A stretch of DNA of 64,000 nucleotides from Pseudobutyrivibrio xylanivorans. Lineage in GTDB: Bacteria > Bacillota > Clostridia > Lachnospirales > Lachnospiraceae. The notes below the pieces were generated by a model. The model saw nothing but the letters and a program-made list of their open reading frames with translations. It did not search any database and had not been told where the DNA came from. Numbering within the stretch: position 1 is the stretch's first letter; the number at the start of each line of letters is the position of its first letter. Positions 1 through 64,000 of this stretch are shown here, piece after piece. Location of the stretch: contig NZ_CP043028.1 in NCBI RefSeq assembly GCF_008935055.1, forward strand, positions 2,634,501-2,698,500, given 5' to 3'. The position numbers and the translations under genes were made by a program.

Positions 1-737
1 AAGATAGAATAAAGGCTGTTGTTGATGCAGCAAAGGCTAAGAATATTCCTATCAGAGTTGGAGTTAATTCTGGCTCACTTGAAAAGGACTTAGTAGAGAA
101 ATATGGCGGTGTTACAGCAGAAGGACTTGTTGAATCAGCTCTTGATAAGGTTAGAATTATTGAGGAGCTTGGCTATGATAATCTTGTTATTAGTATCAAG
201 TCTTCTGATGTAATGATGTGTGTGAAGGCTCACGAACTTATCGCTGATAAGACAGATCATCCACTTCATGTTGGTATTACAGAGGCTGGTACTTTAAGAG
301 CCGGTAATATCAAGAGTGCATGTGGACTTGCCATGATTCTTTCTCAAGGCATTGGTGATACAATTCGTGTATCTCTTACAGGTGCACCAATCGAGGAGAT
401 TAAGACAGCAAAGCTTATTCTTAGAACTCTTGGCCTTAGAAAAGGCGGAATCGAAGTTGTTTCCTGCCCAACCTGTGGTCGTACACAGATTGATTTAATC
501 GGCCTTGCAAACAAGGTTGAGAACATGGTTGAAGAGTTTAGTGACTTAGACATAAAGGTTGCCGTTATGGGCTGTGTTGTTAATGGCCCTGGCGAAGCTA
601 AGGAAGCAGACCTTGGTGTTGCTGGCGGCATCGGAGAAGGCCTGCTCATCAAGCATGGCGAAATTGTTCGCAAAATGCCTGAAGGCCAGCTTCTCGATGC
701 ACTTCGCGAAGAGCTCATAAACTGGCCACGCTCGTAA
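1..737 (+). CDS. ispG: IspG (GcpE), 3' part only
   Basis: C-terminal two thirds (about 244 residues) of 4-hydroxy-3-methylbut-2-enyl diphosphate synthase, the 4Fe-4S enzyme of the non-mevalonate isoprenoid pathway that reduces MEcPP to HMBPP. The frame is open from base 3, so the gene starts upstream of the window. The visible part has the family's cluster-binding cysteines: CPTCGRTQ near base 465 and GCVVNGPGEA near base 570. It ends at TAA 735-737. IspG immediately before polC is the usual order in Clostridia, where dxr and rseP normally lie further upstream; those are outside the window. No strong terminator follows, only a weak ATCTAAA/TTTAGAT hairpin. Confidence 0.96.
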   Translation, partial: DRIKAVVDAAKAKNIPIRVGVNSGSLEKDLVEKYGGVTAEGLVESALDKVRIIEELGYDNLVISIKSSDVMMCVKAHELIADKTDHPLHVGITEAGTLRAGNIKSACGLAMILSQGIGDTIRVSLTGAPIEEIKTAKLILRTLGLRKGGIEVVSCPTCGRTQIDLIGLANKVENMVEEFSDLDIKVAVMGCVVNGPGEAKEADLGVAGGIGEGLLIKHGEIVRKMPEGQLLDALREELINWPRS

Positions 738-811
738 TAATCTATTAGTATAAAAATATTAATCTAAAGTTTTTTTAGATGATGCTGTGTGTTTATTATT
801 CATCTAGAGTA

Positions 812-866
812 TTTAGATGAGGTGGTAGATGAGTTGTGTTATCTACGTCTTTAGATGAGGTGGTAG
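812..866 (+). repeat. 17-bp direct repeat pair upstream of polC
   Basis: TTTAGATGAGGTGGTAG occurs exactly twice, at 812-828 and 850-866, a period of 38 bp. The GGTGGT of the second copy forms the first helix of the polC leader RNA (859-864 with 1005-1010). The first copy could compete for the same partner. The repeat also resembles the CTAGATGATGTGGTGGTAG stretch upstream of nrdD. The exact repeat is seen; any operator or switching role is inference. Confidence 0.6.
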
Positions 867-1010
867 GTATCAAACTCTTGGGTCTCTGAATGAGGCATGT
901 AGCCGAAATATGATCCCAAAAGGATGATTGCTTTAGCAATCAACTTTTGTGGTCTAGTAAGCTTTAGCTTACATCTAGTAAGAGACCCAAGGCTTGTAAC
1001 CGTAACCACC
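859..1010 (+). promoter_or_regulatory. Structured leader RNA of polC (family 1, copy A)
   Basis: Three nested helices can be drawn. P1 is GGTGGT 859-864 with ACCACC 1005-1010. P2 is CAAAC 871-875 with GCTTG 992-996, with one mismatch. P3 is CTTGGGTCTCT 877-887 with AGAGACCCAAG 981-991, a perfect 11 bp. Inside P3 lie three small hairpins: 913-925, 926-941 and 957-972; the last two have the same TTTA loop. The outer frame, with CAANCTCTT on the 5' side and AAGGNTTGTANNNGTAAC on the 3' side, is shared with the leaders of smc and gpsA. The helix ends 26 nt before the polC ATG. It matches no named riboswitch I know. A cis-regulatory role is inferred from position and conservation. Confidence 0.62.
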
Positions 1011-1036
1011 GGACTTTGTTATTCGGAGAATTAGTT

Positions 1037-4000
1037 ATGGATCAAATGGGATTTTATGAAGTATTCCCAAATATGAATGCTGAGAACGACCTTGCTACAG
1101 CCCTTAGTGACGCCACTGTCACTAAGGTCAGCACAGGTCGTTCTAAAGATGATATAAGGATATATGTTACTTTCAATACTCTAATTCCTAAGCGCCGCAT
1201 TTGGCACTTGGAAAAGTCAATAAAGAAACAGTTTTTCCCTAATAATGGAGTATCAATTCGTATTCTTGAGGATTTCGACCTCTCAAGTCAGTACACTCCT
1301 GAGAATTTAATATCTTCATATAATGACAGTATTTTAGAAGAGCTAGAGGATAGAAGTGCTCTTCTTTTTAACATATACAAAAAAGCTGATGTTGATATCA
1401 CAGAGGATGGTAAGCTTAAGGTTACAATCGAGGACACTGTTATTGGTCGTGAGAAAGAGGCAGAGCTTTTTGACCTGCTTCACACCATCATTTGCAGACG
1501 CTGCCATTTAGATGTTCCAATTATTTTTGATTATAAAGAGCCTGTTAAATCAAAATACTTGGAGAATGCCAAGCTTGAGATTGAAAATAGAATAAAGGCT
1601 ATTAATGCCAGAACCTTCGCTGCAGAGGATAAGGATGAGTCTAAGTCTGAAAGTATTGATACTTCAGCCAAGGATTCAAGTTCTAAACAGACAGATGAGC
1701 CTGAAAAGGTAGAAAAGAAATTCGTCAGACCTCTTAAGAAAACTGACGACCCAGATGTAATCATGGGTAGCGAAATTATTGAGAACGCTACTCCTATGGA
1801 AGAAATCAACGGTGAGCTTTTAGGTCCAATTGTAATTCGAGGTCAGCTTACAGCTTTAGAGTTCAGAGAGACTAAAAAGGGTGGCTACTTTGGTACTGGT
1901 TCCATGACTGATTTTACAGATTCTATTTCTGTAAAGTTTTTCTTCTCAGATGCAGAACAGGGCCGCGAGTTTGAATCCGGTCTTAAGGTAGGCGGTTTCT
2001 ACAAAGTTCAGGGTAAGCTAGACGAGGACATTTACTCAAAGGAGCTTACTGTTGGCCGCATTACCTGTGTTCAGAAGATTAAGGATTTCAGAGTTGTTCG
2101 AACAGATACTGCTGTCGAAAAACGTGTAGAGCTTCATTGTCATACAAAGATGTCTGAATTCGATGGAGTTTCCGAGATTACTTCTATCATTTCTCGAGCA
2201 AAGGATTGGGGCCACAAGGCTCTTGCCATTACAGACCATGGCGTTGTTCAGGCTTTTTGTGATGCGGATCATATGAAGGGTCTTGGTGATTTTAAGGTTA
2301 TTTACGGTTGCGAGATTTATCTTGTAGATGATACAAAGCGTCCTGTCACCAATCCAAAGGGCCAGTCACTTAGGGACCAGTATGTTGTTTTCGATATTGA
2401 GACAACCGGTGTAAATCCTAGAACTTCAAAGATTATCGAGATTGGTGCAGTAAAGATTAAAGATGGTGAGGTTATTGATAAATTCTCTGAGTTCATTAAT
2501 CCTCAAGTGCCTATTTCTTACAAGACAACTGAGCTTACATCAATCACAGATGATATGGTTATTGGTGCGCCTACAATCGATGTTATCCTTCCAAAGTTTA
2601 TGGATTTTTGTAAGGATTCAATTTTGGTTGCACATAATGCTATTTTTGATACAGCATTTATTAAGCACAATTGTCATCTTCTTGGTTTGGAATACGATTT
2701 TACTCATGTGGATACAATGGAGGTTGCCCGTTATCTTCATCCAAACAATGCAAGATTTAATCTTGATGCTGTTTGTAAGATGGAAAATGTTGTTAACGAG
2801 CATCATCATCGTGCTATAGCTGATGCTGAGGTTACAGCCAAGATTTTCTTAAACTTTATAAATAAGCTTGAGGCAGAGCAAACCTTTGATCTTTCTGATT
2901 TGAATGCAAAGGCAAAACCTACGGCAGATCAGATTAAGAAGATGCGAGCTCATCACTGCATTGTTCTTGCAAAGAATGACTTGGGACGTATCAACCTTTA
3001 CAGATTGGTTTCTGAGTCTCATTTGAAATATTTTGCCAGATATCCTAGAGTGCCAAAGTCGCTGCTTACTGAGCTGAGAGAGGGCTTAATTATCGGTTCG
3101 GCCTGCGAGGCAGGTGAGCTTTATGGGGCCATCATTGATGGTAGGGACGATTCTGAGATTGCCCGTATTGCAAGCTATTATGATTACCTTGAAATTCAGC
3201 CAGTTGGCAATAATGACTTCATGATTCGTTCTGACAAATATGAGGATATTAATTCCGTTAAAGATCTTCAGGAAATTAACAAGCAAATTGTTGGCTTAGG
3301 TGAAGAGTTTAATAAGCCGGTAGTTGCCACCTGTGACGTGCATTTCCTTGATCCAGAGGATGAGGTTTACCGTCGTATTATCATGGCGAACAAGGGTTTT
3401 GATGATGCAGACCAGCAAGCACCTCTTTATCTTCATTCAACAACAGAAATGTTGGAAGAGTTTTCATACCTTGGCATGGCAAAGGCTCACGAGGTAGTAA
3501 TTGAAAATACGAATATGATTGCGGACATGTGTGAGTATATTCACCCGGTTCGCCCTGATAAATGTCCTCCAGTTATCGAGCATTCCGAGGAGGATTTGCG
3601 TCGTATCTGCGAGACAAGAGCACATGAGGTATACGGCCCTGAGCTTCCAGAGATAGTATCAGCCCGCTTGGAGCGTGAACTGAATTCTATTATTGGCAAT
3701 GGATATTCCGTTATGTACATCATCGCTCAGAAGCTGGTTTGGAAATCAAACGAGGATGGCTATCTGGTTGGTTCCCGTGGTTCTGTTGGTTCTTCCTTTG
3801 CAGCTACTATGGCTGGTATCACTGAGGTTAATCCTCTGCCACCACATTATCGCTGTCCAAATTGCTTTTACGTAGATTTTGACGGTCCAGAGGTTCAGGA
3901 GATTGTTAACCAGGGACTTTCTGGTGTAGATATGCCGGACAAGATTTGTCCTAAATGTGGTAAGCCTCTTGCAAAGGATGGTTTTGATATTCCTTTCGAG

Positions 4001-5476
4001 ACCTTCCTTGGATTCAAAGGTGACAAGGAGCCTGATATCGATTTGAATTTTTCAAATGAATATCAGTCAAAGGCTCATAAATATACTGAGGTTATTTTCG
4101 GTGAAGGACAGACCTTCAAGGCCGGGACAGTTTCAACCCTTGCTGATAAGAACGCCGTTGGATATGTTCTCAAGTATTTTGAAAAGCGTGATGTGAGAAA
4201 GCGTCGTGCGGAAAACGAGAGAATAGCAAAGGGTATTGAAGGTGTTAAGTCTACAACTGGTCAGCATCCTGGTGGTGTAGTAGTTCTTCCGAATGGAGAG
4301 GATATTTGTTCATTCACACCAGTTCAGCATCCTGCTAACAAGGATACCGATATTGTAACCACTCACTTTGATTATCATAAAATTGATGCCAACCTTCTTA
4401 AGCTTGATATCTTAGGGCACCTTGACCCTACAATGATTAAGCGTTTGGAGGATTTGACAGGCATAGATGCTACAACAATTCCTTTTGATGATAAGGGCGT
4501 TATGTCATTGTTTCAGAGTACTGAAGCCCTTGGAATAACTCCAGATGACATTATGGGTACCCCACTTGGAACTCTTGGAATCCCAGAGTTTGGTACTGAC
4601 TTTGCTATGCAGATGCTTGTTGAGGCTAAGCCTCAGTACTTTACTGATTTGGTTCGAATTGCAGGACTTGCCCATGGTACTGACGTATGGTTAGGTAATG
4701 CTCAGGACCTTATTCTTAGTGGAACGGCCACTATCACCGAGGCTATTTGTACTCGTGATGATATCATGGTTTATCTTATTCATAAGGGACTTGACCCAGC
4801 GGAATCCTTCACTATCATGGAGCGAGTTCGTAAGGGTGTTGTTGCTAAAGGCAAATGTGATGAATGGCCAACCTACAAGCAGCACATGCAGGAGCATGGT
4901 GTTCCTGATTGGTACATTGGTTCTTGTGAAAAGATTAAATATATGTTCCCTAAGGCCCATGCTGCAGCCTACGTTATGATGGCTTGGCGTGTTGCCTATT
5001 GCAAGATTAATTATCCTCTTGCATATTATGCTGCCTTCTTCTCAATCAGAGCTGGTGGCTTTGATTATGAGAAATGCTGCCAGGGCAAAGCCAGAGCCGA
5101 GCAGGAGATTAAGACTCTTAAGGCTATGGCAAATCCATCTGCAACAGATAAGGATATTTTGATTGCTCTAAGACTAGTTCAGGAAATGTATGCCCGTGGT
5201 TTTGATTTTTTACCTATGGACCTATACCAATCTGACTCAAGATACTTTAAAATAGTAGATGGAAAGATACTTCCACCGTTTAATTCACTCCCTGGAATGG
5301 GTGACAAGGCTGCCGAGCAGCTTCAGATTGCCGCATCACAGGGCAAATTCCTTTCACTTGACGATATAAAGGAAAGAGGAAAGGTTTCACAGACAATACT
5401 TGATAAAATGGTTGAACTTGGCATAATCAAGGATTTGCCACAGTCAAATCAGCTATCGATCTTTGATTTTACCTAA
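1037..5476 (+). CDS. polC: DNA polymerase III alpha subunit, PolC type
   Basis: The main replicative polymerase of low-GC Gram-positives, with built-in 3'-5' proofreading. At 1479 residues it has typical PolC length. Domain order: N-terminal region, charged linker (about 190-230), OB fold (about 250-340), first half of the PHP domain (from about 360, ELHCHTKMSEFDG), DnaQ-like exonuclease (about 450-620, VVFDIETTG), rest of PHP, a PolC zinc finger (CPNC...CPKC, about 940-975), then the palm with PDIDLNFS near residue 1000 carrying catalytic aspartates. An in-frame TTG lies at 1016, but the ATG at 1037 is 8 nt from GGAG and is chosen. The structured leader 859-1010 lies just upstream. Confidence 0.97.
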   Translation: MDQMGFYEVFPNMNAENDLATALSDATVTKVSTGRSKDDIRIYVTFNTLIPKRRIWHLEKSIKKQFFPNNGVSIRILEDFDLSSQYTPENLISSYNDSILEELEDRSALLFNIYKKADVDITEDGKLKVTIEDTVIGREKEAELFDLLHTIICRRCHLDVPIIFDYKEPVKSKYLENAKLEIENRIKAINARTFAAEDKDESKSESIDTSAKDSSSKQTDEPEKVEKKFVRPLKKTDDPDVIMGSEIIENATPMEEINGELLGPIVIRGQLTALEFRETKKGGYFGTGSMTDFTDSISVKFFFSDAEQGREFESGLKVGGFYKVQGKLDEDIYSKELTVGRITCVQKIKDFRVVRTDTAVEKRVELHCHTKMSEFDGVSEITSIISRAKDWGHKALAITDHGVVQAFCDADHMKGLGDFKVIYGCEIYLVDDTKRPVTNPKGQSLRDQYVVFDIETTGVNPRTSKIIEIGAVKIKDGEVIDKFSEFINPQVPISYKTTELTSITDDMVIGAPTIDVILPKFMDFCKDSILVAHNAIFDTAFIKHNCHLLGLEYDFTHVDTMEVARYLHPNNARFNLDAVCKMENVVNEHHHRAIADAEVTAKIFLNFINKLEAEQTFDLSDLNAKAKPTADQIKKMRAHHCIVLAKNDLGRINLYRLVSESHLKYFARYPRVPKSLLTELREGLIIGSACEAGELYGAIIDGRDDSEIARIASYYDYLEIQPVGNNDFMIRSDKYEDINSVKDLQEINKQIVGLGEEFNKPVVATCDVHFLDPEDEVYRRIIMANKGFDDADQQAPLYLHSTTEMLEEFSYLGMAKAHEVVIENTNMIADMCEYIHPVRPDKCPPVIEHSEEDLRRICETRAHEVYGPELPEIVSARLERELNSIIGNGYSVMYIIAQKLVWKSNEDGYLVGSRGSVGSSFAATMAGITEVNPLPPHYRCPNCFYVDFDGPEVQEIVNQGLSGVDMPDKICPKCGKPLAKDGFDIPFETFLGFKGDKEPDIDLNFSNEYQSKAHKYTEVIFGEGQTFKAGTVSTLADKNAVGYVLKYFEKRDVRKRRAENERIAKGIEGVKSTTGQHPGGVVVLPNGEDICSFTPVQHPANKDTDIVTTHFDYHKIDANLLKLDILGHLDPTMIKRLEDLTGIDATTIPFDDKGVMSLFQSTEALGITPDDIMGTPLGTLGIPEFGTDFAMQMLVEAKPQYFTDLVRIAGLAHGTDVWLGNAQDLILSGTATITEAICTRDDIMVYLIHKGLDPAESFTIMERVRKGVVAKGKCDEWPTYKQHMQEHGVPDWYIGSCEKIKYMFPKAHAAAYVMMAWRVAYCKINYPLAYYAAFFSIRAGGFDYEKCCQGKARAEQEIKTLKAMANPSATDKDILIALRLVQEMYARGFDFLPMDLYQSDSRYFKIVDGKILPPFNSLPGMGDKAAEQLQIAASQGKFLSLDDIKERGKVSQTILDKMVELGIIKDLPQSNQLSIFDFT

Positions 5477-5506
5477 CCTGACACATACTTTTAGGAGGGC
5501 TGTAGA

Positions 5507-6535
5507 ATGAAGATAGTTAGAAGAGTCATTTTAATTGTTGTTTTTCTTGCAGTTGTGGTTGGTGGTTTTGTTTACAAATACATCAGTACCATGACCCATT
5601 TCAATGAGCCTGATACCAATGGAAACACCATTGGAAATCTTTATGGCAATGGTCTGTTTTGCGAGATTGACGACACGGTTTATTTTGCCAATCCAAATGA
5701 TGGGGACCGTCTTTACAAGATGAACCCTGACGAATCAGATATTCAATATGTTGCCAATGACTCAATATTCTACCTGAATGCTGACGAGCATTATCTTTAT
5801 TACAGCCGTAACGGAAAGAAGTATAAAGATAATTCACAAATGGGTTTCCTAGGCGTAAACACAGACAGTTTGTGTCGCATGGATCGCAAGTCTAAAAAGG
5901 TTACGATTCTTGATGATGCTATCTGCAACGCATGCGCTCTTTGTGGAAACACAGTGATTTATCTTCGTTATGATGCAGAGGAAGCTACCACTTTATATAC
6001 TGTAAAGATTGATGCTACGGAGCGTGAACAGCTTAGCAAGGTACCACTTGATCCACGCTGTGTTGTGGGCGATAAGTTTTATTATGCAGGCGTTGAAAAT
6101 GATCACAATCTTCATTCCATGAACATTACTACCAAGGATTCATCTTATGTCTCAGCTGAGAATCTTTGGCTTCCAATTATCATGAAGCGCGATTTATACT
6201 TTATTGATTTGGATAACAAGCATCGTGTTTACACTGTTTCTCTTGGTGGAGGTACCAAGACAGGACTTACCTCCTATGGTGCAGTTTGCTATAATCTGAA
6301 CAAGAATTATCTCTATTACCAGAGCCTGAAGGGCAATCCTGATGGTTTGTATATGGTTGATTTGACTACAGGAGCAGAGTTTTTAATAGCAGAGGGACAG
6401 TATAACAATATAAATATTACAAGCAAATACGTTTATTTCCGGGATTATTATTCTGAGGCAACTTTCCATGTTCCAGTGGGAAGTACCAGCGTTAGCTTAT
6501 TTAACCCGCCAATTAAAGAAGTAGACACAAAATAA
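5507..6535 (+). CDS. Membrane-anchored DUF5050-like propeller protein
   Basis: 342 residues with one N-terminal hydrophobic segment (about 7-25, after MKIVRR), so an uncleaved anchor or signal peptide placing the rest outside the membrane. The remainder is built of repeated short strands with the recurring pattern LYYSRNGK / VYFANPNDGDRLYKMN / YLYYQSLKGNPDGLYMVD, as in DUF5050 beta-propeller-like proteins. No catalytic motif is visible. It follows polC by 30 nt and precedes pheA by 8 nt, with good Shine-Dalgarno sites on both genes, so the three may be co-transcribed. Function unknown; a cell-surface binding role is a guess. Confidence 0.7.
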   Translation: MKIVRRVILIVVFLAVVVGGFVYKYISTMTHFNEPDTNGNTIGNLYGNGLFCEIDDTVYFANPNDGDRLYKMNPDESDIQYVANDSIFYLNADEHYLYYSRNGKKYKDNSQMGFLGVNTDSLCRMDRKSKKVTILDDAICNACALCGNTVIYLRYDAEEATTLYTVKIDATEREQLSKVPLDPRCVVGDKFYYAGVENDHNLHSMNITTKDSSYVSAENLWLPIIMKRDLYFIDLDNKHRVYTVSLGGGTKTGLTSYGAVCYNLNKNYLYYQSLKGNPDGLYMVDLTTGAEFLIAEGQYNNINITSKYVYFRDYYSEATFHVPVGSTSVSLFNPPIKEVDTK

Positions 6536-6543
6536 GGAGCAGC

Positions 6544-7680
6544 ATGAGAGACTTACAAGACATCAGAGTAGAGATTGACCAGGTAGATAGCGAGATTCTA
6601 AAGCTTTTCATCAAGCGAATGGAGCTTGCATGTCAGGTGGCAGAGTATAAAATCGCCACAGGAAAAAAGGTGTACGACAAAGCAAGGGAGGATGAGAAGC
6701 TTATCAAGCTTTCATCTTATGTTTCCGACGATTTTAGTCAGCAATCTGTCAAGGAACTGTACACACAGATAATGTCTATAAGTCGCAAAAAGCAGTTCTC
6801 TATACTCAGAGAGCGTGGAGTTAATTTTGATACAGGCTTTCATGAGGTTAAGGATTTTGATTTTTCTCAGTCAACAGTTTGCTTTCAGGGCGTTCAGGGA
6901 GCATATTCACAGCTTGCCATGTTGGCATTTTTTGATGACAACATGAAAGAAAGCTTCCATGTTGATCTTTGGCGTGATGCTATGGATGCTATCAGTTCAG
7001 GCAAGGCAGATTATGCAGTTCTTCCAATTGAAAATAGCTTAGCAGGCTCAATCGAAGAAAATTTTGATTTGCTTTCGGAATACAATGTGGCTATTATTGG
7101 CGAACAGATTCTAAAGATTGATCATGCTCTTCTTGGTGTTAAAGGCTCTAAGATAGAAGATATCAAAACAGTTTATTCTCATCCGAAGGCTATCGCCCAG
7201 TGTGATGAGTACATTCGTACAAAGCATATAGACTGGGATGTTAAGAACCTTCGAAATACAGCCATGAGTGCTCAAAAGATTCGTGACGATGGAGACAAAA
7301 CTCAGGCTGCAATTGGAAGCAAATATAATGCGATTCTCTATAATTTAGATATTCTTGAGGAAGCAATTCAGGATGACAAGAATAACGAGACTCGCTTCAT
7401 TATCGTTTCCAAGGATAAGAAATATCGCAAGGATGCTGATAAAATTAGTCTTTGTCTTGAAATTTCCCATGAGCCTGGAAGTCTTTATCGTATACTTTCA
7501 AATCTCATGTTTAATGGCATCAATATGAATAGAATCGAATCCCGTCCAATTAAGGGGGTTAATTGGCAGTACAGATTCTTTATTGACATTGATGGAAATC
7601 TTAATGATGAAGCGGTTCGAAATGCACTTATTGGCCTGAAGGAGGAATGCGTTAGTATTCGAGTTTTAGGCAATTACTAG
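6544..7680 (+). CDS. pheA: Bifunctional chorismate mutase / prephenate dehydratase
   Basis: P-protein of phenylalanine synthesis: chorismate to prephenate to phenylpyruvate. Residues 1-90 are an AroQ-type chorismate mutase helix bundle (RVEIDQVDSEILKLFIKRM, then KVYDKAREDEK). Residues about 115-290 are the dehydratase (VCFQGVQGAYSQ at the start, the catalytic TRF of NNETRFIIV near its end). Residues about 305-370 are an ACT domain with the Phe-binding ESRP motif, so feedback inhibition by phenylalanine is expected. The 378-residue length is normal for the fusion. The neighbours are unrelated to aromatic synthesis. Confidence 0.95.
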   Translation: MRDLQDIRVEIDQVDSEILKLFIKRMELACQVAEYKIATGKKVYDKAREDEKLIKLSSYVSDDFSQQSVKELYTQIMSISRKKQFSILRERGVNFDTGFHEVKDFDFSQSTVCFQGVQGAYSQLAMLAFFDDNMKESFHVDLWRDAMDAISSGKADYAVLPIENSLAGSIEENFDLLSEYNVAIIGEQILKIDHALLGVKGSKIEDIKTVYSHPKAIAQCDEYIRTKHIDWDVKNLRNTAMSAQKIRDDGDKTQAAIGSKYNAILYNLDILEEAIQDDKNNETRFIIVSKDKKYRKDADKISLCLEISHEPGSLYRILSNLMFNGINMNRIESRPIKGVNWQYRFFIDIDGNLNDEAVRNALIGLKEECVSIRVLGNY

Positions 7681-7699
7681 AGGAGAAAAGGGGTTAGTT

Positions 7700-9223
7700 A
7701 TGAAGCTTTTTGCAAGCATATATATTGGTTCTTACGAGACCACAATGAAGGTCTTTGAAATTGGCAAACAGCAGAAAAGGATTAAAACTATTGATACTAT
7801 CAAGGCGCCTTCGGATGTGGTGAAGGATGTTTTGCGTTATGGTAGCATTATGCCAGAGACCACTGATAAGCTTTGCAAGGTCCTGAATGATATGAAAATA
7901 GCTATCGACAGCTACAAGGTTGATAGCTATTCCGTTGTTGCGGGTCCAAATATTAGACAGGCTGACAATTCACTCATTGTACTTGAGCAGATAAAGCAGC
8001 GCACTGGATTTTCCATTGAGGTTCTCTCTAATTCTGAGCAGCGTTTTCTTGGATATCAGGCGGTGGCATCCACAGATGATTTCGAAGAATTAATTAATGA
8101 ATCTGCGGTTCTTATAGATATAGGTGGCGTTTCGCTACAGATTACCCTGTTTTCAAAAGGAAAGATTATTACGACTCAGCACCTTAGCATGGGTACTGTT
8201 GCTGTAAGTGAAAGTATTAAGAAGCTTGGTTCTTCTTTAACTTCTATGGAACAGATTTATGAGATGATGTACAAGGAGCTTGAGGTCTTTAAAACCATGT
8301 TTCTTCGTGATATCGAGCCTAAGTATATGATTCTCCTTGGGGTTCAGGTCAGTACCATTGCAGATAAAATTTCAAGTGTAACCTCTAAAAAAATCAATGT
8401 GGAGGATTATCTTACATTTTTAAATAAAATCAATAAGCAATATATAAAGCGTTTCGAAGAAGAACATGACCTGTATCTTGAAAATGAATATCTCATTGAG
8501 CCTGTGGTTATGCTTTACAAGACTCTTGCTGAGACCCTTGGACCAAAGGTTGTGGTGGCACCTGGTGTATCTGTTTGTGAGGGCATGGCCTATAATCATT
8601 GCTATAACAAAAAGTGGCTCACTGCCAAGCATGATTTTGACAATGATATTATCACGGCTGCCTGGTCAATTGCTAAACGATACGATAGCTACCAGCCTCA
8701 TTTAAAGGCCTTGTTCAAGTTGTCGGGAGAGATTTTTGATGCAATGAAAAAGTATCATGGCCTCGGAAAGAGACACAGGGTTTTGATGCAGTGTATAGCA
8801 ATTCTTCATGATTGCGGAAAATATATATCACTGGCAGAGGCCTCCAGCTGTTCCTATACAATTATTATGGCTTCGGAAATCCTCGGCCTTAGTCATAAGG
8901 AACGAGAGATAATTGCTACTACTGTAGAGTTTAATAGAAAGCCTTTGGAACCATACGAAAATCTATCTGACAGGTTTACCACAGAGGAATACCTGCTTAT
9001 TTTAAAGCTCCTTGGTATTTTAAAGGTTGCAAATGCTCTTGATCGTTCTCACAAACAGAAAATCAAAAATGTTTCTATGAGGGTAAAGGATAGAGAGCTT
9101 GTTATAACAATCGAGTCAAACAGCTCCCTTGCATTGGAAAAGGGATTATTTAAAAAGAATGCAGATTTCTTTGAACAGATTTTTTCTATCAAGCCTGTGC
9201 TTAAAGAGAATAAGCGCCTTTAG
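7700..9223 (+). CDS. Ppx/GppA-type exopolyphosphatase with HD domain
   Basis: 507 residues. The N-terminal 310 residues resemble the ASKHA-fold Ppx/GppA phosphatases that shorten polyphosphate or hydrolyse pppGpp. The C-terminal part carries an HD-type motif (AILHDCGKYIS, about residue 370). The phosphate-binding loop reads IDIGGVSLQI where the family usually has DIGGGSxE, so the loop is degenerate and activity may be altered. It sits 8 nt before ppk1, giving a polyphosphate turnover pair that makes a Ppx role likelier than GppA. The start follows GGAGAAAAGGGG. Confidence 0.85.
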   Translation: MKLFASIYIGSYETTMKVFEIGKQQKRIKTIDTIKAPSDVVKDVLRYGSIMPETTDKLCKVLNDMKIAIDSYKVDSYSVVAGPNIRQADNSLIVLEQIKQRTGFSIEVLSNSEQRFLGYQAVASTDDFEELINESAVLIDIGGVSLQITLFSKGKIITTQHLSMGTVAVSESIKKLGSSLTSMEQIYEMMYKELEVFKTMFLRDIEPKYMILLGVQVSTIADKISSVTSKKINVEDYLTFLNKINKQYIKRFEEEHDLYLENEYLIEPVVMLYKTLAETLGPKVVVAPGVSVCEGMAYNHCYNKKWLTAKHDFDNDIITAAWSIAKRYDSYQPHLKALFKLSGEIFDAMKKYHGLGKRHRVLMQCIAILHDCGKYISLAEASSCSYTIIMASEILGLSHKEREIIATTVEFNRKPLEPYENLSDRFTTEEYLLILKLLGILKVANALDRSHKQKIKNVSMRVKDRELVITIESNSSLALEKGLFKKNADFFEQIFSIKPVLKENKRL

Positions 9224-9231
9224 GAGGAATT

Positions 9232-11400
9232 ATGACACGTATCAATATTTCAGATTCAAAATATTATGATAATCGCGAGCTGAGCTGGCTTAAATTTGAG
9301 CGACGCGTTTTGAATGAAGCTCTTGTAAAAGATCTTCCTATTTTGGAACGCATCAAATTTGTTAGCATAACATCCTCAAATCTTGATGAGTTTTTTATGG
9401 TTCGTGTGGCATCGTTAAAGGATATGGAGCACGCTGGCTATACCAAGCCTGATATTGCTGGGATGACTCCTACAGAGCAGCTTATCGCAATCAATGAAAA
9501 AACCAGAGAGCTTGTAGATTTCCAGTACAACACCTTTAATAAATCTCTGATGCCAATTCTTCGGGGAAATGGCATTTATTTATATGAGCGATATGAGGAT
9601 TTGAATCAGGAGCAGCTGAAGTTTATAGATTCATTTTTTATGAGCCAGGTTTATCCGGTCCTTACGCCGATGGCTTTTGATGCCTCAAGGCCGTTTCCCC
9701 TTATTCGCAATAAGTCTCTTAATATTGCAGCACTTATTGAAAAAAAGGCTGACACGGTGGGTGTTGGAACTAAAAATGAAAGTGATGACGTGGAGTTTGC
9801 CACTGTTCAGGTGCCTTCTGTGCTTCCGCGTTTTGTTTCTCTGCCATCAGATGACAAGAATCATGATTGTTTCATCCTCTTGGAGCAGATAATTGAGCGT
9901 AACATGGATAAGCTTTTCCTTAATTATAATGTAGTTGCCGCGGCTCCATATCGTATTATGAGAAATGCGGATTTTTCCATCGATGAAGAGGGCGCAGAGG
10001 ATTTGCTTATCGAAATTGAAAAGCAGATCAAGTCCCGTCAGTGGGGCGAAGTTATTCGTCTTGAGGTTGAATCCTCTATTAATAAAAAGCTCCTTTCAAT
10101 TTTGAAAAAGAATCTTGGAGTAAATGAGATTGATATATATAAAATCAAAGGCCCAATTGATTTGACATTTCTTATGAGGCTATATGGAATTGAGGGGCAT
10201 TCAAATCTTCGTGCACCTAGCTTTAAACCACAGGAAAATCCGCGATTGAGACCTGGTGAGAAGATTTTTGAAGAGATAAAAAAGGGTGATATTCTTTTGC
10301 ATCATCCATATCAGACCTTTGATCCAGTGGTGGATTTTATTGCTCAGGCAGCATTTGATCCACAGGTTCTTGCTATCAAGCAGACCCTTTATCGTGTCAG
10401 CGGAAATTCGCCTATTATTGCAAGTCTTGCCCATGCAGCTGAAAATGGCAAGCAGGTTACTGTACTAGTAGAGCTGAAGGCTCGATTTGACGAGGAAAAT
10501 AATATTATCTGGGCAAAGAAGCTTGAAAAAGCAGGCTGCCATGTTATTTATGGACTTGTAGGATTAAAGACTCATTGTAAGATAGCTTTAGTTGTCCGCC
10601 GAGAGGAGGATGGCATCAGACGTTACGTGCATCTTGGCACAGGAAATTATAATGATTCTACAGCTAAGCTCTATACTGATTGTGGCATGCTCACTTGTCG
10701 CGAGTCCTACGGTGAGGATGCTACTGCTGTATTTAATATGCTATCTGGTTATTCTGAGCCTGCCAGCTGGAACAAGCTTGTTGTTGCACCTCTTTGGCTT
10801 CGCGACACCTTTGTCAGCCTTATTGACAGAGAGATTCACAATGCTCAGGACGGCAAGGATGCTTTAATCATTGCAAAGATGAATTCACTTTGTGATAAGG
10901 GGATTATAGAGAAGCTTTACGAAGCAAATAATGCCGGGGTAAAGATTCATCTGATTATCCGTGGTATTTGCTGCCTTAGAACTGGAATACCAGGAGTAAG
11001 CGAAAATATTCATGTTTCATCCATAGTTGGAACTTATCTGGAACATGCACGCATTTTCTATTTTTATAATAATGGTCACGAGGACATTTATATGGGAAGT
11101 GCAGACTGGATGCCTAGAAATCTGGACAGACGCGTGGAAATAATGTTCCCAGTAGAGGATGAGCAGCTGAAGAAGCAGGTTAAGCATATTTTGGATGTTC
11201 AGCTTTCGGATACTCTTAAAGCTTACGAGATGACAGAAGAGGGAACCTATGTTAGAATAAAGCCTTCAAGAGGGCAAAAACCTGTCGGTGCGCAGGACAC
11301 CTTCTGTCGAGAAGCTAAGAGAAATAATGAGCCAGAAATAGATTTCATGAAAAAGAGAACTTTCGTACCGATTCTGGCTAATGAGGTTGTTGATGAGTAA
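9232..11400 (+). CDS. ppk1: Polyphosphate kinase 1
   Basis: Makes polyphosphate reversibly from ATP. 722 residues, the normal length for PPK1, with N domain, head domain and two phospholipase D-like C-terminal domains. The autophosphorylated histidine is probably His448 (GLKTHCK), followed by HLGTGNYNDSTAKLYTD; the second conserved histidine is His605 (LEHARIFYF). The start ATG at 9232 follows TAGGAGGAATT, 8 nt after the Ppx-like gene. The 3' end overlaps the next gene by 8 nt, so the three genes form one tight transcription unit. Confidence 0.96.
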   Translation: MTRINISDSKYYDNRELSWLKFERRVLNEALVKDLPILERIKFVSITSSNLDEFFMVRVASLKDMEHAGYTKPDIAGMTPTEQLIAINEKTRELVDFQYNTFNKSLMPILRGNGIYLYERYEDLNQEQLKFIDSFFMSQVYPVLTPMAFDASRPFPLIRNKSLNIAALIEKKADTVGVGTKNESDDVEFATVQVPSVLPRFVSLPSDDKNHDCFILLEQIIERNMDKLFLNYNVVAAAPYRIMRNADFSIDEEGAEDLLIEIEKQIKSRQWGEVIRLEVESSINKKLLSILKKNLGVNEIDIYKIKGPIDLTFLMRLYGIEGHSNLRAPSFKPQENPRLRPGEKIFEEIKKGDILLHHPYQTFDPVVDFIAQAAFDPQVLAIKQTLYRVSGNSPIIASLAHAAENGKQVTVLVELKARFDEENNIIWAKKLEKAGCHVIYGLVGLKTHCKIALVVRREEDGIRRYVHLGTGNYNDSTAKLYTDCGMLTCRESYGEDATAVFNMLSGYSEPASWNKLVVAPLWLRDTFVSLIDREIHNAQDGKDALIIAKMNSLCDKGIIEKLYEANNAGVKIHLIIRGICCLRTGIPGVSENIHVSSIVGTYLEHARIFYFYNNGHEDIYMGSADWMPRNLDRRVEIMFPVEDEQLKKQVKHILDVQLSDTLKAYEMTEEGTYVRIKPSRGQKPVGAQDTFCREAKRNNEPEIDFMKKRTFVPILANEVVDE

Positions 11401-12208
11401 TAAGCTTTTAGCCGTGGATATGGACGGCACACTTTTTGATGATGATAAAAAGATTTCAAAGGAGAATTTAGAGGCAATTACAAAGCTTTTGGATGCAGGC
11501 CATGTATTTGCATTCGATACAGGAAGACCAAACAATGCTTTGAAAAAGATTTTATCAGTCTACAAGGAATTCCATCGAGATAATGTTTACATGCTTGGCT
11601 ATCAGGGTGTTGTTGGAACAACAATGTTGAGTGATGACATTCTTTTTGGTGATTATATTGATGAAGAAAATGCTATTGAGCTTGTAAATGCTATCCTTGA
11701 AGCAAACTTCACCTGTATCGTTTTTGATAACGGATGTATTTATACTTTTAATGACAACCATTTCATTGAAAGCTATAAGCAGCTTTCGAAGGAGCAACTG
11801 ATTTATATCACAGATGTAAACGAGCTTAAGGGCAAGCACATTACTAAGATAATGGCTGTTGATTACGACTATCCTGAGCATCTTCAGGCTTTTAAGGATG
11901 ATAATGCATCAATTTTTGATGACAGATTTGAAAGCTTCTTTTCACATTATGCATTTCTTGAGTATGTGAAGCGCGGAACAGGAAAGGGCGATGGAATCAA
12001 AAAGCTTGCAGAATTCTTAAATATTCCACTTTCTCATGTTGTAGCCTGCGGTGATGAAAGAAACGACATTAGTATGGTTGAGCTCGCGGGAGTTGGCGTT
12101 GCGATGGCCAATGGCAGAGATGAATTGAAGGCTGTTGCAGATTATGTTACAGAAAATGATAACAACAATTCTGGTATAGCAGAGGTTATAAATAAATTTT
12201 TTATTTAA
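11393..12208 (+). CDS. Cof-type HAD-IIB family phosphatase
   Basis: 271-residue HAD hydrolase of the Cof/YidA group, which removes phosphate from sugar phosphates, flavin phosphates and similar small molecules. Motif I is DMDGTLFDDD near the N terminus; motif IV is seen as CGDERNDISMVELAG near residue 220, with the C2-type cap between them. The in-frame upstream TTG at 11381 is rejected, because the ATG at 11393 is 7 nt from GAGG and starts the conserved MSNKLLAVDMDG. It overlaps the ppk1 stop by 8 nt. The substrate cannot be told from sequence. Confidence 0.88.
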   Translation: MSNKLLAVDMDGTLFDDDKKISKENLEAITKLLDAGHVFAFDTGRPNNALKKILSVYKEFHRDNVYMLGYQGVVGTTMLSDDILFGDYIDEENAIELVNAILEANFTCIVFDNGCIYTFNDNHFIESYKQLSKEQLIYITDVNELKGKHITKIMAVDYDYPEHLQAFKDDNASIFDDRFESFFSHYAFLEYVKRGTGKGDGIKKLAEFLNIPLSHVVACGDERNDISMVELAGVGVAMANGRDELKAVADYVTENDNNNSGIAEVINKFFI

Positions 12209-12222
12209 AATAAAACAAACTG

Positions 12223-12251
12223 TTGACTATACCCAGTTTGCGTGTTATATT
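12223..12251 (+). promoter_or_regulatory. Promoter of infC-rpmI-rplT
   Basis: A sigma-A-type promoter: TTGACT at 12223-12228, a 17-bp spacer, and TATATT at 12246-12251. Transcription would start near 12258, giving an infC leader of about 145 nt. Confidence 0.75.
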
Positions 12252-12257
12252 ACCTAT

Positions 12258-12385
12258 GTTGTGAAAACAAAGTAGAGTATCCACTCTCACCTTAGCACTA
12301 CGTCTTAAGTGACTCGGGTCTTATATTTCACACAAACCTTGTTTGTGATGATTTATGGTGGATATTCTGTATCCACTATTTTTTT
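12258..12385 (+). promoter_or_regulatory. L20-type attenuator leader of infC operon
   Basis: Two mutually exclusive pairings are visible. GTGGATA at 12358-12364 can pair with TATCCAC at 12370-12376 to form a hairpin followed by a T7 run (12379-12385), a terminator. It can equally pair with an identical TATCCAC at 12278-12284 far upstream, an antiterminator. A separate perfect hairpin (CACAAAC/GTTTGTG, 12331-12347) lies between. In Bacillus subtilis this operon is controlled by ribosomal protein L20 through just this kind of premature termination. That L20 acts here is inferred from the layout and from rplT being the last gene. Confidence 0.72.
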
Positions 12386-12404
12386 ATTTATTGGAGGTAG
12401 TACC

Positions 12405-12914
12405 ATTAGCGATTTAATGATTAATGAGCAGATTCGCGATAAGGAAGTTCGTGTAATCGGTTCTGATGGGGAACAGCTTGGCATTATGTCAGCAAAGGAA
12501 GCTCAGAAGCTTGCAGATGACGAGGGCTTAGATCTCGTTAAGATTTCACCAAAGGCAAATCCACCAGTGTGCAAGATTGTTGATTACGGAAAGTTCCGTT
12601 ATGAGCAGGCTCGCAAGGAAAAGGAAGCCAAGAAAAAGCAGCACGTTGTTGAGGTTAAAGAGATTCGTATGTCTCCAAACATCGATGCTAATGATATGAA
12701 CACAAAGGTAAACGCAGCGAAGAAGTTCATCTCTAAGGGCGATAAGGTAAAGGTTACACTCCGTTTCCGCGGTCGTGAGATGGCACACATGCAGTCCTCA
12801 AAGCACATCCTTGATGATTTTGCTGAGGCGCTTGCTGATGTTGCAGTAGTGGAAAAGGCACCAAAGATTGAAGGTCGTTCTATGAGCTTGGTGCTTACAG
12901 AAAAGAAATCGTAA
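12405..12914 (+). CDS. infC: Translation initiation factor IF-3 (AUU start)
   Basis: 169 residues. IF-3 binds the 30S subunit, prevents 50S joining and checks the start codon. The protein begins ISDLMINEQIRDKEVRVIG, with the family block PPVCKIVDYGKFRYE further on. GGAGG at 12393-12397 lies 7 nt before ATT at 12405, while the first ATG (12417) is 19 nt away and an upstream in-frame GTG (12309) falls inside the attenuator. ATT is therefore the likely start codon. This rare start is known for infC in other bacteria, where IF-3 discriminates against its own mRNA. First gene of infC-rpmI-rplT. Confidence 0.95.
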   Translation: MSDLMINEQIRDKEVRVIGSDGEQLGIMSAKEAQKLADDEGLDLVKISPKANPPVCKIVDYGKFRYEQARKEKEAKKKQHVVEVKEIRMSPNIDANDMNTKVNAAKKFISKGDKVKVTLRFRGREMAHMQSSKHILDDFAEALADVAVVEKAPKIEGRSMSLVLTEKKS

Positions 12915-12932
12915 TACAGGAGGAAAATTATC

Positions 12933-13130
12933 ATGCCAAAGATGAAGACAAGAAGAGCAGCTGCAAAGCGCTTTAAGGTAACAGGAACAGGAAAGCTTAA
13001 GAGAAACAAGGCATACAAGAGCCATATCTTAACCAAGAAGACTACAAAGAGAAAGAGAAATCTTCGTCAGTCTGCAATCGTTGATTCAACAAACGTTAAG
13101 AACATGAAGAAAGTACTTCCATATCTCTAA
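12933..13130 (+). CDS. rpmI: 50S ribosomal protein L35
   Basis: 65 residues, very basic, starting [20 protein letters not shown], the L35 signature. It lies 18 nt after infC with an AGGAGG site. Middle gene of the L20-controlled operon. Confidence 0.98.
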
Positions 13131-13175
13131 GATTTGGTTGTAATTAGTTATTGATTTGGTTAGGAGGAATTTAAA

Positions 13176-13535
13176 ATGGCAAGAGTTAAAGGCGGATTAA
13201 ACGCTAAGAAGAGACATAATAGAACATTAAAGTTAGCAAAGGGTTACAGAGGCGCTAGAAGCAAGCAGTATCGTGTTGCAAAGCAGTCAGTTATGCGTGC
13301 CCTTACATCTTCATATGCTGGTAGAAAGCAGAAGAAGAGACAGTTCAGACAGCTTTGGATCGCTCGTATCAATGCTGCAGCTCGTATCAATGGACTTTCA
13401 TACTCTAAGTTCATGTATGGTCTTAAGCTTGCAGGTGTTGAGATGAACAGAAAGATGCTCGCTGAGCTCGCTGTTAACGACGCTGAAGGTTTTGCAAAGC
13501 TCGTTGAAGTAGCTAAGGAAAAGGTAGCTGCTTAA
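13176..13535 (+). CDS. rplT: 50S ribosomal protein L20
   Basis: 119 residues, normal length. It starts MARVKGG and continues with the basic N-terminal extension that threads into 23S rRNA, then the conserved [11 protein letters not shown] block. L20 is an early assembly protein and, in Bacillus, the repressor of its own operon through the infC leader. The start follows AGGAGGAATT. A strong terminator comes directly after the gene. Confidence 0.98.
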
Positions 13536-13550
13536 TATCTTTAGGATGAT

Positions 13551-13586
13551 AAGAGTCTTGGGATTATTCCCAAGACTCTTTTTTTG
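13551..13586 (+). terminator. Terminator after rplT
   Basis: A 13-bp perfect stem, AAGAGTCTTGGGA with its complement, a 4-nt loop, then T8. Ends the infC operon. Confidence 0.92.
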
Positions 13587-13715
13587 TTTACTTTTACCAT
13601 GTATTTAATTGTTTTTGCGCTAATATATTCAAAATTATACCTTTTTTTAAATCTACATATCTGATATCCTTTATTTTAGTTAACATAAAAGTGTTAATAC
13701 AAAGGAGGATATGTT

Positions 13716-14732
13716 ATGGCAATTTTAGTTACAGGTGGAGCGGGTTTTATTGGTAGCCACACATGCGTAGAGCTTCAGCAGGCAGGCTATGATGTTGTTG
13801 TTTATGACAACCTTTCAAATGCTTCAGAGAAGTCTCTTGAGAGAGTAGAGGCAATTACAGGAAAGCCAGTTAAATTCTATAAGGGAGATATCCTAGATAG
13901 AGATAGATTAAATGAAGTATTCGAGAAGGAGCAGCTTGATTCTTGTATTCATTTTGCAGGCCTTAAGGCAGTTGGTGAGTCAGTTGCAAAGCCTTGGGAA
14001 TACTATGAGAACAATATTGCAGGTACACTTACTCTCGTAGATGTTATGAGACAGCATGGCTGCAAGAATATCATTTTCTCATCTTCAGCTACAGTTTACG
14101 GAGATCCAGCCGAGATCCCTATCACAGAGAACTGCCCTAAGGGGCAGTGTACAAACCCATATGGATGGACAAAGTCTATGCTTGAGCAGATTCTTTCTGA
14201 TATGCAAAAGGCAGATAACGAGTGGAACGTAGTTCTTCTTCGTTACTTCAATCCAATTGGTGCTCATCCATCAGGAACAATGGGAGAAAATCCAAATGGT
14301 ATTCCAAACAACCTTATGCCATACATCACACAGGTTGCAGTAGGAAAGCTTCCTGAGCTTGGTGTATTTGGTAATGATTATGATACTCCAGACGGTACTG
14401 GCGTACGTGATTATATCCATGTTGTTGATCTTGCTAAGGGACATGTAAAGGCTCTTAAGAAGATTGAAGAAAATGCAGGTCTTAAGATTTACAACCTTGG
14501 TACAGGTGTAGGTTACTCAGTTCTTGATATTGTAAAGAACTTTGAGGAAGCCAACGATATCAAGATTCCATACACGATTAAGCCTCGTCGTGCAGGCGAT
14601 ATTGCAACATGCTATTCAGATGCTACAAAGGCTAAGGAAGAGCTTGGCTGGACAGCAGAGTACGGCATCAAAGAAATGTGCGCTGACTCATGGAGATGGC
14701 AGAAGAACAATCCTAACGGATACGAATCGTAG
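13716..14732 (+). CDS. galE: UDP-glucose 4-epimerase
   Basis: 338 residues. Interconverts UDP-glucose and UDP-galactose using bound NAD, for galactose use and cell-surface sugars. N-terminal Rossmann motif GGAGFIGSH (residues 7-15), the catalytic Ser region SSSATVYG, and the YGWTK form of the YxxxK motif (about 149-153). It starts 4 nt after a GGAGGATAT site. It is a single-gene unit between the rplT terminator and an RNA element. A short hairpin (ATTTCGT/ACGAAAT) just after the stop codon has no T-run. Confidence 0.95.
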
Positions 14733-14761
14733 ATTTCGTAAGCGACGAAATAATATATGAT

Positions 14762-14910
14762 ATTTGGCGGCTTCTCATACTTGGTAAGCGCGAGCAGGGA
14801 AATGCCATGCCAAGCCTGGGAGGGACCTACACCGGGCGGGTGGGGCCCAGGCTTGAGTATGGAGGGTGCCCTGCGGGAGCATGGAAAACTGGGAGGCTGC
14901 CAAATTTTTT
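14762..14910 (+). ncRNA. Candidate small RNA or 3' UTR element (family 2, copy E)
   Basis: Four nested helices. P1 is ATTTGGCGGC 14762-14771 with GCTGCCAAAT 14896-14905, followed by a T-run, so P1 also acts as a terminator. P2 is GCAGGG 14794-14799 with CCCTGC 14869-14874. P3 is CCATGC 14805-14810 with GTATGG 14857-14862. P4 is CAAGCCTGGG 14811-14820 with CCCAGGCTTG 14846-14855. The loops between P1 and P2 carry AAGCGCGA and GGGAGCATG, which are identical in the second copy at 49835-49978. It begins 30 nt after galE. No open reading frame or named RNA class was recognised. Whether it has its own promoter is not clear. Confidence 0.68.
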
Positions 14911-14930
14911 AAAAAAGTTCAAATTTTTAC

Positions 14931-14959
14931 TTGACTTATTTGCTACGCCATAGTATTAT
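14931..14959 (+). promoter_or_regulatory. Promoter of tRNA-Glu
   Basis: TTGACT at 14931-14936, a 17-bp spacer, and TATTAT at 14954-14959. A TATAAT at 14957-14962 overlaps it but would need a 20-bp spacer. The tRNA starts about 30 nt downstream. Confidence 0.65.
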
Positions 14960-14989
14960 AATCTTCGTCGCAAGGCAAAAGACAAATAT

Positions 14990-15061
14990 GGTTCCTTGGT
15001 CAAGCGGTTAAGACGTCGCCCTCTCACGGCGAAAACAGCGGTTCGATTCCGCTAGGAACTG
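14990..15061 (+). tRNA. tRNA-Glu (anticodon CTC)
   Basis: A full cloverleaf can be drawn. The acceptor GGTTCCT pairs with AGGAACT, with a G-U at position 1:72. The anticodon arm is TCGCC-CTCTCAC-GGCGA, with CTC at positions 34-36, reading GAG. The T arm is AGCGG-TTCGATT-CCGCT. The discriminator is G; CCA is not encoded, so it must be added after transcription. It is a lone tRNA with its own promoter and terminator. Confidence 0.95.
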
Positions 15062-15063
15062 CT

Positions 15064-15096
15064 AAAAAGCTTCAGAGATTTCTCTGAAGCTTTTTT
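15064..15096. terminator. Bidirectional terminator, tRNA-Glu / tmcAL
   Basis: AAAAAGCTTCAGAGA paired with its complement, a very short loop, then T6. It has an A-run on the left and a T-run on the right, so it can end both the tRNA (plus strand) and tmcAL, whose 3' end is at 15104 on the minus strand. Confidence 0.9.
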
Positions 15097-15103
15097 GTTT
15101 ATT

Positions 15104-16273
15104 CTATATGTTTACTAAGCTGAATTTTCTTGTGTATTCATTAGGTGATACATTACTAGTTTTTTCTATTGTAATCACTCTGTGAATATCAGCAGCCCTA
15201 ATATCGAATTTGTTCACTATGTCAGACGGTTCGGTAACAAGAGGGGCAGATGCGTTTTTCTTAATTTTTCCAAGCAGTGAATTCCCATTTTTAGAGAACC
15301 CCAGCATCCTGATGTATGTAATATATTCGTTTGCTTTTGCAGTTTGAAAATCAACATCATGCAGACCTAAAAGGATGTGACAAAGCACACGACTAATTCT
15401 TGAATACTCATAGTTTTTAGTTTTTAATAGTTCACAGAATTGAGTATATGATACGAAATCCTTCAGATTGTTTCTTATACGATCAGATAAGTCATGACTA
15501 CAATCGTGATAATCCTCATAGCTATCCTTTGTAAGTAGCTTGTAATGAAGGATAGGAGATATGTCATTTGAAGAGACAAATGCTGAAGTTTTATATAAAT
15601 TTTTAACTTCTTCTGGAACGGCAAGGAATTCGTGGTTGAGCTTAAAATGCTGTCTGATTGAAGATGCAGAGCTTAACTGGCCAGTCAGGCTTAAATCATT
15701 ATATTCGTTCCCTTGGCGCTTCATAACCTGTATATCCATTTTTATATTGTTGGAAAAGATATAGCGGCAATATTCCAGTCCTAAAATGTTATTTGGGGAT
15801 GAAAGCAGCTCTTCGGAAAGGAATGTCTTTAATGCTTTCGCACGGGCAGCAGCGTAGCTGATTCCGTTGGATACGAGGGTGTTTATTTCGTTGTCTATTG
15901 CACCTGAATTCTCAAGCTCTACAAGTTTCTCACCTTCCGAGATAAATAACTCCCTGTCAGGACATTCTGCTGAAAATAAAATACTATCAATAACTCCCGT
16001 GCTTGCAAGCAGTTGAACTCCTGCAGATGCAAATTCTCTTGCAGATGAGGTTGCGAAGATTGTAGGAATTTCAAGAATAACATCTGCGCCACACAAAAGG
16101 GCAGCATGAGCTCTGGTGTATTTGTCAAAGCAAGCAATTTCACCTCGCTGAGTAAAGCTTCCAGACATTGCTACAACAACCTGGTCAGCCTTTAATACAT
16201 TCTTGGCATATTCAATTTGGAGCTTGTGTCCATTGTGAAAAGGGTTGTATTCTGCAACGATTCCAACTACCAT
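15104..16273 (-). CDS. tmcAL: tRNA(Met) cytidine acetate ligase (YlbM family)
   Basis: 389 residues. In Bacillus this enzyme makes N4-acetylcytidine at the wobble base of elongator tRNA-Met from acetate and ATP. The N terminus GIVAEYNPFHNGHKLQIEYAK carries the HxGH nucleotidyltransferase motif (NGH near residue 18), and a conserved SGSFTQRGE follows. Length is typical. It is the only confident minus-strand gene in the window and is divergent from ackA, whose product also handles acetate; a regulatory link is only suggested. Confidence 0.92.
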   Translation of the reverse strand: MVVGIVAEYNPFHNGHKLQIEYAKNVLKADQVVVAMSGSFTQRGEIACFDKYTRAHAALLCGADVILEIPTIFATSSAREFASAGVQLLASTGVIDSILFSAECPDRELFISEGEKLVELENSGAIDNEINTLVSNGISYAAARAKALKTFLSEELLSSPNNILGLEYCRYIFSNNIKMDIQVMKRQGNEYNDLSLTGQLSSASSIRQHFKLNHEFLAVPEEVKNLYKTSAFVSSNDISPILHYKLLTKDSYEDYHDCSHDLSDRIRNNLKDFVSYTQFCELLKTKNYEYSRISRVLCHILLGLHDVDFQTAKANEYITYIRMLGFSKNGNSLLGKIKKNASAPLVTEPSDIVNKFDIRAADIHRVITIEKTSNVSPNEYTRKFSLVNI

Positions 16274-16325
16274 TTCTTGTTCCTCCGAAAATACTTTTCT
16301 TCACTTATTATACATTAATTTATGG

Positions 16326-16353
16326 TTGTTATGACAAATAATAATGCTATAAT
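16326..16353 (+). promoter_or_regulatory. Promoter of ackA
   Basis: An extended -10, TGCTATAAT (16345-16353), with a weak -35 TTGTTA (16326-16331) 16 bp upstream. The ackA leader would be about 60 nt. Confidence 0.58.
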
Positions 16354-16420
16354 AAATAGTTGTTTGAAAGAACTAATAATTAAAGAAAGATTTACATATT
16401 TAAGAAAGGAACAATTATTT

Positions 16421-17617
16421 ATGAAGATTTTAGTTATTAACTGTGGTAGCTCATCTCTTAAGTATCAGGTTATCGACTCTGAAAGCGAGCAGGTTCTTTG
16501 CAAGGGTCTTTGCGAGAGAATCGGTATCGATGGACGTATCGTATATCAGAAGGCTGGTCTCGATAAGGAAATTACTGATATTGCAATGCCTACACACAAG
16601 GAGGCTGTTGCAGCTGTAATCGATGCAATCACAAATGCATCTACAGGTGCTCTTAAGTCACTTGACGAAATCGATGCTGTAGGTCACAGAGTTGTTCACG
16701 GTGGTGAGAAGTTCGCAGCTTCAGCACTTATCACAGATGAGATGATTAAGGTTGTTGAGGAGTGTAACGATCTTGCTCCACTTCACAACCCAGCAAATAT
16801 CATTGGTATTAATGCATGCCGTGAGCTTATGCCAGGCAAGCCACAGGTTGGTGTTTTTGATACAGCTTTCCATCAGACAATGCCAAAGGAAGCTTATATG
16901 TACGCAGTTCCTTACAAGTACTATGAGCAGTACGGTGTTCGTCGTTATGGTTTCCACGGAACATCTCATAGCTATGTTTCAAAGAGAGTTTGCGAGTTTG
17001 CAAACGCTGATATTAACAATTCAAAGATTATCGTTTGCCACATTGGTAATGGTGCATCTTGCTGTGCAGTATTAAACGGAAAGTCAGTTGATACTTCAAT
17101 GGGTCTTTCTCCACTTGAGGGTCTTGTTATGGGTACTCGTTCTGGTGACATCGATCCTTCAGCAGTTGAATTCATGGCAAAGAAGGACGGTCTTGATTTC
17201 GCAGGTGTTATGAATGTCCTTAACAAGGAGTCAGGTGCACTTGGTGTTTCTGGCATCTCTTCAGACTTCCGTGATCTTATTGCAGCTTCAGCAGAAGGTA
17301 ATGAGAGAGCAAAGCTTGCTATGGATATGATTGCTTACCGTATCGCTAAGTATGTTGGTGCATACGCAGCAGCTATGAACGGTGTAGATATGATTTGCTT
17401 CACAGCAGGTCTTGGCGAGAACAATGCTGGCCTTCGTCAGGCAGTTTGTGATCACCTTGGATTCATGGGCGTTGAGCTTGATGCATCTAGAAATGATGGT
17501 CCTTCAGAGGACAAGCTTATTTCTGCAGATTCTTCAAAGGTTAAGGTATACGTTATCCCTACAAATGAGGAAGTTATGATTGCAAGAGATACAGCTGCTA
17601 TCGTTTCTGCTAAATAG
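16421..17617 (+). CDS. ackA: Acetate kinase
   Basis: 398 residues, normal length. Converts acetyl phosphate and ADP to acetate and ATP, the energy-yielding last step of acetate fermentation. It starts MKILVINCGSSSLK, and shows RYGFHGTSHSYVS and FTAGLGENN, all acetate kinase signatures. An in-frame upstream ATG at 16322 adds 33 non-conserved residues and overlaps the promoter. The ATG at 16421 follows AAAGGAA and is chosen. The usual partner pta is not adjacent. No clear terminator follows. Confidence 0.97.
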   Translation: MKILVINCGSSSLKYQVIDSESEQVLCKGLCERIGIDGRIVYQKAGLDKEITDIAMPTHKEAVAAVIDAITNASTGALKSLDEIDAVGHRVVHGGEKFAASALITDEMIKVVEECNDLAPLHNPANIIGINACRELMPGKPQVGVFDTAFHQTMPKEAYMYAVPYKYYEQYGVRRYGFHGTSHSYVSKRVCEFANADINNSKIIVCHIGNGASCCAVLNGKSVDTSMGLSPLEGLVMGTRSGDIDPSAVEFMAKKDGLDFAGVMNVLNKESGALGVSGISSDFRDLIAASAEGNERAKLAMDMIAYRIAKYVGAYAAAMNGVDMICFTAGLGENNAGLRQAVCDHLGFMGVELDASRNDGPSEDKLISADSSKVKVYVIPTNEEVMIARDTAAIVSAK

Positions 17618-17641
17618 TTAGATGTTTTTTTAAGAAAATGT

Positions 17642-17670
17642 TTGACAACTACAAACACGCTATGTATAAT
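17642..17670 (+). promoter_or_regulatory. Consensus promoter of yceD-rpmF
   Basis: Exact sigma-A consensus: TTGACA at 17642-17647, a 17-bp spacer, and TATAAT at 17665-17670. The transcript would start about 20 nt before yceD. Confidence 0.88.
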
Positions 17671-17696
17671 TGACAAAGTGTGGATAGGAGATATTT

Positions 17697-18227
17697 ATGA
17701 AGATTTCTATTAAAGATATTACTTCATTACCTGATCAGAGTAAGAAGTTTAAAGGCGATTGCGAAATCACAGAGTTTTCTTACCTTGGCAGTAATTTTTC
17801 TATCAATCACATAGAGCCATTTGATGTAGTTTTATCTATGATCGGCACTGGAAAGCTTCACATCACATTGAACACTACAGCTACTGTTGTTGGTCCATGT
17901 GACAGATGTTTGACAGACGTATCATTTCAGGTTCCTGCTTCTGTAGATGAAACTGTTCAGGTTTCGGAGGGACAGGTTGTTACTGATGATGATATTGGTC
18001 CTTATCCATTTGTTGATGGAGAGGACATAGATGTAGATGAACTCATATTAAACGAGATCTTAGTGAATTTCCCGGCAAAGATATTGTGCCAGGATGACTG
18101 CAAGGGCATTTGCCCAGTTTGCGGTAAGAATCGTAACATCGAAGCTTGTGGCTGCGATGACACAGTTTTAGATCCTAGAATGGCACAATTTTTAGATGTC
18201 TTTAATAGCTTTAAGGAGGTGAAATAG
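17697..18227 (+). CDS. yceD: YceD family protein (DUF177)
   Basis: 176 residues. YceD homologues are needed for normal 23S rRNA accumulation in bacteria and chloroplasts and are nearly always paired with rpmF, as here (1 nt between stop and start). The C-terminal part has the cysteine set CQDDC...CPVCGKN...ACGCD, which may bind zinc in this Firmicute form. An acidic stretch (DGEDIDVDELILNEI) precedes it. Transcribed from the consensus promoter at 17642. Confidence 0.9.
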   Translation: MKISIKDITSLPDQSKKFKGDCEITEFSYLGSNFSINHIEPFDVVLSMIGTGKLHITLNTTATVVGPCDRCLTDVSFQVPASVDETVQVSEGQVVTDDDIGPYPFVDGEDIDVDELILNEILVNFPAKILCQDDCKGICPVCGKNRNIEACGCDDTVLDPRMAQFLDVFNSFKEVK

Positions 18228-18228
18228 C

Positions 18229-18408
18229 ATGTCTATTTGTCCAAAGAACAAATCTTCTAAGGGAAGAAGAGATAAAAGAAGAGCAAACTGGAAGATGAGC
18301 AACCCAACACTTGTTAAGTGTTCTAAGTGTGGTGAGCTTATGGTACCACATCGTGTTTGCAAGGCTTGCGGTTCATACAACAAGAAAGAAATCGTAGCAG
18401 TTGATTAA
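18229..18408 (+). CDS. rpmF: 50S ribosomal protein L32
   Basis: 59 residues: MSICPKNKSSKGRRDKRRAN at the start, then the zinc ribbon CSKCGELMVPHRVCKACG with its two CxxC pairs. It starts with ATG at 18229, 8 nt after a perfect AAGGAGGT, and 1 nt after the yceD stop. The two genes are one operon, closed by the terminator at 18414. L32 is late-assembling and sits at the 50S base. Confidence 0.97.
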   Translation: MSICPKNKSSKGRRDKRRANWKMSNPTLVKCSKCGELMVPHRVCKACGSYNKKEIVAVD

Positions 18409-18413
18409 TTATT

Positions 18414-18446
18414 AATTCCCCGTATTTTATACGGGGAATTTTTTTG
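18414..18446 (+). terminator. Terminator after rpmF
   Basis: AATTCCCCGTA pairs with TACGGGGAATT (11 bp), with a short AT loop, followed by T7. Confidence 0.93.
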
Positions 18447-18512
18447 CCCAAAAGCCTTTTTAATATAGGGTGCTGCCCTAATGGAAGGGCTGAGGTAGAC
18501 ATCCGAATTTAA

Positions 18513-18548
18513 TTGAATTTCTCTGGCATATAAAGTATACTTTTATAA
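18513..18548 (+). promoter_or_regulatory. Promoter of plsX with overlapping palindrome
   Basis: TTGAAT at 18513-18518, a 17-bp spacer, and TATACT at 18536-18541. The -10 lies inside the 12-bp perfect palindrome AAAGTATACTTT, extended by flanking AT pairs. A palindrome on the -10 of a lipid gene could be a repressor site (Firmicutes use FapR or FabT), but it does not match the FapR consensus as I recall it. The operator is inference. Confidence 0.6.
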
Positions 18549-18569
18549 GTATGTAGAAAGGGAGTAATC

Positions 18570-19592
18570 ATGGCAGAGTATACAGTAGTTGCACTTGACG
18601 CTATGGGCGGTGATAATGCCCCTTCAGAGATGGTCAAGGGTGCAGTTGATGCAGTTAATTTAAATAAAGAAGTTAAGGTTATTCTTGTAGGAAAGGAAGA
18701 CGTTTTAAAGTCTGAGCTTAGTGCACACGCCTATCCTGCAGACAGAATTGAAATAAAGCATGCAAGCGATGTTATCGAGACAGCTGAGCATCCTGTTATG
18801 GCAATCAAGAGAAAGAAAGATTCTTCTATGGTTGTAGGTCTTCATCTTGTAAAGGAAGGCCAGGCAGATGCATTCGTTTCGGCTGGAAATTCCGGGGCAC
18901 TTTTAGTAGGTGGTCTTGGAATTGTTGGAAGAATTCGTGGTATTGAGCGTGCTCCATTCGGCGCTATTATCCCTACTAAAAATGGCGTATGTCTTCTTGC
19001 AGATTCTGGAGCAAATGTTGACTGTCGTAGCAGTCATCTTGTTCAGTTTGCAAGGATGGGCAGTATCTACATGGAGAAGGCTCTTGGTATCAAAAATCCT
19101 CGAGTTGCTATTGTTAACAACGGCGCAGAGGAAGAAAAGGGAAATGCTCTTGTGAAGGAGACAATGCCACTTCTTAAGGAATGCTCAGATATCAATTTCA
19201 TTGGTGGTATCGAGGCACGAGAGATTCCTAATGGCACAGCAGATGTTGTTGTTTGTGACGGCTTTGTTGGTAATGCACTTCTTAAGCTTTACGAGGGGCT
19301 TGCAAGTACACTTATCAGTGTCATAAAGGGCGGTCTTATGAGTACACTTCGCTCTAAGATTGGCGCAGCACTTGCTTTGCCTGCTCTTAAAAAGACACTT
19401 AAGTCATTTGACGCCACTACTTATGGAGGAGCTCCACTTCTTGGCCTTAATGGTCTTGTGGTTAAGACTCACGGAAGCGCCAAAGCAAACGAGGTTAAGA
19501 ACACTATTTTTCAGTGTGTAACCTTCAAGGAGCAGAAAATTAACGAGCTTATCAGAGATTATATTGTGATAGATAAACAAAAGGAGGACTAG
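18570..19592 (+). CDS. plsX: Phosphate acyltransferase PlsX
   Basis: 340 residues. Transfers the acyl chain from acyl-ACP to phosphate, making acyl phosphate for PlsY, the first committed phospholipid step. It starts with the family signature VALDAMGGDNAPSEMVKGAV and has SAGNSGALLVGG near residue 105. Its partner plsY is at 47333 and gpsA, which supplies glycerol 3-phosphate, at 48121, so all three parts of the route are in this window. acpP follows by 3 nt. The fabD and fabG genes found between plsX and acpP in Bacillus are absent here. Confidence 0.96.
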   Translation: MAEYTVVALDAMGGDNAPSEMVKGAVDAVNLNKEVKVILVGKEDVLKSELSAHAYPADRIEIKHASDVIETAEHPVMAIKRKKDSSMVVGLHLVKEGQADAFVSAGNSGALLVGGLGIVGRIRGIERAPFGAIIPTKNGVCLLADSGANVDCRSSHLVQFARMGSIYMEKALGIKNPRVAIVNNGAEEEKGNALVKETMPLLKECSDINFIGGIEAREIPNGTADVVVCDGFVGNALLKLYEGLASTLISVIKGGLMSTLRSKIGAALALPALKKTLKSFDATTYGGAPLLGLNGLVVKTHGSAKANEVKNTIFQCVTFKEQKINELIRDYIVIDKQKED

Positions 19593-19595
19593 ACA

Positions 19596-19832
19596 ATGGA
19601 ATTCGAATTATTAAAGGAGATTATTGCTGAGGTATTAAACGTAGATGCAGCTGAGATTAAAGAGAGCACAACTTTCGTTGATGACCTTGGTGCTGATTCA
19701 CTTGATGTTTTCCAGATTATAATGGGTGTTGAGGAAAAGCTCAATATCGAGGTTGATACAGATGCAGCTGAGAAGCTTTCAACTGTAGGTGATGCAGTTG
19801 AGCTTATCAAGAAGACTGTAGCTGAGAAATAA
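19596..19832 (+). CDS. acpP: Acyl carrier protein
   Basis: 78 residues, acidic, with the phosphopantetheine site DSL (Ser35) in DDLGADSLDVFQIIMGVEEK. Carries growing fatty acids and hands them to PlsX, encoded 3 nt upstream. A strong hairpin follows before rnc. Confidence 0.95.
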   Translation: MEFELLKEIIAEVLNVDAAEIKESTTFVDDLGADSLDVFQIIMGVEEKLNIEVDTDAAEKLSTVGDAVELIKKTVAEK

Positions 19833-19843
19833 TCAAAAGGTTC

Positions 19844-19882
19844 AAAGCATCCAGCTTTGGCTGGATGCTTTTCTTAAATTTT
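19844..19882 (+). terminator. Terminator or attenuator between acpP and rnc
   Basis: A 12-bp perfect stem (AAAGCATCCAGC and complement), with loop TTTG, then TTTCTTAAATTTT. The interrupted T-tract suggests partial readthrough into rnc, which lacks a clear promoter of its own. Confidence 0.8.
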
Positions 19883-19899
19883 AAAACTCTATTGGAGGT

Positions 19900-20607
19900 A
19901 TGATTTTGAAGGATTTAAAGGAATTTCAAAAGACTATCGGCTATGAGTTTAGAGACGAAAGCTTATTACGCCAGGCGCTTACACACAGTTCTTACGCTAA
20001 TGAGCATCACATGAAGAAGCTCTCTGACAATGAGAGACTTGAGTTTCTTGGTGATGCGGTGCTTGAAATTGTTTCGAGTGAGTTTTTGTATCTAAATTAC
20101 ACCGATTTAAATGAGGGTAAGCTTTCTAGGCTTCGTGCAAGTATTGTTTGCGAGCCTACACTTGCTTACATCTGTAAGGAGATTAATCTTGGTGATTACG
20201 TTCTCCTTTCTAAGGGTGAGGATATGACTGGTGGACGTACACGTAAGTCTATTTTGTCAGATGCCTTTGAGGCTACTATTGGTGCTATCTTTTTGGATGG
20301 TGGAATGGAGCCTGCTTCTAAATATATTCATCGCTTTGTTTTAAATGATATTGAACATAAGCAGCTGTTTTATGATAGCAAGACACGTTTGCAAGAGGTC
20401 GTTCAGGCTAATTTTAAGGAAGCTCTTACATATGAGCTTCTTTCGGAATCTGGTCCTGATCACGCAAAACAGTTCGAGGTTCGTGCAATGGTTGGCACTC
20501 GTGTCTTAGGCAGTGGAATCGGCAGCACCAAAAAGGCAGCCGAGCAGGAAGCGGCCTACGAAGGTCTTATGCGCCTCCACAAGGAAGATTCGATTAAAAT
20601 CATTTAA
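19900..20607 (+). CDS. rnc: Ribonuclease III
   Basis: 235 residues. Cuts double-stranded RNA, including the rRNA precursor stems. The catalytic signature NERLEFLGDAVLEI is near residue 45, and the C-terminal double-strand-binding domain runs from about 160 (TRLQEVVQANFKE ... GIGSTKKAAEQEAA). The ATG at 19900 follows ATTGGAGGT. The order acpP-rnc-smc-ftsY is as in Bacillus, but a terminator and a structured leader separate rnc from smc. Confidence 0.96.
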   Translation: MILKDLKEFQKTIGYEFRDESLLRQALTHSSYANEHHMKKLSDNERLEFLGDAVLEIVSSEFLYLNYTDLNEGKLSRLRASIVCEPTLAYICKEINLGDYVLLSKGEDMTGGRTRKSILSDAFEATIGAIFLDGGMEPASKYIHRFVLNDIEHKQLFYDSKTRLQEVVQANFKEALTYELLSESGPDHAKQFEVRAMVGTRVLGSGIGSTKKAAEQEAAYEGLMRLHKEDSIKII

Positions 20608-20613
20608 TGTATG

Positions 20614-20650
20614 AAGCAATATTTTCGATTAAGAATATGTTTTGCTTTTT
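20614..20650 (+). terminator. Terminator after rnc
   Basis: AAGCAA (20614-20619) pairs with TTGCTT, and an inner TATTTT/AGAATA stem lies above a small internal loop, followed by T5. Less regular than the others here. Confidence 0.6.
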
Positions 20651-20659
20651 CATAATCCA

Positions 20660-20746
20660 GCATGTAGCTGACAAGCTCTTGATGTTACTCAAGGAGAGCT
20701 TTCTATGCTCGACGGAGTAATATCAAGGCTTGTAAGTGTAACAGGC
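20660..20746 (+). promoter_or_regulatory. Structured leader RNA of smc (family 1, copy B)
   Basis: P1 is GCATGT 20660-20665 with ACAGGC 20741-20746, with one mismatch. P2 is ACAAGC 20671-20676 with GCTTGT 20728-20733. P3 is TTGATGTTACTC 20679-20690 with GAGTAATATCAA 20715-20726, 12 bp including one G-U. The apical loop has AAGGAG and GACG, as in the gpsA copy. Compared with that copy, P2 changes a G-C to T-A and P3 changes G-C to T-A and G-T to G-C, all keeping pairing. The element ends 29 nt before the smc ATG, and the downstream ACTAGGGGAATAATATG resembles the same spot before gpsA. Confidence 0.72.
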
Positions 20747-20775
20747 GGAATAATTATAAAAACTAGGGGAATAAT

Positions 20776-23700
20776 ATGTACTTAAAAAGTATAGAAATAT
20801 ATGGTTTCAAGTCTTTTGCCAAGAAGATGAAATTCGAATTCCATAACGGCATCACTGGTATCGTTGGTCCAAACGGCTCTGGTAAGAGTAATGTTGCGGA
20901 TGCGGTGCGCTGGGTACTTGGCGAGCAGTCTGCAAAGCAGCTTAGAGGTTCATCCATGCAGGATATCATCTTTGCAGGAACTGAGGCTCGTAGCCCGCTT
21001 TCTTATGCGTATGTTGCACTTACTATGGATAATAGTGATCATGTGCTTCCGATTGATTATGAAGAGGTTACAATTGCAAGACGTGTTTACCGTTCTGGAG
21101 AAAGCGAATATCTTCTCAACGGTGCGCCATGCCGTCTAAAGGATGTCGCAGAGCTTTTCTACGATACTGGTGTCGGCAAGGAAGGCTATTCTATTATCGG
21201 ACAGGGTCAGATTGAGAAGATTCTTTCTGGTAAGCCTGAGGATAGACGTGAGCTTTTTGATGAAGCTGTAGGTATCGTTAAGTATAAAAAGCGTAAGGCT
21301 GCATCTGTTAAAAAGCTTGAAAGCGAACGCGAGAATCTTGTTCGTGTAAACGATATTCTCTCTGAACAGGAGCGTCGTATCGGACCTTTGGAAAAACAGT
21401 CTGAGGACGCCAAGAAATATCTCAAATTCAAAGAGGATTTAAAGAAGATTGACGTTAATGCTTTCTTACTAGAGGTAGACAGACTTCAGAACAATTTGGA
21501 TGATGTTGAAAAGAACTCAAAGATTGCTTCACAGCAGCTGGAAGAGAGCAAGAATGCTCAGGAGGAAATTCGCGTTAAGTATGATGCCCTTGAGCAGGAG
21601 ATTACTGAGCTTGACGAGAAGATTGAAAGCTTAAAGCAGGAGCAGTCAGATTCTACACTTCTCAAAGGAAAGCTCGAAAATGAAATTGCTCTTTTGGAGG
21701 AGCAAATTCGTTCGGCAAATGCATCTGAGGAGCAGCAGGCTAATCGTATTGCTGAAATTGAGGCTGACAAGGCTGAAAAGGAAAAACAGCTTACTGAGTT
21801 CAATATAGAGAAAGAATCTTTTGATAAGACATTGGATGAGGCTGTTGAACGTCTTAATTCTGTAAAATCAAGCTATAGCGAATTGCAGAATGCAATTCTT
21901 GTAAATAATGAGAAAATCGATGCTGACAACAAGGCTATTATGGAGCTCCTCAATAACCGTGCTTCAATTAAGTCTAAAGAACAGCGTCTTGAAACAATGC
22001 TTGAACAGACCAATATCCGTAAGGCAAAGCTGACACAGCGCCTCTTGGAGCGTAAGACTCGCGAGGAGGATTTGGACGTTGCTGTTGCACTTGCTGAGGA
22101 AGACTTTAAGAATGCGCAGAGTCTTCTTCTTGAGTTGCAGGATAAGGATAAGGAATTTTCTGCAAAAGCAGTTGAATGGAAGGAAAAGAGCAAAAAGAAT
22201 TTTGAGTCACTTCAGGCTAAGAAGGATGAATTTGCCCGTGTTCAGACACGTTTGGAGTCTATTAAAAATATAGCAGAACGCTATGAGGGCTATGGAAATT
22301 CAACCCGTAAGGTGATGGAGCAGAAGGGCAGAATCGATGGCATCGAGGGCGTTGTCTCTGATCTTATCCATGTTGAAAAGAAATATGAAATGGCTATCGA
22401 GACAGCTCTCGGTGGTAATATTCAAAATATTGTTACAAAGGATGAGGCTTGTGCTAAAAAGCTTATCAGCTTCTTAAAGGAGAATAAGCTTGGACGTGCC
22501 ACATTCCTTCCTCTTACATCTGTAGATGGACGTGGTAACTTCAAAAAGACTGAGGTTCTTGATGAGAAGGGTGTACTTGGTCTTGCATCAGAACTTGTAA
22601 GCTGTGACAGCAAGTTTGATGGTGTTGTAGCCTATTTGCTTGGTCGAGTTGTTGTTACAGATAATATTGATTCAGCTATCGCTCTTGCAAAGAAGAACAA
22701 TTACAGCATCCATATAGTCACTGTTGATGGCGAATATTTGGCGCCAGGTGGTTCAATGACTGGTGGTCACTTTAAGAACAAGTCAAATCTTCTTGGACGA
22801 AACCGTGAGATTGAGGAGCTTGAAGAGAAGCTTGATGTTCTCTCAAAGGAAATGGATGAACTGAAGAATAGAGCAGCTGAAATTGAGACTGCTGCTGCAC
22901 TTCTTGATTCTGACAGGGAAGACAATACTTCAAAGCTTAATGAAGCTGCTATTGCTCTTAATACTGCTAAGCTTGGCTTGGACAGAGCAAACGAGCAGAA
23001 GAAGGAGAGCTTGACAGCTTACGAAGGCCTTGCTAAGGAAAGTGAGGAGCTGGAGGCTCAGCTTACAGAAATTACTGCAGGCAAAAAGGAAATCGAATTT
23101 GAAAAGCAGGAATCTGAGTCTAAGGAAGCGGAGCTTCAGGCAGAGATTCAGAAGCTTTCTGACGAGGTTGACGAGAAGACTTACATGGAGACCTCTGTTA
23201 ACCGTACTATGTCTGAGGTACTCATTGAAGAAGCAAATGCCAGAAGTAATGTTGATTTCGTTCAGCAGAACATTAACCGTGTAACTGCAGAAATCGAAAA
23301 ATGCTTATCAGATATTGAATCTATCAAAGAAAACGCTGCATCTTCTAAAGAGGAGACTGAGGCTAAGCAGAACAGAATCGAAGAAATTAAGAGCACGATT
23401 GCTGCATCTGACGATTCCTTTGGAAAACTTGAGTCAGACATAAAGGAGAATATAGCAAAGAGAGATGCTCTCAACAACTCTCACAAGAATTTCTTCGAGC
23501 AGAGACAGGAGATCTCCGACAGAATCTCAGAGCTGGATAAAGAATGCTATCGTCTTGGTGCTCAGATTGAGAAGATTAACGATGCAATTTCTTATCAGAA
23601 TAATTACATGTGGAATGAGTATGAGCTCACTTACCATAATGCTGAGGAGCTGAAGGATCCTGAGTTTAACGACCTTGATCAAATGAAGAAGGATGCGAAT

Positions 23701-24336
23701 AAGATTAAGAATTCCATCCGTGCAATGGGCAACGTCAATGTAAACGCTATTGAGGAATATAAGGAGCTTTCTGAACGCTATAATTTCCTCAAAGGACAGC
23801 ACGATGATTTGGTTGAGGCAGAGGCTTCACTTGTTCGTATTATCGAAGAGCTTGACGAGGGAATGAGAAAGCAGTTTACAGAGGGCTTTAAGGATATTCA
23901 GGTTCAGTTTGACAAGGCTTTCAAAGAGCTTTTTGGTGGTGGACACGGTTCACTTGCTCTTGTTGACGAGGAAGACATTCTTGAAACAGGTATTATTATC
24001 AATGCTCAGCCACCTGGAAAGAAGCTTATCAATATGATGCAGATGTCCGGTGGTGAGAAATCGCTTACAGCTATAGCGCTCTTGTTTGCAATTCAGAATC
24101 TGAAGCCATCACCATTCTGTCTTCTTGACGAGATTGAGGCGGCTCTTGATGACGCAAACGTAGACCGTTTTGCAAATTACCTGCACAAGCTTACAAAGAA
24201 TACTCAGTTCATTGTTATCACTCACCGTCGTGGTACTATGAATGCAGCTGATCGTCTCTTTGGTATTACTATGCAGGAAAAGGGTGTTTCGACACTTGTA
24301 TCAGTTAACCTTATTGAATCGCAATTGGATGATTAA
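20776..24336 (+). CDS. smc: Chromosome segregation ATPase SMC
   Basis: 1186 residues, standard SMC length. Forms the condensin-like ring with ScpA and ScpB that folds and separates the chromosome. Walker A GPNGSGKSN (31-39), a Q-loop region, a long coiled coil (about 170-500), the hinge (about 520-670, with LAPGGSMTGG), the return coiled coil (about 680-1030), the signature MSGGEKSLTA near 1089 and Walker B FCLLDEIEAALDD near 1113. Preceded by the structured leader 20660-20746 and 2 nt before ftsY. Confidence 0.98.
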   Translation: MYLKSIEIYGFKSFAKKMKFEFHNGITGIVGPNGSGKSNVADAVRWVLGEQSAKQLRGSSMQDIIFAGTEARSPLSYAYVALTMDNSDHVLPIDYEEVTIARRVYRSGESEYLLNGAPCRLKDVAELFYDTGVGKEGYSIIGQGQIEKILSGKPEDRRELFDEAVGIVKYKKRKAASVKKLESERENLVRVNDILSEQERRIGPLEKQSEDAKKYLKFKEDLKKIDVNAFLLEVDRLQNNLDDVEKNSKIASQQLEESKNAQEEIRVKYDALEQEITELDEKIESLKQEQSDSTLLKGKLENEIALLEEQIRSANASEEQQANRIAEIEADKAEKEKQLTEFNIEKESFDKTLDEAVERLNSVKSSYSELQNAILVNNEKIDADNKAIMELLNNRASIKSKEQRLETMLEQTNIRKAKLTQRLLERKTREEDLDVAVALAEEDFKNAQSLLLELQDKDKEFSAKAVEWKEKSKKNFESLQAKKDEFARVQTRLESIKNIAERYEGYGNSTRKVMEQKGRIDGIEGVVSDLIHVEKKYEMAIETALGGNIQNIVTKDEACAKKLISFLKENKLGRATFLPLTSVDGRGNFKKTEVLDEKGVLGLASELVSCDSKFDGVVAYLLGRVVVTDNIDSAIALAKKNNYSIHIVTVDGEYLAPGGSMTGGHFKNKSNLLGRNREIEELEEKLDVLSKEMDELKNRAAEIETAAALLDSDREDNTSKLNEAAIALNTAKLGLDRANEQKKESLTAYEGLAKESEELEAQLTEITAGKKEIEFEKQESESKEAELQAEIQKLSDEVDEKTYMETSVNRTMSEVLIEEANARSNVDFVQQNINRVTAEIEKCLSDIESIKENAASSKEETEAKQNRIEEIKSTIAASDDSFGKLESDIKENIAKRDALNNSHKNFFEQRQEISDRISELDKECYRLGAQIEKINDAISYQNNYMWNEYELTYHNAEELKDPEFNDLDQMKKDANKIKNSIRAMGNVNVNAIEEYKELSERYNFLKGQHDDLVEAEASLVRIIEELDEGMRKQFTEGFKDIQVQFDKAFKELFGGGHGSLALVDEEDILETGIIINAQPPGKKLINMMQMSGGEKSLTAIALLFAIQNLKPSPFCLLDEIEAALDDANVDRFANYLHKLTKNTQFIVITHRRGTMNAADRLFGITMQEKGVSTLVSVNLIESQLDD

Positions 24337-24338
24337 AC

Positions 24339-25268
24339 ATGGCAGAAAAAATTAGTTTTTGGAAACGTCTGGTTAATGGTCTGACCAAAACCAGAGATAA
24401 TTTCATAAAATCCATGGATTATATTTTTAATGGATTTTCAAACATTGATGAGGACTTCTACGAGGAATTGGAGGAGGTTCTTATAATGGGAGACATTGGT
24501 GTGCGCACTACCGAGACTATCCTTGATGATCTTAAGGAGGCAGTTAAAAAGGAGCACATTAAGGAACCTTCCGAATGTAAGGAGTTTTTGATTAACGAGA
24601 TAAAGACACAGATGGCTTTAGATGAGACCAGTTTTGATTTCGAGAAGAAGACCTCTGTTGTACTTGTCATTGGAGTTAATGGTGTCGGAAAGACAACCAC
24701 CATCGGAAAGCTTGCAGGAAAGCTTAAAGCTCAGGGCAAGAAGGTTATGGTGGCAGGTGCTGACACCTTCCGTGCTGCAGCTTCGGATCAGCTTAAGGAA
24801 TGGGCAGATAGAGCATCTGTAGAATTTGTTGGTGGGCCAGAAGGCTCGGATCCTGCAGCTGTAGTTTATGATGCAGTACATGCCGCAAAGGCACGTGGTG
24901 TTGATATTCTGCTTGTTGACACGGCAGGTCGTCTACACAACAAGAAAAACCTTATGAATGAGCTTTCTAAGATTAACAGCACTATCTCTAAAGAATTCCC
25001 AGAGGCTTACAGGGAGACTCTTATTGTTCTTGACGGAACAACAGGTCAGAATGCCCTTGTTCAGGCAAAGGAATTCTCTGAGGTTACAGATATTTCTGGT
25101 ATAGTTCTTACAAAACTTGACGGAACTGCAAAAGGAGGTATTGCAATCGCAATACAATCTGAGTTAAAATTGCCAGTAAAATACATTGGTGTTGGAGAAA
25201 CAATAGACGACTTAGAGAAGTTCAACGCAGACGATTTTGTTAATGCTTTGTTCTACGCTGAAAACTAA
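24339..25268 (+). CDS. ftsY: Signal recognition particle receptor FtsY
   Basis: 309 residues. Membrane-side GTPase that docks SRP-ribosome complexes at the translocon. It consists of the NG domain only, without the long acidic A region of E. coli. The N domain covers about 1-95; the G domain has GVNGVGKTT (112-120), DTAGR near 200 and TKLDGTAKGG near 255. Its partner ffh is at 26925; the two are separated by an unrelated lyase gene. Confidence 0.97.
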   Translation: MAEKISFWKRLVNGLTKTRDNFIKSMDYIFNGFSNIDEDFYEELEEVLIMGDIGVRTTETILDDLKEAVKKEHIKEPSECKEFLINEIKTQMALDETSFDFEKKTSVVLVIGVNGVGKTTTIGKLAGKLKAQGKKVMVAGADTFRAAASDQLKEWADRASVEFVGGPEGSDPAAVVYDAVHAAKARGVDILLVDTAGRLHNKKNLMNELSKINSTISKEFPEAYRETLIVLDGTTGQNALVQAKEFSEVTDISGIVLTKLDGTAKGGIAIAIQSELKLPVKYIGVGETIDDLEKFNADDFVNALFYAEN

Positions 25269-25291
25269 ATAGCCGTCAGAGGGAGAAAGAC

Positions 25292-26503
25292 ATGCTTACT
25301 TTGGACAAATTTGAAGAGGCCTCTAAAATCGTTACAGAGGTCACACACGAGACGAAACTAGTTTACAGCGATTATTTCAGCGAGAAATCAGGCAATGATG
25401 TTTACCTTAAACCTGAAAATATGCAGCTCACTGGCGCTTACAAGCTTAGAGGTGCTTACTACAAGATTAGTACACTTACAGATGAGGAAAGAGCCAAGGG
25501 CTTAATTACTGCTTCTGCTGGAAACCACGCACAGGGCGTTGCTTACGCAGCAGCTAAATATGGCGTTAAGGCAACAATCGTAATGCCTACAACTACACCT
25601 CTTATCAAGGTTAATCGTACAAAGAGCTACGGTGCAGACGTGGTCCTTTATGGAGATGTTTATGATGAGGCTTGCGAGCATGCGTATAAGCTTGCAGATG
25701 AGCACGGTTACACATTTATTCATCCATTTGATGACTTGGCAGTGGCTACTGGCCAGGGTACAATCGCAATGGAAATCTTCAAAGAGCTTCCACTTGTAGA
25801 ATATATTTTAGTTCCAGTTGGCGGAGGCGGACTTGCCACTGGTGTTTCTACACTTGCAAAGCTTCTTAATCCAAAGATTAAAGTTATTGGTGTTGAACCA
25901 AGTGGTGCAGCATCGCTTAGAGCTTCCTTCGACAAGGGAGAGGTTACAACACTTTCCTCTGTAAATACTATTGCAGACGGTACTGCTGTAAAGACTCCGG
26001 GAAGCAATATTTTCCCATATCTTCAGGAGAATATCGATGAAATCATTACAGTTGATGATGATGAGTTAATCGTTGCGTTCCTTGACATGGTCGAAAACCA
26101 CAAGATGGTAGTTGAGAATTCTGGCCTTCTTACAGTTGCAGCCTTAAATCACCTTGATTTCAAGGGAAAGAGAGTTGTTTCTGTACTTTCAGGTGGAAAT
26201 ATGGATGTTATCACAATGTCATCTGTAGTTCAGCAGGGCTTGATTTTTAGAGACAGAATCTTTACAGTTTCAGTTCTTCTTCCTGACAAACCAGGTATGC
26301 TTGCAAAGGTTTCTCAGGTTATTGCAGACCAGCAGGGTAATGTAATAAAGCTTGAGCATAACCAGTTTGTTACTACAAACCGTTCTGCAGCTGTTGAGCT
26401 TCGCATTACTCTCGAGGCCTTTGGAACTGACCATAAGGGCCAGATTATTAAAGCTCTTGATGAAGGTGGCTACAGACCAAAGATAGTTAGAACTTCTTTA
26501 TAA
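25292..26503 (+). CDS. ilvA: Threonine ammonia-lyase with ACT domain
   Basis: 403 residues. PLP enzyme that turns threonine into 2-oxobutyrate, either to start isoleucine synthesis or to break threonine down. The PLP lysine is in LTGAYKLRGAYYK (about residue 50), the glycine loop is VGGGGLATG near 180, and a short C-terminal ACT-like domain (about 330-400, VLLPDKPGMLAKVSQVI) suggests effector control. The length fits the TdcB-like class with one ACT domain rather than the long E. coli IlvA with two. It sits between ftsY and ylxM and ends at its own terminator. Confidence 0.9.
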   Translation: MLTLDKFEEASKIVTEVTHETKLVYSDYFSEKSGNDVYLKPENMQLTGAYKLRGAYYKISTLTDEERAKGLITASAGNHAQGVAYAAAKYGVKATIVMPTTTPLIKVNRTKSYGADVVLYGDVYDEACEHAYKLADEHGYTFIHPFDDLAVATGQGTIAMEIFKELPLVEYILVPVGGGGLATGVSTLAKLLNPKIKVIGVEPSGAASLRASFDKGEVTTLSSVNTIADGTAVKTPGSNIFPYLQENIDEIITVDDDELIVAFLDMVENHKMVVENSGLLTVAALNHLDFKGKRVVSVLSGGNMDVITMSSVVQQGLIFRDRIFTVSVLLPDKPGMLAKVSQVIADQQGNVIKLEHNQFVTTNRSAAVELRITLEAFGTDHKGQIIKALDEGGYRPKIVRTSL

Positions 26504-26513
26504 AAATATTTTT

Positions 26514-26550
26514 AAGTGTCAAGTAAATTCACTTGACACTTATTTATTTA
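26514..26550 (+). terminator. Terminator after the threonine lyase gene
   Basis: AAGTGTCAAGT 26514-26524 pairs perfectly with ACTTGACACTT 26531-26541, loop AAATTC, then ATTTATTTA. The T-tract is imperfect. The 3' arm contains the -35 box of the next promoter. Confidence 0.75.
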
Positions 26551-26561
26551 TATAGTATATT
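26533..26561 (+). promoter_or_regulatory. Promoter of ylxM-ffh, inside a terminator arm
   Basis: TTGACA at 26533-26538, a 17-bp spacer, and TATATT at 26556-26561. The -35 hexamer is part of the 3' arm of the upstream terminator. Transcription would start about 20 nt before ylxM. Confidence 0.82.
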
Positions 26562-26585
26562 AGTCTGCGGTGATAAAGGAGCGTT

Positions 26586-26921
26586 ATGGAAGATAAGATT
26601 AAATCAGGATATTTATATGATTTCTATGGTGAGCTTCTAACGGAGCATCAGCGTAGTGTATATGAGATGAGTATAAATGATGATTTGTCTTTGTCTGAGA
26701 TTGCGGATTCCTTATCTATTTCCCGACAGGCAGTTCACGATATGTTAAAGCGTTGTGATCGACAGCTTGAGGAATACGAGGAAAAGCTTCACCTGGTAGA
26801 GAAGTTTATGAATGTAAAGGCCGATGTTCTTCGAATTAACGAACTGACATCGCAGGCACCTAGCAAAGAAACTTTAGCTGAGATTTCTCAGTTATCTACG
26901 TCAATTTTAGAGGAATTATAA
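26586..26921 (+). CDS. ylxM: YlxM family HTH protein
   Basis: 111 residues. A small helix-turn-helix protein resembling sigma region 4 (LSEIADSLSISRQAVHDMLKR at about 36-56), always found next to ffh and ftsY in Firmicutes. Streptococcal YlxM binds Ffh and SRP RNA and modulates the pathway; a DNA role is not proven. It starts 3 nt after GGAGCGTT and ends 3 nt before ffh, so the two are translationally linked. Confidence 0.92.
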   Translation: MEDKIKSGYLYDFYGELLTEHQRSVYEMSINDDLSLSEIADSLSISRQAVHDMLKRCDRQLEEYEEKLHLVEKFMNVKADVLRINELTSQAPSKETLAEISQLSTSILEEL

Positions 26922-26924
26922 TAT

Positions 26925-28265
26925 ATGGCTTTTGATTCACTTTCAGAAAAGCTTCAAGGGGTTTTTAAGAACCTTAGAAGCAAGGGTCGACTTACAGAGG
27001 CTGATGTGAAAGCAGCTCTGAAGGAAGTAAAGATGGCTCTTCTTGAAGCTGATGTTAATTTTAAAGTAGTAAAGCAGTTTACTAATACTGTCACAGAACG
27101 AGCTATTGGTTCAGATGTAATGAATGGCTTGAATCCTGGACAGATGGTTATAAAGATTGTAAACGAAGAGCTTGTTAATCTTATGGGCTCAGAGGTTACA
27201 GATATCACTTATGGTACAGGCGGAGCCATTACCACAATCATGATGGTTGGTCTCCAGGGTGCTGGTAAGACTACCACTACAGCAAAACTTGCTGGTAAGG
27301 TAAAACAGCGCGGCAAGAAACCTCTTCTAGTTGCCTGTGATATTTATCGTCCTGCCGCTATTGAACAGTTGCAGGTCAATGGAAAGAAGCAGCAGGTTGA
27401 GGTATTTTCTTTAGGCGATAAGGAAAAGCCTGTAAAGATAGCTAAAGAAGCTATGGATTATGCTAAGAAGAATGGGTTTGATGTAGTCATTTTTGATACA
27501 GCAGGTCGTCTTCATATAGATGAGGATATGATGAATGAGCTTGAATCCATCAAGCAGAACATCAATATTCTCAATACCATTTTGGTAGTTGATGCGATGA
27601 CAGGTCAGGATGCAGTTAATGTTTCCCAGACTTTCGATGAAAAGATTGGTATTGACGGTGTTATCATCACAAAGCTTGATGGTGATACCAGAGGTGGTGC
27701 AGCCCTTTCTATTAAGGCTGTCACAGGAAAGCCTATTTTATTTGCAGGTATGGGCGAAAAGCTCTCTGATTTGGAGCAGTTCCACCCAGATCGTATGGCT
27801 AGCCGAATCCTTGGCATGGGTGACGTGTTGTCACTCATCGAAAAGGCGGAGGCAGAAATTGATAAGGACGCGGCATTAGCCCTTTCAAAGAAGGTTAAGA
27901 AGGCATCCTTCGATTTCAACGATTATCTCACATCTATGGAGCAAATGAAGAAGCTTGGAGGACTTACCTCTATCCTTGGTATGATGCCGGGTATAAATGC
28001 TTCTCAGATGGCAGAGCTTGAAAATGCTGTGGATGATAAGAAGCTCGCACATATCGAGGCTATCATTCTTTCAATGACTCCAGCTGAGCGTGAGAATCCA
28101 AAATTACTAAATCCTAGCAGAAAGCACAGAATTGCTGCTGGAGCTGGTTTAGATATAGCAGAGGTTAATCGCTTCATTAAGCAATTTGAGCAATCAAAGA
28201 AGATGATGAAGCAAATGCCGAATATGATGGGAAAAGGACGACGCGGAATGCGTTTTCCATTTTAA
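26925..28265 (+). CDS. ffh: Signal recognition particle protein Ffh
   Basis: 446 residues. Binds signal peptides and 4.5S/SRP RNA and delivers ribosomes to FtsY. N domain 1-90, G domain with GLQGAGKTT (109-117), DTAGR and TKLDGDTRGG, and a methionine-rich M domain from about 300 ending in KKMMKQMPNMMGKGRRG. The SRP RNA gene itself was not seen in the window. Confidence 0.97.
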   Translation: MAFDSLSEKLQGVFKNLRSKGRLTEADVKAALKEVKMALLEADVNFKVVKQFTNTVTERAIGSDVMNGLNPGQMVIKIVNEELVNLMGSEVTDITYGTGGAITTIMMVGLQGAGKTTTTAKLAGKVKQRGKKPLLVACDIYRPAAIEQLQVNGKKQQVEVFSLGDKEKPVKIAKEAMDYAKKNGFDVVIFDTAGRLHIDEDMMNELESIKQNINILNTILVVDAMTGQDAVNVSQTFDEKIGIDGVIITKLDGDTRGGAALSIKAVTGKPILFAGMGEKLSDLEQFHPDRMASRILGMGDVLSLIEKAEAEIDKDAALALSKKVKKASFDFNDYLTSMEQMKKLGGLTSILGMMPGINASQMAELENAVDDKKLAHIEAIILSMTPAERENPKLLNPSRKHRIAAGAGLDIAEVNRFIKQFEQSKKMMKQMPNMMGKGRRGMRFPF

Positions 28266-28315
28266 CCGTTAGTAATTTATTAATTTATTGTTTTATTTAA
28301 CAGGAGGAATTAAAA

Positions 28316-28558
28316 ATGGCAGTAAAGATTAGATTAAAGAGAATGGGTCAGAAGAAGAGACCAATCTACAGAATCGTAGTAGCAGACGCTAGAGCACCAC
28401 GTGATGGTAGAAACATCGATGAGATCGGTACATACGATCCAAACCAGGAGCCAGCTGAGGTTACAGTTGACACTGAGGCAGCTAAGAAGTGGATTGCAAA
28501 CGGTGCAAAGCCAACTGAGACAGTTGCTAGACTTTTCAAGCAGGCTGGTGTTCAGTAA
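28316..28558 (+). CDS. rpsP: 30S ribosomal protein S16
   Basis: 80 residues, [28 protein letters not shown] at the start being the S16 signature (shown in part: [21 protein letters not shown]). Strong AGGAGGAATT site. It follows ffh as in other Firmicutes. Confidence 0.98.
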
Positions 28559-28591
28559 TCATTCATAATCGAAAGGTAGAGGAATATAGTG

Positions 28592-28828
28592 ATGAAAGAA
28601 TTAGTTGAAGTAATTGCTAAGTCACTTGTAGACAATCCGGAAGAGGTTGTTGTTTCCGAGAAAGAGGACGCTAAGTCAATTGTTGTTGAACTTCGCGTTG
28701 CACCTTCTGATATGGGTAAGGTTATTGGAAAACAGGGTAGAATCGCAAAGGCTATACGTGCGGTTGTTAAGGCTGCAGCCTCAAAGATTGACAAGAAGGT
28801 AATTGTTGACATCGTTGATGCCGACTAA
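28592..28828 (+). CDS. khpA: KH-domain RNA-binding protein KhpA (YlqC)
   Basis: 78 residues. A single KH domain with the GKVIGKQGRIAKAIRA loop (GxxG is GKQG). KhpA partners with KhpB/EloR and binds many small RNAs and mRNAs, affecting cell length in streptococci. An in-frame GTG at 28589 is one codon upstream; the ATG at 28592 gives the usual MKELVEVIAKSLVDNPEEV. It lies between rpsP and, normally, rimM; here a terminator and a transporter operon intervene. Confidence 0.94.
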   Translation: MKELVEVIAKSLVDNPEEVVVSEKEDAKSIVVELRVAPSDMGKVIGKQGRIAKAIRAVVKAAASKIDKKVIVDIVDAD

Positions 28829-28836
28829 TGGGACTC

Positions 28837-28870
28837 ATGGGCCGGATGCAAATCGGGCCCATATTTTTTA
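28837..28870 (+). terminator. Terminator after khpA
   Basis: ATGGGCC at 28837-28843 pairs with GGCCCAT at 28856-28862, with a few further pairs above, followed by ATTTTTT. Confidence 0.85.
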
Positions 28871-28998
28871 GAATATTGTTTCTTGTGGTATACAATACTT
28901 TATTGCTTTAGTTCAGTAAAGCTTTAAACTGATAACGAAATGCCGTAAAATCACAGCTTCTTCACATTATGAATTATTATTCAAAAACTATGAATAAA

Positions 28999-29074
28999 AA
29001 GAACCCTTGATAATTAAATCTCAATTTATTAGAATAGCTTTTGTGAACAAGGGCGTTCTTATCCTTGTTTTTTT
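28999..29074 (+). terminator. Terminator with a competing upstream pairing
   Basis: AACAAGG 29046-29052 pairs with CCTTGTT 29063-29069 and runs into T7, a terminator just before the small membrane protein gene. AAGAACCCTTG at 28999-29009 can instead pair with CAAGGGCGTTCTT at 29048-29060, which would remove the terminator's left arm. The pairings are visible; attenuation is inference. The rest of 28871-29105 holds no gene that I can see. Confidence 0.5.
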
Positions 29075-29117
29075 GTTATCTTGGATGTCCGTGTGACAGA
29101 AACATTTGTATTTTGAT

Positions 29118-29609
29118 ATGTTTTTAAAAAAGGATTATGACGGAAGCGTATATCAGCTTCCATACGAAGAATCAGAGTTTAAGAAGAATAAAATTATAAC
29201 AGCCATTTTTTGTATTTCTTTTATTCTGATATATATAATAGTAGGTTCTGTTAATACAGCTTCATCAAGAACTATTTGGATTGTATTTCCATTTATGTTT
29301 ATGTTTCTTCCAATGGCATTTAATGCTCTTGGAACTATTAATATGATAGGACTGAAGCCAGTGATGCTTAATGCTGATTATGAGAGATCTATTCTAAGAA
29401 TAAAGAATTGCTCCATGGCTGTATTGGTAATGGCTGTCATTAATATCATTTTGGATTTGATCTTTATTATTCTGAATCATACTGATTTAGATTTTGTTAT
29501 AGAAATTTCTTATATAATGCTCTTACTATTGCTTATAGCTATGGTTGTTGCATTTGGTAAGAAATATGACAAAATGTTTGGAGGGGTTACATTGTACTCC
29601 AATCAATAA
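29118..29609 (+). CDS. Small membrane protein of unknown function
   Basis: 163 residues from ATG 29118 (TTG at 29106 would add four). Four hydrophobic helices can be placed at about 26-46, 52-72, 98-120 and 125-145, with short polar loops, a lysine-rich N terminus (MFLKKDYDG) and the C-terminal GGVTLYSNQ. No Shine-Dalgarno site is clear, so the start is uncertain. I do not recognise the family. It lies in the same direction just before the peptide transporter operon, 61 nt from oppA, behind a possible attenuator. Confidence 0.55.
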   Translation: MFLKKDYDGSVYQLPYEESEFKKNKIITAIFCISFILIYIIVGSVNTASSRTIWIVFPFMFMFLPMAFNALGTINMIGLKPVMLNADYERSILRIKNCSMAVLVMAVINIILDLIFIILNHTDLDFVIEISYIMLLLLLIAMVVAFGKKYDKMFGGVTLYSNQ

Positions 29610-29670
29610 AGATAGTTTGCTCCCGGGGTATTATTTAGGGTGTAAATATATATTATAGGAGGATTTTCTT

Positions 29671-31941
29671 ATGAAAAAGAAAAAGATTGTTTCGCTTCTT
29701 CTTGTCGCAGCTATGTCACTTTCAATGGTTGCTTGTGGAAAGAGCGCAGACACAGCTAGCAAGTCTAGCGAGAGTGGCAGTGAATCTACTTCATCTTCAG
29801 ACACTCCACTTGTTATCGGCTGGGATGCAATGAGCCAGAAGTTCAGCCCATTCTTTGCTGAGTCTCATCCAGATATGTATTTGGATGATAAGTGTGTACA
29901 GATTGGTCTTCTTAGTGTCGACCGTGCAGGTCAGTACATCTTAGAAGGTATTGATGGCTATAAGGCTGAGTACAATGGAACAGAGTACACATATTACACA
30001 CCATCTGATATCAAAGTAAATGAAAACGAAGATGGTACAGTTACTTATGATATCAAGATTAGAGATGACATAAAGTTCTCTGATGGAGAGCCTGTTACTA
30101 TCGATGATGTAATCTTCTCATTCTATGTAGTATCAGATCCTACATATGATGGTCCTTCAACATTTGCTTCACTTCCTGTAAAGGGTATGGAAGAGTATAG
30201 AAGTGGTGTTTCTACACTTTCTAGTCTTATTGCTGAGGCAGGTAAGGACAACACAGATTTCACAAACTTTACGGAAGAGCAGCAGAAGGCATTCTGGGAT
30301 GCTTGTGCAAACGAAGGTGCTGCATTCACACAGTCTATCGTAGATTATATGGTAGAGAATGCTGGTGTTGCTGAAGGTGATGTTTCAGCTGCAGCTGCAG
30401 GTTGGGGCTTCGAGCTTCCAGCAGGCGCTACAACAGAGGATTTCTTCCTTGCAATTGGCGAGCAGTATGGTTGGAATTTCGCATCTATGGATAAGGAAGC
30501 AGCTTCAGTAACAATCGCTGATTCATTCCCTGAGGACGTACTTGCTATGTCTACAACAGGTGTTCAGACAGGTGAGTCTGCAGATCACATTGAAGGTATT
30601 GTTAAGACAGGTGACTATAGCATGACTGTTACACTCACAGAGTTTTCTGCACCAGCTATCGAAAAGCTTGGAACAGCTATTGCTCCAATGCACTACTATG
30701 GCGACAAGTCACTTTATGATTATGACAATAACAAGTTCGGTTTCCCTAAGAATGATCTTTCAATTGTAAGAGAAAAGACTACTAAGCCACTTGGTGCTGG
30801 TCCTTACAAGTTTGTAGAGTACAAGAACAAGATTGCTTATCTTGAGGCTAACGAGAACTACTATCTTGGAGCTCCAAAGATTAAGTCTCTTCAGTTTAAG
30901 GAGACACAGGAGGCTGATAAGATTCCTGGTGTACTTCAGGGAACAATTGATCTTTCAGAGCCTTCAATCTCTAAGGCTGCAGTAGAGCAGATTTCTGGTG
31001 AGAACTCTAATGGAGAGCTTGCTGGTGATAAGCTTACAGCTACACTTGCAGATAACCTTGGTTACGGTTACATTGGTATGTGCGCTAAGAACGTTAAGGT
31101 TGGAAACGATGCTTCAACAGAGCAGTCTAAGGACCTTCGTAAGGCTATTGCAACAGTAATTGCTGCATACCGTGATGTAGTTATTGATTCATATTATGGA
31201 GAGGCTGCTGAGGTTATTCAGTATCCTATCTCTAATTCTTCTTGGGCAGCTCCACAGAAGTCTGACCCAGATTATGAAATCGCATTCTCTAAGGATGTAG
31301 ATGGAAATCCAATTTACACAGAGGGAATGTCAGATGATGAGAAGTACGATGCAGCTCTTAAGGCAGCTCTTGGTTACTTCGAGGCAGCTGGCTACACAGT
31401 TGAAGATGGCAAGCTTACAGCAGCTCCTGCTGGTGCAAAGCTTTCATACGAGGCTATGATTCCTGGTGGTGGAAATGGTGATCACCCAGCATTTGGTATT
31501 CTTACAGGTGCTAAGGAGCAGTTCGCTAAAATCGGTTTCGAGCTTGTAATTAATGACCTTGCTGATTCTTCAGTACTTTGGGATACACTTTCAGCTCAGA
31601 AGGCTGAAATCTGGTGCGCAGCTTGGGGTGCTACAGCTGATCCTGATATGTATCAGGTATATCACAGCCAGGGCGGTTCAGCATACCAGTATGCTGTATA
31701 CTCAGATGAGCTTGATGCTCTTATTGAGGATGCTAGAACAAGTGCAGATCAGTCTTACAGAAAGGCTGTTTATAAGGAATGTCTTGATTTCATCGTAGAC
31801 TATGCTGTAGAAATTCCTACATATCAGAGACAGAACGGTGTTCTTTACTCTTCAGAGAGAGTTAATATTGATTCTCTTGTAAAGGATCCTACACCATTCT
31901 GGATTTGGATGGATGAACTCGCTACACTTGAGATGAATTAA
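29671..31941 (+). CDS. oppA: Oligopeptide ABC transporter, substrate-binding lipoprotein
   Basis: 756 residues, long for the family (about 550-600). Signal peptide MKKKKIVSLLLVAAMSLSMVAC with the lipid-anchored Cys22 in a SMVAC lipobox, then a Ser/Glu-rich linker (about 25-45) and an SBP_bac_5 domain. The extra length is mostly an insertion at about 170-290 of unknown purpose. It captures peptides outside the cell for the OppBCDF channel encoded next. AGGAGG lies 12 nt before the ATG. It ends at a strong hairpin that may keep oppA expression above that of the permease genes. Exact ligands cannot be told; nickel or other small solutes are possible in this family. Confidence 0.9.
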   Translation: MKKKKIVSLLLVAAMSLSMVACGKSADTASKSSESGSESTSSSDTPLVIGWDAMSQKFSPFFAESHPDMYLDDKCVQIGLLSVDRAGQYILEGIDGYKAEYNGTEYTYYTPSDIKVNENEDGTVTYDIKIRDDIKFSDGEPVTIDDVIFSFYVVSDPTYDGPSTFASLPVKGMEEYRSGVSTLSSLIAEAGKDNTDFTNFTEEQQKAFWDACANEGAAFTQSIVDYMVENAGVAEGDVSAAAAGWGFELPAGATTEDFFLAIGEQYGWNFASMDKEAASVTIADSFPEDVLAMSTTGVQTGESADHIEGIVKTGDYSMTVTLTEFSAPAIEKLGTAIAPMHYYGDKSLYDYDNNKFGFPKNDLSIVREKTTKPLGAGPYKFVEYKNKIAYLEANENYYLGAPKIKSLQFKETQEADKIPGVLQGTIDLSEPSISKAAVEQISGENSNGELAGDKLTATLADNLGYGYIGMCAKNVKVGNDASTEQSKDLRKAIATVIAAYRDVVIDSYYGEAAEVIQYPISNSSWAAPQKSDPDYEIAFSKDVDGNPIYTEGMSDDEKYDAALKAALGYFEAAGYTVEDGKLTAAPAGAKLSYEAMIPGGGNGDHPAFGILTGAKEQFAKIGFELVINDLADSSVLWDTLSAQKAEIWCAAWGATADPDMYQVYHSQGGSAYQYAVYSDELDALIEDARTSADQSYRKAVYKECLDFIVDYAVEIPTYQRQNGVLYSSERVNIDSLVKDPTPFWIWMDELATLEMN

Positions 31942-31955
31942 TTTAAGTCTTCTTT

Positions 31956-32008
31956 ATTTCCTAGGGCTTGTGTATAATAGCCCTAGGAAATATTTTGCTT
32001 ATTTTTTT
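31956..32008 (+). terminator. Hairpin terminator after oppA
   Basis: ATTTCCTAGGGCT 31956-31968 pairs perfectly with AGCCCTAGGAAAT 31979-31991 (13 bp, 10-nt loop), followed by ATTTTGCTTATTTTTTT. Probably a partial terminator or a 3' stabiliser for oppA mRNA. Confidence 0.8.
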
Positions 32009-32038
32009 AGATTAAAACTACCTTTAATAAATATATGA

Positions 32039-32127
32039 AAATAAAGGTATTTTATGATGGGATGGGTTATTGAATTTGGTAAAGGACATTTGTCCTTTAT
32101 TTGTCTCACCATAAAATATCTTTATTT
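32039..32127. repeat. 89-nt near-perfect palindrome between oppA and oppB
   Basis: The left arm 32039-32062 pairs with the right arm 32104-32127 at 23 of 24 positions, counting two G-U pairs. Inside, AAAGGACA/TGTCCTTT (32081-32098) forms a second perfect hairpin. Similar ATGAAATAAAGG stretches lie at each side. It could be a transcript-processing stem, a binding site, or a short miniature element (MITE-like). Only one copy is in this window. Confidence 0.7.
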
Positions 32128-32168
32128 ATGAAATAAAGGGGAATAATAAAGAAAGGAATTTTAGTGTC

Positions 32169-33158
32169 ATGAAGAAATTTGTGATCAGACGATTATTATT
32201 ATCAATCGTAATCTTGTTCTTCGTATCGATGATTATCTATGCAATCATGAGATGCATGCCTACATCCTTCGTAGAACAGAAAGCTATGGCTCTTTCACAG
32301 AAGCCAGGAGCTAAGAGCTACCAGGAGTGGCTCGACCAATTAAATGCAGCCTATGGTCTTGATGTAGGTATTGTCCAGGGATATCTTAAATGGTTTGTTA
32401 AGCTTATCACTCAGCGTGATTTTGGAGATAGCTGGTACTTTAACATGCCTGTACTTGAGAAGTTTTCTAGTGTAATTTGGTATTCATTTGCACTTTCACT
32501 TGCTTCATTCATCCTTGAGATTTTTATTGCTATTCCTTTAGGTGTAATTGCTGCAAGAAAGCAGTATTCAGGTGCGGATTATGCCATTACTGTATTTGCT
32601 CTTATAGGTATTTCACTTCCAAGCTTTTTCTTCGCAACAATTCTTAAATGGATTTTTGCAATTAAGCTTCAGTGGTTTGACCTTTATGGTATTGTAGGTC
32701 GTAATTATATGAATCTTTCTACAGGTGGAAAGATTCTTGATATGGCATACCATCTTATACTTCCAGCTATTACACTTACTATTGTTTCAGTAGGTTCTTT
32801 AATGCGTTATACACGTACTAACATGCTAGAAGTACTTAATGCAGATTATATCCGTACAGCTCGTGCTAAGGGTCTTTCTGAAAAGAGAGTTGTAAATCAT
32901 CACGCTTTTAGAAATATTCTTATTCCAATCATCACTCTTCTTGGTGGTACTTTGCCAGGACTTTTTGGTGGTGCTATGATTACTGAAACATTGTTCCAGA
33001 TTCCAGGTATCGGATATACATCATATCAGTGTATTATTCAGGGAGATATCCCATTTGTAATGTTCTATATGTTATTCTTTGCAATGCTTATTCTTTTGGG
33101 CAACCTTATTGCAGATATTCTTTATGCTGTAGTTGACCCACGAGTAAGAGTAAATTAA
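32169..33158 (+). CDS. oppB: Oligopeptide ABC transporter permease OppB
   Basis: 329 residues with six predicted membrane helices. One N-terminal helix (about 8-30), a roughly 60-residue outside loop, then the five-helix BPD_transp_1 core. The EAA-type loop that contacts the ATPase is RTARAKGLSEKRVVNHHAFRN near residue 245. Forms the channel with OppC. Follows oppA after 227 nt containing a terminator and a palindrome, and precedes oppC by 13 nt. Confidence 0.93.
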   Translation: MKKFVIRRLLLSIVILFFVSMIIYAIMRCMPTSFVEQKAMALSQKPGAKSYQEWLDQLNAAYGLDVGIVQGYLKWFVKLITQRDFGDSWYFNMPVLEKFSSVIWYSFALSLASFILEIFIAIPLGVIAARKQYSGADYAITVFALIGISLPSFFFATILKWIFAIKLQWFDLYGIVGRNYMNLSTGGKILDMAYHLILPAITLTIVSVGSLMRYTRTNMLEVLNADYIRTARAKGLSEKRVVNHHAFRNILIPIITLLGGTLPGLFGGAMITETLFQIPGIGYTSYQCIIQGDIPFVMFYMLFFAMLILLGNLIADILYAVVDPRVRVN

Positions 33159-33171
33159 GGAGGAAAGTAAC

Positions 33172-34701
33172 GTGAGCGAAGAGAAGAATTTAAATAATGA
33201 AGAGCTTGCACTTGATGATGCTAACCGCGTTCAGGTTCTTTCTCCTGGAATGATGGTTGCAAAGCGTTTCTTTAGAAACAAGCTTGCTATTACAGGTCTT
33301 ATTATTATTGCCTGCATGTTTTTATTTGCATTTTTAGGTGGTGTAGTTGTTCCGTATTCTCAGTCAGAGGTTTTTTACACATCTGAGGAGATGAAGAAGG
33401 ATTATGCTGGTGCTACAGAAATTTCAGAGTACCAGGTTTTTGCAAATGAGGGAGAAGAGCTTCCAAAGGATATCAGCTCTAAGCTTATCCTTGCTCTTAC
33501 AAAGAAGGAAGCTACTATCACAACACGAGATGGTTCTACATTTGCTTTAAATGAGCTTAATAACGATATTTTTGAAATTGCCAGTGCTGATGGTAGCAAG
33601 AGTCTTGCTTATGTATGCAAGCTTCAGGCATACGCTCCAGAAGGTGGTTTGGTAGAGTCTGGACTTACAGCTGCAATGGTTGCTGCTAGAGCAAATGATG
33701 AGTCAAGCTTTGAGTACAATGGCGCAACTTATACAGTAGAAGAGCATGGCTCAGGTACTATGGTAAGAAATGCTTCCGGTGAGGATGTTGCATATGTTAC
33801 ATCTTACAGTATCAATGCTGTAGAAAATGGTGTTATTATTTCGATTGATTTCAGAGAGGCAGTTGTAGCGGCTATTTCTAGCAAGGCAGATTCTTTTGAA
33901 TTCGATGGAGAGGAATATCAGATTTCTAATAAGAATGGTCAGTATACAATTACTAAATATAAGAATACTAGTGTAATCAACCAGTTTGAGGCACCATCTT
34001 CAAAGCACTTGGTTGGTACAGATGGAAACGGAATGGATCTTCTTGCTCGCCTTATGTACGGTGGTCGTATTTCCCTTCTTATTGGTTTTGTAGTAGTAGC
34101 AATTGAGCTTTGCCTTGGTATTATTGTTGGTGGCTTCGCTGGTTACTTTGGTGGATGGGTAGATACTCTTCTTATGAGACTTGTAGATATAATCTACTGT
34201 GTACCTTCAATGCCACTTTACCTTATCCTTGGTTCTATCATGGATTTCTATAAGGTTGATGCAGGAATACGTATTTTCTATCTTTGTATTGTAATGGGAC
34301 TTATCGGTTGGGTAGGTATTGCCCGTATCATCAGAGGTCAGATTTTATCTCTTAGGGAACAGGAATTTATGACAGCCTGCGAGGCTTGTGGTATTAGCAT
34401 TAGACGTCGTGTGTTCAAGCACCTTATTCCTAATGTTATTCCTCAGCTTGTAGTTTTTGCTTCTATGGATATCGGTGCTGTTATCCTTGCTGAGTCTACA
34501 CTTTCATTCCTTGGACTTGGTGTTAAGTACCCAGCAGCTTCTTGGGGAAATATAATCAATGCTGTTAACGATTCTTACGTTATGACAAACTACTTATTCG
34601 TATGGATTCCAGCTGGTATTCTTATTCTCCTTACAGTACTTGCGTTTAACTTTATTGGTGACGGCCTTCGTGATGCTTTCGATCCAAAGATGAAGAGATA
34701 A
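33172..34701 (+). CDS. oppC: Permease OppC with three extracytoplasmic repeats
   Basis: 509 residues against about 300 in the family. After the N-terminal helix (about 38-60), the outside loop is enlarged to about 220 residues and holds three copies of a roughly 60-residue unit starting near 104, 164 and 226. Each has a helix (LILALTKKE; TAAMVAARANDE; EAVVAAISSKAD), then a strand pair F-x-x-(D/N)-G-x-x-(Y/F), and ends near AYV. The normal permease core resumes at VGTDGNGMDLLARLMYGGRIS, with the EAA loop EACGISIRRRVFKHLIPN near 400. The start follows AAGGAGGAAAG and is GTG. The repeats face outward and might contact OppA; that is inference. Confidence 0.9.
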   Translation: MSEEKNLNNEELALDDANRVQVLSPGMMVAKRFFRNKLAITGLIIIACMFLFAFLGGVVVPYSQSEVFYTSEEMKKDYAGATEISEYQVFANEGEELPKDISSKLILALTKKEATITTRDGSTFALNELNNDIFEIASADGSKSLAYVCKLQAYAPEGGLVESGLTAAMVAARANDESSFEYNGATYTVEEHGSGTMVRNASGEDVAYVTSYSINAVENGVIISIDFREAVVAAISSKADSFEFDGEEYQISNKNGQYTITKYKNTSVINQFEAPSSKHLVGTDGNGMDLLARLMYGGRISLLIGFVVVAIELCLGIIVGGFAGYFGGWVDTLLMRLVDIIYCVPSMPLYLILGSIMDFYKVDAGIRIFYLCIVMGLIGWVGIARIIRGQILSLREQEFMTACEACGISIRRRVFKHLIPNVIPQLVVFASMDIGAVILAESTLSFLGLGVKYPAASWGNIINAVNDSYVMTNYLFVWIPAGILILLTVLAFNFIGDGLRDAFDPKMKR

Positions 34702-34714
34702 TAGAGGTGATAAC

Positions 34715-35860
34715 ATGGCAAAGAAAAATGTAAATTATATATCAGCCAAGGAATCCCGTAAGATTTCAAAAGAGAATCGAAAGATTACTAAGGAATTCGA
34801 GGCTAAGAGAAATAGAAAGCATATTCCAGAAGAGGAATATATTACAAAGATGAAGAACCCAGAGAACTGTGTTGAGTTCGATGATGTTCATACATACTTC
34901 TTTACTGATATCGGAACAGTAAAGGCTGTAGATGGTGTTTCATTTAACGTGCCACAGGGTAAGACTGTTGGTATCGTAGGTGAGTCTGGTTGCGGAAAAT
35001 CAGTTACATCACTTTCTATGCTTCAGCTTGTACAGCGTCCACAGGGGCAGACAGTTTCAGGTGAAATTCGTTTCAACTCTGGTGATGAGTGCGTTAATGT
35101 TGTTAATGCTCCAGCATCAAAGATGCAGGAGCTTCGCGGAAACAAAATGGCTATGATTTTCCAGGAGCCAATGACAGCACTTAATCCTGTATTTAGAGTA
35201 GGTGCTCAGATTGACGAGGTTATCAAGCTTCATCGTCCAGAGATGAGCGATGAGGAGATTAAGAATCGTACAATCGAGATGCTTGGTATGGTTGGTATCG
35301 CTAATAAAGAAGGTGTTTACTCAATGTATCCTCACGAGCTTTCAGGCGGTATGAGACAGCGTATTTGTATCGCTATGGCACTTGCCTGCGAGCCAAAGCT
35401 TATCGTAGCTGACGAGCCTACAACAGCTCTTGATGTTACTATCCAGGCGCAGATTCTTGACCTCCTTCGCGATCTTAAGGACAGAATCAACAGCTCAATC
35501 ATGCTTATCACACACGACCTTGGTGTTGTAGCTGAGATGGCAGATTATGTTGTTGTTATGTATGCTGGTCGTGTAGTTGAAAAGGGTACAGCAAGAGAAA
35601 TCTTCAAGGACCCACGTCATCCTTACACAATTGGTCTAATGAAGTCTAAGCCAGTTGTTGGACAGAAGGTAGATGAGCTTTACTCAATCCCTGGTTCTGT
35701 TCCAAACCCAGTTAACATGCCAGATTATTGTTATTTTAAAGATAGATGTGATATGTGTATGGAATGCTGCAATGGCGAGTTCCCAGAGGAATACTATATC
35801 TCAGATACACATATGGTAAGATGTTACAGATGCAAAGAGGAGGGTGAGAGACATGAGTAA
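34715..35860 (+). CDS. oppD: Oligopeptide ABC transporter ATPase OppD
   Basis: 381 residues. A lysine-rich 45-residue N-terminal extension precedes the ATPase: Walker A GESGCGKS near 89-96, Q-loop IFQEPMTALNP, signature LSGGMRQR and Walker B LIVADEPTTALD. The C-terminal oligopeptide-transport region has a cysteine group (CYFKDRCDMCMECC) that in relatives binds a 4Fe-4S cluster. The stop overlaps oppF by 8 nt. Confidence 0.95.
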   Translation: MAKKNVNYISAKESRKISKENRKITKEFEAKRNRKHIPEEEYITKMKNPENCVEFDDVHTYFFTDIGTVKAVDGVSFNVPQGKTVGIVGESGCGKSVTSLSMLQLVQRPQGQTVSGEIRFNSGDECVNVVNAPASKMQELRGNKMAMIFQEPMTALNPVFRVGAQIDEVIKLHRPEMSDEEIKNRTIEMLGMVGIANKEGVYSMYPHELSGGMRQRICIAMALACEPKLIVADEPTTALDVTIQAQILDLLRDLKDRINSSIMLITHDLGVVAEMADYVVVMYAGRVVEKGTAREIFKDPRHPYTIGLMKSKPVVGQKVDELYSIPGSVPNPVNMPDYCYFKDRCDMCMECCNGEFPEEYYISDTHMVRCYRCKEEGERHE

Positions 35861-36836
35861 CGAGAAAGACTACATCTTAGAAGTCAATCACCTTAAGAAA
35901 TACTTCCCTATCAAGGGCGGCTTCTTTGGTGGTGTAACAGGAAACGTTAAGGCTGTAGATGACGTTTCATTTAAAATCGAAAGAGGTACTACAATGGGTC
36001 TCGTAGGTGAGTCTGGTTGTGGTAAGTCTACTACAGGACGTACAATTCTTCGTCTTCTTGAAAAGACTGATGGTGAAGTTATTTTTAACGGCGAGGATGT
36101 AAATTCAAAGAGCAAGAAGGAACTTAGAGAACTTCGTACAAAGATGCAGATTGTTTTCCAGGATCCATATTCTTCTCTTTCACCACGTCTTCCAATCGGT
36201 GAGATTATCGGTGAGGCAGTTAGAGAGCATGGTCTTGTTCCTGCTGCTGAATACGATGAATACATCTCAAAGATTATGAAGGAGTGTGGTCTTCAGGAGC
36301 ACCATAAGGATAGATATCCTCATGAGTTCTCAGGTGGTCAGAGACAGCGTGTATGTATCGCTCGTGCACTTGCTCTTAATCCTGATTTCATCGTATGTGA
36401 TGAGCCAGTATCTGCTCTTGATGTTTCTATTCAGGCACAGGTTATCAACCTTCTCAGAAAGCTTCAGAAGGATAGAGGCCTTACATACTTATTCATTTCA
36501 CATGATCTTTCTGTAGTAGAGCATATCTCTGATACAGTTGGTGTTATGTACCTTGGCGGACTTGTTGAGACCGGTAAGACAGAGGACATTTTTGCAAATC
36601 CTCTTCATCCTTACACAAAGGCACTTTTCTCAGCTATTCCAATGCCAGATCCAGATTACAAGAAGGATAGAGTAATCCTTGAGGGTGATATTCCTTCACC
36701 AGCCAATCCACCTAAGGGATGTAAGTTCCACACAAGATGTTCAGAGTGTATGGGCATTTGTAAGGAAGTTGCTCCAGAGTCAAAGGATATGGGCAATGGA
36801 CATATTGTAAGATGTCACCTTTATGATGATAAATAA
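35853..36836 (+). CDS. oppF: Oligopeptide ABC transporter ATPase OppF
   Basis: 327 residues from ATG 35853, which is 9 nt from AGGAGG; an in-frame GTG at 35844 lies in that site and is rejected. Walker A GESGCGKST near 57, VFQDPYSSLSP, signature FSGGQRQR, Walker B FIVCDEPVSALD, and the C-terminal cysteines of CKFHTRCSECMGIC. Pairs with OppD as the ATPase dimer of the transporter. Last core gene of the operon. Confidence 0.96.
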   Translation: MSNEKDYILEVNHLKKYFPIKGGFFGGVTGNVKAVDDVSFKIERGTTMGLVGESGCGKSTTGRTILRLLEKTDGEVIFNGEDVNSKSKKELRELRTKMQIVFQDPYSSLSPRLPIGEIIGEAVREHGLVPAAEYDEYISKIMKECGLQEHHKDRYPHEFSGGQRQRVCIARALALNPDFIVCDEPVSALDVSIQAQVINLLRKLQKDRGLTYLFISHDLSVVEHISDTVGVMYLGGLVETGKTEDIFANPLHPYTKALFSAIPMPDPDYKKDRVILEGDIPSPANPPKGCKFHTRCSECMGICKEVAPESKDMGNGHIVRCHLYDDK

Positions 36837-36838
36837 TT

Positions 36839-37225
36839 ATGAATGATTTTAGTTATTTAAGAAAAATATTAGCTTCTGATTCTTCAGAGGTTTTACAAAA
36901 AGCTTTCAAGTCTCTCAGCAATGAGGGACTTGAAGTCTATGTACAGGATTTCGATAAAAGCTTTAAAGTTGCAAATGAAAAGCTTTTGAAAAAGGCTGGT
37001 TTTTTACTTGTTCCAGCGGCTGATTGGGATTTTGCCGTAGAGATTCTTGGGAGCATTGGACTCGAAAATTATCTTACAGAATGTGAGATTCCAGATGGAG
37101 CAAAGTCTGAATATGATATTGCTGTTGAGAAGTACTACAAAAAGCGAAAATGGACTTATATTGAAACAGGTGTTATTATCGTTGTAGCACTTATGTATTT
37201 TTTATTTAAAATTTTCACCAATTGA
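36839..37225 (+). CDS. Small protein with C-terminal membrane anchor
   Basis: 128 residues. A soluble N-terminal 95 residues with LLKKAGFLLVPAADWDFAVEILGSIGL (LLVPAADWDFAVEIL is the recognisable part), a charged stretch, then one membrane helix at about 106-124 (TGVIIVVALMYFLFKIF). The soluble part faintly recalls DUF2007-type small domains, but the match is weak. It begins 2 nt after oppF and ends 14 nt before rimM, so it may be co-transcribed with either. Confidence 0.6.
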   Translation: MNDFSYLRKILASDSSEVLQKAFKSLSNEGLEVYVQDFDKSFKVANEKLLKKAGFLLVPAADWDFAVEILGSIGLENYLTECEIPDGAKSEYDIAVEKYYKKRKWTYIETGVIIVVALMYFLFKIFTN

Positions 37226-37239
37226 TTTAGGAGGCTTTA

Positions 37240-37758
37240 TTGGAAGAATTATTTCAGGTCGGTTCAATAACACAGACACATGGTATAAAAGGTGAGGTTA
37301 AGGTATTTCCTCTTACTGATGATATTACCCGTTTTAAGGGTATGAAGCATCTTCTTTTGGATGGTGGTAAGGATGGCTATATTGAGCTTGAGGTAGAGAA
37401 TGTCCGTCCACAGAAGAATCTTGTTATCCTTAAGTTTAAGGGAATTGATAATATCAATGATATTGAAAAATTTAAAGGCAAGGGCCTTTATGTTACAAAG
37501 GATAATCGTGTAGAACTTAAGAAGGATGAGTATTTCATTGCTGATTTAATTGGATGTGATGTATATACAGATGAGAATCCTGATGAGAAGTTCGGTGTGA
37601 TTTCTGATGTAATGGAGACAGGGGCGAATGATGTCTATGATATTGAGCTTATAAATGGAGGAAATGTTCTTCTTCCTGCTATCAAGGACTGTATCTTGAA
37701 GGTAGATGTGGATGCACGTCGAGTAGATATACATTTATTGAAGGGATTGATGGATTAG
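37240..37758 (+). CDS. rimM: Ribosome maturation factor RimM
   Basis: 172 residues. Helps assemble the 30S head and binds S19. RimM N domain begins LFQVGSITQTHGIKGEVKVFP, and the PRC-barrel C domain includes DLIGCDVYTDE and LLPAIKDCILKVDVDARRVDI (in part). The start is TTG, 7 nt after AGGAGG. It is separated from rpsP-khpA, its usual neighbours, by the opp operon. 1 nt before trmD. Confidence 0.95.
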   Translation: MEELFQVGSITQTHGIKGEVKVFPLTDDITRFKGMKHLLLDGGKDGYIELEVENVRPQKNLVILKFKGIDNINDIEKFKGKGLYVTKDNRVELKKDEYFIADLIGCDVYTDENPDEKFGVISDVMETGANDVYDIELINGGNVLLPAIKDCILKVDVDARRVDIHLLKGLMD

Positions 37759-37759
37759 C

Positions 37760-38461
37760 ATGAAGTATTATATTTTAACCCTTTTCCCAGAAATGATAGA
37801 GGATGCCTTAAATACAAGTATTTTAGGTCGTGCCAAGAATGCAGGGGCTATTTCATTTGAGGCTGTAAATATTCGCGATTACACCCTTGATAAGCACAAA
37901 AAGGTAGATGACTATCCTTATGGTGGTGGTGCTGGCATGGTTATGCAGGCTCAGCCAATTTACGATGCTTATCAGGCTATTTGCAAGAAGGCAGGTCATA
38001 AGGTTCATTGCATTTACCTTACACCACAGGGACAGCTGTTTAAGCAACAGAATGCTAAGGAGCTTGCACTAAAAGAGGACATATGCTTATTATGCGGTCA
38101 TTATGAGGGTATTGATGAGCGAGTTCTTGAAGAAATTGTTGATGAGTATTATTCAATCGGTGATTATGTTCTTACAGGTGGAGAGCTTCCTTCTCTTGTA
38201 ATGATAGATGCAATTTCGCGAATGGTGCCAGGAGTGCTTACAAACTCTGAGTCAGGAGAGGATGAGTCATTAGAGAACAACTTGCTGGAATATCCTCAGT
38301 ATTCACGTCCAGAGACCTGGAATGACAGGAAGGTTCCATCTATTTTATTATCTGGTGATCATGCTAAAGTTGATGCTTGGAGAAAAGAGCAATCAATTCT
38401 TCGTACAAAGGAAAGAAGACCGGATTTGTACGCAAAATATTTAGAATCAACGGTTGATTAA
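37760..38461 (+). CDS. trmD: tRNA (guanine-N1)-methyltransferase
   Basis: 233 residues. SPOUT-class enzyme making m1G37 in tRNAs, which prevents +1 frameshifting. Shows LFPEMIEDALNTSILGRAK, DDYPYGGGAGMVMQ and the knot motif YSIGDYVLTGGELPS. Length is normal. The rplS promoter overlaps its last codons. Confidence 0.97.
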   Translation: MKYYILTLFPEMIEDALNTSILGRAKNAGAISFEAVNIRDYTLDKHKKVDDYPYGGGAGMVMQAQPIYDAYQAICKKAGHKVHCIYLTPQGQLFKQQNAKELALKEDICLLCGHYEGIDERVLEEIVDEYYSIGDYVLTGGELPSLVMIDAISRMVPGVLTNSESGEDESLENNLLEYPQYSRPETWNDRKVPSILLSGDHAKVDAWRKEQSILRTKERRPDLYAKYLESTVD

Positions 38462-38564
38462 TGGTTTAATCCGTGTTATTATACTAGAGTTGCTAAAGAA
38501 GAGATGGTCCGCTGATTTGCAATAGGGCATTTCAAGAACGTCGCGATGTTTAGGAGGAATTAAA
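38454..38564 (+). promoter_or_regulatory. Promoter and leader of rplS
   Basis: TTGATT at 38454-38459, 17 bp, and TATTAT at 38477-38482, overlapping the trmD stop codon. About 75 nt of leader follows before rplS. Ribosomal protein L19 leaders are known in Firmicutes, but I cannot confirm the fold here. Confidence 0.55.
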
Positions 38565-38915
38565 ATGAACGCAAACGAGATTATTAGAAACATTGAAGCT
38601 GCAGAGCTTAAGGCTGAGCTTCCTGAGTTTTCAGTAGGAGACACAGTTAAGGTTTACGGCCGTATCGTCGAGGGTAACCGTACACGTACTCAGGTATTTG
38701 AGGGTACAGTTATTAAGAGACAGGGTGGCAGCAACCGTGAGACATTTACAGTACGTAAGTCATCAAACGGTGTTGGTGTTGAGAAGACATGGCCACTTCA
38801 CAGCCCTAACGTTGAGAAGATCGAAGTAGTTCGTAAGGGTAAAGTTCGTAGAGCTAAGCTTTACTACCTCAGAGATCTCACAGGTAAGAAGGCAAAGGTT
38901 AAGGAGAGAATCTAA
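38565..38915 (+). CDS. rplS: 50S ribosomal protein L19
   Basis: 116 residues, with the L19 blocks [20 protein letters not shown] (in part), RVQVFEG-like [14 protein letters not shown] and [20 protein letters not shown]. Sits at the 30S-50S interface. Strong AGGAGGAATT site. Confidence 0.98.
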
Positions 38916-38939
38916 TTACTCCAATCTCGAAAGTTTATG

Positions 38940-38973
38940 GAACAGTCACGGTTGTGGCTGTTCTTTTACTTTT
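38940..38973 (+). terminator. Terminator after rplS
   Basis: GAACAGTCAC pairs with GTGGCTGTTC (one G-U), loop GGTT, then TTTTACTTTT. Confidence 0.88.
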
Positions 38974-39042
38974 AAGGACTTTTAATGGAAATTATATCCA
39001 AAGTGCGGTAAAATTATCCTAAAGTGTAAAAGGGAAATTATT

Positions 39043-39642
39043 ATGATTTTTTCAAAAAGAAAAAGTTTTTTAGATAAGAAAACCGTCAAAAGAAAAGACG
39101 GATTGAACTTTCGACGCAGGCGTAGAAAGATTGATTTCGACAAGGTTAGATATATAGGGATTCTGGCTGGAGAGCTTGCGGTAGTTATTGCCTGCGCTTA
39201 TGGTGTGGTTGTATGCTTTGGTAAGCAGGTTGAATGCTCGAATGCTTCAATGGAGCCTACTTATCAGACTTCAGATGTTTTGCTTATTAATACTGTAGCT
39301 TATAAGCTTTCAAAGCCAGAGACGGGTGATGTTATTGCTTTCAAGCCTAGGTCAAATGTTAATGCCAGCTTTAGTGTGAAGCGTATCATAGCGACGCCTG
39401 GTGACACTATATATATCAATAATGGGCGTATTTATTTAAATGACGAGCTCTACAAGGAAAATCTTGAGGTCGAGCGAATTGAAAATCCTGGCATTGCAGC
39501 AACTCCAATCACTTTAATGGATAATCAATATTTTGTTCTTGGAGACAATCGTAATTCTTCTGAGGATTCCAGATATGAGAGTGTTGGTTTTGTTACAAAC
39601 GAGGATATTTTAGGAAAAGTTTGGATGAGATATCCATTTTAA
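39043..39642 (+). CDS. lepB: Type I signal peptidase (first copy)
   Basis: 199 residues. Membrane-bound Ser/Lys protease that removes Sec signal peptides. A very basic N terminus (KRKSFLDKKTVKRKDG) precedes one membrane helix (about 38-58). The catalytic Ser lies in SNASMEPTY, the catalytic Lys in SFSVKRIIATPGD, and box E is VLGDNRNSSEDSR. A second copy lies at 40507, with rbgA between them. Confidence 0.93.
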   Translation: MIFSKRKSFLDKKTVKRKDGLNFRRRRRKIDFDKVRYIGILAGELAVVIACAYGVVVCFGKQVECSNASMEPTYQTSDVLLINTVAYKLSKPETGDVIAFKPRSNVNASFSVKRIIATPGDTIYINNGRIYLNDELYKENLEVERIENPGIAATPITLMDNQYFVLGDNRNSSEDSRYESVGFVTNEDILGKVWMRYPF

Positions 39643-39662
39643 AATAGATTTTGAGGTGAAGT

Positions 39663-40502
39663 ATGGAATTTCAATGGTATCCAGGGCATATGACCAAAGC
39701 CAAGCGTCAGATGCAGGAAGATATTAAACTTATAGATTTGGTTATTGAGGTTATCGATGCGAGATGCCCGGTTTCCAGCAGGAATCCTGATATAAATGGA
39801 CTAGCCAATGGAAAGCTTAGACTGATTCTTTTGAACAAGTCTGATTTGGCGGATAAGTCTGTTAATCAGAAATGGATTGAGTATTTTAAAGCACAGGGGT
39901 TTTATTGTGTAGAACTTGACTCCCGCGACAGAAAGAATATGAAGGGCGTGCAGGCTACTCTTGATGAGGTTTGCGCTGCAAAGTTTGAGCGTGACAGGAA
40001 GCGTGGAATCAAAAACAGACCTGTTAGGGCTATGGTTGTTGGTATTCCTAATGTAGGAAAATCCACATTCATTAATTCCTTTGCAGGACGTGCAGTAGCT
40101 AAGACAGGCAATAAGCCAGGTGTTACAAAAGGAAAGCAATGGATTAAGCTTAATAAATCTGTAGAGCTTCTTGATACTCCAGGTATTCTTTGGCCAAAGT
40201 TTGAGGATAATACAGTTGGATTGCATTTGGCGTTTATCGGTTCCATTAACGATGCAATCATAGAGACAAGAGAGCTTGCCCTTGAGCTTGCTGATTTTCT
40301 TAAGGATAATTATCCAGGCGTTATGAATAAAAGATACGAGGTTAGTGAGGATGCTGTGAATCATGAAATTATCACTGAGATTGCAGCAAAGCGTAACTTT
40401 GTAAAGAAGGGGTCAGAGCTTGATTTTGATAAGGCATCGCAGGTTTTAATTGATGAATTCAGAAACGGAAGTTTAGGAAATATATCACTTGAAAGGCCAT
40501 AA
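39663..40502 (+). CDS. rbgA: Ribosome biogenesis GTPase RbgA (YlqF)
   Basis: 279 residues. Essential late 50S assembly GTPase in Bacillus. Shows the circularly permuted order: G4 NKSD near 57, then G1 GIPNVGKST near 127, then G3 DTPG near 178. The N terminus FQWYPGHMTKAKRQM is the family signature. Overlaps no gene but is only 4 nt from the next start. The order lepB-rbgA-rnhB is standard in Firmicutes. Confidence 0.96.
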   Translation: MEFQWYPGHMTKAKRQMQEDIKLIDLVIEVIDARCPVSSRNPDINGLANGKLRLILLNKSDLADKSVNQKWIEYFKAQGFYCVELDSRDRKNMKGVQATLDEVCAAKFERDRKRGIKNRPVRAMVVGIPNVGKSTFINSFAGRAVAKTGNKPGVTKGKQWIKLNKSVELLDTPGILWPKFEDNTVGLHLAFIGSINDAIIETRELALELADFLKDNYPGVMNKRYEVSEDAVNHEIITEIAAKRNFVKKGSELDFDKASQVLIDEFRNGSLGNISLERP

Positions 40503-40506
40503 GGAC

Positions 40507-41208
40507 ATGAATATTATTGATTTTAATGAGGAAGAGCAGATTAAGAAGGATATTGAAAGGGCTAGAGCCAGTGTTGATGAGAGGCCATCGGCTACTATAA
40601 AGGGTAAGTCTAAATCTTCCAAGGATAATGGTGAGGTTTTCGAAGAAGAGGAAGAAAAACTTACTGCTGGTGTTATCATCAGAGAAATTATTAGCGTAGT
40701 AATAAATGTTTTAATTTGTTTTGCAGTTGTATTTGTTATCACTCAGTTCATCGGACAGAGAACTGTTGTTAGTGGTTCTTCAATGGAGGATACACTTTCT
40801 GATGGGGACAATCTTATTGTTGATAAGGTAAGCTACAAGCTCCATGATCCAGAGCGTTTTGATGTAGTTGTTTTTCCGTATCAGTATGAGGAGGATACTT
40901 ACTATATCAAGCGAATCATTGGACTTCCTGGAGAATCTGTGAGAATTGATGGTGGCGGAAATATCTATGTTAACGATCAGCTTCTTACTGAAAATTATGG
41001 AACAGAGACTATTTTAAATCCTGGTTTGGCAAATACAGAAATTTATCTTGGACCAGGCGAGTATTTTGTTCTCGGAGACAATCGAAACAACAGTACAGAT
41101 TCAAGATTCGAAGCTGTTGGAAATATAAAGGGAGATGATATTGTTGGTAAGGCATGGCTTAGAGTGTATCCATTCAATAGTTTTGGCCTTGTAGACAATA
41201 TTGAATAG
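40507..41208 (+). CDS. lepB: Type I signal peptidase (second copy)
   Basis: 233 residues from ATG 40507; an in-frame TTG at 40489 lies inside rbgA. An unusual acidic and basic cytoplasmic N-terminal region of about 55 residues (EEEEEKLTAG) precedes the membrane helix (about 65-83). Catalytic Ser in SGSSMEDTL, Lys in YYIKRIIGLPGE, box E VLGDNRNNSTDSR. The two peptidases differ clearly, so the duplication is probably not recent. Confidence 0.93.
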   Translation: MNIIDFNEEEQIKKDIERARASVDERPSATIKGKSKSSKDNGEVFEEEEEKLTAGVIIREIISVVINVLICFAVVFVITQFIGQRTVVSGSSMEDTLSDGDNLIVDKVSYKLHDPERFDVVVFPYQYEEDTYYIKRIIGLPGESVRIDGGGNIYVNDQLLTENYGTETILNPGLANTEIYLGPGEYFVLGDNRNNSTDSRFEAVGNIKGDDIVGKAWLRVYPFNSFGLVDNIE

Positions 41209-41210
41209 TT

Positions 41211-41975
41211 ATGAGCGAGAAGAAAATTACCGATATTCAAAGAGAATATAAAGATACTGAGTTGGATGCGCTTCCATCATTTATAGAGGAATATATTAGT
41301 GATGGTCGTCCTGGTGTTTCAAAAATCATTGGTCAGGCTCAGAAGCGTATGGAAAAGCTTAGAGTTGAGCGTGAGAGAATTGAACGCCTAAAGGAATATG
41401 AGCGCAAATACTGGGATAAATTCGATTTTATTGGTGGTATTGATGAGGTAGGCAGAGGACCTCTCGCTGGTCCTGTAGTTACAGCCTGCGTTATTTTGCC
41501 AAAGGACTGTGATATTCTTTACATTAATGATTCAAAGAAGCTTACTGCTGCAAAGCGTGATGAGCTATATGAGGAGATTATGTCAAAGGCAATCTCGGTT
41601 GGCATTGGAGCTGCCTCAGAACAGCGTATCGACGAGATCAACATCCTTCAGGCAACCTATGAGGCAATGCGTCAGGCTATTTCAGAATGCAGTGTTGAGC
41701 CACAGGTACTTTTGAACGATGCTGTTACAATACCATCTGTAACAATCCCTCAGGTTCCTATCATCAAGGGTGATGCAAAGTCTATCACAATTGGTGCTGC
41801 CAGCATTATTGCCAAGGTTACAAGGGATAGAATGATGGTTGAATACGATTCTATTTATCCAGAATATCATTTTGCAAACAATAAGGGCTATGGCTCACAG
41901 GAGCACATTGAGGCTTTGAAAAAGTATGGCCCTTGTCCTATTCACAGAAGGTCATTTATTGGTAACTTTGTCTAA
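41211..41975 (+). CDS. rnhB: Ribonuclease HII
   Basis: 254 residues. Cuts RNA in RNA-DNA hybrids, including single ribonucleotides. An N-terminal region of about 70 residues, as in Bacillus, comes before the catalytic domain. That domain starts IGGIDEVGRGPLAGPV with the Asp-Glu pair, then the third acidic residue in INDSKKL and the last in IAKVTRDRMM. 2 nt after the signal peptidase gene. Confidence 0.95.
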   Translation: MSEKKITDIQREYKDTELDALPSFIEEYISDGRPGVSKIIGQAQKRMEKLRVERERIERLKEYERKYWDKFDFIGGIDEVGRGPLAGPVVTACVILPKDCDILYINDSKKLTAAKRDELYEEIMSKAISVGIGAASEQRIDEINILQATYEAMRQAISECSVEPQVLLNDAVTIPSVTIPQVPIIKGDAKSITIGAASIIAKVTRDRMMVEYDSIYPEYHFANNKGYGSQEHIEALKKYGPCPIHRRSFIGNFV

Positions 41976-41994
41976 CAGTACGTCGGGGTGAGCT

Positions 41995-43887
41995 ATGAAT
42001 ATCAATACGGGCTTTAATCCATACAATAGCGGTATGATAGCAAACGCTGCCGACCGCACTAAAATGGCTTCCAGTCAGTCTCTAACTGGCTCTCCAACAG
42101 ATACGCTGAAGGAGGGCGAGGTTTTTGAGGGCTCTGTGAACTCAATCGAAAATGGAAAAGTTGTTATTGGGCTTGCCAATGGTCAGACTATGAATGCTCG
42201 CCTGGATCCAGGTGTTAGTCTGGTCCCAGGCCAGTCAGTATTTTTTGAAGTTAAAAGTAATGATGGAAATTTAGTTCAGATACGTCCAGTAAATCTTAAT
42301 GGACTTGATGCAAATCCTACACTTCTCAAGGCGCTTAGTTTTGCCAATATCACAGCAAGTGAGCGCACTATTAATATGGTCAATTCTATGATGCAGAATT
42401 CCATGTCTATTAATCCTGAGAATCTTACAGCTATGAATAGAGTTGTACTTAGCAATCCAGAGGTGGATGTACCAACTCTTGTTACAATGTCTAAGTATGG
42501 GCTTGAGATTACACCTGAGAATATTCAGATGTTTCAAAACTATGCAAACGATAAGGCTGCGTTGAACGATAATTTCCAGATTATCTCGGATATGCTTCCT
42601 AAGCTTATGGAGTCCGAGGAACTTTCTACTACTGATGTGATTAATCTAAATAGCCAGCTAAAGACTATTTTTGTAGATGGACTTGATAATGAAGCTGGGG
42701 CTCAGGGCCTGGTTAATGAAGCTGAAACATTGGACGGAACAGTGACTTCTAAGGATATCGTTCCTACAGCAAATCAGCAGAATACTGATGTTACCATAGC
42801 AAAGCCAGATGTTTTAGAGGCTTTTGAAACAGAGCCTGGGAAAAATATAATTGGTGAGGCTTCAGAAAAGACTGTTATTAACACACAACAAATGTCTCAG
42901 ATGTCCGAAGAAGCCTTGGGTATAGAAACAGCTTCAACTGAGGCTGCTGCAAAGCCAGCTGGGGCTTTGCAGAATCAACAGGAGATGGAAAATGCCATTC
43001 GCCAGCAAAGTGGAAGTGATGTAGGCACTCAGGCTTTAAATTCCTTTGCCAGTGAAAAGCAGATTTCATCCTTTAATACGCTACTAAATAGTCTTCCAGA
43101 TTTTCCAAAGGATAATTTGGAGGTGTTCGGTGAAAATGGAACATTAAAGGCTGATGCAAATATTAAAGAGGTCTTCCGTGAGATTACCAATTACTTTGAA
43201 AATCATCCTGATATTCCAAAGGAGACGTTAAATGATATAATAAAGACTCCTTTGTATAAGGGACTTCTTAAAAATCTCATTGCTGACAGTTTTTCAATGG
43301 AGCCAAAAAATGTTACAAAGCCTGGTGAGATTTCTAAGCTTTACGAGAGAGTATTAAAGCAGTCAGATGCGTTGGAAAAATTGGTTTCTGCCTTTAATAA
43401 CAAGGCAGCTGAGACTATAAAGAATCAAACTGCCGAAATTAAGCAGAATGTAAATTTTATGAATTCTGCAAATGAAATGTATAATTTCGTGCAGATTCCT
43501 TTGAAAATGTATAATCAAAATACTGACGGTATGCTTTATGTCCGCCAGAATAAACGATCAAGCTATGAGGAGGGCGAGGAGATTACTGCCTTCTTACATT
43601 TTGATATGGAATATTTGGGACCGACTGATGTTTTCATCTCACTTAAAGAGGTGAAGGTTGGTTGTAAGTGGAATCTTGCTAATGAATCATCTCTTCAGCT
43701 TATAGAGGATAATATTGATATTCTTACAGAAAGGCTTGCAGCCAAGGGCTTTACTGTAACCTCGGAGATGACTTGTGGTGCGCCAAGGGCAAGCTTCGTT
43801 GAAGATTTTCTGGAAGCACCACCGATTAATACCGAGACAACCAGCGATGGACTTGTTCATAGATACAGCTTTGATATGAGGGCTTGA
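41995..43887 (+). CDS. FliK-like protein (YlqG-like position)
   Basis: 630 residues. The N-terminal part (about 35-100) looks like an OB- or barrel-like segment (EGEVFEGSVNSIENGKVVIGLANGQTM in part). The middle (about 200-360) is low-complexity and rich in Gln, Ala and Glu. The C-terminal 130 residues (from about 490) have the strand-helix pattern of the FliK/Flg_hook domain: DMEYLGPTDVFISLKE ... LLIEDNIDILTERL-like QLIEDNIDILTERLAAKGF. It occupies the place of Bacillus ylqG, between rnhB and the FlhB-like gene. Its real role is unknown; it may act with a flagellar export gate or a non-flagellar analogue. Confidence 0.7.
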   Translation: MNINTGFNPYNSGMIANAADRTKMASSQSLTGSPTDTLKEGEVFEGSVNSIENGKVVIGLANGQTMNARLDPGVSLVPGQSVFFEVKSNDGNLVQIRPVNLNGLDANPTLLKALSFANITASERTINMVNSMMQNSMSINPENLTAMNRVVLSNPEVDVPTLVTMSKYGLEITPENIQMFQNYANDKAALNDNFQIISDMLPKLMESEELSTTDVINLNSQLKTIFVDGLDNEAGAQGLVNEAETLDGTVTSKDIVPTANQQNTDVTIAKPDVLEAFETEPGKNIIGEASEKTVINTQQMSQMSEEALGIETASTEAAAKPAGALQNQQEMENAIRQQSGSDVGTQALNSFASEKQISSFNTLLNSLPDFPKDNLEVFGENGTLKADANIKEVFREITNYFENHPDIPKETLNDIIKTPLYKGLLKNLIADSFSMEPKNVTKPGEISKLYERVLKQSDALEKLVSAFNNKAAETIKNQTAEIKQNVNFMNSANEMYNFVQIPLKMYNQNTDGMLYVRQNKRSSYEEGEEITAFLHFDMEYLGPTDVFISLKEVKVGCKWNLANESSLQLIEDNIDILTERLAAKGFTVTSEMTCGAPRASFVEDFLEAPPINTETTSDGLVHRYSFDMRA

Positions 43888-43889
43888 TT

Positions 43890-44180
43890 ATGGCGGAGGA
43901 GAAAAAGTTCGATAAGGATAAAACGGCGGTTGCACTGGCTTATGAGGCTGGAGATTCTGCTCCAAAGATTCTTGCTTCTGGAAAGGGATATGTTGCTGAG
44001 CAGATTATCGAGGAAGCAAAAAAGGCGGACGTACCATTTTATCAGGATAATGAATTGGCTCAGACCTTAAGTAAACTGAATATCGGAGATGCGATTCCTC
44101 CTGAGCTTTACGAGGTTGTTGCTGAGATTTTGGTTTTTGTAAATGATATGGAAAAGCTTAAGGCAAAGCTTGGAAAGTAA
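43890..44180 (+). CDS. Stand-alone FlhB C-terminal-like protein (YlqH)
   Basis: 96 residues. Equivalent to the cytoplasmic, post-cleavage part of FlhB/YscU, without membrane helices. KTAVALAYEAGDSAPKILASGKG and GDAIPPELYEVVAEILVFV (in parts) match the FlhB end. The autocleavage NPTH is absent; DKDK stands in its place. ATG at 43890, 2 nt after the FliK-like stop. FliK and FlhB together set export specificity in flagella, so the pair may form a partial copy of that switch. Bacillus has the same ylqG-ylqH pair at this locus. Confidence 0.85.
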   Translation: MAEEKKFDKDKTAVALAYEAGDSAPKILASGKGYVAEQIIEEAKKADVPFYQDNELAQTLSKLNIGDAIPPELYEVVAEILVFVNDMEKLKAKLGK

Positions 44181-44184
44181 TATA

Positions 44185-44544
44185 ATGAATAACAGAAAAC
44201 AAGGTAATGATTTTGAAAAAATTGCCTCTGAATTTCTAAAAAAACAAGGAATGACTATACTAAAACTTAATTTTTATTGTAAAATGGGCGAAGTCGATAT
44301 TATTGCAAGGGATGGCAGTTATCTTGTTTTCATAGAGGTAAAATATAGAAAGAACACCGCCAAGGGTTCTGCTGCCGAGGCAGTTAATTTTAACAAAATG
44401 AGAAAGATTTGTCGCTGTGCTGATGTCTATATGATGACTAATAAGTGCCCACCAGACACTAGCGTAAGGTTTGACGTTATAGCAATAGAGGAAGGAAATT
44501 TAAAGCATTATAAAAATGCCTTTGAGTATATACCAGTATGTTAA
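44185..44544 (+). CDS. YraN family nuclease-fold protein
   Basis: 119 residues, UPF0102. Restriction-endonuclease-like fold with GEVDIIARDG and VFIEVKYRKN, which hold the D-ExK residues. An upstream in-frame ATG at 44143 lies in the previous gene; ATG 44185 starts MNNRKQGNDFEKIASEFL, which is the usual family beginning. Function unknown; a Holliday-junction-type nuclease has been suggested for the fold. Overlaps the next gene by 7 nt. Confidence 0.9.
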   Translation: MNNRKQGNDFEKIASEFLKKQGMTILKLNFYCKMGEVDIIARDGSYLVFIEVKYRKNTAKGSAAEAVNFNKMRKICRCADVYMMTNKCPPDTSVRFDVIAIEEGNLKHYKNAFEYIPVC

Positions 44545-45857
44545 ATGCAAGTCATAAAATCGGACAGGTAATGGAAGGAAGCCCTGCTGAAAGGGCGGGC
44601 CTTATACCTGGCGATATTATTACTAAAATAAATAATGTTGAGCTTGTTGATATTTTCGATTATCACTATTACAGTGATGATGCGGATATCACTGTTGAGC
44701 TTCTCCATGAAGACGGAACAACAGAGAGCAAATTAGTTGAAAAGGAAGAGGGCGAAGACCTTGGCGTAATTTTTTGCAACGGTCTTATGGATGATTATAA
44801 ATCCTGCTCAAACAAATGCGCATTTTGTTTCATTGATCAGATGCCACCTGGCATGCGTGATACTCTTTATTTTAAGGATGATGATACCCGTCTTTCATTT
44901 TTGCAGGGCAATTATGTTACTCTCACGAATATGAAGATGGCTGATTTAGATAGAATTATAGCTTATAAGCTTGGGCCTATTAATATTTCAGTACATGCTA
45001 CTAATCCAGAGCTTAGAGTAAAGCTTCTTCATAATCGCTTTGCGGGAGATATCTTAGATAAGATAAAAAAGCTTTATGATGCTGAAATCCCTATGAATGC
45101 GCAGGTTGTTTCCTGCCCTGGCCTTAATGATGGTCCGGAGCTGGATCGTACTATAAGTGATTTGATGGAGTTTGCTCCTGTAATGAAGTCTATGTCTGTT
45201 GTTCCTGTTGGAGTGACGAAGTATAGAGACGGTCTTTATCCACTCAGAACCTACACAGCTGAGGAGGCTGGCAAGGTCATTGACCAGATTGAACACTGGC
45301 AGGATGTGGCAATGGAGAAATTTGGTAACCACTTCGTTCAGGCTTCTGATGAATGGTATATTCTTGCTGGACGCCCACTTCCAGAATCTGATAGATATGA
45401 TGGATTTATTCAGCTGGAAAATGGCGTTGGGATGCTAAGATTACTTCATGAGGAGGTTTTAGATGCTCTTGAAGATATCAAAAAGCCTTTGTTCATGAAG
45501 AAACGTCATGTGACGATTGCTACAGGAAAGCTTGCGGCACCTTTTATGAGGCAGCTTGCAGATCTCGTTACTGAAAAGTTCAACAAGGTCACTGTAGATG
45601 TTGTCACTATCACAAATAAGTTCTTCGGTGAAGAGATTACGGTTTCCGGACTTATCACAGGACATGACTTAATAGAACAGCTTAAGGGGCGTGATCTTGG
45701 TGATAATTTGCTATTGTCTTGTACAATGCTTCGTGCACAGGAGGAAGTGTTCCTTGACGATATTACGTTGTCCGAGCTTGAAGAAACTTTACAAGTTCGC
45801 ACCCGTATTGTACAATCAGACGGTCGCGATTTCGTATATGCGATTATAGGCAAATAA
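44538..45857 (+). CDS. PDZ - radical SAM-like - DUF512 protein
   Basis: 439 residues. An N-terminal PDZ-like domain (about 5-75, MEGSPAERAGLIPGDIITKI), a radical SAM-type cysteine set CSNKCAFCFID near 91-101 (CxxxCxxC), then a DUF512 domain to the end (MKKRHVTIATGKLAAPF near 320). Widespread next to der in Clostridia. No substrate is known. The cysteines suggest a 4Fe-4S cluster and S-adenosylmethionine chemistry, but activity is unproven. Followed by the hairpin 45868-45955. Confidence 0.88.
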   Translation: MLNASHKIGQVMEGSPAERAGLIPGDIITKINNVELVDIFDYHYYSDDADITVELLHEDGTTESKLVEKEEGEDLGVIFCNGLMDDYKSCSNKCAFCFIDQMPPGMRDTLYFKDDDTRLSFLQGNYVTLTNMKMADLDRIIAYKLGPINISVHATNPELRVKLLHNRFAGDILDKIKKLYDAEIPMNAQVVSCPGLNDGPELDRTISDLMEFAPVMKSMSVVPVGVTKYRDGLYPLRTYTAEEAGKVIDQIEHWQDVAMEKFGNHFVQASDEWYILAGRPLPESDRYDGFIQLENGVGMLRLLHEEVLDALEDIKKPLFMKKRHVTIATGKLAAPFMRQLADLVTEKFNKVTVDVVTITNKFFGEEITVSGLITGHDLIEQLKGRDLGDNLLLSCTMLRAQEEVFLDDITLSELEETLQVRTRIVQSDGRDFVYAIIGK

Positions 45858-45867
45858 AGACTTTGCT

Positions 45868-45955
45868 GAAATCTTACGCTAACAATCAATATGAATTCTC
45901 CGCTCAGCTTAGAATGCTTCGCTTGAGAATTATATTAGATTGTTAGCTAGATTTC
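45868..45955 (+). promoter_or_regulatory. Long hairpin upstream of der (possible family 1 relative D)
   Basis: GAAATCT 45868-45874 pairs with AGATTTC 45949-45955. CTAACAATC 45879-45887 pairs with GATTGTTAG 45938-45946. An AT-rich stem with a bulge runs up to GAATTCTC/GAGAATT. AACAATC on the left and GATTGTTAGCT on the right resemble the same positions in the gpsA leader, but the GGTAG and GTAACC motifs are missing. A T6 run follows 6 nt later, so it could instead be a weak terminator of the upstream gene. Confidence 0.5.
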
Positions 45956-46007
45956 TCCGAGTTTTTTGATAGACGTAATTATATTTATTTGATAAGAGAG
46001 GTAACGT

Positions 46008-47333
46008 ATGTCTAGACCAGTTGTGGCCATTGTGGGCCGACCAAATGTAGGTAAATCGACGCTTTTTAACGCGCTTGCGGGTGAGCGTATTTCGATTGTA
46101 AAGGACACCCCGGGTGTTACAAGAGATAGAATTTATGCTGACGTAAGTTGGCTGAACTATGATTTCACAATGATTGATACAGGCGGTATTGAGCCTGATA
46201 GTAAGGATATTATTTTGTCACAGATGCGTGAGCAGGCTCAGATTGCCATTGACACAGCAGATGTTATTATCTTCCTTGTGGATGTAAAGCAGGGCCTTCA
46301 GGATTCCGATTCAAAGGTTGCTGATATGCTCCGCAGAAGCCATAAGCCTGTTGTTCTTGTGGTTAACAAGGTAGACAGCTTTGAGCGTGATATGGCTGAT
46401 GTTTATGAGTTTTATAATCTTGGAATTGGCGATCCAATTCCTGTTTCAGCAAGCTCAAGACTTGGCTTTGGTGATATGCTAGATGTTGTTGTCAGCTATT
46501 TCCCTGAGCCAACAGGAGAGACAGAAGAGGACGATACTCCAAAAATTGCTGTTATCGGAAAGCCAAACGTTGGTAAGTCTTCGCTTATCAATAAGCTTTG
46601 CGGCGAGGAGCGTGTTATCGTTTCTGATATTGCAGGAACAACTCGTGATGCTGTAGATACAAAGGTCCGTTATAATCACAAGGACTATATTTTTATTGAT
46701 ACAGCAGGTCTTCGTAGAAAGAGTAAAATCAAAGAGGACCTGGAGCGTTACTCAATTGTTAGAGCTGTTGCCTCAGTTGAAAAGTCGGATGTTGTTATCA
46801 TCATGATTGATGCAACCGAAGGTGTAACAGAGCAGGATGCAAAGATTGCAGGTATTGCTCACGAACGTGGAAAGGGTATAATTATTTGTGTAAATAAATG
46901 GGATGCCATTGAAAAGAATGACAAGACCATGAAGGAGCATGAGGAGAAGATTCGTCAGGTTCTTTCGTTTATGCCTTATGCCACAATTCTTTTCATTTCT
47001 GTAAAGAGTGGTCAGCGTCTTGGTAAAATTTATGAGACAATAGATGCTGTAATAGAAAACAATTCGATGCGTATTGCCACAGGTGTGCTTAATGAAATCG
47101 TTACTGAGGCAGTTGCACTTCAGCAGCCACCTACAGATAAGGGTAAGCGCCTTAAGATTTTTTACACTACACAGGTTGCAGTTAAGCCACCAACATTTGT
47201 AATATTCGTTAATGAGAAATACTTAATGCATTTTTCTTATGTTCGCTATTTAGAGAATCGAATCAGAGATGCATTTGGATTTGAAGGTACATCTCTGAAA
47301 TTTATAATTAGAGAGAGAAAGGAAAACGAATAA
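46008..47333 (+). CDS. der: Ribosome assembly GTPase Der (EngA)
   Basis: 441 residues. Tandem-GTPase 50S assembly factor. First G domain with GRPNVGKST at 9-17 and DTGG near 56; second with GKPNVGKSS near 183 and DTAG; then a KH-like C domain ([20 protein letters not shown] in part). Start follows AGAGAGGTAAC. Overlaps plsY by 1 nt. Confidence 0.97.
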
Positions 47334-47995
47334 TGATTATTGGGAGAATTGTTGCTGTATTAATTGGTTATTGCTTTGGCATGATTTTAATGGGGTATTT
47401 AATCGGTAAATCAAAGAATATTGATTTGACAAAGGTTGGCAGCGGAAACGTTGGTTCCACTAATACCATGCGAAATCTTGGCGTTCCTGCAGGTTTGATT
47501 ACACTTGCTTGGGATTGCTGCAAATGTATTGTTGCAGGACTTTTTGTATGGCTTACCTTCAGCCGTTTTGTTGAGGGTGGCAATAGCTGGCCAAACATCT
47601 ACATGATTTATGCAGGACTTGGCTGTGTACTTGGACACGATTTCCCATGCTATATGAAGTTCAAGGGCGGAAAGGGAATTGCATCTACACTTGGATTTAT
47701 CATTGCCTTTTTCCCAAAGGCAGTTTTTATCCCAGCAGTTATATTTATTGCGATCGTAGCAATCACACGTTATGTATCCCTTGGTTCAATCATTGGAGTA
47801 CTTTCCTTTGCGGTAGAGATGCTTGTTGCAGCACACTTTGGAATTCTTCCGTTTGAGGGCACTGAGCTTGTAGAAGTTCTTGTTATCTGCGTATTCGTAG
47901 CTGCACTTGGCATCGTGTTACACCACGCCAATATCAAGCGTTTATTAAATGGCAACGAAAATAAATTTTCTTTTCACCCAGAAACAAGGGCTTAA
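47333..47995 (+). CDS. plsY: Glycerol-3-phosphate acyltransferase PlsY
   Basis: 220 residues, integral membrane. Moves the acyl group from acyl phosphate (made by PlsX) to glycerol 3-phosphate. Conserved GSGNVGSTNTMRNLG near 37-51, LGHDFPCYMKFKGGKGIAST near 103-122 and HHANIKRLLNGNE at the end. It forms, with gpsA, a lipid pair behind der. Confidence 0.96.
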   Translation: MIIGRIVAVLIGYCFGMILMGYLIGKSKNIDLTKVGSGNVGSTNTMRNLGVPAGLITLAWDCCKCIVAGLFVWLTFSRFVEGGNSWPNIYMIYAGLGCVLGHDFPCYMKFKGGKGIASTLGFIIAFFPKAVFIPAVIFIAIVAITRYVSLGSIIGVLSFAVEMLVAAHFGILPFEGTELVEVLVICVFVAALGIVLHHANIKRLLNGNENKFSFHPETRA

Positions 47996-48009
47996 TGATT
48001 GATAAACTA

Positions 48010-48092
48010 GCTGGTAGGCAACAATCTCTTTATGTTACTCAAGGAGCCAATCTCGCGACGGAGTGACATAAAGGATTGTAGCTGTAACCAGC
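48010..48092 (+). promoter_or_regulatory. Structured leader RNA of gpsA (family 1, copy C)
   Basis: P1 is GCTGGT 48010-48015 with ACCAGC 48087-48092. P2 is ACAATC 48021-48026 with GATTGT 48074-48079. P3 is TTTATGTTACTC 48029-48040 with GAGTGACATAAA 48061-48072, a full 12 bp with one T-G. The loop holds AAGGAG and GACG. Junctions read GGTAGGCA on the left and AGCTGTAACC on the right. It ends 28 nt before the gpsA ATG. This is the most regular copy of the family. No intrinsic terminator is part of it, so translation control or RNA processing is likelier than attenuation. Confidence 0.74.
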
Positions 48093-48120
48093 GAGGCTTT
48101 TATAAAGACTAGAGGTATTT

Positions 48121-49128
48121 ATGGCTAGAATTAGTGTATTAGGAGCAGGAAGCTGGGGCATAGCTCTCGCTGTAATGCTTAATAAAAATGGGCATGAAGT
48201 AACCGTTTGGTCTCACCGTCAGTCACAGGTGGACCAAATGAACGATACTCATACCAGTGATAAAATCAAGGGCGTTCGTTTGCCGGAGTCTTTGGTTTTT
48301 ACAGCAGATATTGAGGCAGCTTCAAAATCTGCTGATGTTGTTTTAATTGCTGTTCCTTCAAAGGCTACTCGTGAGACTGCCGAGAAGATTAAACCTTTTG
48401 TTAATGACAATCAGATATTTATTACAGTTACAAAGGGTATCGAGGAAGAAACTCTCTTCACCCAGACAGAGATTTTAGAGGATGTACTTGGCTCGTCAAA
48501 GAAGATTTGCGTACTTTCAGGTCCAAGCCATGCTGAGGAGGTTGTAGTTTTTAAGCCTACCCTTGTTGTAGCAGGTTCTACAGATCGTCAGACCTCATTG
48601 TTTGTACAGAATCTTTTTATGAATAAATATTTCAGAGTATATTCATCACCAGATGTAAAGGGAATTGAGGTTGGTGCAGCTCTTAAGAATGTCATCGCTT
48701 TGGCGGCAGGTATGTCTGACGGTCTTGGTTTTGGCGATAATGCAAAGGCAGCTTTAATTACTCGTGGTATTAAAGAGATTTCTGCTCTTGCTGTTGCAAT
48801 GGGAGGACAGGCTGAGACTCTTGCTGGTCTTACCGGTGTAGGTGATCTGATTGTTACCTGTTCTTCAATGCATTCTCGCAACCGTATGGCAGGTTTTTAT
48901 ATTGGACAGGGAATGTCAAAGGATGATGCCATGGAAAAGGTTGCCATGGTAGTTGAGGGCGTGTACTCTGCAAAGGCAGCTAAGAAGCTTGCTGAGAAAT
49001 ATAATATTGAGATGCCAATAGTAGATGTGGTTAATTCTGTTTTGTTCGAGGGATTGTCTGCAAAGGATGCAGTCTATGAACTTATGACTCGTTCAAAGAA
49101 GGATGAGACCTCAGATCTTGAGTGGTAA
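48121..49128 (+). CDS. gpsA: Glycerol-3-phosphate dehydrogenase [NAD(P)+]
   Basis: 335 residues. Makes sn-glycerol 3-phosphate from dihydroxyacetone phosphate for phospholipids. N-terminal GAGSWGIALAVMLNKNGH (NAD site), catalytic-domain VGAALKNVIALAAGMSDGLGFGDNAKAALITRG (in parts), with the active-site lysine in ALKN. The ATG follows TAGAGGTATTT. Separated from plsY by the leader RNA. Confidence 0.97.
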   Translation: MARISVLGAGSWGIALAVMLNKNGHEVTVWSHRQSQVDQMNDTHTSDKIKGVRLPESLVFTADIEAASKSADVVLIAVPSKATRETAEKIKPFVNDNQIFITVTKGIEEETLFTQTEILEDVLGSSKKICVLSGPSHAEEVVVFKPTLVVAGSTDRQTSLFVQNLFMNKYFRVYSSPDVKGIEVGAALKNVIALAAGMSDGLGFGDNAKAALITRGIKEISALAVAMGGQAETLAGLTGVGDLIVTCSSMHSRNRMAGFYIGQGMSKDDAMEKVAMVVEGVYSAKAAKKLAEKYNIEMPIVDVVNSVLFEGLSAKDAVYELMTRSKKDETSDLEW

Positions 49129-49141
49129 TATTATGTACTTT

Positions 49142-49174
49142 AAGGTGATTAGTAGAGATACTGATCACCTTTTT
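49142..49174 (+). terminator. Terminator after gpsA
   Basis: AAGGTGAT TAGT pairs with ACTG ATCACCTT (12 bp with one G-U), 6-nt loop, then a short T-run. Confidence 0.82.
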
Positions 49175-49198
49175 ATAAAAGTTTAGGAGGAGGCTATA

Positions 49199-49828
49199 AT
49201 GAACGAGAATATTGTTAAGAGAAACGAATTGTTGGTGCAGAAGGTTATCAAAGGTCTTGAATCCAGAAACATGAAGGGGTATTACGCTGCAGACAAGGAG
49301 GAGGCTTTAAAGCTGGCACTTGAGCTGATTCCAGAGAATTCGTCAGTTACTATGGGTGGTGCAATGTCTGCTCATGAAATTGGTCTGGTAGACTCACTTA
49401 AGAATGGTAATTATAACTTTATTGATAGAGATGCCGAGCCGGATAAGAGAGCGGCTATGCTCAAGGCTTATGACGCTGATTATTTTATTAGTAGTGCCAA
49501 TGCAATCACGGAAGATGGGATTATGATAAATATCGATGGTAATGCAAACCGCGTTTCTGCTATCGCACAGGGTCCAAAGCATGTGCTTTTTATTGTAGGT
49601 ATGAATAAGGTCTGCCCAGATGTTGATTCAGCTATGAAGCGCGCTCGCAATGTGGCAGCTCCAATTAATGCACAACGTTTCGGATTAGCAACTCCTTGTG
49701 TTAAGACAGGCTCTTGTATGGATTGTAAATCACCTGACACAATCTGCTGCCAGTTCCTTATGACTCGCTACTCGCGCCACGCGGATCGTATAAGTGTAAT
49801 TCTCGTTAATGATAATTTGGGATTTTAG
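49199..49828 (+). CDS. LUD-domain protein (DUF162, LutC/YkgG-like)
   Basis: 209 residues. LUD domain as in LutC of the lactate-oxidation complex (VTMGGAMSAHEIGLVD near 50; ITEDGIMINIDGNANRVSAI in part near 102). The stand-alone clostridial form ends with a cysteine cluster, CVKTGSCMDCKSPDTICC, likely to bind an iron-sulphur cluster or zinc. lutA and lutB are absent, so lactate use cannot be claimed. AGGAGGAGG lies before the ATG. An RNA element begins 7 nt after the stop. Confidence 0.85.
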   Translation: MNENIVKRNELLVQKVIKGLESRNMKGYYAADKEEALKLALELIPENSSVTMGGAMSAHEIGLVDSLKNGNYNFIDRDAEPDKRAAMLKAYDADYFISSANAITEDGIMINIDGNANRVSAIAQGPKHVLFIVGMNKVCPDVDSAMKRARNVAAPINAQRFGLATPCVKTGSCMDCKSPDTICCQFLMTRYSRHADRISVILVNDNLGF

Positions 49829-49834
49829 ATTTCG

Positions 49835-49978
49835 AAAAGCGCCTTGTAAATCTAGGCAAGCGCGAGCAGGAAGGCTCCATGCCAAGCTAGGAGGGCGCCC
49901 CGAAGGGGAAGGTTGCCTAGCGAAGGTATGGAAGGTGGCCTGCGGGAGCATGTAAAACTAATTTGGCGCTTTTTGTGT
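49835..49978 (+). ncRNA. Candidate small RNA or 3' UTR element (family 2, copy F)
   Basis: P1 is AAAAGCGCC 49835-49843 with GGCGCTTTT 49965-49973, perfect and running into TTTTTGTGTTT, a terminator. P2 is GCAGG 49866-49870 with CCTGC 49939-49943. P3 is CCATGCC 49877-49883 with GGTATGG 49925-49931. P4 is GCTAGG 49886-49891 with CCTAGC 49916-49921. AAGCGCGAGCAGG, CCATGCCAAGC and CCTGCGGGAGCATG are identical to copy E at 14762-14910, while P1 and P4 differ in sequence but keep pairing. It sits directly behind a coding gene, like copy E. Confidence 0.7.
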
Positions 49979-50030
49979 TTCAAATGTGTCTGAAAAGTGA
50001 AACTTTATTTAGTGGTACGTGAACCTATTG

Positions 50031-50113
50031 ACTACTAGATGATGTGGTGGTAGTATAACACTATCAACACAACATCTAGTAGTTTTTTAATTGTATTTAC
50101 TAGATGTTGACAG
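50031..50113 (+). promoter_or_regulatory. Three NrdR-like boxes upstream of nrdD
   Basis: Three copies of a core CA(A/T)CATCTAGTA: 50031-50047 (reverse), 50067-50082 (forward, ACACAACATCTAGTAG) and 50098-50113 (reverse). Centres are about 35 and 30 bp apart, near three helical turns. They fit the NrdR palindrome ACACWATATWTWGTGT at most core positions. The third overlaps TTGACA at 50107-50112, a likely -35 box. NrdR represses ribonucleotide reductase genes in many bacteria. The match is by eye; binding is inferred. Confidence 0.65.
50032..50088 (+). terminator. Long hairpin with T-run before nrdD
   Basis: CTACTAGATG 50032-50041 pairs perfectly with CATCTAGTAG 50073-50082, and pairing continues with few mismatches to a 5-nt loop, then T6 at 50083-50088. 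It would stop readthrough from copy F. Its arms are also the first two NrdR-like boxes. Confidence 0.8.
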
Positions 50114-50164
50114 AATTTTCAAAAAATTATTCGCATTTTTACGATAAATAACCTGGAGGTTAAT

Positions 50165-52288
50165 ATGAAGCGCTTTGTAGTTAAAAAGGATGGCGCACTT
50201 GAGCCATTCGATGTACAGAAGGTAGTAGAAGCAGTTGGTAAATCAGCAACACGTGTGCTTGTAAAATTTACTCCTGAGCAGGAGAAGTTCATCTGTCAAT
50301 TCGTTGAGGAAAGAGTGGAGGAGCTTAACCTTGAAAAAATTGAGATTGCACAAATGCATAACATTGTTGAGGGTGCTTTGGAGCGTGTTAATCCTATGGT
50401 GGCAAAGTCTTACAGGGATTATCGCAACTATAAGCAGGATTTTGTACAGATGTTGGATGATGTTTATAAGAAGTCTCAGAATATCATGTACATTGGCGAC
50501 AAGGAGAATTCTAACACTGACTCGGCTTTAGTTTCTACGAAGCGTTCATTGATTTTCAATGAGCTGAATCGCGAGCTTTACAAGAAATTCTTCCTTACAA
50601 CCGAAGAAGTTCAGGCAATCCGTGATGGTTATATTTATATCCACGATATGAACGCCAGACGTGATACTATGAACTGCTGTCTTTTCGATGTAAAGTCAGT
50701 ACTTGAGGGCGGTTTCGAGATGGGAAACATCTTCTATAACGAGCCTAAGAGTCTTGATGTAGCTTTTGATGTTATTGGTGATATCGTTCTTTCTGCTGCA
50801 AGTCAGCAGTACGGTGGCTTTACAATTCCACAGGCGGATCAGATTCTTGAGAAATACGCTCAGATTTCATACGATAAGTATTTGAACAAATATCTTGAGC
50901 TTGGTATTTCAAAAGAAAAGGCTGAGGAAGTTGCCATGTCAGAGGTACAGCGCGACATGGAGCAGGGCTTCCAGGGATGGGAGTACAAATTTAATACAGT
51001 TGCTTCTTCAAGAGGAGATTATCCATTTATTACAGTAACTATCGGTCTTGGTACCTCCGTATTTGCAAAGATGGCTTCAAAAGCCTGCCTTAAGGTTCGT
51101 TCAATTGGACAGGGAAGGCCAGGCTTTAAGAAGCCAGTCTTATTCCCAAAGATTGTTTTCCTTTATGATGAAAAGCTTCATGGTGTGGGTGGTGAGCTTG
51201 AGGATGTATTTGAGGCAGGTATCGACTGTTCCCGCAAGACAATGTATCCTGATTGGCTTTCACTTACTGGTGAGGGCTACATCGCCAGCATGTACAAGAA
51301 ATACGGCAAGGTTATTTCACCAATGGGATGCCGCGCATTCCTTTCACCTTGGTATGAAAGAGGCGGCATGAAGCCTGCAGATGATGAGGATGTGCCAGTA
51401 TTTATTGGCCGTTTCAACATCGGTGCGGTTTCACTTCATCTTCCAATGATTCTTGCTAAGTCACGTCAGGAATCAAGAGACTTCTACGAGGTACTTGATT
51501 ACTATCTTGAGATGATTAGAAAGCTTCACATCCGAACCTATGCGTACTTAGGTGAGATGAGAGCCAGCACAAATCCTCTTGCTTACTGTGAAGGTGGCTT
51601 CTACGGTGGACATCTTGGCTTCCATGACAAGATTAAGCCACTTTTAAAGGCTGCTACAGCATCATTTGGTATCACAGCCTTTAATGAGCTTCAGGAGCTT
51701 TACAATGGCAAGTCACTTGCTGAGGATGGCGAGTTTGCTCTTGAGGTATTGAGACACATCAATGAAAAGGTCAACCAGTTCAAGGAGGAGGATGGCAATC
51801 TTTATGCTATTTACGGTACTCCAGCTGAGAACCTTTGCGGACTGCAGGTAAAGCAGTTTAGAAACAAATACGGTATTGTTGAAAACGTATCTGACAGGGA
51901 ATATGTTTCAAACTCATTCCATTGTCATGTTACTGAAGATATTACACCAATCGAAAAGCAGGATAAGGAAGGACGCTTCTGGGAGCTTTCAAATGGTGGA
52001 AAGATTCAATATGTTCGTTACCCAATTAACTACAATCGCGATGCAGTTAAGACATTGGTTAGACGTGCAATGGCCAAAGGATTTTATGAAGGTGTAAATC
52101 TTTCGCTTTCATATTGCGATGACTGCGGACATGAAGAGCTTGAAATGGACGTATGTCCAGTATGCGGCAGCAAAAATCTTACAAAAATCGACCGTATGAA
52201 TGGCTATTTATCATACTCTCGTGTGAAGGGAGACACACGTCTGAATGAAGCCAAGATGGCAGAAATCGCCGACCGTAAGTCGATGTAA
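50165..52288 (+). CDS. nrdD: Anaerobic ribonucleoside-triphosphate reductase
   Basis: 707 residues. Glycyl-radical enzyme making dNTPs without oxygen. An N-terminal ATP-cone (about 1-95, VVKKDGALEPFDVQKVVEAV in part) gives allosteric control. Near the C terminus a zinc site, CDDCGHEELEMDVCPVCG, precedes the radical glycine in RMNGYLS (Gly680). The activase nrdG follows 26 nt later and dut after that. GGAGGTTAAT precedes the ATG. Confidence 0.97.
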   Translation: MKRFVVKKDGALEPFDVQKVVEAVGKSATRVLVKFTPEQEKFICQFVEERVEELNLEKIEIAQMHNIVEGALERVNPMVAKSYRDYRNYKQDFVQMLDDVYKKSQNIMYIGDKENSNTDSALVSTKRSLIFNELNRELYKKFFLTTEEVQAIRDGYIYIHDMNARRDTMNCCLFDVKSVLEGGFEMGNIFYNEPKSLDVAFDVIGDIVLSAASQQYGGFTIPQADQILEKYAQISYDKYLNKYLELGISKEKAEEVAMSEVQRDMEQGFQGWEYKFNTVASSRGDYPFITVTIGLGTSVFAKMASKACLKVRSIGQGRPGFKKPVLFPKIVFLYDEKLHGVGGELEDVFEAGIDCSRKTMYPDWLSLTGEGYIASMYKKYGKVISPMGCRAFLSPWYERGGMKPADDEDVPVFIGRFNIGAVSLHLPMILAKSRQESRDFYEVLDYYLEMIRKLHIRTYAYLGEMRASTNPLAYCEGGFYGGHLGFHDKIKPLLKAATASFGITAFNELQELYNGKSLAEDGEFALEVLRHINEKVNQFKEEDGNLYAIYGTPAENLCGLQVKQFRNKYGIVENVSDREYVSNSFHCHVTEDITPIEKQDKEGRFWELSNGGKIQYVRYPINYNRDAVKTLVRRAMAKGFYEGVNLSLSYCDDCGHEELEMDVCPVCGSKNLTKIDRMNGYLSYSRVKGDTRLNEAKMAEIADRKSM

Positions 52289-52314
52289 GAAATTGTGGAC
52301 TGGAGAATAATGTA

Positions 52315-52806
52315 ATGAATTATCATAATATTACTAAAGACGACATGCTTAATGGTGACGGACTTCGTGTAGTCTTGTGGCTAGCCGGCTGCGACCATCA
52401 CTGTGAAGGCTGTCAAAATCCTATAACTTGGGATCCTGAGGGCGGTCTGAAATTTGATGAGGCTGCCAAAGATGAATTGTTTGAAATATTGTCTAGAGAT
52501 TATATTTCAGGAATCACATTTAGTGGAGGTGATCCATTATTTCCTGGAAATCGAAAAGAAGTGACGGAGCTTGCCCGGGAGATTAGGGAGAGGTTTCCCG
52601 GCAAGACCGTCTGGCTCTACACAGGCTTTACTTACGAAGAAATTAAATCTCTAGAAATTATGGAATATATCGATGTTCTGGTTGACGGAGAATTTGAAAT
52701 TGCTAATATAGACTTACAGGCTAAATGGAGAGGAAGCATCAATCAGCGAGTTATTGATGTTAAGCAGACCAGAACCTTAGGCCAGATAGTACTTCACGTA
52801 GACTAG
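52315..52806 (+). CDS. nrdG: NrdD-activating enzyme (radical SAM)
   Basis: 163 residues. Uses S-adenosylmethionine and a 4Fe-4S cluster to make the glycyl radical in NrdD. Cluster cysteines in WLAGCDHHCEGCQNP (CxxxCxxC), and SAM-binding TFSGGDPLF near 68. The length is normal. Directly behind nrdD, so the activator and its target are made together. Confidence 0.96.
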   Translation: MNYHNITKDDMLNGDGLRVVLWLAGCDHHCEGCQNPITWDPEGGLKFDEAAKDELFEILSRDYISGITFSGGDPLFPGNRKEVTELAREIRERFPGKTVWLYTGFTYEEIKSLEIMEYIDVLVDGEFEIANIDLQAKWRGSINQRVIDVKQTRTLGQIVLHVD

Positions 52807-52821
52807 GAGAATAATTGTTTT

Positions 52822-53259
52822 ATGAATATTAATATCACTAAGCTTACAGATTCTGCAAAGCTTCCTGAGCGTGGCTCAGAATATGCTGCAGGATATGATT
52901 TATTTGCTGATGTTGCTGAGGACACAATCATTAAGCCTCACGAGACAAAGATGATTGGTACAGGACTTGCAATGGAGATTCCTGTGGGTTACTTCGGCGG
53001 AGTTTTCGCTCGTTCTGGACTTTCTGCAAAGGAAGGACTTAGACCAGCAAATTGTGTCGGGGTTGTTGATTCCGATTACAGGGGAGAAGTTAAGGTTGCA
53101 CTTCACAATGATGGGGAGGTTGAAAGAGTTGTAACACCAGCTGAAAAGATAGCTCAGTTGGTGGTTGTACCTTTCCTTTCAGTAGAGTTTTCAGAAGTAT
53201 CACAGCTTTCTGAAACAGTCCGCGGAGAGGGCGGATTTGGTTCTACTGGCAAACACTAG
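52822..53259 (+). CDS. dut: dUTP diphosphatase
   Basis: 145 residues. Removes dUTP and yields dUMP for thymidylate synthesis. Trimeric dUTPase motifs in order: ATG-proximal AAGYDLFAD, FARSGLSAKEG, GVVDSDYRGEV, ERVVTPAEKIAQLVV and the C-terminal GEGGFGSTG. With nrdDG it makes a dNTP-supply group. Confidence 0.96.
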   Translation: MNINITKLTDSAKLPERGSEYAAGYDLFADVAEDTIIKPHETKMIGTGLAMEIPVGYFGGVFARSGLSAKEGLRPANCVGVVDSDYRGEVKVALHNDGEVERVVTPAEKIAQLVVVPFLSVEFSEVSQLSETVRGEGGFGSTGKH

Positions 53260-53272
53260 AATTTAAAGATTT

Positions 53273-53308
53273 GGCGCCTGGATTTCCCAGACGCCTTTTC
53301 GTCTGTTT
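53273..53308 (+). terminator. Probable terminator after dut
   Basis: GGCG-CTGG pairs with CCAG-CGCC with one internal mismatch, then TTTTCGTCTGTTTT. The T-tract is broken, so strength is uncertain. Confidence 0.55.
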
Positions 53309-53337
53309 TACTATATTTTGAAAGAGAGTAATTGTTT

Positions 53338-55263
53338 ATGGCAAAAAAGGTAAACTATGATGCAAGCTCCATTTCTGTATTGGAAGGGCTTGAGGCCGTT
53401 AGAAAGCGTCCTGGAATGTATATCGGTTCCACATCACGTAAAGGTTTAAACCACCTTATTTATGAAATTGTCGACAACTCTGTTGATGAGCATTTAGCAG
53501 GAGAATGCGACACTATATATGTTACTTTGGAAAAGGATGGCAGCTGTACTGTTGAGGATAATGGTCGTGGTATCCCTGTTGGAATGCATGCAAAGGGGGT
53601 GAGTGCTGCCCGTCTTGTTTTTTCTACGCTTCATGCAGGTGGAAAGTTTGATGACAGTGTTTATAAAACATCCGGCGGTCTTCATGGTGTTGGTTCTTCG
53701 GTTGTAAATGCTCTTTCTGAGTACATGGTTGTAGACATTTCCCGCGAGGGCTATATCCATCACGATCGTTATGAACGAGGTGTTCCAACTGAGGAGTTGG
53801 TTGACGGTCTTCTCCCAAAGGTTGGCAAGACAAATAAGCACGGAACGAAGATTAATTTCCTTCCTGATTCTGAGATTTTTGAGAAGACATATTTCAAGGA
53901 GGATGAGGTAAAGTCTCGTCTTCATGAGACTGCTTATCTTAATCCGGGGCTTACCATTAACTATGCTGATTTGCGTGGCGAGGAGCCAGAGTATCTTACA
54001 TTCCACGAGCCTGATGGAATCAAGGGCTTCGTAAAGGAGATTAATAAGACCGCTGAGACTCTTCACGATGTTGTTTATTTTAAGGGAGCAGCAGACGGAA
54101 TAGAGCTAGAGATTGCTTTTCAGTACTGCAACGAGTTCAAGGAGAATATCCTTGGTTTTTGTAATAACATTTATAATTCCGAAGGTGGTACTCATATCAC
54201 TGGCTTTAAAACTGTTCTTACAACAGTTATCAATAACTACGCCCGCGAGCTAGGAATTCTTAAGGACAAGGATGCTAATTTCACTGGTGCAGATGTCAGA
54301 AATGGTATCACGGCAATCGTAAGTATCAAGCATCCTGACCCACGATTTGAAGGTCAGACTAAGACTAAGCTTGATAACCCTGATGCCTCAAAGGCTACAC
54401 AGAAGGTTTGTCAGGATGAGTTAGTCCTTTTCTTCGACAGAAATTTGGAAACTCTTAAGGCCATTATTTCCTGTGCAGAAAAAAGTGCGAAAATCAGAAA
54501 GTCAGAGGAGAAGGCTAAGACTAATCTTCTTACAAAGCAGAAGTTCTCATTTGATCAGAATGGAAAGCTTTCTAATTGTGAGTCGAGAGATGCAAGCAAG
54601 TGCGAAATCTTCATCGTAGAGGGAGATTCCGCTGGTGGTTCTGCAAAGAAAGCAAGAAACCGTATGTATCAGGCTATCATGCCTATTCGTGGTAAGATTC
54701 TTAACGTTGAGAAGGCTTCAATGGACAAGGTCCTTGCCAATGCAGAAATCAAGACTCTTATAAATGCTTTTGGCTGTGGTTTCTCAGAAGGCTATGGAAA
54801 CGATTTTGATATTTCAAAGCTTCGTTATGACAAGATTGTCATTATGGCCGATGCCGACGTGGATGGTGCCCATATCAGCACACTTCTTCTGACCTTCTTC
54901 TACAGATTTATGCCAGAGCTTATCAGAGAAGGTCATGTTTATATTGCAATGCCACCTCTTTACAAAGCAATCCCTTCAAAGGGGGATGAGGAATATCTCT
55001 ACGATGATGTTGCTCTTGAAAAATATCGTAGAAAAATGGAAGGTAAAAGCTTTACACTTCAGCGATACAAGGGTCTTGGTGAGATGGATGCTGATCAGCT
55101 TTGGGAGACAACTCTTGACCCAGAACGTCGTAAGCTTAAGCTTGTAGAAATCGAGGATGCACTTATGGCATCTGAGGTTACAGAACTTCTCATGGGTAGT
55201 GATGTAGCTCCTAGAAAAGAGTTTATTTACAAGCATGCAAAAGAGGCTGAGATTGACGCCTAA
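53338..55263 (+). CDS. parE: Type IIA topoisomerase B subunit, likely ParE
   Basis: 641 residues. ATPase subunit of gyrase or topoisomerase IV. GHKL ATPase start VRKRPGMYIGSTSRKGLNHL (in part), ATP-lid TSGGLHGVGSSVVNAL, the TOPRIM site EGDSAGGSAKKARNR and DADVDGAHI, and the C-terminal RYKGLGEMDADQLWETT. TTG at 53332 is ignored in favour of ATG 53338. The location away from dnaA-dnaN-recF and the partner's lack of a GyrA box favour topoisomerase IV, but the gyrase alternative is not excluded. Confidence 0.85.
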   Translation: MAKKVNYDASSISVLEGLEAVRKRPGMYIGSTSRKGLNHLIYEIVDNSVDEHLAGECDTIYVTLEKDGSCTVEDNGRGIPVGMHAKGVSAARLVFSTLHAGGKFDDSVYKTSGGLHGVGSSVVNALSEYMVVDISREGYIHHDRYERGVPTEELVDGLLPKVGKTNKHGTKINFLPDSEIFEKTYFKEDEVKSRLHETAYLNPGLTINYADLRGEEPEYLTFHEPDGIKGFVKEINKTAETLHDVVYFKGAADGIELEIAFQYCNEFKENILGFCNNIYNSEGGTHITGFKTVLTTVINNYARELGILKDKDANFTGADVRNGITAIVSIKHPDPRFEGQTKTKLDNPDASKATQKVCQDELVLFFDRNLETLKAIISCAEKSAKIRKSEEKAKTNLLTKQKFSFDQNGKLSNCESRDASKCEIFIVEGDSAGGSAKKARNRMYQAIMPIRGKILNVEKASMDKVLANAEIKTLINAFGCGFSEGYGNDFDISKLRYDKIVIMADADVDGAHISTLLLTFFYRFMPELIREGHVYIAMPPLYKAIPSKGDEEYLYDDVALEKYRRKMEGKSFTLQRYKGLGEMDADQLWETTLDPERRKLKLVEIEDALMASEVTELLMGSDVAPRKEFIYKHAKEAEIDA

Positions 55264-55297
55264 TCCCATTAAATATAAGAAAGGGTAATTTTTAAAA

Positions 55298-57538
55298 ATG
55301 CCACAGGAAATAATTAGAACAGAATATTCTGAGATAATGCAGAAATCCTTCATTGACTATTCAATGTCTGTTATTCTTGCCCGTGCAGTTCCAGATGTTA
55401 GAGATGGTCTTAAGCCTGTACAGCGTCGTACACTTTACGACATGTATGAGCTGAAGGTTGATTATAATAAACCATATAAAAAGTCTGCTCGTATCGTCGG
55501 TGATACAATGGGTAAATATCATCCACATGGCGACAGTTCGATTTATGAGTCACTGGTTGTTATGAGCCAGGATTTCAAAAAGAGCCTTCCACTTGTTGAT
55601 GGTCACGGAAACTTTGGTTCAATCGAGGGAGATGGTGCCGCTGCAATGCGATACACAGAGGCTCGACTTGCAAAGGTTGCCCAGGAGGTTTATCTTGCTG
55701 ACCTTGATAAAAATGTAGTAGATTTCGTGCCAAACTATGATGAGACAGAAAAGGAGCCAGAGGTTCTTCCGGTTCGTGTTCCAAACATTCTTATCAATGG
55801 TTCTGACGGAATTGCTGTAGGTATGGTTACATCTATTCCACAGCATAACCTTGGTGAGGTTATTGATGGCGTTATCGCCTACATGAAGGATCCGGATATT
55901 AATACAGCTCAAATGCTAAAGCATATCCCTGGACCAGATTTTCCAACAGGCGGTATCATCACAAATAAGGATGATCTTCTTGAGATTTATTCAACAGGAG
56001 TTGGTAAAATCAAAATCCGTGGTAAGGCTGAAATCGAAAAGATTAAGGGTGGTAAGGAGCAGATTGTAATTACAGAGATTCCTTATCCAATGATTGGTGC
56101 CAACATTGGAAAGTTCCTTAATGATATTTACTCACTTGTTGAGACTAAAAAGACAAATGACATTACCGATATTTCAAACCTTTCTTCTAAGAATGGTATG
56201 AGAATTATCGTTGAGCTTAGAAAGGGCGCTGATGCTCAGAATGTGCTTAATCTTTTATACAAGAAGACACGTCTTGAGGACACCTTCGGTGTAAACATGC
56301 TTGCTGTTGCTGATGGTAAGCCAGAGACTCTTGGTATAGTCCCAATTATCAGACACCATGTGAATTTCCAGTATGAGCTTTGCACTAGAAAGTACACACA
56401 TCTTCTTGGCAAGGAACAGGACAAGAAGGAGATTCAGGAGGGCTTAATCAAAGCTTGTGACGTTATCGATTTGATTATTGAAATTCTTAGAGGTTCTAAG
56501 GATGTTAAGATGGCAAAGGCTTGTCTTGTTGATGGAATCACAGCTGGAATTAAGTTTAAGTCACAGCAGTCAAAACGTGATGCTGAACAGCTTCATTTTA
56601 CAGATCGTCAGGCGCAGGCAATCCTTGAGATGAGATTGCAGAAGTTAATCGGTCTTGAAATTGAAGCCCTTAGAGGAGACTATGACGAGACTCTTGCCAA
56701 GATTGAAAAATATCAAAAGATTCTTGGCTCACGTGCTGAGATGGCAAAGGTTATCATCAAGGATCTTCAGTCAATCAAGAAGGAATATGCTCGCGAGCGA
56801 CGTACTATAATTGATAATGTAGAAGAAGCTGTTGTTGAGGAGAAACCAATTGAGGTTATTGATGTGGCAGTTCTCATTGACAGATTTGCTTATGCACGTG
56901 TTGTAGACATGCCAACTTACGAGCGTAACAAGGAGGCTGCTGAGACAGAGTGCAAGAAGATTGTATTCTGTAAGAATACCGATAAGATTTGTCTCTTTAC
57001 CAACAATGGAGATATGCACACAATTAAGGTATTAAGCCTCCCATTTGGAAAGTTCAGAGACAAGGGCCAGCCTATTGATACTGCTGAAAAGGGCTCTAAA
57101 ATTGACCTTACCAAGGAGAACCTTCTTCTTGCAGATTCAATGGAACACATTATCTCTAAGAAATTATTGTTTGGAACAAAGCAGGCAATGATTAAGGTTG
57201 TAGATGGTTCAGAGTTTGACGTAAGTCGAAAGCTTATTGCCGCTACAAAGCTTAATGACAAGGATGAGGTAATCTGCGTCAAGGTATTGAATGAGGGAGA
57301 TACTGTGGTTATGCAGTCAGCAAAGGATATGTTCCTTAGAATTGATGGAGCTACCATTCCTGAAAAGAAGAAGGCTGCTGCAGGTGTTCGTGGAATTAAG
57401 CTTGCCAAGGGAGATGAGCTGGTAAATATTTATGTATTAGGTGAAGGAGAGTCCTTGGAGGTAGAGGTTAAAAACAAACCAGTTGCCTTAAATAGACTTC
57501 ACATAGGTAGCCGTGATACTAAAGGTGTAAAGAAATGA
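55298..57538 (+). CDS. parC: Type IIA topoisomerase A subunit, likely ParC
   Basis: 746 residues, shorter than typical GyrA (about 820-880). Cuts and rejoins both DNA strands through Tyr119 (AAMRYTEARL). The quinolone region is HPHGDSSIYE, with Ser80 and Glu84 at the positions of E. coli GyrA Ser83 and Asp87. The C-terminal domain has blade-like units but no QRRGGKG GyrA box, which argues for ParC. Starts 34 nt after parE. The last 4 nt overlap the next gene. Confidence 0.85.
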   Translation: MPQEIIRTEYSEIMQKSFIDYSMSVILARAVPDVRDGLKPVQRRTLYDMYELKVDYNKPYKKSARIVGDTMGKYHPHGDSSIYESLVVMSQDFKKSLPLVDGHGNFGSIEGDGAAAMRYTEARLAKVAQEVYLADLDKNVVDFVPNYDETEKEPEVLPVRVPNILINGSDGIAVGMVTSIPQHNLGEVIDGVIAYMKDPDINTAQMLKHIPGPDFPTGGIITNKDDLLEIYSTGVGKIKIRGKAEIEKIKGGKEQIVITEIPYPMIGANIGKFLNDIYSLVETKKTNDITDISNLSSKNGMRIIVELRKGADAQNVLNLLYKKTRLEDTFGVNMLAVADGKPETLGIVPIIRHHVNFQYELCTRKYTHLLGKEQDKKEIQEGLIKACDVIDLIIEILRGSKDVKMAKACLVDGITAGIKFKSQQSKRDAEQLHFTDRQAQAILEMRLQKLIGLEIEALRGDYDETLAKIEKYQKILGSRAEMAKVIIKDLQSIKKEYARERRTIIDNVEEAVVEEKPIEVIDVAVLIDRFAYARVVDMPTYERNKEAAETECKKIVFCKNTDKICLFTNNGDMHTIKVLSLPFGKFRDKGQPIDTAEKGSKIDLTKENLLLADSMEHIISKKLLFGTKQAMIKVVDGSEFDVSRKLIAATKLNDKDEVICVKVLNEGDTVVMQSAKDMFLRIDGATIPEKKKAAAGVRGIKLAKGDELVNIYVLGEGESLEVEVKNKPVALNRLHIGSRDTKGVKK

Positions 57539-58188
57539 TAAAAAATGTATATTTTGACTTAGATGGTACACTTATCGATTCTGCTCCCAGTATAATCACT
57601 TGTATTAAACGTACCTTGGAAAAATATGGTTATGACATCCCTGATTATTCAACTCTATTAAAATGCGTGGGCCCACCTTTCACTAAATCATTTCCTGAAT
57701 ATCTCCATGTAAGAGATGAAGATTTTGTTGAGATGGTTGCTTATTATCGCAATTTATATGATAAGGAAAATGGGTGCTTGGAGGTCGAAGTTTTTGAAGG
57801 AGTAGAGGGACTTTTAGGGGCTTTAGTGAAAAGAGGTTATTGCCTTGGTGTCTGTACTTCTAAACCTGAGGCTGTTTCAAGAAAAATATTAGGGCATTTA
57901 GGTATTGATAAATATTTTACTGAAATATGTGGTGCGACTTTAGATGCAAAGGTAAATACTAAAGCGCAGGTTCTTGAGCTCTGCTTTAAACGTTCACCTT
58001 GGCATTTAAAGGATGAAACAATTCTTATTGGTGATACTGAATTTGATTGTATTGGTGCTAATTCAATTGGTATTGACTGCGTGGGAATAACTTGGGGCTC
58101 TGGAACCAGAGAAGATTTAGAGCACCATGGGGCTGTTGCAGTTTTTGATTATCCAGATGAGGTATTAAACTACATTGAGACCAATTAG
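57535..58188 (+). CDS. HAD phosphatase, phosphoglycolate phosphatase-like
   Basis: 217 residues. HAD-IA hydrolase: motif I DLDGTLIDSAP (8-18), motif II VCTSKP near 110, motif IV GDTEFDCIGANSIG near 167. Resembles Gph and PpaX; the true substrate is uncertain. Begins in the stop of parC (ATGA) and overlaps the next gene by 14 nt, so it is translationally coupled on both sides. Confidence 0.88.
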   Translation: MIKNVYFDLDGTLIDSAPSIITCIKRTLEKYGYDIPDYSTLLKCVGPPFTKSFPEYLHVRDEDFVEMVAYYRNLYDKENGCLEVEVFEGVEGLLGALVKRGYCLGVCTSKPEAVSRKILGHLGIDKYFTEICGATLDAKVNTKAQVLELCFKRSPWHLKDETILIGDTEFDCIGANSIGIDCVGITWGSGTREDLEHHGAVAVFDYPDEVLNYIETN

Positions 58189-58816
58189 ATTCAATAGAGT
58201 ATTTCAGATTATATATCCGCTTACGGTTTATTTTGTTATTTATCAGCTTGGGGCGGGGCTTTTGATAGATGCTTATGGAAATCGATATGGTAGATTGTTG
58301 TGCCTGTTGAGTGCTGCAACTATTTCAATCATTCCGATGACAATAATCTATCGGGCTTCACCTAGGCTAGTACCAGAAGCTATTAGAAACAAAAGGCAGG
58401 TATTAATTTATCTGCTTTATGTTATTTTAGTGGTAGCGGTTGGAATTGTTACAAATATTATTTTGACCAAAAGCGGTATTGTTGCAAGATCCTCAGGATT
58501 TGAAAAGGCTAGCAGTACGCTTACAGATGGCTCATTATTAATTAAGTTATTATGCAATGTAATTGCAGTGCCAATTCTTGAAGAATTGCTTGTGAGGGGA
58601 ATTGTAGCAGGGCAGCTTTGCTTATGGTACGGACCTGTCATTTCTGTTGTTTTATCATCAATTTGTTTTGGTATTCTACATAATAATATAGTACAATTCA
58701 TATATGCTCTAATCGTTGGTATTGCACTTGGCGTGATGTATGTAAAGACGAAAAGACTATCCCTTTGTATGCTTGCCCATGGGCTTATCAATCTTACAGT
58801 TATTTTATTTAGTTAG
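58175..58816 (+). CDS. CPBP-family intramembrane metalloprotease
   Basis: 213 residues, six or seven membrane helices. CPBP (Abi, Rce1-like) motifs: EELLVRG (EExxxR) near 135, FGILHN near 168 and LAHGLINL near 203. Relatives cleave prenylated or peptide substrates in the membrane, some giving bacteriocin self-immunity; no bacteriocin gene is seen nearby. The start is TTG at 58175, with GAGG 13 nt away, so the start is tentative. Confidence 0.82.
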   Translation: MRPIRFNRVFQIIYPLTVYFVIYQLGAGLLIDAYGNRYGRLLCLLSAATISIIPMTIIYRASPRLVPEAIRNKRQVLIYLLYVILVVAVGIVTNIILTKSGIVARSSGFEKASSTLTDGSLLIKLLCNVIAVPILEELLVRGIVAGQLCLWYGPVISVVLSSICFGILHNNIVQFIYALIVGIALGVMYVKTKRLSLCMLAHGLINLTVILFS

Positions 58817-58848
58817 AGAATTCTTTAAGGATTAAGGGGGACGTTTGT

Positions 58849-59583
58849 ATGTCAAAAAGTAATGAAGAAATTAAGGATTCTAAGGTGGCGCTGGTAGCCC
58901 ATATCGTCACATCACTTGTTTTTATCGCATTAGGTGTATGCTTATTGACTCTTGATGCTAGCCTTATTTCTACCATTGCCTATTCATTTTCTGTACTTGC
59001 CGTTGGCATTCTATTTATTGTATTTGGCGCATGGTATATGATTAAGTATTTCTTCAATCACGAGTATATTAAGCTTACCAATTACGGTTTTACAATGGGT
59101 GTTATCTTGGTAATAATTGGCGCTATATTTATTTTCCAGGCAAATTATATTTCTGCTTATATTGATGCTTTGGTTTGCATTATTGGAATTATTTTAGGAG
59201 CAGTAATGCTTCAGCAGTCCTTTGCTCTTTTTCATATCCAAAGAGGTACCTGGTTTTTAAGCCTCATTTTTGGACTTGCTACAGTTGGTGTCAGTATTGC
59301 AATCCTTGTTCTTACACCTTGGAAGTTTTTTGATGGAACAATTTATTCATGCGTTTATATGATTGTTGTTGGTGGATTATCGCTTTTCTCCCTTCTTTTG
59401 ATGGGAATTGGTCTTCATGATCATAAGAAGGATAGCGATAGAAATTATTCCCGCAACATGGAAGATTCACCACTTTCTGCAAAAAAAGCCAGCGATGAGT
59501 CAATTTTTGAAGATGAACCTTTTGTTGATAATGTAGAGACTGTTTCACTTAATGAGACAGAGGATTCTTTATTTGAGGACTAG
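58849..59583 (+). CDS. Membrane protein with acidic tail (DUF308-like)
   Basis: 244 residues. Six membrane helices at about 14-34, 42-62, 74-95, 98-118, 128-150 and 160-182, arranged like the HdeD/DUF308 family. After them comes a soluble C-terminal tail of about 55 residues rich in Glu, Asp and Ser (ESIFEDEPFVDNVETVSLNE), not usual for HdeD. Its partner may be the lipase-like gene 8 nt downstream. Role unknown. Confidence 0.7.
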   Translation: MSKSNEEIKDSKVALVAHIVTSLVFIALGVCLLTLDASLISTIAYSFSVLAVGILFIVFGAWYMIKYFFNHEYIKLTNYGFTMGVILVIIGAIFIFQANYISAYIDALVCIIGIILGAVMLQQSFALFHIQRGTWFLSLIFGLATVGVSIAILVLTPWKFFDGTIYSCVYMIVVGGLSLFSLLLMGIGLHDHKKDSDRNYSRNMEDSPLSAKKASDESIFEDEPFVDNVETVSLNETEDSLFED

Positions 59584-59591
59584 GAAAAATT

Positions 59592-60749
59592 ATGGCTAAC
59601 GTTGAAGACTATTTAGTATGGAGATCAGATGTACCATTTGAAGTTGACCCATTTAATGAGGTGGATAATGTAGTTTTCTGCGAGCTAGTATATGCTGCGT
59701 TTGATGGAATTGTCCCTGGGCCAGGTCTAAAAGAAAAGATATCTTTAGAGGATGCTTGCGAATTATTTTTTGCGAAATATTCAGAGGAGGAGCTTATAAA
59801 TAAGTCCTCCTTTACAAAGCGAGCTCCTTTTTTATTGCAAAAAATGGCAAGGTCAAAGCGGTACGGTGGCATCAAGATGGCTGGATTTGTAAACCATGTT
59901 GATGCTGAAAATCAGACCCAATTTGCTGTTTGTACCTTTTATCTACCTGATGGTACGATTTATGTTGCTTTTAGAGGAACAGACGACACGCTTGTTGGTT
60001 GGAAAGAGGATTTTAACATGTGCTTTTCAGAGGGTACAGGTGGTCAGCTGAAGGCGGTAGAGTATTTGAACAAGAATTTTGCCCGCACTATGAAGCATCT
60101 TCGAGTTGGGGGACATTCTAAGGGGGGTAATTTTGCAGTTTATGGATGTGCTTTTTGTAAACCGCATATTAAGGATATAATTCTTGAGATTTATAATAAT
60201 GATGGTCCCGGTTTTATTCCTGAAATAATTAAGTCTCAAGAGTATAAGTCCATCGCTAAGCGTATTCATCGCTACATTCCAGACGAATCCATCATTGGCA
60301 TGCTTATGCATAGCAAGTCCAAGACAAAGGTAGTAACAAGCTCTACCCATGGTATAAATCAGCATGACTTGTTGTCATGGCAGATAGAAAGAAATCATTT
60401 TATTACTGTTGATAAGGTGTCATCGACCTCACTTCTGATAGATGAAATTATCACGAAGTGGGTAGCAAGCTTTGACTATGATACAAGAGCAGCTTTCGGT
60501 GATGTATTTTTTGAATCATTGGCTTCTTCTGGTGCAACGAGAATGTCACACATTACAAAGAATAAGGTGAAATCCATTGCAGCGCTAACAAAGGAAATAC
60601 AGACACTGGATCCTGAAAATCAGGCACTGGTGATGGATGTTCTTTATAAGCTTGTTGCTGTAGGTGGGGACAGTCTTAAAAATACAGTCTTGGAGAAGCT
60701 TCTTCCTATCGCTGAAAAACTCCCGAAAAATGTAATAGTGAGAAAATAA
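59592..60749 (+). CDS. Lipase-like alpha/beta hydrolase (DUF2974)
   Basis: 385 residues. Mbeg1-like/DUF2974 protein with a nucleophile elbow GHSKGG near 176 (GxSxG, Ser likely catalytic), after FRGTDDTLVGWKEDFNM, which fits a lipase oxyanion strand. No signal peptide is seen, so it is likely cytosolic. Natural substrate unknown. Forms a pair with the membrane protein upstream; the block ends before the groES promoter. Confidence 0.78.
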   Translation: MANVEDYLVWRSDVPFEVDPFNEVDNVVFCELVYAAFDGIVPGPGLKEKISLEDACELFFAKYSEEELINKSSFTKRAPFLLQKMARSKRYGGIKMAGFVNHVDAENQTQFAVCTFYLPDGTIYVAFRGTDDTLVGWKEDFNMCFSEGTGGQLKAVEYLNKNFARTMKHLRVGGHSKGGNFAVYGCAFCKPHIKDIILEIYNNDGPGFIPEIIKSQEYKSIAKRIHRYIPDESIIGMLMHSKSKTKVVTSSTHGINQHDLLSWQIERNHFITVDKVSSTSLLIDEIITKWVASFDYDTRAAFGDVFFESLASSGATRMSHITKNKVKSIAALTKEIQTLDPENQALVMDVLYKLVAVGGDSLKNTVLEKLLPIAEKLPKNVIVRK

Positions 60750-60813
60750 GAGAAAAATAGAGATATATTGAGCTTTTGATAGAATTCTATCCGAAATTAC
60801 TAATCGCTTTTGC

Positions 60814-60842
60814 TTGAAACTTTTCTGGTAGAATTCTATTAT
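60814..60842 (+). promoter_or_regulatory. Promoter of groESL
   Basis: TTGAAA at 60814-60819, 17-bp spacer, TATTAT at 60837-60842. The CIRCE operator begins 11 bp after the -10, so it covers the start of transcription. Confidence 0.78.
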
Positions 60843-60853
60843 ACTTTTTGTAG

Positions 60854-60880
60854 TTAGCACTCGAACATATAGAGTGCTAA
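60854..60880 (+). promoter_or_regulatory. CIRCE operator (HrcA site)
   Basis: TTAGCACTC-N9-GAGTGCTAA, an exact match to the CIRCE consensus. HrcA binds it and represses groESL until heat shock. The hrcA gene is not in the window. Confidence 0.98.
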
Positions 60881-60919
60881 CAGATGAAATCAGATTTTTT
60901 ATTTAGGAGGTAATATAAA

Positions 60920-61204
60920 ATGAAGTTAGTTCCATTAACAGATCGCGTTGTATTAAAGCAGTGCGAGGCAGAAGAGACAACAAAGTCAGGAATTATCCTT
61001 GCATCAGCTGCACAGGAAAAGCCACAGGAGGCTATGGTAATTGCAGTTGGTCCTGGTGGGGTTGTAGATGGTAAAGAAATTACTATGCAGGTTAAAGAAG
61101 GCCAGAAGGTTATCTATTCTAAGTATGCTGGTACAGAAGTAAAACTTGAAGGCGAAGAATACATTATCGTTCGTCAGAATGATATCTTAGCAGTTGTTGA
61201 ATAA
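60920..61204 (+). CDS. groES: Co-chaperonin GroES
   Basis: 94 residues. Lid of the GroEL folding chamber. Starts LVPLTDRVVLKQCEAEE, with the mobile loop TKSGIILASAAQEKPQE and the final YIIVRQNDILAVVE. AGGAGG before the ATG. First gene of the CIRCE-controlled operon. Confidence 0.98.
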   Translation: MKLVPLTDRVVLKQCEAEETTKSGIILASAAQEKPQEAMVIAVGPGGVVDGKEITMQVKEGQKVIYSKYAGTEVKLEGEEYIIVRQNDILAVVE

Positions 61205-61237
61205 TTGGTTTTTATCTTAAATTGAGAAAAGAGGTAG

Positions 61238-62878
<1,641 letters not shown>

Positions 62879-62902
62879 AATTTTTGGTTTTAGGTTTTAT
62901 TT

Positions 62903-62945
62903 CACCGCTGGTTATGGTATCATAATCAGCGGTGCTTTTTATTTT
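62903..62945 (+). terminator. Terminator after groEL
   Basis: CACCGCTG 62903-62910 pairs with CAGCGGTG 62927-62934, with TTATG/CATAA above, then CTTTTTATTTT. Confidence 0.9.
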
Positions 62946-62970
62946 AAGCCAATAATTAATGAGGTGAATT

Positions 62971-63843
62971 ATGAGCAAAGTAGCAATACTTACAGATAGC
63001 AATAGTGGCATTACTCAGGCACAGTCCAAGGAATTTGGAATCTTCGTTGAGCCAATGCCTTTTTATATTGATGGACAGCTTTATTATGAGGATATTGATT
63101 TAACTCAGGAACAGTTCTATGAGAAGCTTACACAAGGCGGGGAGATTACTACTTCAATGCCTATCACAGGTAATCTTATGGATTCCTGGGACAATATTCT
63201 CAAAGATTATGATGAGCTTGTGTACATTCCAATGTCATCTGGTCTTTCGTCATCTTGCGCTACAGCAAAGATGCTTTCAGAGGATTATGATGGCAGAGTT
63301 GTAGTTGTTGATAATCAGCGTATTTCTGTTACTCAGAAGCTTTCAGCATTAGAGGCTAAAAAGCTTGCAGATGAAGGAAAGAGTGCTCAGGAAATCTGTG
63401 ATGCTCTTATTTCTAATAAATCATTATCTACTATCTATATCACTGTAGATACTTTGGAATATTTGAAGAAGGGCGGACGTCTTACTCCTGCCGTTGCAGC
63501 TATTGGTTCACTTCTTAAGATTAAGCCAGTACTTGCAATTTATGGAGAAAAGCTTGATAAGTTTGGAGTAGCCAGAACTATGAAGGCCGCTAAGCAGACT
63601 ATGATTGACGCTCTCAAGAAGGACATGAAAGAAGTCCTTAAAACTGAAAATTTAGATGATGTAGTTATTTCGATTGCACATACTCAGAACCAGGAGGCAG
63701 CAGAGAAGTTCAGAGAAGAGCTTCTTGAGGCGTTCCCTGGTAAAGAGATTTGGATAGATCCTTTATCACTTTCTGTTTCTTGTCACATAGGTCCAGGTGC
63801 TCTCGCTTGTACCATTACAAAGAAGTTAATTGATATTGATTAA
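62971..63843 (+). CDS. DegV family fatty-acid-binding protein
   Basis: 290 residues. DegV/FakB proteins hold a fatty acid for phosphorylation by FakA. N-terminal VAILTDSNSGITQAQ, TSMPITG loop (TTSMPIT near 58), IPMSSGLSSSCATA near 90 and a C-terminal SCHIGPGALA. The fatty-acid role is known for FakB1/FakB2; the ligand of this copy is inferred, and fakA is not in the window. Confidence 0.9.
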   Translation: MSKVAILTDSNSGITQAQSKEFGIFVEPMPFYIDGQLYYEDIDLTQEQFYEKLTQGGEITTSMPITGNLMDSWDNILKDYDELVYIPMSSGLSSSCATAKMLSEDYDGRVVVVDNQRISVTQKLSALEAKKLADEGKSAQEICDALISNKSLSTIYITVDTLEYLKKGGRLTPAVAAIGSLLKIKPVLAIYGEKLDKFGVARTMKAAKQTMIDALKKDMKEVLKTENLDDVVISIAHTQNQEAAEKFREELLEAFPGKEIWIDPLSLSVSCHIGPGALACTITKKLIDID

Positions 63844-63891
63844 GCTTTAGCTTATTCAAATATATATTTTTGGTTATTTAGGAGGATTGTT

Positions 63892-64000
63892 ATGGTAAAA
63901 GCAGTTGTAGGTGCCAATTGGGGCGACGAAGGAAAGGGAAAGATTACAGATATGATGGCTGCAAATGCAGACATTATTGTACGCTTTCAGGGAGGAGCTA
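63892..64000 (+). CDS. purA: Adenylosuccinate synthetase, 5' part
   Basis: First 36 codons only; the gene runs off the window. [19 protein letters not shown] contains the GTP-binding GDEGKGK loop diagnostic for PurA, which joins IMP and aspartate on the way to AMP. Preceded by a good AGGAGG site. The spacer 63841-63854 has a small perfect TAAGC/GCTTA hairpin at the DegV stop. Confidence 0.95.

Follow-up and report, generated by a model that had tools for sequence, protein, structure and literature searches.

A dispersed structured RNA element of Pseudobutyrivibrio with an exchangeable inner hairpin and a largely site-owned outer stem

The short gap between plsY and gpsA in Pseudobutyrivibrio xylanivorans holds a strongly folding sequence, and the question raised by this locus is whether it belongs to the gene that follows it or to something of wider distribution. 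An initial annotation of the window (the whole stretch of DNA analysed, 64 kb long) had read it as a three-helix leader RNA shared by gpsA, smc and polC, responding to a growth-linked signal or, alternatively, representing a mobile structured RNA. The copies of the element found in the window, and their parts, were as follows (bit scores are those of the covariance model R1).

48006..48096, + strand: element copy between plsY and gpsA, structured element plus outer stem (76.2 bits, E 2.3e-20)
48010..48015, + strand: left arm of P1 (GCTGGT), the site-specific outer stem of the gpsA copy, with its partner ACCAGC at 48087-48092
48014..48088, + strand: inner unit GTAG...GTAAC of the gpsA copy, the approximate extent common to recent copies, read from the sequence (near-identical paralogues agree closely through P2 and less so at the variable P1 pairs)
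20656..20750, + strand: element copy between rnc and smc (81.7 bits, fold z -7.4)
20664..20742, + strand: inner unit GTAG...GTAAC of the smc copy, read from the sequence, with its boundary taken from paralogue comparison
855..1014, + strand: copy preceding polC, whose apical part holds a second, inserted repeat (66 bits, match length 160 nt)
908..978, + strand: nested second repeat (CCCAAAAGGATGATTGC..GCAATCAACTTTTGTGG) of the polC copy, with approximate ends and with similar inserts in other copies
45865..45958, - strand: antisense copy of the element, flanked by a DUF512/radical-SAM gene and by der, which both lie on the + strand (71.8 bits)

The gpsA and smc copies proved to be one structured element carrying the motifs initially described, as displayed by the sequences, by a pattern search and by folding. 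The core pattern ACTCAAGGAG-N(3-30)-GACGGAGT had two matches in the window and none in 100 shuffles, and the fold of the gpsA copy (48005-48120) reached -46.4 kcal/mol (z -7.1 against shuffles, close to the value of the smc copy). The proposed third copy at polC was also recovered, with an apical insert of about 70 nt. Names of the window genes were checked with Pfam (GpsA, SMC, PlsY, Der and PolC; RNase III precedes smc), and the outer stem ended 28, 29 and 26 nt before the ATG of gpsA, smc and polC, respectively, in agreement with the spacing of 26-29 nt reported at the outset. The list of three plus-strand copies was thus right as far as it went, but overlooked the fourth, minus-strand copy, which is antisense to both of its neighbours. 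The AAANACTAGRGG stretch did not turn out to be part of the element, as a nearly identical ribosome-site stretch stands at gpsA in genomes lacking the element there (L281, L297).

The consensus structure was obtained from 57 aligned copies, retained from 68 raw candidates after those outside 88-96 nt or folding more weakly than -30 kcal/mol were dropped. P1 consists of four variable pairs followed by G-C and U-A, and is topped by an asymmetric internal loop (one base on the left side, three on the right); P2, of 3 bp, follows, then P3 (CAAGC/GCUUG), a bulged U and finally P4, which is long and variable. In the same alignment (A1), the T and A of GTAG were invariant and both G's were conserved at 90% or more, while only the GT..AC ends were constant among copies. 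Many folds can be read as carrying purine mismatches (AA/GG, GA/GA) near the tip, followed by a short terminal stem. This apical module can be claimed only loosely: a strict regular expression fitted 46 of 151 copies from the genome and a looser one (GA..GA) 138.

The RNA structure was strongly supported. Pairing was kept in 97.1% of the alignment cells, and 18 of the 24 pairs showed double changes, in a structure derived from the same 57 sequences; double-change cells numbered 242, versus 53.8 (sd 9.6) after shuffling and 20-33 with one side slid. A DNA palindrome has no reason to tolerate G-U more than A-C, or vice versa. Among the 151 copies of the genome, G-U/U-G cells amounted to 135 and A-C/C-A cells to 18. 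Two pairs supplied 66 of the 135 G-U cells, and the ratio without both was 69 to 17; the copies were found with the model, which possibly favours G-U slightly, and nearly all of them scored far above threshold. This excess indicates that selection acts on the sense strand, and the initial view of an RNA selected for its shape is borne out by it and by the covariation. The element was also correctly described as belonging to no named class, since Rfam had no match for it: at gathering score, the window gave only a tRNA and 19 loci gave only one T-box, away from the element, and the best weak match, ssnA, reached 13.0 bits (cut-off 37.3, E 1.2).

Copies of the element were abundant throughout the chromosome. 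A pattern for the right arm, allowing at most three mismatches, gave 133 matches versus 2 for its reversed control, and the covariance model search yielded at least 140 matches in the genome (139 with E below 1e-9), a lower bound in that 150 of 1512 first-look candidates were scored. Three contigs make up the genome (3,584,491 bases, of which the first contig accounts for 3,412,851), and all 140 matches were on the chromosome. The two smaller contigs (C2, C3) held none of the 140, about 7 being expected from their length.

Within the genomes sampled, the element has been found so far only in the genus Pseudobutyrivibrio. With up to 146 candidates scored per genome, 28 of 29 genomes of the genus carried it, in 1 to 138 copies, and one had none. 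At stricter filters and 10 candidates scored per genome, matches were obtained in 10 of 392 genomes of the order sample, all Pseudobutyrivibrio (one of 173 genera, the 172 others giving none), and in 2 of 397 genomes of the family sample, namely the present genome and one of the same genus. The exact core pattern was absent from 298 other genomes of the family. Scanning one genome per species (84,980 species) returned 65 stretches, 64 titled Pseudobutyrivibrio and one Butyrivibrio fibrisolvens 16/4, with a pattern that demands canonical arms and would miss divergent relatives elsewhere. No match to the gpsA copy was detected in a plasmid collection, and no pattern match in viral contigs. The two genomes with the most divergent GpsA of the genus (G313, 68%, and G315, 75%; both less than 90% complete) carried 0 and 1 copies, respectively. 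An expansion of the family within the genus, after these two had split off, is suggested. The literature covered on repeats and structured RNAs of Pseudobutyrivibrio, Butyrivibrio and Lachnospiraceae, which left out most subscription papers, gave no account of the element; in its accessible text, the MA3014 genome paper mentions only CRISPR and protein repeats (PMC7523725).

Genomic context was examined for 151 copies in 110 fetched stretches, after removal of 16 opposite-strand shadows, with a crude gene calling (longest ORF first). Relative to the element, the genes before and after were in the same/same orientation for 97 copies, same/opposite for 28, opposite/opposite for 19 and opposite/same for 4, with 3 undetermined. 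When copies were placed by gap (136 of 151), 106 fell in tandem, 27 in convergent and 3 in divergent gaps, compared to 76, 7 and 31 among the remaining gaps (60 nt or longer) of these stretches and of the window; divergent gaps were therefore depleted (3/136 versus 31/114, p 3e-9). An ORF limit of 100 aa gave 113 tandem, 26 convergent and 3 divergent copies (142 placed) versus 68, 3 and 27. The 97 tandem-sense copies stood at a median of 23 nt from the previous stop and 25 nt from the next start.

The orientation of copies followed transcription. In tandem gaps, sense and antisense copies were in a ratio of 95:19 for leading-strand gene pairs and 2:0 for lagging ones (leading strand assigned from GC skew), while convergent gaps held 13 copies on the leading and 15 on the lagging strand. 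A strong sense bias in tandem gaps together with even numbers in convergent ones indicates that the bias tracks transcription and not replication; insertion guided by the replication strand, considered as a source of the orientation bias, was not supported by the 13 to 15 distribution. GC skew of the chromosome, seen in the fetched stretches only, took positive values only between about 2.2 and 2.8 Mb, which makes the two replication arms look very unequal.

Some copies resembled terminators. A P1 of at least 8 bp followed by at least 6 T in 12 nt was found in 27 of the 151 copies, namely 16 of 28 convergent, 10 of 97 tandem-sense and 1 of 19 antisense ones, and from their sequence these long-P1, T-tailed copies resemble terminators whose loop houses the element.

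These distributions bear directly on the proposal of a gene-specific cis-regulatory leader or riboswitch for replication, chromosome-folding and lipid genes, to which the regular spacing before gpsA, smc and polC had given some credit. The element is instead scattered regardless of gene starts over at least 140 places, mostly after genes or in terminators, and includes the 28 copies of convergent gaps and the 19 antisense ones; such scattering is an outcome that the initial annotation had itself named as refuting its proposal. Of 59 eligible tandem-sense copies, ten were taken at random, and the genes downstream of them were mutually unrelated, belonging to unrelated families or to none: they included adenylosuccinate lyase, glutamine synthetase, a KH-domain GTPase and Tex, and two had no Pfam match at E 1e-10.

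Comparison of orthologous sites, with presence taken to include copies of different inside but same frame (P1, GUAG, GURAC), pointed the same way. Upstream of gpsA, the element was present by eye in 14 of 27 genomes of the genus and absent from 13; upstream of smc, it was present in 13 of 28, absent from 13 and reduced to deletion scars in 2 (L320, L321). Automated calling gave 13 sense copies of 27 at gpsA, 10 of 28 at smc, and 2 sense plus 2 inverted of 26 at ilvC, but missed clear copies (the smc and ilvC copies of the present genome were called as none), and the counts by eye were preferred. The inner helix and loop were moreover replaced between orthologues. The number of copies, their setting, the lack of kinship among the genes that follow them, the empty sites in related genomes and the lack of an Rfam match all speak against a riboswitch or gene-specific leader, and we give this reading hardly any credence; the growth-linked signal was not supported either, and at gpsA and smc the copies are best taken for ordinary family members lying between cistrons and not for sensors.

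Behind ilvC, where data were available for 26 of 27 loci, related CCACC/GGTGG stems (one with a mismatch) enclosed different contents. Three surrounded a full sense element (L354, L361, L372) and four an inverted one (L356, L365 and the decayed L359, L360), while at least three held a short remnant (L368, L369, L371) and two a plain loop (L374, L378); most remaining loci had different terminators. Related terminator stems thus exist with and without the element, and the comparison gives no direction of change. The element was also inverted in what seems to be the same terminator stem between loci of related species (L262, L279) and of the present genome (L148, L193).

The outer stem and the inside of the element varied differently among copies. 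Paralogues with at most one inner mismatch formed 16 pairs in 11 small clusters, and outside the stretch used to select them their identity remained at 0.69-0.94 through P2 (0.40-0.61 for unrelated pairs). At the four variable P1 pairs, identity was 0.44-0.75 (mean 0.57), compared to 0.31-0.47 (mean 0.40) for unrelated pairs, and P1 is hence not fully independent of the inside. P1 differed in 14 of the 16 close pairs, with 111 of 112 P1 positions paired in those copies. Since GTAG and GTAAC are near-invariant across the family, the boundary of the copied unit can be placed only between P2 and the variable P1 pairs. The 14 orthologous gpsA copies showed the reverse arrangement: P1 was GCUGGU in 12 and GCUAGU in 2, while the insides differed widely: one loop type was common to seven, and others had different helices. 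Paralogues with the same inside but different P1, and orthologues with the same P1 but different insides, indicate that P1 is largely the property of the site and that the inside is exchangeable.

Some copies were nested within the helix of another copy. The second repeat seen at polC lay within at least seven copies, with similar inserts in L008, L017, L032, L105, L128 and L166, and sequence related to this short inverted repeat also occurred outside the element in L213 and L219. A search for empty sockets (P1-GTAG-GTAAC-P1') gave 8 candidates of at most 40 nt, no more than two control motifs yielded. One site (L248, 2578-2588) had collapsed to P1-GTAGCCGTAAC-P1', and another collapsed copy (L063, near 1500) kept its outer stem around little beyond GTAGCCGTAAC. 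Direct repeats seem to flank some gpsA copies, as seen without comparison to chance; among the sites compared, none displayed a de novo insertion, and target-site duplications were not established at any.

Altogether, the element is a sense-selected hairpin family of gene ends and intergenic gaps, whose inside can be exchanged and whose stem belongs largely to the site. Its probable nature, which we favour with some reserve, is that of a high-copy dispersed hairpin RNA, restricted to the genus, in which an inner unit is copied into stems already standing at the ends of transcripts. The usual unit would be a bulged hairpin of about 75 nt, from GUAG to GUAAC, held by a short P1 belonging to the site. 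Insertion or templated conversion may carry the inner hairpin to new sites, with hairpins at transcript ends as presumed targets, and would rely on some trans-acting activity; the search, which covered the Y1_Tnp family, identified no gene for it. Once resident, an element with a long P1 followed by U's could form the tip of an intrinsic terminator, and one with a P1 of about 6 bp could act as an intercistronic hairpin stabilising or processing mRNA. The alternative of a mobile structured RNA initially mentioned was the closer reading. A bolder form of it, in which a mobile RNA unit of about 75 nt copies itself into pre-existing hairpin tips, terminators above all, is conceivable but rather doubtful. 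The route would be linked to transcription or run at the RNA level, the host stem would stay intact while one insert took the place of another, and the result would be a hairpin-in-hairpin element served by some putative enzyme and set apart from REP, MITE, group II intron and IS200 systems.

Several observations could also be accommodated otherwise. Empty sites could be deletions, as displayed by the scars at smc and the collapse of L248; inverted copies could arise by inversion of a palindrome; and the 19 antisense copies argue against a strict sense-RNA function. The same RNA family could moreover be immobile now, having spread in the past and been homogenised by gene conversion or recombination, while P1 evolved at each site under pairing constraint. 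Conversion between copies would copy the inside and could likewise spare P1, the P1 of close pairs was somewhat more alike than that of unrelated pairs, and several copies at orthologous sites of other species had changed in sequence with pairing kept. The insides of some gpsA and smc orthologues, however, have little common sequence and would offer little homology for conversion, and we consider this explanation unlikely, if a serious one.

A REP/RAYT-like system, in which the 5' GTAG tag and hairpin would be acted upon, as single-stranded DNA, by a Y1 (HuH) transposase, appeared distinctly improbable. GTAG adjoining a hairpin, high copy number and intergenic location are indeed shared with REP/BIME sequences and their TnpA_REP (RAYT) (PMC3733652, PMC8266576), for which roles in termination and mRNA stability have been proposed (PMC3733652, PMC8266576). 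The present genome has three Y1_Tnp genes, and the three copy-richest genomes (138, 106 and 103 copies) all have a Y1_Tnp match. Such matches were nevertheless found in only 10 of 29 genomes of the genus; 18 of the 19 without them carry 1 to 97 copies, and some of these are rich in copies (G320, 97; G310, 73; G301, 70). Mean copy number was 71.7 with and 47.4 without Y1_Tnp, a difference that was not significant (Mann-Whitney p 0.15). The lack of replication-strand bias at convergent sites and the asymmetry of G-U over A-C also speak against it, as does the architecture of the unit: REPs are described as palindromes of 20-40 bp (PMC3733652), while the element is a bulged unit of about 75 nt with an internal loop, a pairing and covarying outer stem, a conserved 3' GTAAC (GUAAC in the RNA), sense-strand bias and nested copies. 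The element accordingly has the tag, copy number and location of REPs but neither their simple palindrome nor, judged from the genomes with Y1_Tnp matches, an associated TnpA_REP/Y1, and a REP/RAYT system was not supported by the Y1_Tnp distribution and orientation tests.

Other known repeats resembled the element in part. The bcr1-bcr18 repeats of the Bacillus cereus group are dispersed, MITE-like or RNA-structured, and located in UTRs and operon gaps, bcr3 being correlated with mRNA decay rate (PMC3446304). The likeness is drawn from their description, and a site-owned P1 with a copied inside, or placement in terminator stems, does not figure in the available text of that work (PMC3446304). 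Presence and absence at orthologous sites, expected of MITE/bcr1-type repeats, was observed at gpsA, smc and others. Stem-loop repeat families from 40 bacterial genomes are likewise dispersed in intergenic regions with a common predicted structure, many of them previously undescribed (PMC2267715); no Pseudobutyrivibrio family is reported in the accessible part of that survey. IS1397 and other insertion sequences target REP palindromes (PMC1525189), and would share with the element a palindrome as target, but are insertion sequences, compared to a unit of about 75 nt. Intrinsic terminators have in common with 27 of the 151 copies the long P1 and T-rich tail, but in these copies the loop on the stem is occupied by a structured RNA of about 70 nt, which can face either way; judged from sequence features, the definition of stem plus T run at a gene 3' end would apply to a subset only. 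For riboswitches and Rfam leaders, neither a match to a curated family nor a conserved leader of related genes was found.

The element is a structured RNA not listed in Rfam, present in dozens to more than 100 copies in most genomes of one genus and adjoining core genes such as smc, gpsA, polC and ilvC. It provides a countable case of a structured RNA family expanded within one genus, and hairpin-directed mobility becomes testable because the copied insert can be told apart from the stem that belongs to the site. In studies of expression, termination or RNA candidates in rumen Pseudobutyrivibrio, single copies could easily be mistaken for gene-specific leaders.

A second, larger structured repeat (AAGCGCGAGCAGG..CATGCCAAGC..CCTGCGGGAGCATG) was noticed in the window at 14766-14907 and 49836-49990, inside terminator-like stems. 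It had no Rfam match in the window, and the word AAGCGCGAGCAGG occurred in 11 of 386 fetched loci, some of which overlap.
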